Assembly: GCA_009377635.1 (NCBI GenBank)
Contig: WHTR01000024.1
Location: 1 to 36,868 of the forward strand
Direction of reading: 5' to 3'
Length of the DNA stretch: 36,868 nt
Source of the DNA: Chloroflexota bacterium
Lineage (GTDB): Bacteria > Chloroflexota > UBA6077 > SHYK01
The notes under the pieces were generated by a model. It worked only from the letters and a program-made list of their open reading frames with translations, was not told the origin of the DNA and did no database searches. Shown here piece by piece: positions 1 through 36,868 of the stretch (positions are counted from its first letter, which is position 1; the number at the start of each line of letters is the position of its first letter). Both the position numbers and the translations under genes were made by a program.

Positions 1-47
1 ACGGCAGCAACAGCCGATATGACCGACCTGGGAGCGAGGGCGAGGCG

Positions 48-1448
48 TTGACGGCCGAGACAGTGGGACACGTGGACGGACTTGTTCCCGGAGGTCCCGC
101 TGCGCGAGGCGGCGTCCAGCCCGGAGATGAGCTCCTGGCGGTCAACGGGTTGGTTCCACGAGACATCGTCGACGTCCGGCTCGACGGGGGAGGCCCGCGG
201 GTCGAGCTGGATCTGCGTCGGAACGGTAAGAACGTCATCCTCACAATAGAAAAACGCCCCGATGAGGACCTGGGCATCCTCTTCGAACATCCGGCATTCG
301 ATCGTCTCAAGACGTGCAACAACGCGTGCGAATTCTGCTTCATCGCGGGACTGCCCCGGGGCCTCCGGCACACGCTTTACATAAAAGATGACGACTTTCG
401 CTACTCGTTCCTCTACGGCAGCTTCACGACGCTGACAAACCTCTCGGAGATGGAGTGGCGCCGCATCCTGTTCCAGCGTCTGAGTCCCCTCCGCGTATCG
501 GTCCACGCGACGGACCCGAGTCTCCGGAGCGAGCTACTCCGGAACCCACAGGCACCCCCCATCCTGGCGCAGCTCGATGAGCTGGGGGAGCACGGCATTC
601 GCGTGCACGCACAGATCGTGCTGATGCCCGGTCGGAACGATGGGATCGCGCTGCGGAGCACGATTGCCGACCTCGCGGCGCGTTACCCAACCGTCGAGAG
701 CGTGGCGGTCGTGCCCGTTGGTCTCACCGCCCATGCTCGCGTCACGAAGACCAGGCCCGTGCAACCGGCCGACGCGGCGGCCGCCATCGACCTGGTCGAA
801 GAGTGGCAGCGGTCGTGTCGGCGTGCGTTCGCCTGCGGGTTCGTCTACGCGAGTGACGAGCTGTATCTGCTGGCGGGACGCCGGCTGCCGTCCGCACGCT
901 CGTACGACGGGTTCCCGCAGCTCCAGAACGGCGTGGGCTGCGTCCAGCTCTTTCGCGCGGATTGGAAGCGCGCGGCCAGGCGGCTTCCGGAAGCGGTCGA
1001 TCCGCCGATGGCCGTGGCGTGGGCCACCGGGCGCCTCATGGCTCCAATATTGCAGGCATGCGCCGCGGATCTCGCGTCGGTCCGCGGTCTCAGCGTGGAG
1101 GTCGTGTCCGTGGAGAACTCCCTGTTCGGCGCGCAGGTGACCGTGGCGGGGCTCGTCACGGCGCGGGACCTGCTGGACGCGGTTTCCGACCGTGGCATCG
1201 ATCGGCTGATCCTCCCGCGCTCGATGCTCGACGCCCAGGGCCAACGAACCATCGACGACTGGTCGTTGCAGGACATCGCCGAGCGTCTGCGCGTCGAGGC
1301 CGTCGTGGGCGCGAACGCGCGAGATCTTGTGGAGGCGAGCGTCCGACGGGAGCCCGAATCGTTGCCGGTCGCTCGCCCGGTAGATACCATTGCGAGACAT
1401 CAGTGCAAATCCACGCGGGAGGGAGAGCAGGCATGTGCGGCATCGTAG
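48..1448 (+). CDS. DUF512 domain protein (N-terminal PDZ-like domain, radical-SAM-like Cys motif)
   Basis: ORF with TTG start; CNNACEFCFIAGLPRGLRHTLYIKDDDFRYSFLYGSFTTLTNL matches the DUF512 family signature; N-terminal PDZ-like GLVPGGPAARGGVQPGDELLAVNG. Confidence 0.9.
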   Translation: MTAETVGHVDGLVPGGPAARGGVQPGDELLAVNGLVPRDIVDVRLDGGGPRVELDLRRNGKNVILTIEKRPDEDLGILFEHPAFDRLKTCNNACEFCFIAGLPRGLRHTLYIKDDDFRYSFLYGSFTTLTNLSEMEWRRILFQRLSPLRVSVHATDPSLRSELLRNPQAPPILAQLDELGEHGIRVHAQIVLMPGRNDGIALRSTIADLAARYPTVESVAVVPVGLTAHARVTKTRPVQPADAAAAIDLVEEWQRSCRRAFACGFVYASDELYLLAGRRLPSARSYDGFPQLQNGVGCVQLFRADWKRAARRLPEAVDPPMAVAWATGRLMAPILQACAADLASVRGLSVEVVSVENSLFGAQVTVAGLVTARDLLDAVSDRGIDRLILPRSMLDAQGQRTIDDWSLQDIAERLRVEAVVGANARDLVEASVRREPESLPVARPVDTIARHQCKSTREGEQACAAS

Positions 1449-3283
1449 GCTACACGGGACCTCAGCCGGCGGTCCCGCTGCTGCTCGAGGGCCTACGCCA
1501 CCTGGAGTATCGGGGCTACGACTCCGCGGGCCTCGCTGTCGTCTCCGCCAACGGCCACCTGGAGATCCGCAAGGCGGCGGGCCGGCTTGACCGTCTGACG
1601 GAGAGCCTCAAGGTCGCCCCCATTCACGGGCGGGTCGGCGTAGGCCACACCCGATGGGCCACGCACGGCAGGCCATCCGACGAGAACGCCCACCCCCACA
1701 CCGACTGCACCGGACGGGTCTGCGTCGTCCACAACGGCGTCGTGGAGAACTACCGGGAGCTCCGCGATCAGCTGTTGGCACAGGGGCATCACTTCACCTC
1801 GGAGACCGACACGGAGGTCCTCGCCCATCTGATTGAGGTGGAGCTGACTGAACTACCGGAGGCATCCGATGGTGAGGGGCCTCGACTGCTCACCGCATGT
1901 CGAAAGGCACTGGATCGCGTCGAGGGCCTTTACGCGATCGCGGCAGTCTCCCTCGACGACCCAGACCTGATCGTCGGGGCACGCAGCCGCGCCCCCCTCA
2001 TCGTGGGGCTGTCCGCAGAAGGCAACTTCCTGGCCTCAGATGTCCCCGCCGTGCTCGGCGAGACACGGCGCGTCGTCCGCCTCAAAGAGCAGGACCTCGT
2101 CGCGCTCCGGCCCGACAGCGTGCTCATCGTCGATCGATACGGGCGTCAGCGGGAGCGGGCGGTCGACGTCGTCACGTGGGATCGGACCGCCGCGGAGAAG
2201 GCCGGGTATCCGCACTTCTTCCTGAAGGAAGTGTACGAGCAGCCGGAAGCCCTGGAGCGGACGTGCGCCGGACGCCTGGTGGACGACCACGTCGTGCTTC
2301 CGGAGCTGAGTGGGCTCGACGTCGAGAGCATCCGCCGCGTCGTCCTCACTGGCTGCGGGAGCGCGTATCACGCGTGCCTGATGGCGCGGTACGCGTTCGA
2401 GGCGTGGCTACGGCTGCCGGTGGACGTAGACATGGGCTCTGAGCTCCGCTACCGCGACGTGGCGTTGGACCCGTCCGTCCTGTGCATCGCCGTCAGCCAG
2501 AGTGGAGAGACGGCGGACACGCTGGCGGCATTCGAGCTGGCCCGGGCGCACGGAGCGCAATGCGTCGCGCTCACCAACTCCGTCGGCAGCGCCATCACCT
2601 CGCTCGCGGACCATGTCGTCTATCAGCATTCCGGACCGGAAGTCGCCGTCGTCTCCTCCAAGACATTCACCGGCCAGCTAACCACACTGCTCCTTATCGG
2701 CCTCGCGCTGGCCGAGCGCGTCGGCCGCGCGACTCCCGTCTCACTCCAGAAGGTGGTGGGCGCGCTGACCGATCTGCCGCGGAGCGTCCAGGAGGCGCTC
2801 GCCACGGCACAAGACAGCTCCCGCATTGCTGAGCGGCATGCGCACGTCAACCGCCTGCTGTTTCTCGGCCGTGGGGTCGGGTACCCGACCGCGCTGGAGG
2901 GAGCGCTCAAGCTGAAAGAGATCTCCTACATTCACGCGGAAGGTTATCCGGCGGGCGAGCTGAAGCACGGTCCGCTGGCGCTCGTGGAACCGGGCTCCTT
3001 AGTCGTCGTGCTGGCAACGCGGAGCGCCACGCTCGGCAAGCTGATCAGCAACATCGAGGAGGTTCGCGCGCGTGGAGGGTCGATCATCGCGATCACCTCC
3101 CGGGGAGACGACCTCATCGCGCCGCACGCCGACGAGATCATCCGCGTCCCCGAGACAGTCGAGCTGGTGTCGCCCGTCGTCAACGTCGTCCCGATGCAGC
3201 TGCTCGCCTACTACGCGGCCGTCGCACGCGGCTGCGATCCAGACAAGCCCCGGAACCTGGCGAAGTCCGTAACGGTGGAATGA
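1433..3283 (+). CDS. glmS: glutamine--fructose-6-phosphate aminotransferase (isomerizing)
   Basis: MCGIVGYTGPQ N-terminal nucleophile Cys, HTRWATHGRPSDENAHPHTD, two SIS domains (SQSGETADTLAAFELA), C-terminal DKPRNLAKSVTVE. ATG at 1433 inside ORF 962..3283. Confidence 0.97.
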   Translation: MCGIVGYTGPQPAVPLLLEGLRHLEYRGYDSAGLAVVSANGHLEIRKAAGRLDRLTESLKVAPIHGRVGVGHTRWATHGRPSDENAHPHTDCTGRVCVVHNGVVENYRELRDQLLAQGHHFTSETDTEVLAHLIEVELTELPEASDGEGPRLLTACRKALDRVEGLYAIAAVSLDDPDLIVGARSRAPLIVGLSAEGNFLASDVPAVLGETRRVVRLKEQDLVALRPDSVLIVDRYGRQRERAVDVVTWDRTAAEKAGYPHFFLKEVYEQPEALERTCAGRLVDDHVVLPELSGLDVESIRRVVLTGCGSAYHACLMARYAFEAWLRLPVDVDMGSELRYRDVALDPSVLCIAVSQSGETADTLAAFELARAHGAQCVALTNSVGSAITSLADHVVYQHSGPEVAVVSSKTFTGQLTTLLLIGLALAERVGRATPVSLQKVVGALTDLPRSVQEALATAQDSSRIAERHAHVNRLLFLGRGVGYPTALEGALKLKEISYIHAEGYPAGELKHGPLALVEPGSLVVVLATRSATLGKLISNIEEVRARGGSIIAITSRGDDLIAPHADEIIRVPETVELVSPVVNVVPMQLLAYYAAVARGCDPDKPRNLAKSVTVE

Positions 3284-3300
3284 CCGCGCCTCGCCGAACG

Positions 3301-4020
3301 CTAGTCGCCGGTAACCTCACGCTGGATGAGCGGGGTCAGGTCCACCCGGGCACGGGTGCCGTCGTCCACGACGATGCGGTAGTCGGTGGCGAGAAGCTCG
3401 CGCGGCAGGTCGTACCAGCGCACCAGCCGCTCGGGTAGGTTCGCCAACAGCTCGGCGCCCGACTGCACGTACTCGCAGTTCATCCGCAGCAAGGAGCCAC
3501 GGTTCCACTCCTCAAGCAACAGCGGGGAGATGCCGATCGTTCGCCTGTCGAGCGCGTAGACGTAGAGGTGGCGTCCGATCCCCTGCGCGCCGACCGCCTC
3601 ATACGGCACGCGGATGTGAGTCCCGGAGGGCACGTTCGGCACGTAGCCGACGCGGCGGCCGCCGGTTGACTCTGACCGCATCGAGAGGAAGATCAGGTCC
3701 TCCTGCGCCGTATTGGTGAAGCCGTAGTGAACCCCAGCCGGGATGAGCACTCCCTGGTTCGGCTTCAGGACGAATGTTCCCGTGAGCCCCTCGACCGTGC
3801 ACTCGCCGCTCAGGACGAAGAGGATCTGGTCCGAGTCCGGGTGCTGGTGGACGTGGGTCTCGCCACCGCGCGGCGGTGTCTGGAACACAGCAATGTAGCT
3901 ATTGCCGCCGGTCGCCATGTCAACCCGCCCGTGCAGGTGGTCACGCTGGCTGAGCCCCTCGGCCACATCAAAGATCTGGACTTCGTCGGCCTGCGCCTTG
4001 GCCTGCGCGTCAGTCGCCAT
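3301..4020 (-). CDS. cupin domain-containing protein
   Basis: HVHQHPDSDQILFVLSGECTVEG and PNQGVLIPAGVHYGFTN cupin motifs; directly downstream of a solute-binding protein gene. Confidence 0.8.
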   Translation of the reverse strand: MATDAQAKAQADEVQIFDVAEGLSQRDHLHGRVDMATGGNSYIAVFQTPPRGGETHVHQHPDSDQILFVLSGECTVEGLTGTFVLKPNQGVLIPAGVHYGFTNTAQEDLIFLSMRSESTGGRRVGYVPNVPSGTHIRVPYEAVGAQGIGRHLYVYALDRRTIGISPLLLEEWNRGSLLRMNCEYVQSGAELLANLPERLVRWYDLPRELLATDYRIVVDDGTRARVDLTPLIQREVTGD

Positions 4021-4041
4021 CGGGTTCGCTCCTTTCCTCTG

Positions 4042-5742
4042 TTAACGAATGTCCCACTCGTGCGCGTTGGCTGTCTGCTGAGCTGCGCTGATCCCAACCA
4101 GCCGGTTTGCGAACAGTATCGGCTGAGCGTCGTACAACACACCCATCGCGACGAGCTGCCCTGTCAGGTGCTGGACGAGCTGACGAAGCACGCCCATCCG
4201 CTCGTTCCACGGGATGGTCATGTAGTACCGGTCGAGCAGCCCGTCCAGCTCCGCGTTGCGGTAGCGTGTGCGGTTGTGCCCCGTGAAATCGTTCTCTGGC
4301 AGCGGCGTGCCGGAGCCATGGAAACGGTTGAGCTCGGGGGGCTGCCGCACCATCTCGAACGCCGGCCGGGTCTGACGGAACTCGCGGTCGCTGGACCGCT
4401 GCCTCGGGAAGATGAGCGGCTCGGCCGCGACGCCCGCGCGCTCCCAGTAGTCGGCGATGGAGAGCACCATCTTCTCCTGAAGCTCGTCCCCCGCGCCAGT
4501 GCGCAGCTCGACAGCGAGACGCTGGCCTGATGCATCCCGGAAGCCGCCGTCGGCTGCCCGCACATAGCCAAGACTCTCGATGAGCTGTGCGGAGCGCCGC
4601 GGCTCGTAGTCACGTCGCACGATCGCCGATTGTATCTCGCGGAACTCGCGGTCGGCCGGGCTGACCACGACGTCCGCGACAGACGTCAGCCCGCCCATGA
4701 AGGTCTCGACGATCTCCTGGCGATCCATGGCATACACGAGCCCCTCTCTGAAGGCCAGCTCCGCGACGGCCGGCGGGATCGGGTTGAGAAACTGCGGGTA
4801 GAGCCCGTACCAGCTCGTGAGGGCCGCATCGAGCTTTCCGTCGGGCCACTGATTTTCGGCCTCTATCGCCTGCTCGAGCGAGATGCCACGGCCGAAATAC
4901 ATCTCAATCTCGCCGGCGAGGAGATTCGCGATGAGGGTGTTCCCATCCGGGATGAAGCGCACCTCCAGGCGGTCGATCCTGGGGCGGCCGAGGATGAATC
5001 CGTCGAAGGCCTGCAGATTGGCATGACTACCGTCCACCCAACCGCCGAGCTTGAAGGCCCCGGTGCCCACATACTCGCTCGTCCAGTAGGGTAACGTGGC
5101 GAGCTTCGATTTGTCCTCGCGATAGGTTCGTTCAAGGATGTGTTTGGGAATTGGCCAGGCGGCCATCGTCGTGAACAGCTCGTCGGCCTGGATGTAGGGG
5201 CGCGCCCAGTGGACCGTGACTGTGCGTGAATCGTCGGCTTCGACCCGTTCGAGCGCCTCGTATGCTGGGTAGCGGACGAGTGGCAGCTCTTCGTCAGTCG
5301 AGACTTCGGTCGTGAAGACGAGATCATCGGCGGTAAATGGTGTGCCGTCGTGCCACCGAGCGCCCTCCCGAATGCGCCACGTCGTCTCCATGCGCCCGTC
5401 CGAGTGCACACGCCACAGGCCGTTGTCGATGGTCGGGACCGCTTCGGCGAGCTGTGGCACCAGGCGGCCCTCGAGATCGTCCCGAATGACGAGGCCAGCG
5501 TTCAGCAGAATGTCCAGCTCGGTTGTGCCCGGCACGCCCCCGGCTCCACCGCGGTTGAGCGTGTAGTTGAGCGCGGGCGGCTCGCCCTTGATGGCGGCCA
5601 CGATCCGCTTGTCCGGGCCGTCTCGTTGCCCGTCATCGCCTGGAAGCGGCGCGGTCCGCTCTGGCGCGGCCGGCAGGGTGCAGGCGCTCAGCAACACCGC
5701 CAGCAGTTGTGATGCGATCGCAGCGCCCCTGGGCACATTCAT
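4042..5742 (-). CDS. ABC transporter substrate-binding lipoprotein, family 5 (peptide/opine type)
   Basis: Lipobox LLSAC; WRIREGARWHDGTPFTADDLVFT typical of SBP_bac_5; SD ggaggg before ATG at 5742. Confidence 0.88.
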   Translation of the reverse strand: MNVPRGAAIASQLLAVLLSACTLPAAPERTAPLPGDDGQRDGPDKRIVAAIKGEPPALNYTLNRGGAGGVPGTTELDILLNAGLVIRDDLEGRLVPQLAEAVPTIDNGLWRVHSDGRMETTWRIREGARWHDGTPFTADDLVFTTEVSTDEELPLVRYPAYEALERVEADDSRTVTVHWARPYIQADELFTTMAAWPIPKHILERTYREDKSKLATLPYWTSEYVGTGAFKLGGWVDGSHANLQAFDGFILGRPRIDRLEVRFIPDGNTLIANLLAGEIEMYFGRGISLEQAIEAENQWPDGKLDAALTSWYGLYPQFLNPIPPAVAELAFREGLVYAMDRQEIVETFMGGLTSVADVVVSPADREFREIQSAIVRRDYEPRRSAQLIESLGYVRAADGGFRDASGQRLAVELRTGAGDELQEKMVLSIADYWERAGVAAEPLIFPRQRSSDREFRQTRPAFEMVRQPPELNRFHGSGTPLPENDFTGHNRTRYRNAELDGLLDRYYMTIPWNERMGVLRQLVQHLTGQLVAMGVLYDAQPILFANRLVGISAAQQTANAHEWDIR

Positions 5743-5830
5743 CTTGTTCCCTCCGCTCCACGGTGAGGCCGGTTCCCGCTTTCATTCCACGGTGTGACCC
5801 GCATTTCGTGGGCACACTATTGTGCGAGTA

Positions 5831-6937
5831 TCACCGGGAATTCCGTTCGGCGGACAGCTCCGGTGCCGAGTCCGACCGGGCCAGGGTGCTGGCCGCCTGG
5901 AACTCGTCCCCGACAAGCTGGGCGACGGTCGTCGGATCATGCTGCCAGCGGCCATTGTGGTCACGCTCGTCGAAGCTGAGGTCGCCGGTGGCACCATGGT
6001 ACTCCACCAATGCCTCGAGGCAGCTCGCCTGGTCGTCCGGGCGTGGCCCGGCCGCATTCCAGGCGTGGATCAGCAGGCGAAGGCCGTCCCACCCAAAACC
6101 GTGGCTCGCGGTAGCGACGAGGCGCGGATTGACGCTCGCTAAGCCCCGGTGCAGCGCTTGCTCCTCGACCGGCGCGGCGGTGCTCCGCAGGTAGAGGTCG
6201 GTAAAGTAGTGTCCCTCGGCGGCTGAACCGGCGGCATCGGCAAACTCGCGACAGAGCATCCCCCGGGGATGCAGTATGAGGGAGGGCCCGCCACGCGGTT
6301 GGACCTGCCGCACGACACCTGCGAGCCGGTCGAGCTCGGACCCCAGGAGACACATGGCATCCGCCTGCCAGTCGCGCAATTCGCGGAAAAGCGCAGGGTC
6401 GGTTGCCGGGTCGGCTCCAAGCTCGCGCTGCTCGACCGCCCCCCCTCGGTCGACGAGCGCAGCAGCCGTGCACGCGGCGGCATAGACCTGAAAGTCCCCA
6501 GCGGTATGCAGAACGGCCACCCGCCCCGCGCCGCGCCCGTCGACGACGAAACGGGCGGCCGCTCGACCGGTGATCTCCGACGGCACCCCGATATGGAAGA
6601 CGTGCCGGCGGCCGGCCCAGACGAGCGGGTTGTTGTTCGCGGTGACGTAGAGGCAGCCGTGGTCCTCAGCCCACTGAGCAGCGCGGATCGAATGCGGGAC
6701 GTTCAGTGCACCCAGGAGCATTGCGCAGGATTCATCGTCGGTCAGCTCCCGCGCCGCGATCTCAACGGCGGATTCGGTCGCCACGGGGCGCTCGACGAGG
6801 ACGAAGTCCGGATCTGTGGCGGGCGCGATCTCCCGGGTGTACTCAGCCGCGAGGCGCGCCCCCAGGTACTGCTCGCCAATCGACTGGTGGAGGTCGCCCA
6901 TGCCAGAGATCAGGCCGACCCGTACCGTCCTTGCCAC
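5831..6937 (-). CDS. periplasmic-binding-protein-fold protein (Peripla_BP_6/LivK-like), no obvious signal peptide
   Basis: VRVGLISGMGDLHQSIGEQYLGARLAAEY... ANNNPLVWAGRRHVFHIGVPSE...; GTG at 6937 preceded by gggaagg; ORF is open to 7144, alternative ATGs at 6964 and 6973. Confidence 0.72.
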   Translation of the reverse strand: MARTVRVGLISGMGDLHQSIGEQYLGARLAAEYTREIAPATDPDFVLVERPVATESAVEIAARELTDDESCAMLLGALNVPHSIRAAQWAEDHGCLYVTANNNPLVWAGRRHVFHIGVPSEITGRAAARFVVDGRGAGRVAVLHTAGDFQVYAAACTAAALVDRGGAVEQRELGADPATDPALFRELRDWQADAMCLLGSELDRLAGVVRQVQPRGGPSLILHPRGMLCREFADAAGSAAEGHYFTDLYLRSTAAPVEEQALHRGLASVNPRLVATASHGFGWDGLRLLIHAWNAAGPRPDDQASCLEALVEYHGATGDLSFDERDHNGRWQHDPTTVAQLVGDEFQAASTLARSDSAPELSAERNSR

Positions 6938-7043
6938 AATTCTCAGCCTTCCCAGTGCCCCCATGTATCCCATCCGCGGCCTCGGGCTTCGCCCTCCGCC
7001 GGGCGCGAGTATAGCACGACGGCCGGGCAGAGGTGCCCACGCC

Positions 7044-7073
7044 ATGACGCGCATACCGGTCTCCCCATACAAT
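7044..7073 (+). promoter_or_regulatory. candidate promoter for xanthine dehydrogenase-family gene
   Basis: ATGACG (7044-7049), 18-bp spacer, TACAAT (7068-7073), about 45 nt before ATG 7120. Confidence 0.4.
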
Positions 7074-7119
7074 GACCTCACGCCCGCATCGGCACGCCTC
7101 CAGGACGAAAGAGGCACGC

Positions 7120-9363
7120 ATGGCAGCAGCACCCATCGCGACAACCGTCGGGACGCGGGTGCCCCGCGTAGAGGGCCCAGCGCGAGTCACCGGCGCAGCG
7201 CGGTTTACCGCGGACGTGGCCCTCCACAACGCCCTTTGGGCGAAGGTGGTCCGCAGCCCCCACCCGCACGCGCGCATCCGGTCGATCGACACCTCGGCAG
7301 CGATGCAGGTGCCCGGCGTCCGGGCGATCGTCACTGCCAGGGACCTGCCCGATCCCAAGAAACGCCTCGGCCGAGCTCGGCTTCGGGACCTCCCGATACT
7401 GTGCGACGACGTCGTCCGGTTTATTGGGGACCGCGTCGCCGTCGTGGCCGCTGAGACTGCCGAAGCCGCGGAGGAGGCGGCCCTGCTCGTCCGCGTCGAC
7501 TACGAGGAGCTGCCGGCCGTGTTCGATCCAGTCGTGGCGATGGAGCCAAGGGCACCCGTGCTCCACCCCGATCTCCCGACGTACGAAGGGTACAACCCCG
7601 ATATCCACGCCGACCGGGTCAACGTTGCTGGCTACCAGCGGATCGAGCACGGAGACGTGCAGACCGGTTTCGCGAGGGCAGACCTCGTGGTGGAGCACAC
7701 GTATCGAACGCAGCTCGCCCACCACGGCTACCTCGAGCCGAACGCCTTCGCGCTCCGGATAGAGGAGGATGGGCGCGTCCGCGTGTGGGCATCCAACAAG
7801 AACCCCTTCAACCTCAAGAGCGAGCTTGCGCGGGCGCTGGACCTGCCCTCGCAGCAGGTCATCGTCGAGACGCCGAGCATCGGCGCCGACTTCGGCGGCA
7901 AGGCGGGACAGCCGGATCCCGAGGCGCTCTACTACCTGGCTCGGATGACGGGGCGGCCGGTCCGCGAGGTGCTGACCACGGCAGAGGATCTCACCGCGAC
8001 GAGCCCGCGCCATCCCGCCCACATCTGGCTGCGCACCGGCGTCACCCGCGACGGAACGGTCGTGGCGCATCAGGGTCGGATCATCTTCGACAGCGGCGCG
8101 TACGCCGCATACAAGCCGTCGGTCCGTTCCATGCCCGGCGAGGGTGTGGAGAGCCTGGCGGGCTGCTACGACATCCCGAATCTTCATCTCGAGGGCTTCA
8201 GCGTTTACACGAACCACGTGCCCTGCGGATACATGCGTGCACCGGGCCAGCCGCAAGCCTACTTCGCGCTCGAGACCCACATGACGCTCATCGCCCGGGA
8301 GCTCGGCGTGGATCCCTACGCGTTTCGCGCTCGGAACGTCATTCGCCTGCCCGTCCAGCGGCTCGACGTGGTGGCGCCGACCGTGCTGCAGGAAGCCGCG
8401 TCGGCAATCGACTGGGCTGCACCGAAGCCCCCCCGCGTGGGGCGGGGGATAGCCATGGCCGCACGCCGCACGGGCGCCGGCGAAGGGTCGTCGGACGTCA
8501 CGGTGAACCCGGACGGGACGATCACGGTCATCAGTGCGCTCCCGGACAACGGCCCAGGCGGGCTCACGACCGTCGTGCAGGTCGTTGCCGAATTCTTCGG
8601 CGTACCCATAAACCGCCTGCGCCTCGTCCACGGAAACACCGACGCCCTTCCGGTCGACGCAGCCTCGGCAGGCAGCCGGGTGACGAACGTCGCCACCCGC
8701 TGCGTCACGAGCGCCGGCCAGCAGGTCATCGACCAGCTGACGCCGTTGGCGGCGACCATGCTCGGGAGCGCCGGCGCCACCTGGGAGAGGCCCGGGTGGC
8801 AGGCCCCAGACGGGCGCTTCGTCTCGCTGGAGGAGGTGGCCGCGGAGATGATCACGCCCGGCGACCCCCGCGCTCATGCGCAGGTCACCCTCAATGTACC
8901 TGGGGAGGGCGGGCCAGGCTATTGCGCACAAGCCGCCGAGGTAGAGGTCGACACGGAGACCGGCCGCGTAACGCTACGGAAGATCGCGACGGCCCAGGAT
9001 GTCGGAACGGTGCTCAACGCGCTCAGCCACCAGGGACAGGTCGACGGGTCGGTGGTCCAGGGCATCGGGTACGCTCTAATGGAGGAGATCACCGTCGATG
9101 AGGGGCGTCCAACGGTTACGCACCTCGGTGAGTACAAGCTTCCCGTCGTCGCGGACGTGCCGGAGCTTGTCACGGTCAACATTCCTTCGAGCGGCGTCGG
9201 GCCTTTCAACGTCCGATCCGTCGGTGAGATCGTTATCGTGCCCGTCGCGGCCGCCATCGCGGGCGCCGTTATCGACGCGGTCGGCGCGCCGATATTTCAG
9301 CTGCCCGTCACGGCCGAGAGCGTGCTCGCGGCGATTGAGCGCGTTCGCGAGGATCAACGTTGA
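7120..9363 (+). CDS. xanthine dehydrogenase/aldehyde oxidase family, molybdopterin-binding subunit
   Basis: RVEGPARVTGAARFTADVALHNALWAKVVRSPHPHARI; GADFGGKAG; GYMRAPGQPQAYFALE; EGGPGYCAQAAEVEVDTETGRVTLRK; SVGEIVIVPVAAAIAGAV. ATG at 7120 inside ORF 7072..9363. Confidence 0.92.
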   Translation: MAAAPIATTVGTRVPRVEGPARVTGAARFTADVALHNALWAKVVRSPHPHARIRSIDTSAAMQVPGVRAIVTARDLPDPKKRLGRARLRDLPILCDDVVRFIGDRVAVVAAETAEAAEEAALLVRVDYEELPAVFDPVVAMEPRAPVLHPDLPTYEGYNPDIHADRVNVAGYQRIEHGDVQTGFARADLVVEHTYRTQLAHHGYLEPNAFALRIEEDGRVRVWASNKNPFNLKSELARALDLPSQQVIVETPSIGADFGGKAGQPDPEALYYLARMTGRPVREVLTTAEDLTATSPRHPAHIWLRTGVTRDGTVVAHQGRIIFDSGAYAAYKPSVRSMPGEGVESLAGCYDIPNLHLEGFSVYTNHVPCGYMRAPGQPQAYFALETHMTLIARELGVDPYAFRARNVIRLPVQRLDVVAPTVLQEAASAIDWAAPKPPRVGRGIAMAARRTGAGEGSSDVTVNPDGTITVISALPDNGPGGLTTVVQVVAEFFGVPINRLRLVHGNTDALPVDAASAGSRVTNVATRCVTSAGQQVIDQLTPLAATMLGSAGATWERPGWQAPDGRFVSLEEVAAEMITPGDPRAHAQVTLNVPGEGGPGYCAQAAEVEVDTETGRVTLRKIATAQDVGTVLNALSHQGQVDGSVVQGIGYALMEEITVDEGRPTVTHLGEYKLPVVADVPELVTVNIPSSGVGPFNVRSVGEIVIVPVAAAIAGAVIDAVGAPIFQLPVTAESVLAAIERVREDQR

Positions 9364-9470
9364 ACGCTGACCCACGGGGCCCCGGCGCTGTACAGACCAC
9401 CGGTGCCCGGAGTACGATACGCATTGCAAGCCGCTGGTACGTCCAGTAGGAAAGGAAAAGGAGAAAAGCG

Positions 9471-10634
9471 ATGGCGGATACAGCGCAGGCGAACGCAGCA
9501 ACGACGACCACCAGTGCAATCCTGCAGCAGGTCTCTCTCCGGCAGGCTTCGCCGTACGATGTGTGGATCGAGTCTCTTGGCCTGCCCATCCACACCGGCT
9601 ACTACGTCGAGGACGTGCGCACCATCGAGTTGGGGTGGTGGGAGGAACGGCAGTGCAACACCGCCTTCCTGAAGCTCGCCGGCCAGGAGGGAGTGACGGA
9701 GGCCCGCATCACTGAAATCCCGGCGGGCGCTACGCTCCCACCGGTTCGGTTCGGCCTCGATGAAGTCGTGTACGTGGTGGAGGGAAGGGGTCTTGCCACC
9801 GTCCAGGGGAGGAATGGGCGAGCGGCCAAGACCTTTGAGTGGCAGAAGCACAGCCTCTTCCTGGTCCCTCGGAACTACACGCACCAGTTCAGCAACGTCC
9901 AGGGCAACGCGCCGGCACGGCTCCTCCACTACAACTACCTCCCCACGGCCATGGCGGTCGTTCCCGATCCTGGCTTCTACCTCAGGAGCCCATACGAGGG
10001 GCCAGATGTCGTCAGCGAGCAGGAGGTCGACTTCTACTCCGAGGCGAAGGTCGTCACGCCATCGGGCGACAGCGACAATCGGGGGATGGCCTTCTGGGTG
10101 GGCAACTTCTTCCCCAACATGCGTTCCTGGGACCAGCTGGTGCCCTTTCGCGGGCGCGGCGCGGGCGGCCATGTCGTCTGGATCCGCTACCCGAGCACGA
10201 CCATCACAAACCACATGTCCGTCTTCCCGGCACAGACCTACAAGAAAGCCCACCGGCACGGGCCGGGCGTCGTCATCATCATCCCTGCGGGGGAGGGCTA
10301 CTCGGTCATGTGGCCCGAGGGCCAGGAGAAGGTGTTCATCCCCTGGCACGAGGGCAGCGTGTTCGTCCCCCCCAACCGGTGGTTCCACCAGCATTTCAAC
10401 GTGGGCAGCCAGCCCGGGCGCTACCTCGCCTTCCACGCGCCTCGCAACATGAGCACCTACAGCGAGCGGGTGGAGGACCGGGCCCGGGACCAGATCGAGT
10501 ACCCGGATGAGGACCCGTGGATCCGGGAGACCTTTGGGAAAGAGCTGGCGAAGCGCGGGCTGACGTCGCTCTTGCCCGAGATCGCCTACCAGGAGCGGGA
10601 GTTCGAGTGGGAGTACGGCCAGCAGGGGGACTGA
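9471..10634 (+). CDS. bicupin family protein (two cupin domains)
   Basis: C-terminal KKAHRHGPGVVIIIPAGEGYSVMWPEGQ...SVFVPPNRWFHQHFN; N-terminal cupin-like EVVYVVEGRGLATVQG ... FLVPRNYTHQFSN; SD aaggaaaaggag. Confidence 0.8.
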   Translation: MADTAQANAATTTTSAILQQVSLRQASPYDVWIESLGLPIHTGYYVEDVRTIELGWWEERQCNTAFLKLAGQEGVTEARITEIPAGATLPPVRFGLDEVVYVVEGRGLATVQGRNGRAAKTFEWQKHSLFLVPRNYTHQFSNVQGNAPARLLHYNYLPTAMAVVPDPGFYLRSPYEGPDVVSEQEVDFYSEAKVVTPSGDSDNRGMAFWVGNFFPNMRSWDQLVPFRGRGAGGHVVWIRYPSTTITNHMSVFPAQTYKKAHRHGPGVVIIIPAGEGYSVMWPEGQEKVFIPWHEGSVFVPPNRWFHQHFNVGSQPGRYLAFHAPRNMSTYSERVEDRARDQIEYPDEDPWIRETFGKELAKRGLTSLLPEIAYQEREFEWEYGQQGD

Positions 10635-10733
10635 CAGCCTCGCCCGCGGGCCGGTGAGGGGCAAGATGACTCAGCTGACGCGGACGGGCTACGCCCGCCG
10701 CCAAGTCGTGCTCCGTTGGACAAGGAGGAAAAG

Positions 10734-11921
10734 ATGCTGACCCGAGAGGAAAACGAACGACTGACGCGCGTCGGGCCGGGGACGCCGGCCGGCGAGCTCC
10801 TCCGCCGGTACTGGCATCCGGTGGCCGCGGCCGAGGAGCTGACGGACGACCGGCCCACGAAGTTCGTGCGCATCCTCGGCGAGGACCTCGTGCTGTTCAA
10901 GGACCGGAGCGGCCGGGTCGGCCTGATCGCCGACCACTGCGCGCATCGAGGCGCCTCGCTGCTCTACGGCCGGGTCGAGGAGCGCGGGATCGCCTGCGCG
11001 TATCACGGCTGGCTGTATGACACCGAGGGGAGCTGCCTGGAGTGCCCCGCCGAGCCGGCCGGGAGCATGTTTCATCTGACGGTGAAGCATCGGGCCTACC
11101 CGGTACGGCAGTTCGCGGGGCTGTACTGGACGTACCTGGGACCGCTGCCGGCGCCGGAGATCCCGAGGTACGACGTGTGGGTCCGAACCGACGGATCCCA
11201 GAAGATCGACGTCTACCCCCGGCTCGACTGCAACTGGTTCCAGGCCATGGAGAACTCGGTCGACCCGGCCCACCTCCAGATCCTGCACCAGGACAGCCAG
11301 GGCAGACGAGCTCCGAACACGACCCGGGGCTTCACCGACTCGGTCCTGGGCTTCGACTTCTATGAGGTACCCTACGGCATCATCAAGCGGCGCCAATACG
11401 CAAACGGGAGGATCGACGAGCACCCGGTGATCTTCCCGAACATCCTCCGGGTGGGCAACTGCACGCAGATCCGGGTCCCGATGGACGACACGCACACGAA
11501 CATCTTCTTCGTGCGGTTCGTCCCGCGGGAGATCGCCGGCAACGGGGGCGGGACCGACGACGAATCCGACGTGCGGTACCTCGAGCCCTTCAAGACGCCC
11601 TCGGAGGCGCAGCACCCGTTCACACGATTTCGCATGGACCTGACCCTGGCGCAGGACCACATGGCGTGGGAAACTCAAGGACCCATCGCCGACCGGTCGA
11701 TCGAGCGTCTCGCGACGTCCGACCGCGGCATCGTGCTCCTGCGGCAGATCATGGTGCGCGAGATCGACCGGGTGCATCAGGGAACCGACCCGCTGGGCGT
11801 CGTCCGTGACCCGAACCACCCGATGATCGACACGCACCTGAGCGAGTCGCTGGAGGAGTTGATGGAGCGCGGCTACGCCGGCACGGCGGAGCTACTGCCG
11901 GAAGCCGCCCGGGCGCAGTAG
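10734..11921 (+). CDS. Rieske [2Fe-2S] aromatic ring-hydroxylating oxygenase alpha subunit (phthalate 4,5-dioxygenase-like)
   Basis: Rieske ligands CAHRGASL...CAYHGW; mononuclear iron motif ENSVDPAHLQILH; SD caaggagg precedes ATG at 10734. Confidence 0.92.
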   Translation: MLTREENERLTRVGPGTPAGELLRRYWHPVAAAEELTDDRPTKFVRILGEDLVLFKDRSGRVGLIADHCAHRGASLLYGRVEERGIACAYHGWLYDTEGSCLECPAEPAGSMFHLTVKHRAYPVRQFAGLYWTYLGPLPAPEIPRYDVWVRTDGSQKIDVYPRLDCNWFQAMENSVDPAHLQILHQDSQGRRAPNTTRGFTDSVLGFDFYEVPYGIIKRRQYANGRIDEHPVIFPNILRVGNCTQIRVPMDDTHTNIFFVRFVPREIAGNGGGTDDESDVRYLEPFKTPSEAQHPFTRFRMDLTLAQDHMAWETQGPIADRSIERLATSDRGIVLLRQIMVREIDRVHQGTDPLGVVRDPNHPMIDTHLSESLEELMERGYAGTAELLPEAARAQ

Positions 11922-11953
11922 CGCTCGCGCGTCGGCTCCCGTCTCTCGCAAAG

Positions 11954-11981
11954 GGGCATCCCCGGTGTCGGGGGAGTGCCC
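11954..11981 (+). terminator. possible hairpin terminator after Rieske oxygenase gene
   Basis: gggcatccccggtgtcgggggagtgccc folds as GGGCA/TGCCC plus CCCC/GGGG with an internal bulge; no T-tract. Confidence 0.3.
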
Positions 11982-12113
11982 TCGTGAGTCGCTGCTGTTC
12001 GATCGGGACTGCTGGTCGTGCTGGGGAACGCTGGATTGGGGTGTACCGTCCTATTGGCCATGGTACTACAATCCCTGGTGATTTCGCCCGGGCAGTCTAA
12101 GGAGAGCATCACA

Positions 12114-12485
12114 GTGAATGCCCGGCCTCTGGTTGTCGTGCTGATACTCGTGCTCGCTCTTATCGCCGCGTTCGCGATACCCGTGATGCTGATCGGCACT
12201 GGCCTGGATGAGTACGAGGGAGAGGAGCGAGTCGCCGGCGCATACGCAATTGTGGCTGCACGGTTCGGGTGCCTGGAGTCGATCGACCGATTCCTCGTGC
12301 TCGAGATGAAGGTGACGAAAGTGGAGCCAACAAGCCCCGTCTCAGGAGACGGTGGACGAGTTCGATACCGCTCGGAACTCACGATGCTCACCCTTTTCGG
12401 GATTCCGGTTGGGACCGTCTCGGTTGAGGGCGGCTCTATTCGATGCTTCCGGTACATACTCGGGCCTCCGGCGCCATCTCGGTAG
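12114..12485 (+). CDS. small hypothetical protein with N-terminal transmembrane/signal segment
   Basis: GTG at 12114 with upstream taaggag; VNARPLVVVLILVLALIAAFAIPVMLIGTG hydrophobic N-terminus; ORF open from 12018. Confidence 0.6.
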   Translation: MNARPLVVVLILVLALIAAFAIPVMLIGTGLDEYEGEERVAGAYAIVAARFGCLESIDRFLVLEMKVTKVEPTSPVSGDGGRVRYRSELTMLTLFGIPVGTVSVEGGSIRCFRYILGPPAPSR

Positions 12486-12640
12486 CACACGGGGAATCGA
12501 CCTAGCTAGGCTTTGTCCATTGCACGCGGCAAAGGCGAGGGTATTGGAGAGGCGGTGGAGGAGCGAGCGAGGGGCGTCGCTATGCCGTCGCATCCGTCAA
12601 TGTGAACGCGATTCCCGGCGACGAGAGCTCGCGGAGCACC

Positions 12641-12898
12641 TCACGGCTGATCCAGGATGTCGTGGCTGCCGACCCGTCGGAGAATGCAGGTCTGCTCCGC
12701 GAGCTCAAGCGTCAGCCGATGGGAACGCGTAATACGCACCTCCCAGATTCCATCAGTCCCTCGAACGCGCTTGAAACCGAGGGACGGATGACGTGGATTG
12801 GCGAGCAGCAGAGCGAGCTGCTTGTCCACACGGTCCTTTACGGCCTCGGGCAGCCGTGCGTAGTCACGATCGAAGGGGCGAGTCGTTTGGAAATTCAT
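12641..12898 (-). CDS. RelE/ParE-superfamily type II toxin
   Basis: 85 aa; GFKRVRGTDGIWEVRITRSHRLTLELAEQTCILRRVGSHDIL resembles RelE-like mRNA interferases; 4-nt overlap with upstream AbrB-like ORF. Confidence 0.8.
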   Translation of the reverse strand: MNFQTTRPFDRDYARLPEAVKDRVDKQLALLLANPRHPSLGFKRVRGTDGIWEVRITRSHRLTLELAEQTCILRRVGSHDILDQP

Positions 12899-13173
12899 CG
12901 ACTGCGGAGATGTCTCACCAAGTCCTCCGTCGAGTCAAACGGCCCAGATACCTCGCCGCTGGTTATCGCGTCGCTCGCCTCCCGTTCGCGTGCCTGCCAC
13001 GCTTCGGTCCAGAACCACGCCTGGTCTCGAGGAATGAGTTTTTGCGGAACCAGCCGGACCCCGTCCGGTTCCAGTTGGACTTCGAGCAAATCGCCGGGCT
13101 CAAGGCCGAGTGCGTCAAAGGCCTCCCGAGGAATCGTGATCTGATGCTTCGGTCCGATCCGGGTGACTGCCAA
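12895..13173 (-). CDS. AbrB/MazE (SpoVT-AbrB) family antitoxin
   Basis: MAVTRIGPKHQITIPREAFDALGLEPGDLLEVQLEPDGVRLVPQ swapped-hairpin signature; TTG start, SD aaggag. Confidence 0.85.
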   Translation of the reverse strand: MAVTRIGPKHQITIPREAFDALGLEPGDLLEVQLEPDGVRLVPQKLIPRDQAWFWTEAWQAREREASDAITSGEVSGPFDSTEDLVRHLRSR

Positions 13174-13329
13174 AGACCTTTCTCCTTACTTTCTTACATT
13201 CGGAATCTTAATATAGTCAGCCTCGCCCGAGCAACAGGAGGCTTCCTTGATGTGCGGCTCTCGGGCCCGGCACAACATCGATTTCAGGGGCGATGCCGTG
13301 CGGTAGGGATCAGCGGTCCGGCAAGAAGG

Positions 13330-13959
13330 TCACTCGCCTTCAGTTCCTTGTTTGGGGCCGGCTGCATCCGGGGAGATCACACGAGAACTGACAGATAACC
13401 CCACACGCGTCCCCGTTCGCAGCGCAAACACGAAACGCGCCGCCGCGAGAACCAGCGCGTCCACGAGGGCAAAGACCGCCCCGACGATCGCACCGACGAT
13501 GAAGGCGACGGAAAAGGCGATCAGCAGTGCGCCCGCGCCGACGAAGAGAAACTGGAGCGCCTCCACCAAGATCCGTGGTCCTCGATCGAGTCCCATCCGG
13601 GCCATCCCAGCGATCTGCACAGGGACTGCGACAATGACCAAGATGACAGCCGGGACCAGCAGCAACAAGACCCCCGTGACACCTCCCCAGCCGAGGCCTC
13701 GGGACAGCAGCTCGCCCGGATCGCGGACCGCCAATTCACGCCATTCCACGCCCCTCAGGGCACGCCGCGTGGTCCACTCCGTCACGACCCACAGCAGCCC
13801 ATAGATTGCCAGCCCGAGGAGGGTGTTCAGGCCGCCGAGCAGGTCATCGAGGCCGCCCGCACGGTACAGGGCCACAACGATCGTCAGCACGAAGAGCCCC
13901 GCGTGAAACGTCCCCAGCGCCCAATCCAGCAGTCGGTTTCCGGGTGGCAGATCAGCCAT
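13330..13959 (-). CDS. multi-pass membrane protein of unknown function
   Basis: 209 aa with several hydrophobic segments (FVLTIVVALYRAG, GVLLLLVPAVILVIVAV, LLIAFSVAFIVGAIVGAVFALVDALV); overlaps the upstream gene by 8 nt. Confidence 0.65.
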   Translation of the reverse strand: MADLPPGNRLLDWALGTFHAGLFVLTIVVALYRAGGLDDLLGGLNTLLGLAIYGLLWVVTEWTTRRALRGVEWRELAVRDPGELLSRGLGWGGVTGVLLLLVPAVILVIVAVPVQIAGMARMGLDRGPRILVEALQFLFVGAGALLIAFSVAFIVGAIVGAVFALVDALVLAAARFVFALRTGTRVGLSVSSRVISPDAAGPKQGTEGE

Positions 13960-14419
13960 GGGCGAGCGCCAGTGCCATCAGGACAACGAGCACCGATAGC
14001 ACGACCGTGGCGCCGTACGAGGTCCGCATCACGGCGAGGGCTTTCCCCGATTCCGATCGTCGCGAGTCGGCATGCAGGACAGCCGTCAGGATCGTCCGGA
14101 GCACCGACCCCAGCATGAGGATCGCCGCGAGCATCAGCTTGATCGTGAGCTTCTGCCCCCAGCTCGTTTCCGGCCCCGGCAGGCTTCGGCCCAGCACCCC
14201 CAGGTTACCGACTCCCGTCATAATGAGCAGGCCCATGGCTGCCCAGAAGAGCCACTCGTAACGGACGGCGACGTCCAGGCCATTCCGCACATCTGTGCCG
14301 GATCGGGGAATGTTCGCCAGACTCATCCAGACGAGCACGGAGCCGCCCAGCAGAACAGCCATCGAAGCCACGTGCACGAATCGAATCGCGAAGCTCACAG
14401 CGGTCTGATCGATGACCAT
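13952..14419 (-). CDS. CopD-like/DUF membrane protein
   Basis: ATG at 14419 with SD aaggagg; FAIRFVHVASMAVLLGGSVLVWMSL...LLIMTGVGNLGVLGRS...KLMLAAILMLGSVLRTILTAVLHADSRR resembles CopD-type 4-TM proteins. Confidence 0.65.
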   Translation of the reverse strand: MVIDQTAVSFAIRFVHVASMAVLLGGSVLVWMSLANIPRSGTDVRNGLDVAVRYEWLFWAAMGLLIMTGVGNLGVLGRSLPGPETSWGQKLTIKLMLAAILMLGSVLRTILTAVLHADSRRSESGKALAVMRTSYGATVVLSVLVVLMALALAHG

Positions 14420-14568
14420 TACGCTGTCCTCCTTCCTGCGAGCTGATTCGACGCGGCCCGCAACACCGACAGAACCGTCCACGCCCGTGCCCGATCTGGC
14501 TCGCTGGTCTCGGGTCGTATCGTCTGGCCCCCTACAATGCTGCATCCGAACGCGCACGCTCGGGGAGG

Positions 14569-16278
14569 GTGATGGAGACGCAGGGCCTGCTTGCCACGCT
14601 GGTCATCGCCTCGTTGGCGGCACTTCTTGGAGGTGCGCTCGCCGCACGGCTCGGCCAGTCTGTCATTATCGGCTACATCCTTGCCGGTGTGGCCATTGGG
14701 CCCTTCACACCGGGGCCGGTCGGGGACATCACTACCGTTCAGGCCCTGGCAGACATTGGGGTGATCTTCCTGATGTTCGCCATCGGTGTGCAGCTGTCGC
14801 TCCGGAACCTTCTGTCCGCAGGCCGGATCGCCATAGCCGGCGCATCAATTCAGCTCGTCACAACGATCGGCATCGGCTACTGGGCCGCGCTCTCCCTTGG
14901 CTGGACCCCGCTGGAGGCTATCTTTCTCGGCGCCGTCATCGCAATCTCCTCCAGCGTGGTGATGACCAAGGTGCTGGCGGAGCGAGCGGAAACGGACACG
15001 ACGCATGGGCGCATTGCCATTGCGTGGAGCACAGTCCAAGACCTCGCGACGGTTGTGCTCATGATCGTCCTTACCGCGCTCTCTGCCGCCGGCGCGAACG
15101 TCGGGGGTGATCTCCTCTGGGCCGCCGTAAAGTCTGCCGTCTTCCTGGGACTGGTCGTCCCCCTGGGATATATCGTGCTCCCCCGACTGTTCCAGCAGAT
15201 CGCCGCGCTGCGCAATCGCGAGGTCTTCGTCCTCGCGATCGGTGCGGTCGCCCTCGGAACCGCGTTCGGCGCGACGTTCTTCGGACTCTCGGTCGCGCTC
15301 GGCGCGTTCATCGCCGGCATCGTGGTCAGCGAGTCCGACCTTTCGCACCAGATCCTGGGAGAGATCGCGCCCCTCCGAGACATCTTTGCCGGGCTGTTCT
15401 TCGTGTCGGTGGGCATGCTGGCGAACCCTCTCTATGTGGCGGAGAACCTCGCCCTCGTACTTGTGGGGATCCTGCTCATTGTGGTCGTCAAGGGGGCGAT
15501 CAGCGGACTCATCATCGCTCTCGCGCGGTGCCCTATTCGAACGGCGATCCTGGGCGGGATCCTCCTCGGTCAGTCGGCAGAGTTCTCCTTCTTGCTGGCC
15601 CGCCTCGGCGCCGACCTCGGGGCGATCTCATCAGGATCATTCAGCCTCATGCTCACCGCCGCAGTTGTGAGCATCGTGCTCTCACCGCCCCTGTATGGGG
15701 CATTCGCAGGGCGGCTCTCCCGGGTCGACATGCGCCTGCCGCTGAGCGATGCGCCGCGTCAAGCGCAGCCCATGCCGGCCGACCCACCCAGAGGCCATGC
15801 CGTGCTCTGCGGTTACGGACGGGTGGGGGGCGTCATCGGGGCAGCGCTGTTGCGCCGCGGCTTCCGCATTTTCGTCATCGAGGAGAACCACGCCGTGGTC
15901 CGACGTCTCCGGGCTGACGGCGTGCCCGCCCTGCTAGGCAACGCGGCGAACCGGGTCCTGCTGGATCAGACCAACCTGAAAGATGCCCGGCTGCTGATTG
16001 TCGCGATCCCGGACCCGTTGGCCGCGCGCCAGGTGGTCGACCATGCCCGGGCGGTCAATGCGCGGTTGGACATCGTCGTGCGCACCCATACCGGCGAGCA
16101 GGCGGCGTTCATGCGGAGTCGAGGCGTCGCCGAGACGGTCATGGGAGAGACGGAGCTCGCCCTCGAGATGACGCGGCATGCGCTCCGGCGATTCGGCGTG
16201 AGCGCCGCCGAAGCCCAGGCGGCCATCGGCAGGCTCCGCGACCGCCTGTCAGCAGGGGAGACGGTGGAGGAGCGGTAG
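14569..16278 (+). CDS. CPA2-family monovalent cation:proton antiporter with TrkA-N domain (Kef/YbaL-like)
   Basis: LATLVIASLAALLGGALAARLGQSVIIGYILAGVAIGP; FFGLSVALGAFIAGIVVSESDLSHQILGEIAPLRDIFAGLFFVSVGM; GHAVLCGYGRVGGVIGAALLRRGF Rossmann motif. GTG at 14569 or ATG at 14572. Confidence 0.92.
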   Translation: MMETQGLLATLVIASLAALLGGALAARLGQSVIIGYILAGVAIGPFTPGPVGDITTVQALADIGVIFLMFAIGVQLSLRNLLSAGRIAIAGASIQLVTTIGIGYWAALSLGWTPLEAIFLGAVIAISSSVVMTKVLAERAETDTTHGRIAIAWSTVQDLATVVLMIVLTALSAAGANVGGDLLWAAVKSAVFLGLVVPLGYIVLPRLFQQIAALRNREVFVLAIGAVALGTAFGATFFGLSVALGAFIAGIVVSESDLSHQILGEIAPLRDIFAGLFFVSVGMLANPLYVAENLALVLVGILLIVVVKGAISGLIIALARCPIRTAILGGILLGQSAEFSFLLARLGADLGAISSGSFSLMLTAAVVSIVLSPPLYGAFAGRLSRVDMRLPLSDAPRQAQPMPADPPRGHAVLCGYGRVGGVIGAALLRRGFRIFVIEENHAVVRRLRADGVPALLGNAANRVLLDQTNLKDARLLIVAIPDPLAARQVVDHARAVNARLDIVVRTHTGEQAAFMRSRGVAETVMGETELALEMTRHALRRFGVSAAEAQAAIGRLRDRLSAGETVEER

Positions 16279-16555
16279 GGCGCGGCGAGGCGATAGGACC
16301 CCCACCGGCATCGTCTCGTCGATAGATCTGCTCGGACAATCTATTGGACGTAACACTATGCGCCCTATACCATGGGTGCGGCATGCGGCCGTCAGGACCG
16401 GGTCACCGGTGGCATGTATCGTCGGGGGCGTCGACATCGCGTCAGAAAACCGAATCTCCGTGGACTCGCGCATGGCGGAGCCGTTGGACCTGTGGGAGCA
16501 GCGGATGCTCGTACGTTTCCGGGACCAGGCGCTAGAACCCCGGCCGCAAAGCCCC

Positions 16556-16642
16556 GTCATCCTGAGGAGCGCAGCGACGAAGGATCTCTCGTGACCGCCA
16601 ACTTACGCTTAAGGGGAGATCCTTCGCTTCGCTCAGGATGAC
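16556..16642. repeat. dispersed palindromic repeat (REP/MITE-like; spurious translations contain 'HPEERSDEGS' and 'VILSEAKDL')
   Basis: Left arm gtcatcctgaggagcgcagcgacgaaggatctc, right arm gagatccttcgcttcgctcaggatgac; interrupted palindrome with gtcatcctgag and gaaggatctc conserved at both ends. Confidence 0.85.
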
Positions 16643-16767
16643 AGAAGGCGTTTTCGGCCGCGCCTCTAGGGAGGTCTTCGATGTCAGGCCGGCATTCGAC
16701 CGAAGGACATCGCGAACGCGGGACCGCGGCCGCTGCGTCTCCGCGGACACCGAACGGAGGGAGATCG

Positions 16768-18516
16768 GTGTCAGCCAGAGGTCCCGAGCGGCGACATCGA
16801 CCGCCGGGCGCGCCGGCCACAGCGCTATCCGTAATCGCCGGGCTCGCGATCCTCGTCACGGCAGCGTGCGCACCCGGCGCCCAGGGTCCGGGCCAGCAGA
16901 TGCCTCCCGGGGGCGCGTCGGCTCCAACACTGCTCACCATGGGGATCATTGCCGACGCCGAGCCGACTGGTCCGGAGTTTGCCTTCGGCAACATCTCCGC
17001 AGGTGCGTCCGAATCCAAGTATCTCCTCCACGCACCCCTCACGATCTACAACGACAGGGCCCAGCTCGAGCCCCGTGTCGCGCAGAGCATTCCCACGCTC
17101 GAGAATGGCGACTGGACCGTGTCGCCCGACGGTCGCATGGAAGTGACCTGGCGGCTACGCCCCGACGTGAAATGGCACGATGGTACGGCAATGACCGCCG
17201 ACGACCTGGTCTTCGGCTACCGGGTCGCCAGGGATCCCGAACTGGCCGTGGCGACCAGATCGATCAAGGATGTTGACGAGGTGGTCGCGACAGACCCCCA
17301 CACGGTGGTTGTGCGCTGGAAGCAGGTTTTTATCTATGCTAACGAGATGGGCCTCAACGCCATCCCGCCGCTGCCCCGGCATCTGATGGAGCCCCTCTAC
17401 GACGAGAGTGATCCCCAAGCGTTTGAAGCGAGCCCCTATTGGTCCGACCAGTGGGTCGGTCTCGGCCCGTACCGGATGCAGGAGTATGTTCGCGGAAGCT
17501 TCATCGACACGGTCGCTTTCGACGACTACTTCCTGGGCCGGCCCCAGATCGACCGCATCCGGATCCAGTTCATCGGTGATACACGGTCGCTCATCGTGAC
17601 CACGATGGCCGGCGACATCGACGTCGTGCCCGTCGGCTCCATGAAGGCGGAAGAGGCCTTCACGCTCAAGACCGAGTGGGAGGCCGCGGGAGCCGGAAGC
17701 GTCATCATCAGCAACAACAAGCTGCGGAATGCCGACCTGAATTGGCGCGATCCTTCCGCGCCGTGGGTGCAGGACGTGCGTATCCGGCAGGCCATGGTGC
17801 TCCTGTTGGATCGGCAGAATCAGGTGGAGACCCTCCACAATGGGCTATCAGCCGTGGACGACATCTTCTTCCCACGGGAGCATCCCGCCTACCAGCTCGC
17901 GAAGCAGCGCGGGCTGCCGGATCTCTCCTACGACGTGGACAAGGCCCACCGTCTGTTTCAGGACGCGGGTCTGACGCGAGGCCCGGACGGCGTCTACCAG
18001 TCGCAGACCGGCGCGCCCTTCGCCCTCGACGTATCAGCGACGGGCGATATCAATACGAACATCCAGGAGATGCTGGTCATCTCGAACGCCTGGCAGCAAG
18101 CGGGCATGCAGCCGAACAACATCGTGATCACGTCCGACAAGGACAAGGACGAGGTTCGGGGCAGGTCGCAGGGTGCCGTGCTGACGAGCACCGCGCTGGG
18201 ATACACATCCTTCAACGGATACATCACCGACGAGATTCGCTCGGAGTCGACACGCTGGAAGGGTGCGAACATCGGCGGCTACACGAACTCCAACTACGAC
18301 CAGCTCCGGGAGCGGGTCTTTGGCACAGTCGCCGCAACGGAGCGGGACCAGATCGCCGCCGACCTCATCAAGTTTCAGCTCGACAACATGGTCTATCTCC
18401 CGCTCGCCTATAGCCCCGATGTCGCGGCAAGCGCGAAGACGGTTCGCGGGGTCACGGGCACGCTCCCCGACCAGCGACTCACGTCGTGGAACGCCCATCT
18501 ATGGGAGAAGAGCTAG
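16768..18516 (+). CDS. ABC transporter substrate-binding lipoprotein, family 5
   Basis: LAILVTAACAPG lipobox; WRLRPDVKWHDGTAMTADDLVFGYRV; GTG at 16768 with ggagggag SD; alternative ATG at 16681. Confidence 0.88.
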   Translation: MSARGPERRHRPPGAPATALSVIAGLAILVTAACAPGAQGPGQQMPPGGASAPTLLTMGIIADAEPTGPEFAFGNISAGASESKYLLHAPLTIYNDRAQLEPRVAQSIPTLENGDWTVSPDGRMEVTWRLRPDVKWHDGTAMTADDLVFGYRVARDPELAVATRSIKDVDEVVATDPHTVVVRWKQVFIYANEMGLNAIPPLPRHLMEPLYDESDPQAFEASPYWSDQWVGLGPYRMQEYVRGSFIDTVAFDDYFLGRPQIDRIRIQFIGDTRSLIVTTMAGDIDVVPVGSMKAEEAFTLKTEWEAAGAGSVIISNNKLRNADLNWRDPSAPWVQDVRIRQAMVLLLDRQNQVETLHNGLSAVDDIFFPREHPAYQLAKQRGLPDLSYDVDKAHRLFQDAGLTRGPDGVYQSQTGAPFALDVSATGDINTNIQEMLVISNAWQQAGMQPNNIVITSDKDKDEVRGRSQGAVLTSTALGYTSFNGYITDEIRSESTRWKGANIGGYTNSNYDQLRERVFGTVAATERDQIAADLIKFQLDNMVYLPLAYSPDVAASAKTVRGVTGTLPDQRLTSWNAHLWEKS

Positions 18517-18557
18517 GACGCGAACACGTCCCATCGTCGCAGAGGAGGAATGACCGC

Positions 18558-19736
18558 ATGGTCCGAACGTATCGGCTCGTTTCGGGGGACAGTCACCTGC
18601 AGGTACCCGCGGACTTCTGGACCGATCGACTACCGCAGCGGTACCGTGACCTTGCCCCTCGGCGGGTCAAGATCGGGGGCGGCGGCGAAGCCATCGTCGC
18701 CGCGGACGGCTCCAAGTACTTCGGGGCCACGGGAAGCTATGCCGGCCACAGCCCGGAGGACTTCGACCCGACCGCGGCCTTCGACTATGACAAGGCCGTC
18801 GGCTCCGGCCCGCCCGCGCAGCGGCTGCGGGAGCAGGATCGAGACGGCGTGGACGCTGAGCTGCTATTCCCCGGGACGTCAGCGACACACGGCATCCGCG
18901 TCAAGGAGAGCGACGCGTATCTCGCGATGGTGCGCGGGTACAACGAATATCTCGCGGACTACTGCGCGGAGGCGCCCGATCGTCTGTTCGGCGTCGGCTT
19001 GATCCCTTCGGCCGAGATCGACGTCAAGATCGCTGAGATGGAGCGCCTCAAGGAGATGGGCATCAGGGCGGTCGGTCTGCTCGGGTACCCGGCCGGGGAG
19101 ACCTTCCCAACCCCCGAGGATGATCGGTTCTGGGCTGCCGCGAGCGACATCGAGATGCCGCTCTGCATCCACACCTCCATGTCGCGGAGCAGCGGCCGGC
19201 TGTTCCGGTATCCTCGGGTGCCCGAGTCCGGAAACCTGGAGGACGATTTCATCAACCGCCTCTATCGGCACGCCAACGCGTCCCGCTGCGGGTCGCTGAC
19301 GGCGTGCCAGATGGTGTTCGACGGGCTGTTTCACCGCTTTCCCTCGCTGAAGATCTACTGGGCCGAGAACAACATCGGGTGGATCCCCTTCTACCTCGAG
19401 CAGATGGACGCTGAGTATGAGAAGAACCACCACTGGGCGGAGCGCCTCTTCGGCATTCCCCGACTCGACGCGCCGCCCAGCGAGTACATCAAGGAGCACG
19501 CCTACTGGGGCTTCTACGACGACCCCATCGGGATCAAGCTGCGCCACGAGATCGGCGTCGACCACGTGATATGGGGGAGCGATTTCCCCCACGTCGTCTG
19601 CCACTGGCCCGGCACGCAGGAGCTACTCGACAAGCAGATGGCCGGCGTTGCCGATGACGAGAAGCACGAGATGCTTGCCGGGAATCTGATCGACTTCCTC
19701 CATCTCGAGGTCGAAGCCGAGACGTCCAACGCGTAG
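18558..19736 (+). CDS. amidohydrolase family protein (ACMSD-like TIM barrel)
   Basis: MVRTYRLVSGDSHLQVPADFW; RLKEMGIRAVGLLGYPAG; FPSLKIYWAENNIGWIPFYLEQMD; HVIWGSDFPHVVCHWPG. SD gaggagg before ATG at 18558. Confidence 0.88.
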   Translation: MVRTYRLVSGDSHLQVPADFWTDRLPQRYRDLAPRRVKIGGGGEAIVAADGSKYFGATGSYAGHSPEDFDPTAAFDYDKAVGSGPPAQRLREQDRDGVDAELLFPGTSATHGIRVKESDAYLAMVRGYNEYLADYCAEAPDRLFGVGLIPSAEIDVKIAEMERLKEMGIRAVGLLGYPAGETFPTPEDDRFWAAASDIEMPLCIHTSMSRSSGRLFRYPRVPESGNLEDDFINRLYRHANASRCGSLTACQMVFDGLFHRFPSLKIYWAENNIGWIPFYLEQMDAEYEKNHHWAERLFGIPRLDAPPSEYIKEHAYWGFYDDPIGIKLRHEIGVDHVIWGSDFPHVVCHWPGTQELLDKQMAGVADDEKHEMLAGNLIDFLHLEVEAETSNA

Positions 19737-19784
19737 TAGACCTACTGTTCGGCTCTGCTCGACTCGGAAGCGCTCTCTATCAAC

Positions 19785-19820
19785 GACACCGGTCTCGGAA
19801 CGGGTGTCTCATTTTCTATC
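19785..19820 (+). terminator. candidate Rho-independent terminator after first amidohydrolase
   Basis: GACACC-ggtctcggaacg-GGTGTC stem followed by tcattttctatc. Confidence 0.45.
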
Positions 19821-20046
19821 AGGCCCTTTTCCACGGCACGCTGAGCTGAGACTCTCTCGATGTCTGGCGAAGGAGGAGATGAAGCAGGCATTTCTCCTCC
19901 GGCTGTCGCAGACTCGGTTCTAAACGGAAGCCACGATGAAACCCGCACAGTAGTGTGCCTACGGAATGCGGTTCTCACGGTGGAATGAGAATAGATGCGC
20001 CATCTCAAGCGTCGCGGAACGTTCAATCCACGAGGAGGCATCCCCG

Positions 20047-21207
20047 ATGAGCTATAACGGCCACACGGTCATCGACGCAGACTCACACATCCGCGAGTAC
20101 TGGGACCTCGATCGGACCTACAAGGAGTTCATCGACCCCACGTACCGAGCGATGTTCGAATCGTTCAGTGCCGCGGTCAAGGCCCGCCAGCACCGCTCCG
20201 GCGACGTCGGCCTCGGCGAGCTGCTCTGGCCTCGCCTCCCGGGTCACCCCATGGGTGTCTACGACGCCTTTGCTGCACCCCAGGGCGAGCGGAGCGAGGG
20301 GAACGGGGCTCCTAGCCGTGCCATCTCGAACGCGGGTAGGGATATCGATCCAGCGTGCCATTGGGACCCGACGATCCGGGTGCGGGACATGGACACCGCC
20401 GGCGTCGACATCAGCGTCATGTTCCCCAGCCAGTCCGACGGCTTCTGCATGCTCGACGATGTCGGCTTCGAGAGCGCCCTCCACCGCGCCTACCACCGCT
20501 TCATGAGCTCCTACTGCGCCGAGTCCGACGGCCGCCTCCGCTGGGTCGCCGACGCCTCCATGCGCGATATCCCCGAGACCGTCGCCGCCCTCTCCTACTG
20601 GGCCGAGCACGACGTCCACTTCGCCGGCACCTTCATCTCCCGCGCCTGCCCCGACGGCAGCATGCTCGACCACCCCCGCCTCCACCCCCTCTTCGCCGCC
20701 TCCCAGCAGCTCAACCTGCCCATCTGGGTCCACGGCGGCTCCAACCGCCCTCCCCTCACCCCCTGGGTCAGCGCTCCCAACGGCATCTACCACGCCTGGG
20801 GCGGCCAGTACGCCCTCGCCGCCCTCATCGGCGGCGGCGTCTTCGACCTCTTCCCCTCCCTCCGCATCGGCCTCTTCGAGAGCTTCGGCGGCTGGCTCCC
20901 CTGGTTCCTCGAACGGCTCGACGATGCCTACTCCCCCGGCTCCCCCCAGACCCCCTACCTCAAACGCACCCCCTCGGAGATCGTCGCCAGCGGCCAGCTC
21001 TTCTGCTCCATCGAGGCCGAGGAGGCGCACATCCCCTACGCCGTCGAGGCCCTCGGGGAGAACCTCTGGTTGTTCAGCACCGACTATCCACACGGTGGCA
21101 CATGCTGGCCGGATGGGGTGCCGCTGATCACGGAGAAGACGATGTCGGAGAGCGCCAAAGTGAAGATCCTCGGCGAGAACGCCAAGCGGTTCTTGCCCCG
21201 AATTTGA
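20047..21207 (+). CDS. amidohydrolase family protein (ACMSD-like TIM barrel)
   Basis: MSYNGHTVIDADSHIREYWDL; FPSLRIGLFESFGGWLPWFLERLDDAY; LWLFSTDYPHGGTCWPDG; SD aggagg before ATG at 20047. Confidence 0.9.
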   Translation: MSYNGHTVIDADSHIREYWDLDRTYKEFIDPTYRAMFESFSAAVKARQHRSGDVGLGELLWPRLPGHPMGVYDAFAAPQGERSEGNGAPSRAISNAGRDIDPACHWDPTIRVRDMDTAGVDISVMFPSQSDGFCMLDDVGFESALHRAYHRFMSSYCAESDGRLRWVADASMRDIPETVAALSYWAEHDVHFAGTFISRACPDGSMLDHPRLHPLFAASQQLNLPIWVHGGSNRPPLTPWVSAPNGIYHAWGGQYALAALIGGGVFDLFPSLRIGLFESFGGWLPWFLERLDDAYSPGSPQTPYLKRTPSEIVASGQLFCSIEAEEAHIPYAVEALGENLWLFSTDYPHGGTCWPDGVPLITEKTMSESAKVKILGENAKRFLPRI

Positions 21208-21232
21208 CGCGGCGGGCGCGGGTGCGTACTAT
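21204..21232 (+). promoter_or_regulatory. candidate sigma70-type promoter for the EutA-like gene
   Basis: TTGACG (21204-21209), 17-bp spacer, TACTAT (21227-21232); overlaps the stop codon of the preceding gene. Confidence 0.5.
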
Positions 21233-21312
21233 GGGCGCAACGATGTTGCAGTGTTCGACCTGCGAGCGTCGGACCGTGCGACCGTGATCGAATCACGTCC
21301 TGCGAGGGAAAG

Positions 21313-23070
21313 GTGAGCCAGCAAGATCAAAGCAGCGCACAGCCGACGAACCCGCAGCCCGGCACGGACCATGAGCACGGCCACTGGGGCGCGCATGACC
21401 ACGCCGAAGGCATGTACGGGCACATCCACGACCCTGAACACGACGACTTCTTCCATTCCCACCCGGGCGAGCCCGAGATGATCGCCCTCACCCCGGAGGA
21501 GGCGGGCAACCGGATCACGCTGACCAGCGTCGGCATCGACGTCGGGTCCTCCACCTCCCACCTCATGTTCTCCCGCCTCGTGCTGGAGCGACAGGGCCTC
21601 GCCCTCTCGAGCCGCTTCGTCGTCGTGGACCGCAGCATCGTCTTCAAGTCGCCGATCCTCCTCACGCCATACGTCGACGAGACGACCATCGACACCGAGG
21701 AGCTGTCGAGATTCATCGAGGGCGTTTACAAGGACGCCGAGATGAGCACGGCCGACGTCCAGACGGGCGCAACGATCTTCACCGGTGAGGCTGCGAAGAA
21801 GAACAACGCGGAGGCGATCGCGGCGCTGTTCGCCGAGCAGGCCGGCAAGTTCGTGTGCGCGACGGCCGGGCCCAATCTCGAGGCGGTCATGGCAGCGTAC
21901 GGGTCGGGCGCGTGCGCGCGCTCGGGCCCCCGGGACGGCGAACCCAGGACGGTGATGAACATCGACATGGGCGGTGGCACGGCCAAGTTCGCCATCTGCC
22001 GAGCCGGCGAGGTCCTCGAGACGGCAGCGATGAACGTGGGGGCGCGCCTGGTGGCGATGGACGCGGCGGGCCGGATCACGCGTATCGAGGCCGCCGGCCA
22101 GCTCATCGCCGACGAGCTGGGGATCTCGCTTGAGATCGGCGAACCGCTCCGCCAGGAGCATCAGCAGGCGATGGCTGACCTGCTGGCCGAGTGCCTCTAC
22201 AACGTTGCCGAGCGGCGCCGTCTGGGGCGCCTCGCCGACATTCTCATGATCACCGCCCCGATTGCGTACATGGGCCCTCTCGACGCGGTGAGCTTCTCCG
22301 GGGGTGTGTCCGAGTATGTCTACGGGAATGAGACGCGGAACTTCGGTGACCTGGGCATCCTCCTGGGGTCGGCGGCCATGAGCCGCGTCGGGCGATTGGG
22401 CGTTCCCGTTGACCAGGCCGAGCAGACGATCCGGGCCACGGTGATCGGGGCCGGGCAGTACACACTCCAGGTAAGCGGCAGCACGATCCACGTGTCGAAG
22501 CCGGCGCTGCTGCCCCATCGGAACCTCCAGGTCGTCGCCCCCGTCATGCCCGGGGACGGCGAGTACTCGGTGGAATCGGTTCGACAGTCGATCGAGCAGG
22601 GGATGCAGCGCCTCGACGTCGTTGAGGGGGACCAGGACATCGCCCTCGCGTTCAAATGGCGGATGGAGCCGTCCTATCAGCACGTCAAGACGCTGGCGGA
22701 GGGAATTGCCCGGGCGCTCCCCAACACCATTGCGTCCACGCAGCCTCTCACCCTCGTCTTCGACTCGGATATCGGCGGAGCCGTGGGCAACATGCTCACG
22801 CGAGAGGTGATCCCAGGCCACGACCTCGTCTCCATCGACGAGGTGCAGCTCAACGACCTGGACTACATCGATCTCGGAGAGGAGCTAGAGGACGTCCACG
22901 CCGTGCCCGTGGTCGTGAAGTCGTTGGTGTTCACGACAGCCCGGGAGCGGCGCGCAGGCCTTGTGCCCGGGGCTCGCCCGCACCAGCACGACCATGGGCA
23001 TGACGATCATCACGACGACGACCACGACCATGATCACAGTCATGCCCATGGACATCCGCATCCTCAGTGA
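21313..23070 (+). CDS. EutA-like ethanolamine ammonia-lyase reactivating factor with His-rich N- and C-terminal tails
   Basis: TSVGIDVGSSTSHLMFSRLVLE; IFTGEAAKKNNAEAIAALFAEQAGKFVCATAGPNLEAVMAAYGSGA; MNIDMGGGTAKFAICRAGEVLETAAMNVGARL; SFSGGVSEYVYG; IRATVIGAGQYTLQVSGSTIHV; SDIGGAVGNML; DYIDLGEE; VPVVVKSLVF: colinear with EutA. GTG start. Confidence 0.88.
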   Translation: MSQQDQSSAQPTNPQPGTDHEHGHWGAHDHAEGMYGHIHDPEHDDFFHSHPGEPEMIALTPEEAGNRITLTSVGIDVGSSTSHLMFSRLVLERQGLALSSRFVVVDRSIVFKSPILLTPYVDETTIDTEELSRFIEGVYKDAEMSTADVQTGATIFTGEAAKKNNAEAIAALFAEQAGKFVCATAGPNLEAVMAAYGSGACARSGPRDGEPRTVMNIDMGGGTAKFAICRAGEVLETAAMNVGARLVAMDAAGRITRIEAAGQLIADELGISLEIGEPLRQEHQQAMADLLAECLYNVAERRRLGRLADILMITAPIAYMGPLDAVSFSGGVSEYVYGNETRNFGDLGILLGSAAMSRVGRLGVPVDQAEQTIRATVIGAGQYTLQVSGSTIHVSKPALLPHRNLQVVAPVMPGDGEYSVESVRQSIEQGMQRLDVVEGDQDIALAFKWRMEPSYQHVKTLAEGIARALPNTIASTQPLTLVFDSDIGGAVGNMLTREVIPGHDLVSIDEVQLNDLDYIDLGEELEDVHAVPVVVKSLVFTTARERRAGLVPGARPHQHDHGHDDHHDDDHDHDHSHAHGHPHPQ

Positions 23071-23157
23071 GCCGATTGACGTAACGTCATCGGGCGTCGA
23101 GGCTCATTGGAGCGCATCATCAAACCGAGATGGACAGGCGTACACCGGAGGTGGGAG

Positions 23158-24873
23158 ATGAGTCCCTGGAAGAAGGTGTTGGTCTCCGCGTTAACGGCCA
23201 CGATCCTGCTCGCGGCGTGCGCGCCCGGACCCGCCACGCCCGGAGGCCAGGGCACCGACGACGGTACATCGGCGTCGACCGGCCCCAAGCGGGTGACCGC
23301 CGCGATCCAGGGCGATCCGCACACCCTCTACCAGAAGCTGAACCCGGCCTCGCGGGTCCGCGGGATCGATGCGCTCGAGCAGCTCGTGGCAGCTGGGCTG
23401 ACGACGCCGGACCCGGGCGGTGGGCTGCGTCCCCAGCTCGCGGTGGCGGTCCCCTCCCTCGAGAACGACCAGTGGAAGCTCCTCCCTGACGGCCGGATGG
23501 AGACGTCCTGGACCATCAGAGACGGCGTCCAGTGGCACGACGGGACGCCCTTCACCGCAGAGGACCTCGTGTTCACGATGACCGTGGTTCGAGATAAGGA
23601 CCTGCCAGTCTTCGGGGACTTCGCCTACGACCTCATCGACCGGGTCGAGGCGCGGGACAGCCGCACCGTCGTCGTGCACTGGGCGGAGCCTTTCAACGAG
23701 GCAGACTCGCTGTTCAGCTACCGGCGCGCCGTTCCTATTCCACGCCACCTGCTCGAGCAGGCGTATTCCGAAGAGAAGGCAACATTCACCGATCACCCGT
23801 ACTGGAGCAACCAGTTCGTGGGAAACGGCCCCTTCAGGCTCGACGACTGGGAGCTCGGAAGCCACCTCGTCTTCCGTGCCACCGACAGCTATGTCCTCGG
23901 CCGACCGAAGATCGACGAGATCGAGGTGCGATTTATCGAAGACGCGAGCACCTTGGTGTCCAACCTCCTCGCGGGCTCCGTGGAGCTGACGATGGGACGG
24001 AGCCTTGCTGGCGAGCAGGCGATGCAGGCGCGCGACCAGTGGAGCGATGGCCGCATGGACCTGTCGTTCGAGAACTGGATCGCCCTCTACCCACAGTTCA
24101 TCGGCGCCAGTCCCGCGATCGTAGGTGACGTCCGATTCCGGCGGGCGCTGCTCCACGCGATCGACCGCCAGGAGCAGGTCGACGTTCTCATGGGTGGCAC
24201 GAGCGCAGTCGCGAACAGCTTCATGAATCCCAACCAGGCCGAGTATCGGGAGATCGAGGAGCGCAGCGTCGTCCGCTACGAGTACGATCCGCGGAAGGCG
24301 GCCCAGATGCTCGAAGGGCTCGGTAACACGAGGGGCCCGGACGGCATCCTGCGCGACGCGACGAATCAACCGCTGTCGTTGGAGATCCGGACGACAGCGG
24401 GGGACGACCTCCGCGAGAAGATGCTGTTCTCCATCAATGACGATCTCCAGCAGGTCGGAGTAACGGTGGACCCGGTGATCATCCCACGACAACGCGCGTC
24501 GGATCAGGAGTATCGCGCGACGTTCCCGGCCTTCGAGCTGACACGCAACCCGAACGACGTCCGCGGGATGCGGAGCATCCACAGCCGCAACACGGCGCTG
24601 CCCGAGAACAACTTCCGGGTGACGGGGAACCGCACCCGCTACGTCAACCCCGACTTCGACGGCCTCATCGACCGATTTTTCATGACCATCCCCAAGCAGG
24701 AGCGCCTCCCGATCCTAGGCCAGATCCTGCATCACCTCTCCGACCAGGCCGTCATCATGGGCATCCTCTACAACACGTCGCCAACCCTGCTGAGCAATCG
24801 GTTGATCAACGTTGGAGCGGGAGGCCTCGGCGCTACCCAGGCCTGGAACGCTCACGAGTGGGACGTCCTGTGA
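23158..24873 (+). CDS. ABC transporter substrate-binding lipoprotein, family 5
   Basis: MSPWKKVLVSALTATILLAACAPGP lipobox; WTIRDGVQWHDGTPFTAEDLVFTM; C-terminus NRTRYVNPDFDGLIDRFFMTIPKQER...WNAHEWDVL. Confidence 0.9.
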   Translation: MSPWKKVLVSALTATILLAACAPGPATPGGQGTDDGTSASTGPKRVTAAIQGDPHTLYQKLNPASRVRGIDALEQLVAAGLTTPDPGGGLRPQLAVAVPSLENDQWKLLPDGRMETSWTIRDGVQWHDGTPFTAEDLVFTMTVVRDKDLPVFGDFAYDLIDRVEARDSRTVVVHWAEPFNEADSLFSYRRAVPIPRHLLEQAYSEEKATFTDHPYWSNQFVGNGPFRLDDWELGSHLVFRATDSYVLGRPKIDEIEVRFIEDASTLVSNLLAGSVELTMGRSLAGEQAMQARDQWSDGRMDLSFENWIALYPQFIGASPAIVGDVRFRRALLHAIDRQEQVDVLMGGTSAVANSFMNPNQAEYREIEERSVVRYEYDPRKAAQMLEGLGNTRGPDGILRDATNQPLSLEIRTTAGDDLREKMLFSINDDLQQVGVTVDPVIIPRQRASDQEYRATFPAFELTRNPNDVRGMRSIHSRNTALPENNFRVTGNRTRYVNPDFDGLIDRFFMTIPKQERLPILGQILHHLSDQAVIMGILYNTSPTLLSNRLINVGAGGLGATQAWNAHEWDVL

Positions 24874-24893
24874 GACGGATCGGGAGAAGTGGC

Positions 24894-26171
24894 ATGAGCA
24901 GGTTTGCCAGGGCAACGTTGATCAGCGTCCCCCCAACAAAAAAGACGCCTGGGGCAGTATTGCTTCGCGGTCTCGTCGTCCTGCTGACGGTCAGCTTCGT
25001 TGCTGCTGCGTGCGCTCCAGGAGGCGCCCCGTCGGGGGAGACAATCAAGGTGGTGTCGAGCATGCCACGGATCGGCGCCACGAAAGGGCTGACGGATTCC
25101 ATCTCGAACGGCATCAAGATGGCCATTGAAGAGAACGGCAGCCGAGTCGGAAACTTGACCGTCAGATACGAAGACTGGGACGACGCCACGGCGGCCAAGG
25201 GGAACTGGGATGCCGCGACTGAGGCTGCGAACGCCAACCGAGCCGTCAACGACCCCGAGGTCGTGGCCTACCTCGCCACGTTCAACTCCGGCGCCGCCGC
25301 CGTTGCGATCCCGATCCTCTGCAGGGCGAATGTCGTCATGATCTCCCCCGGCAACACGTACCCGGGCCTTACGAAGGCCGTTCCGGGCGCGACAGAGCAG
25401 GGGGAGCCGGAGAAGTACTACGAGGGGTGCGATCGGAACTACGCGCGCGTGATCCCGACCGATGACATACAGGCAGCGGCCGCTGCAAACTGGACTAGGG
25501 AGATCGGTGCGAGACGAGTATACGTTTTGGACGACACCGAGCTATATGGACGGGGCATCGCTGTGTTGTACGCGGAGGCCGCCCGGCGGGTCGGTCTCGA
25601 GGTCGTCGGCGGTCCGGATGGCATCGACCCCAAGGCGTCTGATTACCGAGCTCTGGCCGAGCGCATTCGCGCCACGAATCCGGACCTCGTCTACTTCGGG
25701 GGGGTCACGGCGAACAACGCCGGTAAGCTCGTTCAGGATCTCAAGGCAGCCATGCCGAACCTGAAGTTTATGGCGCCCGACGGGGTCTACGATCAGGCGT
25801 TCATCGATTCCGCCGGCCGTGCGGGAGAGGACTCGTACCTCACGTTCGGTGGAATGCCCGCCCCCAAGCTGACGGGCAAAGGCGCGCAGTTCTACACGCG
25901 GTACAAGGACACCTACGGCATCGAACCCGAGTCATACGCGGCATATGGCTATGAAGCCGCGAAGGCGGCCCTCGCAGCCGTCGAGCGGGCTGGCAGCGCC
26001 GACCGCGCCGCCATTCGAGATGCCGTGTTCGCGACCCGGGACTTCGATGGTGTCCTCGGCCGGTGGAGCTTCGACCAGAACGGGGACACGACGCTCACCA
26101 CGATGAGCGGCCGCCAGGTCAAAGGCGGCGCATATGACGAAGCGAACGCCACGATCCTTCAAGCACAGTAG
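24894..26171 (+). CDS. ABC transporter substrate-binding lipoprotein, branched-chain amino acid type (LivK/Peripla_BP_6)
   Basis: LTVSFVAAACAPGG lipobox; IKVVSSMPRIGATKGLTDSISNGIKMAIEENG; VAYLATFNSGAAAVAIPILCRANVVMISPGNTYPGLTK; YAAYGYEAAKAALAAVERAG. Confidence 0.92.
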   Translation: MSRFARATLISVPPTKKTPGAVLLRGLVVLLTVSFVAAACAPGGAPSGETIKVVSSMPRIGATKGLTDSISNGIKMAIEENGSRVGNLTVRYEDWDDATAAKGNWDAATEAANANRAVNDPEVVAYLATFNSGAAAVAIPILCRANVVMISPGNTYPGLTKAVPGATEQGEPEKYYEGCDRNYARVIPTDDIQAAAAANWTREIGARRVYVLDDTELYGRGIAVLYAEAARRVGLEVVGGPDGIDPKASDYRALAERIRATNPDLVYFGGVTANNAGKLVQDLKAAMPNLKFMAPDGVYDQAFIDSAGRAGEDSYLTFGGMPAPKLTGKGAQFYTRYKDTYGIEPESYAAYGYEAAKAALAAVERAGSADRAAIRDAVFATRDFDGVLGRWSFDQNGDTTLTTMSGRQVKGGAYDEANATILQAQ

Positions 26172-26302
26172 TCCGTTACACCCCCGCGCGGCGTCGGGCA
26201 CACCCTCCTCACCTCCCTCGAGTGCGGCGCCCGAACACGTCGCACAGGATAACAAGTCGACTGCACCTACGGACTGTCCCGTTTCACCGCCGGGAGATCC
26301 GT

Positions 26303-26321
26303 CGACCGCGTGAGACGGTCG
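26303..26321. terminator. possible hairpin downstream of LivK-like gene
   Basis: CGACCG-cgtgaga-CGGTCG perfect 6-bp stem; no clear T-tract. Confidence 0.25.
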
Positions 26322-26530
26322 CGGGATGACCTCTTGACCTGCCTCGAGACGTCCTCGACGCCGAGGTGGTGGTCACCGTGCTCCACAAGCGGGTACAATG
26401 GCCGCTGTTCTTAGCCTTTTCTTAGAATTTACTTCATTTAGATGTCTGCCCACCGTGGCGGGCAATCTCTGCGAGCGGCTGTCGCATTCGAATCCGCTGG
26501 GTCAGCCCGCACCCGGGTCGAGGAGGGACT

Positions 26531-29500
26531 CTGATCGCCCGGTTCGTTCCGCTTCGACCCCGGGCCCTTGCGACCGGCGCTGTCCTCGTCAGCGCGAGTC
26601 TCCTGTTCCACTTGCCTGCATGGGCATTCGGGCTGATCCCCATGGCGGACGACGTCGAAACATTTTACTTCCCCATCCTCGTGGCCACCTCCGAGGCACT
26701 CGCGCAGGGGCGGCTCGTGCTTTGGACACCGAGTATGTTCGCTGGGTATCCGCTGTTCGCCGACGGCGAGGCGGGGATGCTATATCCCATCCACCTCCTC
26801 CTCCTGCCGTGGCTTGCGCCCGAGGCGAGCCTGGTTGTCCTGCGGATCATCCACAGCGTACTCGCAAGCGCGTTCATGTACGTCCTGCTCCGCACCCTGG
26901 GCATGGGCCGGACGGGGAGCATCGCGGGCGGGATGACATACGCGTACTGCGGCTTTGTCGCGGGCCAGATCGTCCATACCAACGTGTACCAGGCGCTCGT
27001 GTGGCTCCCGCTCCAGCTCGCCCTCGTGGAACGTGCCTTTCGCTCAACGGGCGGCGAGCGATGGCGATTTGCCGTCTTCGCGGGCTCAGCCGTCGGCGTA
27101 CAGAGTCTCGCCGTACACATGCAGGTCACGATGATGAGCGGCGCCACGGTCGCGGCTTTCGTCGTGTACCGCGTCTTGGTCGGCGCAGAGCGTGGAGAGC
27201 ATCGAGCAGAAGGTCTCGCCGCCCGCCGAGGCTCCCGCATCAGGCTGGTTTTCAGTCTTCTCCGTCGATGCGCCGTAGGAGCGGGCATACTGGGGATTGC
27301 AGGAGCCGTTGGCATCGGGCTGAGCGCCGTTCAGCTTCTGCCGCTGTACGAGCTGGGCCAGGAGAACTGGCGAAGTCGCGGCCTGGCGCCCGCACTCGCC
27401 GCAACGAACAGCATCTGGCCCGGAGACGTCGTCACCTTGCTCCTTCCCAGGATATACGACACCGCGCACGGGGGCTACTGGGGCTTGGGAATCAAATGGG
27501 AGACCACCGTGTACGTTGGCGTCCTCCCATTGGTCCTCGCCCTGGTGGGGCTCGTCGTCGGGTGCGGATACCACCGTTTTTTCTTTGGACTACTCGCTGG
27601 CGGCTCGCTCGCTGTGGCGATGGGCCCATACGCCCCAGTCGACCTCTGGCGCGCCCTCCACGAGCTACCTGGCTTCGAGGTGCTTCGGTCGCCGGGCCGA
27701 TTCTCTTTGCCCTTCTCGTTGGCCATGGCGGGCCTTGCCGGCTACGGCGTCGACTGGCTTTCCCGCCGGTCAAGGCCGGATATACGAAAGGCGACCCCCA
27801 CGGTCGCGCTGGGAACCCTGTTGGTCATTGGTCTGGCCTATGGACTCGAACGGGCGGACGACGAGGTCCTCAGACTGTCTCTGAATAGCCCCGCACTGTT
27901 CACGAGGTACCTTGACTTGCCGGATATCCCGACGAGCGTCGACGGCGCCCCGCTGACAGCCGAGCGGATCGGTCGGCTCGCGGCCGAGGGTCTGTCGGTG
28001 ACGAACCCGGCCACCGCATGGCAGATCGCCCTGATGCTCGCGTCGACTCTCGCGCTCGCCACGTGGTTTCTCGGACGCCGGTTTCACGGCGCTGCCAGCG
28101 TCGTAACGGTGGGCCTCATCTTCGTCGACCTGTCGGTCGTCGGGTTGACATTCCATCCACTCGGACGGATCGCGGACCTGCGCCCCGAGATCCCACCGCT
28201 CCTGCTCCCGACTGGCGACGAGGTGTTCCGGATCTACACCGATCCGTCGACCGATTCGACCGAGAAGAAGCTCGGCTGGGCCGAGCCGAACCGGTTGCTC
28301 GTGGCCGGCTTGGACGAGGCCAACGGCTATTCGTCCATCCAGCCGAACCGACACATCGACTACATTGGAGCCACGGAGTACACGGGCGAGCAGATGTTCG
28401 ACCTTCTGAATGCGCGCTACGTGGTCCGAAGGAACACGCCGGAATCACTCATCGACCACGGCTCGACCGGCTTCGATCCCGAGCAGCCGCTATTCAGCGG
28501 TAAGTCGGGCACACCGGGCGCAGGCGGGACGCTGCTGCCCGATGGGCGCCCCGTGCGGGCCGACGAGGTTCGCGTGATCGCCCGCCTCTGGGATGCGATG
28601 AACCTCCCCGACGAGACACCGGTCGCGCGCATCTCCCTGGAGGCTCCCGACGGCACAACCCACACGCTGGAGCTCCTCGCCGGCCGCGACGTATCTGACG
28701 CGCGGCTGGACGTTCCGGGCGCGCCCGCGGCGAAGCACGACCGCGCGCCAGTAGCATTCACGTATGAATCCACGGACTTCGGAGGAGGCCGCCCTGGCGA
28801 GCATCTCTCCTTCGCCGCGCTCTCAACCGAGGCGCCGATGACGGTGAGCCGTGTCACGATCGAGACGACCGCGCCAACCGGCGGATTGGAGATCTACGGC
28901 GTGGCGCTGACGGACTCGGAGACGAAAGAGGTGACCCAGGCCCGGGACAAGCGCGAATACCGCCTCGTGTATCAGGATGCGAAGGTCCGCATCTACCGGA
29001 ACCGAGATGCCCTGCCGCGCGCATTCCTTGTCGGGACTGGAACAATCGTGCCAGCCGGGCGCCAGGCGCTCACGCTGATCAGCGAGGGTCCGTTCGACCC
29101 GCAAACAACGGCGCTCCTCGAAGACCCGATCCCCACGGGCGTACACATCCCTCGGTCGGTGGAGGGGACCCGATTCGCCGACGCGACCGACGCACCGGGC
29201 AGCGTCCACGTCACCTCCTACGACGGCGAACGGGTCGTGATCGACGTAGCAGCAGAGCGAGACGCGATCTTGGTCCTCACCGACCGCTACTCCCCTGGCT
29301 GGGTTGCGCGTATCGACGGCCAGGGGGCGCCGGTGCTCCGGGCCGATTATCTGTTCCGGGGCGTGGTCGTGCCCGCCGGCCGCCACACCGTCACGTTCAC
29401 GTACGAGCCTGTATCCGTCAAGGTCGGCGCGGTAATGACGATCGCGGCGGCGTGCGTCATCGGATTCACGGCTGTCCTCCACGGGCTAGCGCGAGCACGC

Positions 29501-29545
29501 AAGCCAAGGAATCAGCCGCGAGGCTTGACGGACCGTCGGCCCTGA
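26531..29545 (+). CDS. YfhO family membrane protein
   Basis: FAGYPLFADGEAGMLYPIHLLLLPWL; ELPGFEVLRSPGRFSLPFSLAMAGLAGYGVDWL; YSPGWVARIDGQGAPVLRADYLFRGVVVPAGRHTVTFTYEP. The supplied ORF starts at TTG 26612; the open frame and SD aggaggg suggest a CTG start at 26531. Confidence 0.85.
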   Translation: MIARFVPLRPRALATGAVLVSASLLFHLPAWAFGLIPMADDVETFYFPILVATSEALAQGRLVLWTPSMFAGYPLFADGEAGMLYPIHLLLLPWLAPEASLVVLRIIHSVLASAFMYVLLRTLGMGRTGSIAGGMTYAYCGFVAGQIVHTNVYQALVWLPLQLALVERAFRSTGGERWRFAVFAGSAVGVQSLAVHMQVTMMSGATVAAFVVYRVLVGAERGEHRAEGLAARRGSRIRLVFSLLRRCAVGAGILGIAGAVGIGLSAVQLLPLYELGQENWRSRGLAPALAATNSIWPGDVVTLLLPRIYDTAHGGYWGLGIKWETTVYVGVLPLVLALVGLVVGCGYHRFFFGLLAGGSLAVAMGPYAPVDLWRALHELPGFEVLRSPGRFSLPFSLAMAGLAGYGVDWLSRRSRPDIRKATPTVALGTLLVIGLAYGLERADDEVLRLSLNSPALFTRYLDLPDIPTSVDGAPLTAERIGRLAAEGLSVTNPATAWQIALMLASTLALATWFLGRRFHGAASVVTVGLIFVDLSVVGLTFHPLGRIADLRPEIPPLLLPTGDEVFRIYTDPSTDSTEKKLGWAEPNRLLVAGLDEANGYSSIQPNRHIDYIGATEYTGEQMFDLLNARYVVRRNTPESLIDHGSTGFDPEQPLFSGKSGTPGAGGTLLPDGRPVRADEVRVIARLWDAMNLPDETPVARISLEAPDGTTHTLELLAGRDVSDARLDVPGAPAAKHDRAPVAFTYESTDFGGGRPGEHLSFAALSTEAPMTVSRVTIETTAPTGGLEIYGVALTDSETKEVTQARDKREYRLVYQDAKVRIYRNRDALPRAFLVGTGTIVPAGRQALTLISEGPFDPQTTALLEDPIPTGVHIPRSVEGTRFADATDAPGSVHVTSYDGERVVIDVAAERDAILVLTDRYSPGWVARIDGQGAPVLRADYLFRGVVVPAGRHTVTFTYEPVSVKVGAVMTIAAACVIGFTAVLHGLARARKPRNQPRGLTDRRP

Positions 29546-29555
29546 TCGTGGACAG

Positions 29556-29576
29556 GTGCAGACCGGAAATCTGCGC
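29556..29576. terminator. possible bidirectional hairpin between convergent genes
   Basis: GTGCAGA-ccggaaa-TCTGCGC stem (one G-T wobble) between the YfhO stop (29545) and the AKR stop (29628). Confidence 0.3.
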
Positions 29577-29627
29577 GCCTACGACTGTGCTCGCCCTTTT
29601 AGTCCCCATGACAGTTCCGTCGACCTG

Positions 29628-30566
29628 CTAGCCAGCGAGAAGGGCGTCCAGCGCGTTCGTGTCGTCACCGCTGAGGCGCCACTCGAGGGACCGCACATTC
29701 TCATCCACCTGCTCCGGGCGGGTCGCGCCAGCGATGACGCTCCCCACCGCGGACTGCGACCCCAGCCAGGCAAGAGCGAGCTCTCCGACTGTATGGTCCC
29801 GCTCGCTGGCGAAACGCTCAAGCTTCGCCAGCGTGGCGAAGTTCGCCTCGTTGAGGGTGCGCGGCGCCCGCTCTCCGCTCGTCGCCAGGCGAGAACCAGC
29901 CGGCGGCGGCTGGCCAGAGCGGTACTTGCCGGTCAGAAACCCGCCCGCCAGGGGCGAGTATGGAATGACCCCCAGTCCATATCTCTCGCAAACGGGCACC
30001 AGCTCCGCCTCGATGGAGCGATTCAGGAGACTGAACGCGTTCTGTGCAGCGATGAGGGGCTCGATATGCTCGGACCGCGCGATCCACTGCGCCTCGACCA
30101 CCTGCCAAGCGGCGAAGTTCGAGCACCCGATGTAGCGGACGTCGCCGTGTGTGACCAGATCGTCTAGCGCCCGCATCGTCTCTTCAAGCGGCGTCGTAGG
30201 ATCCCAGAAGTGGATCTGGTAGAGGTCGATGTAGTCGGTCTTGAGGCGCTGGAGGCTGGCGTGGACCGCATGCATCATGTGGCGTCGGGACGCGCCGCGG
30301 CGGAGCGGTCCATCGCCGATCGCGCTCTCGAACTTTGTGGCCAGGATCACCTCGTGTCGCCGGCCCTGGACGGCGTTTCCAATGTACTCCTCGGAGAGCC
30401 CATCGCCGTATATGTCTGCGGTATCGAAGAACGTGATGCCGAGATCCATCGACCGATGGACCACGGCCACGCTCTGTGCCCCGTCGCACCGACGGCCGAA
30501 GCTGTTGGTGCCGAGGCCGGCGAGCGAGACCTGAAGGCCCGAGTTGCCCAGAGGGCGGTATTCCAT
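29628..30566 (-). CDS. aldo/keto reductase
   Basis: MEYRPLGNSGLQVSLAGLGTNSFG; GITFFDTADIYGDGLSEEYIG; LKTDYIDLYQIHFWDPTTPLEETMRALDDLVTHGDVRYIGCSNF. Confidence 0.93.
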   Translation of the reverse strand: MEYRPLGNSGLQVSLAGLGTNSFGRRCDGAQSVAVVHRSMDLGITFFDTADIYGDGLSEEYIGNAVQGRRHEVILATKFESAIGDGPLRRGASRRHMMHAVHASLQRLKTDYIDLYQIHFWDPTTPLEETMRALDDLVTHGDVRYIGCSNFAAWQVVEAQWIARSEHIEPLIAAQNAFSLLNRSIEAELVPVCERYGLGVIPYSPLAGGFLTGKYRSGQPPPAGSRLATSGERAPRTLNEANFATLAKLERFASERDHTVGELALAWLGSQSAVGSVIAGATRPEQVDENVRSLEWRLSGDDTNALDALLAG

Positions 30567-30569
30567 GCG

Positions 30570-31583
30570 TCAGCCCCCGAGGGTGATCATCTCGATCTTG
30601 TGGCGCCCGGCCGCATCATACCCTGTTGGCGAGCGCAGCGCAGCGAGGCGCTCCTCGGAGTAGCGGTCATGTCGCCCTCCCCAGATGGCCGCGACCCGAC
30701 TGACCAGCTCGTCATCGCTGTCACCCCGCCGCAGCGGCGTCTTGAGGTCGTGACCCTGCCCGGCAAAGAGGCAGGTGACGAGCTTCCCGTCGGCGGTCAA
30801 CCGCAGCCGCGTGCAGCTCGCGCAGAAGGGCTCCGTCACTGAGGCGATGACGCCGACCTGCCCTGCGCCATCGACAAACTCGTAGTCAACGGCCGGCGCA
30901 CGTCCGCCGTTTCGCCCGATCTCCCGCAGCGGGTGGACGCGGTTGATGCCATCGAGGATCTCCCGCTTCGAGACGACCCGGTCCAGAACCCACCCGTTCG
31001 CGTTGCCGACGTCCATGAACTCGATGAAGCGAATCGTGAATCCATGCTGGCGAGCGAACTCGACGAGAGGGACGATGTCGTCGTCGTTGACACCGCGTTG
31101 AATCACTGCGTTGAGCTTGATAGGGTGGAGCCCGTGGTCCTTGGCGGCGAACAGCCCGTCAAGGACCTTTGCGAGGTCACCCCGGCGTCGGATCTGCCGG
31201 AACTTCTCGGGGTTCAACGTGTCTAAGCTGACATTCACGCGCTGAAGGCCCGCAGCCCTCAGGGAGGCGACCTTCTCGGCGAGGAGCGAGCCGTTCGTCG
31301 TGAGAGAAAGATCATCCATCCCTGGTATCGATGAGAGGCGCCTGATGAGGTCCTCGAGGTGTGGACGGATGAGAGGCTCGCCACCGGTGAGCCGGATCTC
31401 ATCCACACCCAAGCCCACGAGGAGACGGGCGAGGCGTCCGACCTCGTCGTACCTCAGGAGCTCGTTGTTCGGGATCCACGGGTATTCGTCGAATGGCATG
31501 CAGTACGTGCACCGAAAGTTGCACCGATCCGTCACCGAGATCCGGAGGTCCTTCAAGGGGCGAGCAAAGACGTCTTGGGGCAT
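30570..31583 (-). CDS. moaA: GTP 3',8-cyclase (molybdenum cofactor biosynthesis protein A)
   Basis: PLKDLRISVTDRCNFRCTYCMPFDEYPWIP; IRLTGGEPLIRPHLEDLI; second cluster CASCTRLRLTADGKLVTCLF; C-terminal GG. ATG at 31583; alternative TTG at 31607. Confidence 0.95.
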   Translation of the reverse strand: MPQDVFARPLKDLRISVTDRCNFRCTYCMPFDEYPWIPNNELLRYDEVGRLARLLVGLGVDEIRLTGGEPLIRPHLEDLIRRLSSIPGMDDLSLTTNGSLLAEKVASLRAAGLQRVNVSLDTLNPEKFRQIRRRGDLAKVLDGLFAAKDHGLHPIKLNAVIQRGVNDDDIVPLVEFARQHGFTIRFIEFMDVGNANGWVLDRVVSKREILDGINRVHPLREIGRNGGRAPAVDYEFVDGAGQVGVIASVTEPFCASCTRLRLTADGKLVTCLFAGQGHDLKTPLRRGDSDDELVSRVAAIWGGRHDRYSEERLAALRSPTGYDAAGRHKIEMITLGG

Positions 31584-31616
31584 CGTCGATTCCAGCTTGC
31601 GGTCCAACCCCGCGGC

Positions 31617-32174
31617 TCACATCATGCCGAGCGTGAGCTTGGCGGCATCGGGGATCATGCTGAAGTCCCACGGCGGGTCAAACACCAGCTCGACGTCGGT
31701 CTCCGTGATGCCCGGGATGGTGGGGAGCTTGCTCTCAACCTCGGCCTTGAGCACATCGCCCATACCGCAGCCGGGCGCCGTCAGCGTCATCTCGATGTGC
31801 ACGCGGTACCCACCTCCGTCACGTACCGTCACCGCGCACGCGTAGACGAGCCCCAGGTCCGCAATGTTGACCGGAATCTCGGGATCGAAGCACGTCCGAA
31901 GCTGGTCCCAGACGAGCCCCTCGACCTCCTCGGCCGACTGCGGCTGCGCGGAGGCGAGCTGCTGGATCGTGCTATCGAGGTCCTTTCCGATGGCGTCCAC
32001 ATCCTGGTTCTGGACGCGGACCATGAACCCTTCGTCGGTCACGACCGTGTACGTCCCGCCCAGGGCCTGGTGGATGCTTCCACCCGTCCCCGCGTGCAGC
32101 ACCATCCGGGAGCCAGCGGGGACCTGGATGACCTCACAGTCTCGACTGAACGTGATGCGCTCATCGCCATGCAT
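31617..32174 (-). CDS. sufT: SufT-like Fe-S cluster assembly protein (MIP18/DUF59 domain)
   Basis: ATG at 32174; CFDPEIPVNIADLGLVYACAV; MTLTAPGCGMGDVLKAEVESKLPTIPGITETDVELVFDPPW. Confidence 0.88.
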   Translation of the reverse strand: MHGDERITFSRDCEVIQVPAGSRMVLHAGTGGSIHQALGGTYTVVTDEGFMVRVQNQDVDAIGKDLDSTIQQLASAQPQSAEEVEGLVWDQLRTCFDPEIPVNIADLGLVYACAVTVRDGGGYRVHIEMTLTAPGCGMGDVLKAEVESKLPTIPGITETDVELVFDPPWDFSMIPDAAKLTLGMM

Positions 32175-32179
32175 CGTTG

Positions 32180-32632
32180 CTACTCCGTTGAAACCTGCGG
32201 GCGATCCTGACGGAGCGCCGCGCGCATCGCGTGCCACGCCAAGGTCGCGCACTTGACCCGGATGGGAAACTCTCGAACGCCGGCGAGGACCTCCAGCTTG
32301 CCGAGCCCGTCTTCGCTGAGATCGACGGACGGATCCCCAGTGAGCAGCGCATGGAGGGCGGCGAAGAGCTGATCCGCGTCCGCCCGCGACTTCCCCTTGA
32401 GCTGCTCGGTCATCAGCGACGCCGAGGCCTTCGCGATGGCACAGCCATACCCCTGGAAGCTCATGTCGACAATCCGATCGCCATCTAGCTGCAGGTACAC
32501 GACGACCTGGTCGCCACACAGGGGGTTGATCCCTTCGGCCATCCGGTTCGCGCTCTCGAGCTTCGCGAAGTTGCGCGGCCGGCGATTATGGTCGAGGATG
32601 ACCTCCTGATACAGCTCAGTCAGCTCGGACAT
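32180..32632 (-). CDS. sufU: SUF system scaffold/sulfurtransferase SufU
   Basis: LYQEVILDHNRRPRNFAKLE; NPLCGDQVVVYLQLDGDRIVDMSFQGYGCAIAKASASLMTEQLKGKS; RVKCATLAWHAMRAAL. Confidence 0.95.
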   Translation of the reverse strand: MSELTELYQEVILDHNRRPRNFAKLESANRMAEGINPLCGDQVVVYLQLDGDRIVDMSFQGYGCAIAKASASLMTEQLKGKSRADADQLFAALHALLTGDPSVDLSEDGLGKLEVLAGVREFPIRVKCATLAWHAMRAALRQDRPQVSTE

Positions 32633-33891
32633 CAGCCGAACACCTCGATGGCTGCGTCGACCGCGCGGGCCAGCGCGTCAACCTCCTCGCGCGTGTTGTA
32701 GAACGCGAACGACGCCCGCGCCGTGGCAGGCACGCCAAAACGCTGCATGAGCGGCATCGCACAGTGGTGGCCAGCGCGGATAGCCACACCATGCTGATCA
32801 AGAATCGTCCCCAGGTCGTGAGCGTGGATGCCGTCTATGACGAAGGAGATCACGCTCGCCTTCTCGCGGGCCGTCCCGATGATCTGCAGACCCGGAATCG
32901 CGGCGAGCACACCCGTGGCGTAGTCGAGCAGCTCGTGCTCGTACCCGCCGGCGGCGCTCAGGCCGACCTGCTGCACGTAGTCGATGGCAGCTCCCAGCCC
33001 CACGACACCCGCGATGTTGGGCGTGCCGGCCTCGAACTTGTACGGCAGGACGTTGTACTGGGTCTTCTCGAACGTGACCGAGGCGATCATCTCGCCGCCA
33101 CCCTGGTACGGCGGCATCTCCTCCAAGAGATCTGCCTTTCCATACAACGCACCGACACCGGTCGGCCCATACAGCTTATGACTGGAGAAGGCGTAAAAGT
33201 CACAGTCCAGGTCCCGGACGTCGACTCGCAGGTGCGGCACTGCCTGCGCGCCATCCAGCAGCACCGGAGCGCCGTGGCTGTGGGCCATCTCGATCATCTG
33301 CTTGACCGGATTGATGGTCCCCAGCACGTTGGACACGTGCGCCAGGGCGACGAGCTTCGTTCGCTCGCTCAGGAGCCGTCGATACTCGTCGACCAGGAGC
33401 TCGCCGTCGTCGTCCACGGGGATCACGCGGAGTCGCGCCCCCACCTGCTGGCACACGAGCTGCCACGGCACGATGTTGGAGTGGTGCTCCATCGCGGAGA
33501 CGATGATCTCGTCGCCTTCCGTGAGGACGGACCGAGCATAGCTCTGCGCCGCGAGGTTGATGCCCTCGGTCGTTCCCCGGACGAAGATGATCTCTCGGGA
33601 ATCCGCGGCATTGATGAACTCGCGCACCTTCGATCGGGTCCGCTCGTACGCCTGCGTCGCTCGCTCCGCCAACGTGTGGATCGCTCGATGAATGTTGGCG
33701 TTGTCCTCCGCGTAGTAACGACTCAGCGTGTCGATGACGACGCGCGGCTTCTGGGCGGTCGACGCGTTATCGAGGTATACGAGCGGCTGGCCGTTGACGC
33801 GTTGGTTGAGAACCGGGAAGTCGTCTCGGATCCGCTGTACGGGAAATGCGCCCCCGGAGGTGGGCTGGCTCATCCGCGTCCCTGTACTCAT
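32632..33891 (-). CDS. sufS: cysteine desulfurase SufS
   Basis: [86 protein letters not shown]. Confidence 0.96.
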
Positions 33892-35249
33892 GGCCGCACC
33901 TTGGCTTCCCAGCCCGTGCGAAGGGCCGACATCAGCAGTTGCGCGAGCCGCTCCCGGAGGGTCTGGATGGCGATGCGTTCGATGAGCTCGGCCGCGAACC
34001 CGTAGGTGAGGAGGCCGCGCGCGGTCTGCTCGCCCATCCCGCGGCTCCGCGCGTAGAAGAGCATGTCGTCATCGAGCTGTCCGATGGCTGCGCCGTGCGT
34101 GCAGCGCACGTCATCGGCGAGGATCTCTAGCTGCGGCTTCGTATCCACGATCGCCTGCTCCGACAGGAGGAGGTTCCGGTTGATCTGGTGCGCGTCGGAC
34201 TTCTGGGCGCCAGGTCGCACGCGGATCATTCCGTTGAAGACGGCGCGCCCTCTGCCATCGAGAACGCCCTTGTACAGCTGCCGACTCGTCCCGTGGGGCA
34301 CGGCATGGTCGATGGACGTGTGGTGATCGACGTGCTGCGTGCCCGTCGCGACATACAGACCATTCAGCGTGCAGTCCGCACCCTCACCGTCCAGCAGCAC
34401 GTTCAAGTCGTTTCGGGCGAGCCGGGCCCCCATCGCGATAGAGTACGACGTGTACGCGCTGTCGCATGCCTGGTGCACCTGCGTTGTAGCCACGTGGTAC
34501 GCGCTCGGACCCTCCAACATCAGCCTGTAGTGGGAAAGGACCGACCCATCGCCCAGCACCAGCTCAGTGACGGCATTACTGAACACATGCGCATCCTGCG
34601 CCGAGACGTACGTCTCGATGACGACTGCCTGGCTTCCCGTCCCGGTGATGACGAGCGTCCGCGGGTGTACTACCGTTGGCGCCTCGCGCGAGGTGGCGAT
34701 GAAGACAACGTGGATCGGCTCCTCCACGATGTACCCGTCGGGCACGTAGACCACCGCGCCATCCCGGATGAGAGCCGTATTGATCGCCGTGAAAGCATTC
34801 GTCTCGTATCGAGCGTAGCGCGCGAGGTGCGACTCGACCGCCGCCTCCTGGGTCTGCACCGCCTCAGAGAGGCCCGCGACGACCAGACCATCTCGTCGGA
34901 CAGGCAGCGACGACAGGTTCGGCGCGACACGACCGTCGACGATGACAAGCTGCGTCCATCCCCGCGCGTCGGGTGCGAGCGCTCGAACACGCGTGAGGCG
35001 GGCCGCGTCCGCCTCCGGCAGATCGGGCGCGCCGTCCAGAATGGGCTGAAACGGCGTCTCCACGATGGGAGCCACGCTCGTGTATTTCCAGTCCTCGTCT
35101 CGCGTTGTCGGGAAGTGCAGGTCCTCGAAGCGCGTCAGAGCCCGCTGTCGAGTTTCCCGCAGCCACGCTGGCTCTGGCGGCAGCACGTTACGCTGCAGCG
35201 CCTCATAGGCTGAGAGGAACTGCTCCTTCTCTCGCGCGACCTGCAACAT
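33888..35249 (-). CDS. sufD: Fe-S cluster assembly protein SufD
   Basis: [114 protein letters not shown]. Confidence 0.96.
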
Positions 35250-35252
35250 GTG

Positions 35253-36029
35253 TCAGCTTCCCCCCTCGGCAGCAACAGGAACGGGTCCCTCATCCTTTAC
35301 CCAGTCGTACCCCTTGGCCTCCAGCTCCAGGGCGAGGCCCTTGCCGCCGGAGAGCGCGATGCGCCCGCCAAGAAGCACGTGCACGTAGTCCGGGGTAACG
35401 TAGTTCAGGACCCGCTGGTAGTGGGTCACGAGCAGCATCGCGCGCTCGGGATGCCGCATCGTGTTGATCCCGTTCGCCACAACCCGCAGCGCGTCGATGT
35501 CTAATCCGGAGTCCGTCTCGTCGAGGATAGCCAGCCGAGGTTCCAGTATGGCCATCTGGAGGATCTCGTTCCGCTTCTTCTCGCCTCCCGAGAAGCCCTC
35601 GTTGACCGGCCGGTTCGCCATCGCCTGGTCCATCTCCACGAAACGCATCCTCTCGCGCAGCAGCTGCAGGAACTCGATCGCGTCGAGCTCCGGGAGGCCG
35701 CGGTGCGCCCGGATCTCGTTCAGCCCGGCCTTCAGGAAGTACGCGTTCGCCACGCCCGGAATCTCGACCGGGTACTGGAACGCAAGGAACACACCCTCCC
35801 GTGCGCGCGCCTCGGGTGGCATTTCGAGGAGATTACGGCCCTCGAACAGCACCTTTCCCTCGGTCACCGTGTACGCGGGATGGCCGGCGAGCACCTGGGC
35901 GAGCGTACTCTTCCCAGAGCCATTGGGCCCCATCACGGCGTGGACCTCGCCGGGTTTAACCGACAGGTCGACGCCCTTCAGGATCTCCTGTCGGTCGACA
36001 CGCACGTGGAGGTTTCGGATCTCCAGCAC
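35253..36029 (-). CDS. sufC: Fe-S cluster assembly ATPase SufC
   Basis: GTG at 36029; VNPGEVHAVMGPNGSGKSTLAQ-type Walker A (VKPGEVHAVMGPNGSGKSTLAQVLAGHPAYTVTEGKVLF); FSGGEKKRNEILQMAILEPRLAILDETDSGLDIDAL. Confidence 0.97.
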   Translation of the reverse strand: MLEIRNLHVRVDRQEILKGVDLSVKPGEVHAVMGPNGSGKSTLAQVLAGHPAYTVTEGKVLFEGRNLLEMPPEARAREGVFLAFQYPVEIPGVANAYFLKAGLNEIRAHRGLPELDAIEFLQLLRERMRFVEMDQAMANRPVNEGFSGGEKKRNEILQMAILEPRLAILDETDSGLDIDALRVVANGINTMRHPERAMLLVTHYQRVLNYVTPDYVHVLLGGRIALSGGKGLALELEAKGYDWVKDEGPVPVAAEGGS

Positions 36030-36868
36030 TACCCGACGCTCCCCTCGAGGCTGACGCCCAGCAGTTTCGTCGCCTCGACCGCAAACTCCATCGGGAGCTC
36101 GCGGAAGACCTCCTTGCAGAAGCCGTTCACGATCAACGATACCGCGTTTTCCGCCGACAGGCCGCGCTGCTGGCAATAGAACAGCTGGTCCTCGCCGATC
36201 CTGGACGTGGACGCCTCGTGCTCAACCTGCGACGCGTCGTTCATAACTTCGATGTATGGCAACGTATGTGCGCCGCACGTATCGCCCAGCAGCAGCGAGT
36301 CACACTGGGAGTGATTCCGCGCGCCCCTCGCGCCCCTCTGCACGCGCACCAGACCGCGGTACGTGTTCTGTCCGTGGCCTGCCGAGATGCCCTTCGAAAC
36401 GATCGTGCTCCGCGTGTTCTCGCCGAGGTGGATCATCTTCGTGCCCGTGTCGGCCTGCTGGTGATTGTTCGTCAGGGCAACGGAATAGAACTCGCCGACC
36501 GAGTTGTCCCCCTGCAAGATGACGCCTGGGTACTTCCAGGTGATCGCCGACCCGGTCTCGACCTGCGTCCACGAGATCTTGGAGTTCGCTCCGAGACACT
36601 TTCCGCGCTTCGTCACGAAGTTGAAGATGCCGCCGTTGCCCTCGCGGTCGCCCGCGTACCAGTTCTGGACGGTTGAGTACTTGATCGTTGCGTTCTCATG
36701 GGCGATCAGCTCGACGACCGCGGCGTGAAGCTGGTTCTCGTCGCGCATCGGCGCGGTGCAGCCCTCGAGGTAGCTGACGTAGCTCCCCTCATCCGCGATG
36801 ATGAGTGTTCGCTCGAACTGGCCGGTGCTCGCGGCGTTGATGCGGAAGTACGTCGACAGCTCCATCGG
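36029..36868 (-). CDS. sufB: Fe-S cluster assembly protein SufB (partial; N-terminus beyond window end)
   Basis: [106 protein letters not shown]. Confidence 0.96.

Follow-up and report, generated by a model that had tools for sequence, protein, structure and literature searches.

The gene at positions 21,313 to 23,070 of the window (the whole stretch of 36,868 nucleotides analysed here) encodes a protein of the EutA family extended at both ends by histidine-rich tails, and it raises the question of which enzyme such a protein serves. EutA has been treated as the factor of a single client, a cobalamin enzyme, and database names follow this view. The original prediction, made from the DNA alone, also leaned towards cobalt or cobalamin. 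We call the window's kind of protein EutA2. The features of its gene and product are the following.

21304..21308, + strand: GAGGG, a Shine-Dalgarno-like sequence 4 nt 5' of the GTG start (sequence)
21313..23070, + strand: EutA2, ASKHA ATPase of the EutA family, His-rich at both ends, 585 aa from a GTG start (PF06277, E = 3.3e-128)
21313..21507, + strand: N-terminal extension, residues 1-65, 10 His, cluster at 21370-21462 (kept in L008/L189 and L024)
21532..21561, + strand: phosphate-1 loop GIDVGSSTSH, residues 74-83 (alignment of EutA2 with classical EutA)
21958..21987, + strand: phosphate-2 motif NIDMGGGTAK, residues 216-225 (same alignment)
22297..22317, + strand: adenosine-motif region SGGVSEY, residues 329-335 (same alignment)
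22981..23067, + strand: C-terminal His/Asp tail, 29 aa, 13 His (sequence)

The predicted colinearity of the core with EutA was confirmed by the Pfam search, in which PF06277 covered residues 69-540 and profile positions 2-474 of 475, at 429 bits against a cut-off of 27 (E = 3.3e-128). EutA was the sole Pfam match, so the core does not fall in another ASKHA family; the same search gave no match to the DdrA/PduG family and no P-loop G3E GTPase domain. Four NCBIfam EutA equivalogs were matched as well, all under their cut-offs (best 368.8 vs. 598). A phmmer search of the window EutA2 against the PDB gave no match, and the AlphaFold models of this protein (3 sequences) and of the bicupin described below (2 sequences) reached a pLDDT of 44-45, too poor for use.

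Within the family, a tree of 82 EutA cores split the window's kind (74 rows) from eight classical EutAs, on a branch with an SH-aLRT of 100%. Residues A160, K225 and E334 are fixed in EutA2 and different in classical EutA: position 225 is K in all EutA2 and N in all eight classical rows, from which E334 is absent as well. Also, S79, S80, H83 and Q386 are nearly fixed in EutA2 and differ in the classical proteins, which mainly present T, T and Q at the first three of these positions. The ASKHA nucleotide-binding residues G74, D76, G78, D218, G220-G222, G330, G331 and D346 are common to both sets. As the nucleotide motifs are kept next to residues specific to EutA2, the ATPase site is retained in a modified form, and EutA2 probably has a different client. 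Compared with EutA (PF06277), EutA2 thus has the same full-length core, the same nucleotide-binding residues and presumably the same ATP-driven release of a spoiled cofactor, but it forms a separate clade, carries A160, K225, E334, Q386 and H83, occurs without EutB and near bicupins, has His-rich extensions and scores below the NCBIfam cut-offs.

The suggested connection with cobalt or cobalamin was not borne out. The source genome, a 3.5-Mb MAG, contains five EutA genes, not counting a fragment and a weak match in a 427-aa frame. A search for EutB gave nothing in this MAG, which is 84% complete. EutA without EutB also occurs in 7 relatives that are 95-98% complete, and EutBC was missing from both the commonest and the sampled gene neighbours of the EutA branch to which the window protein belongs. 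Among 201 Chloroflexota genomes, EutA is present in 16, EutB in 9 and both in 2; the corresponding numbers for 385 genomes of the proteobacterial class of genome G206 are 11, 28 and 1. EutA and EutB are therefore not associated in either sample (Fisher p = 0.15 and 0.57, 586 genomes), and a link of EutA2 with cobalamin or ethanolamine ammonia-lyase was rejected on the evidence of its own genome and of these 586 others. In the class of G206, 27 genomes encode EutB without EutA, i.e., an ethanolamine ammonia-lyase apparently without the classical reactivase.

When the genes around the EutA loci gathered first were clustered, one family stood out: a bicupin (Cupin_2) about 370 aa long. Among 78 EutA2 loci gathered by EutA similarity alone, 53 have a bicupin gene on the same strand at no more than 1.2 kb from EutA2 (40 upstream, 13 downstream); the next commonest neighbour family was found at 12 loci, at up to 6 kb from EutA. 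About one third of the EutA2 loci have no nearby bicupin, and 5 have UbiD instead. In the Chloroflexota sample (n = 201), the 15 genomes with a bicupin comprise all 14 that have EutA without EutB, neither of the 2 that have both, and 1 that has a bicupin but no EutA. Of the 385 genomes of the proteobacterial class, 12 have the bicupin and 11 have EutA, with an overlap of 11 and a single genome with the bicupin alone. The co-occurrence of EutA and bicupin gives Fisher p values of about 1e-18 and 2e-20, respectively, which are overstated as genomes were treated as independent, and which rely on a bicupin profile built mostly from copies near EutA, so that distant cupins may be under-counted. The two proteins also diverge together: over 46 EutA-bicupin pairs, their distances correlate with r = 0.75 (0.63 and 0.91 within two groups), a value reached by none of 2000 pair shuffles, the best of which gave 0.23. 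EutA2-bicupin pairs are also plasmid-borne, in Phyllobacterium and Sinorhizobium. The partnership of EutA2 with the bicupin across two phyla is well supported, and the EutA2 branch belongs with bicupin metalloproteins, a point that the cobalamin reading missed. In the open-access papers searched, we found no earlier report of EutA with a cupin or dioxygenase partner, or of an orphan EutA; the "EutA" of the ectoine literature is presumably a different protein with the same name.

The bicupin profile had its best match in the gentisate 1,2-dioxygenase 3bu7, and single bicupins weakly matched 5-aminosalicylate 1,2-dioxygenase. Sequences YxKxHRH and HQHF are kept in the C-terminal cupin (65 copies), and the metal-site residues H261/H263 and H306/H308 are conserved in 94/92% and 100% of the 65 aligned bicupins, respectively. 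The usual partner of EutA2 has in common with gentisate and 5-aminosalicylate 1,2-dioxygenases the bicupin architecture and the HxH...HxH motifs, but it is only distantly similar to them, and its one metal site that is well kept lies in the C-terminal cupin. At locus L008, which holds the 69%-identical homologue of the window EutA2, the gene next downstream of that homologue is clearly homologous to gentisate/aminosalicylate dioxygenases (TIGR02272, E = 4e-60; 3bu7, E = 1e-52). Beyond it come genes for a DapA/HpaI-type aldolase and an amidohydrolase, and then the usual bicupin. Further neighbours at EutA2 loci are Rieske oxygenases, UbiD decarboxylases, amidohydrolases, tripartite tricarboxylate transporters and class II aldolases, one of which resembles 3,4-dihydroxyphthalate decarboxylase. 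These neighbours fit gene clusters that are catabolic and probably directed at aromatic acids. A membrane protein of the ceramidase family (PF05875) is encoded directly 3' of EutA2 at L148 (8838-9641), L151 (11239-12051) and L152 (11497-12297).

The surroundings of EutA2 in the window contain the following genes.

9471..10634, + strand: bicupin, 387 aa, from the family found paired with EutA2 at other loci, HRH and HQHF metal-site motifs in the C-terminal cupin (profile and motifs)
10716..11921, + strand: Rieske [2Fe-2S] oxygenase, LigXa_C-like, 3' of the bicupin (domain match)
18486..19736, + strand: Amidohydrolase_2 family protein, 5' of EutA2 (Pfam)
19966..21207, + strand: Amidohydrolase_2 family protein, directly 5' of EutA2 (Pfam)
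23107..24873, + strand: SBP_bac_5 solute-binding protein, directly 3' of EutA2 (Pfam)

An SBP_bac_5 gene, 47% identical, likewise lies 3' of the EutA2 homologue of L024, and an Amidohydro_2 gene is also part of the gene run that follows the homologue of L008. NikA was rejected as a name for the downstream SBP_bac_5 protein, as this best NCBIfam match is far below its cut-off and the family is generic; it does not constitute evidence for nickel. The window EutA2 has no adjoining bicupin, and the sole bicupin of the window is 10.9 kb off, beside the Rieske gene. The closest relatives of this bicupin are paired with EutAs from the clade of another paralogue (C291), and it may therefore not be the client of the window EutA2, which probably acts on clients encoded elsewhere in the genome. 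By the pairing rule, we infer that this client would be one of the other bicupins of the source genome (about 21), possibly one related to the partner found at L025, which is 73% identical to a bicupin of this genome. With about 22 bicupin paralogues and 5 EutA genes in a 3.5-Mb MAG, both families show an unusual expansion.

The histidine-rich tails at both termini are real, and the statement that classical EutA has no such tails also proved correct. The window EutA2 has 10 His in residues 1-65, 13 in the last 29 residues and 7 in the 476-residue core; at the core rate, the binomial chance of such counts is 4e-8 for the N-tail and 8e-17 for the C-tail. The stretch of up to 40 aa before the core contains on average 0.25 His in 8 classical EutAs vs. 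2.84 in 76 proteins of the window's kind, and C-tails with at least 5 His were found in none of the 5 readable classical EutAs vs. 9 of 55. Nor are the tails an oddity of the assembly or the strain, as the nearest homologues keep one or both: the N-tail pattern HGHWGxHDHxxG is shared by L024 (core identity 79%) and L008/L189 (69%), and the C-tail has 19 His in L024 and 3 in L189. Long C-terminal His tails appear in at least three separate clades of the tree, namely the window clade, L026 and a proteobacterial clade (L156, L159, L162, L165, L168, L175), and in all three the sequence ahead of the core has His as well. Shorter His/Asp motifs at that place, such as MHDLDFDHGH, FFHEHGPDADHDHD and HFPDHHGE, are widespread in EutA2. 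Overall, a 20-residue stretch with at least 5 His occurs in 27 of 73 EutA2 proteins vs. 36 of 978 neighbour genes of the same loci. As related proteins conserve these tails and classical EutA has none, a role in metal handling is a sensible suggestion. A subclade of about 19 EutA2 rows is mostly without His-rich ends, and the bicupin is kept by many of its members; the tails are thus dispensable for the pairing. Members of this subclade (L147, L148, L152, L172 and others) have a different conserved N-terminus, roughly GGRxxF...E-rich...LTSV, often together with a bicupin. Other His-rich products encountered at EutA2 loci were a His-tailed class II aldolase (L182, 1433-2203), a methyltransferase adjoining EutA2 (L065, 5890-7092), a bicupin with the C-terminal end EHQHAHTH (L052, 16809-17789) and a small protein adjoining NicO (L175, 4513-4914).

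Neighbouring genes give hints about the metal. In four proteobacterial loci of one clade (L163, 9123-11393; L166; L153; L161), the gene order is UbiD-EutA2-NicO, with the NicO start a few bases from the EutA2 stop or overlapping it. UbiD takes the place of the bicupin in this apparent operon, and the clients of EutA2 may come from more than one family of enzymes. Locus L175 has NicO, then a Rieske-type oxygenase and a bicupin, divergent from EutA2. In Phyllobacterium (L147), nikR and nixA adjoin the EutA2-bicupin pair, whose EutA2 belongs to the His-poor subclade; nixA is common in rhizobia, and this occurrence, weak when taken alone, is strengthened by the separate NicO loci. Nickel genes were found near EutA2 at 6 loci, all proteobacterial and none in the window's phylum. 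Nickel is the leading guess, as NicO and NixA transport nickel/cobalt and NikR responds to nickel; NicO/RcnA-type proteins can also be exporters. The metal of the EutA2-linked cupin is thus hinted to be nickel, with iron and manganese also in play. Cupin dioxygenases can use nickel, as does the quercetinase QueD (PMC4416304).

We give a probability of roughly 0.5 to the reading that the window EutA2 belongs to a distinct EutA branch that no longer serves ethanolamine ammonia-lyase, and that it serves metal-dependent cupin enzymes, mainly bicupins related to gentisate and 5-aminosalicylate 1,2-dioxygenases, as an ATP-driven reactivase or a metal-loading chaperone whose tails would buffer the metal. 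Ring-cleaving dioxygenases can self-inactivate through their metal. The mode of action, the metal involved and the function of the tails are matters of inference: EutA2 would spend ATP to open or remodel the bicupin, the spoiled metal (oxidised or wrong) would be released from the inactivated cupin enzyme, and a divalent metal held by the His-rich tails would be handed over to reload the cupin site. This proposal is economical, since it is the same act as that of EutA on ethanolamine ammonia-lyase, from which EutA expels damaged cobalamin using ATP (PMC5821096), with a different cofactor. The His-rich regions of HypB bind several Ni per monomer and were proposed as stores (PMC7055735). With slightly less assurance, we suggest that this is an undescribed repair system, where an EutA-type ATPase would reactivate or re-metallate cupin ring-cleavage dioxygenases, possibly nickel-dependent, a B12-reactivase fold being turned to non-heme metal enzymes. 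DdrA/PduG are also ASKHA reactivases of suicidal enzymes, in this case diol dehydratases, but EutA2 has no Pfam match to their family and no diol dehydratase context was seen. The G3E GTPases HypB, UreG and CobW, and SlyD, have His-rich regions and deliver metal either as chaperones or driven by nucleotides; the likeness to EutA2 is one of analogy and not of membership, as their fold is another one and EutA2 has no P-loop G3E match. XylT-type ferredoxins, which reactivate catechol dioxygenase, are likewise dedicated to the repair of a ring-cleaving dioxygenase encoded by an adjoining gene, but they are electron donors and not ATPases.

Other explanations have to be weighed against this one. 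EutA2 could be a true EutA, acting on ethanolamine ammonia-lyase or on another adenosylcobalamin enzyme in trans, as its annotation, its family membership and the cobalamin guess of the original prediction would indicate, and the missing EutB could be a gap in a MAG that is 84% complete. However, five EutA genes with no EutB in one genome, seven nearly complete relatives that likewise have EutA but not EutB, the lack of any association with EutB across 586 genomes and a separate clade with swapped conserved residues make this very improbable. A less remote but still unlikely alternative is that EutA2 and the bicupin catalyse consecutive steps, or form the two subunits of a single catabolic enzyme. 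The ASKHA domain would then use ATP on a substrate, as in oxoprolinase/hydantoinase or acetone-carboxylase-type ATPases, rather than on its protein partner. Adjacency and co-divergence fit this alternative equally well, the pairs do sit in catabolic clusters, and UbiD replaces the bicupin in 5 loci; yet the whole length of the core is EutA, the described function of EutA is protein reactivation (PMC5821096), no catalytic domain accompanies it, and the His tails would be left without a role.

The tails themselves, with 10 and 13 His in short stretches and repeated origins at the C-terminus, could mean that EutA2 mainly stores or buffers metal, with HypB- or SlyD-like tails, as proposed for the Ni-binding regions of HypB (PMC7055735), its ATPase core having little specificity for the bicupin. 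The nucleotide-site residues, fixed and unlike those of classical EutA, the strict pairing with one enzyme family and the fact that His-poor members are still paired render this somewhat less likely again than a shared catabolic enzyme. Finally, several copies of both genes per genome and their plasmid-borne occurrence in rhizobia would suit a passenger role, in which the two have no functional contact and merely share catabolic islands that are mobile or amplified. We consider this improbable, since the gene order varies (bicupin upstream in 40 loci, downstream in 13) and the linkage nevertheless holds over two phyla, the partners co-diverge, and either one is almost never found alone.

The EutA2 branch, often present in multiple copies per genome, thus has as its companion a metalloprotein other than the classical client, with no sign of cobalamin. 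If EutA2 does repair or load cupin dioxygenases, ATP-driven reactivation of suicidal cofactors would reach non-heme metal sites, aromatic degradation in proteobacteria and uncultured Chloroflexota would gain a missing maturation factor, and a set of proteins now annotated as "EutA" or "hypothetical protein" would have to be renamed. At the far end of the window (29628-36865, - strand), genes for an aldo/keto reductase, a MoaA-like radical SAM protein, an FeS-assembly (PF01883) protein, a class V aminotransferase and SufBD were also observed; these are ordinary cofactor genes, unrelated to EutA2.
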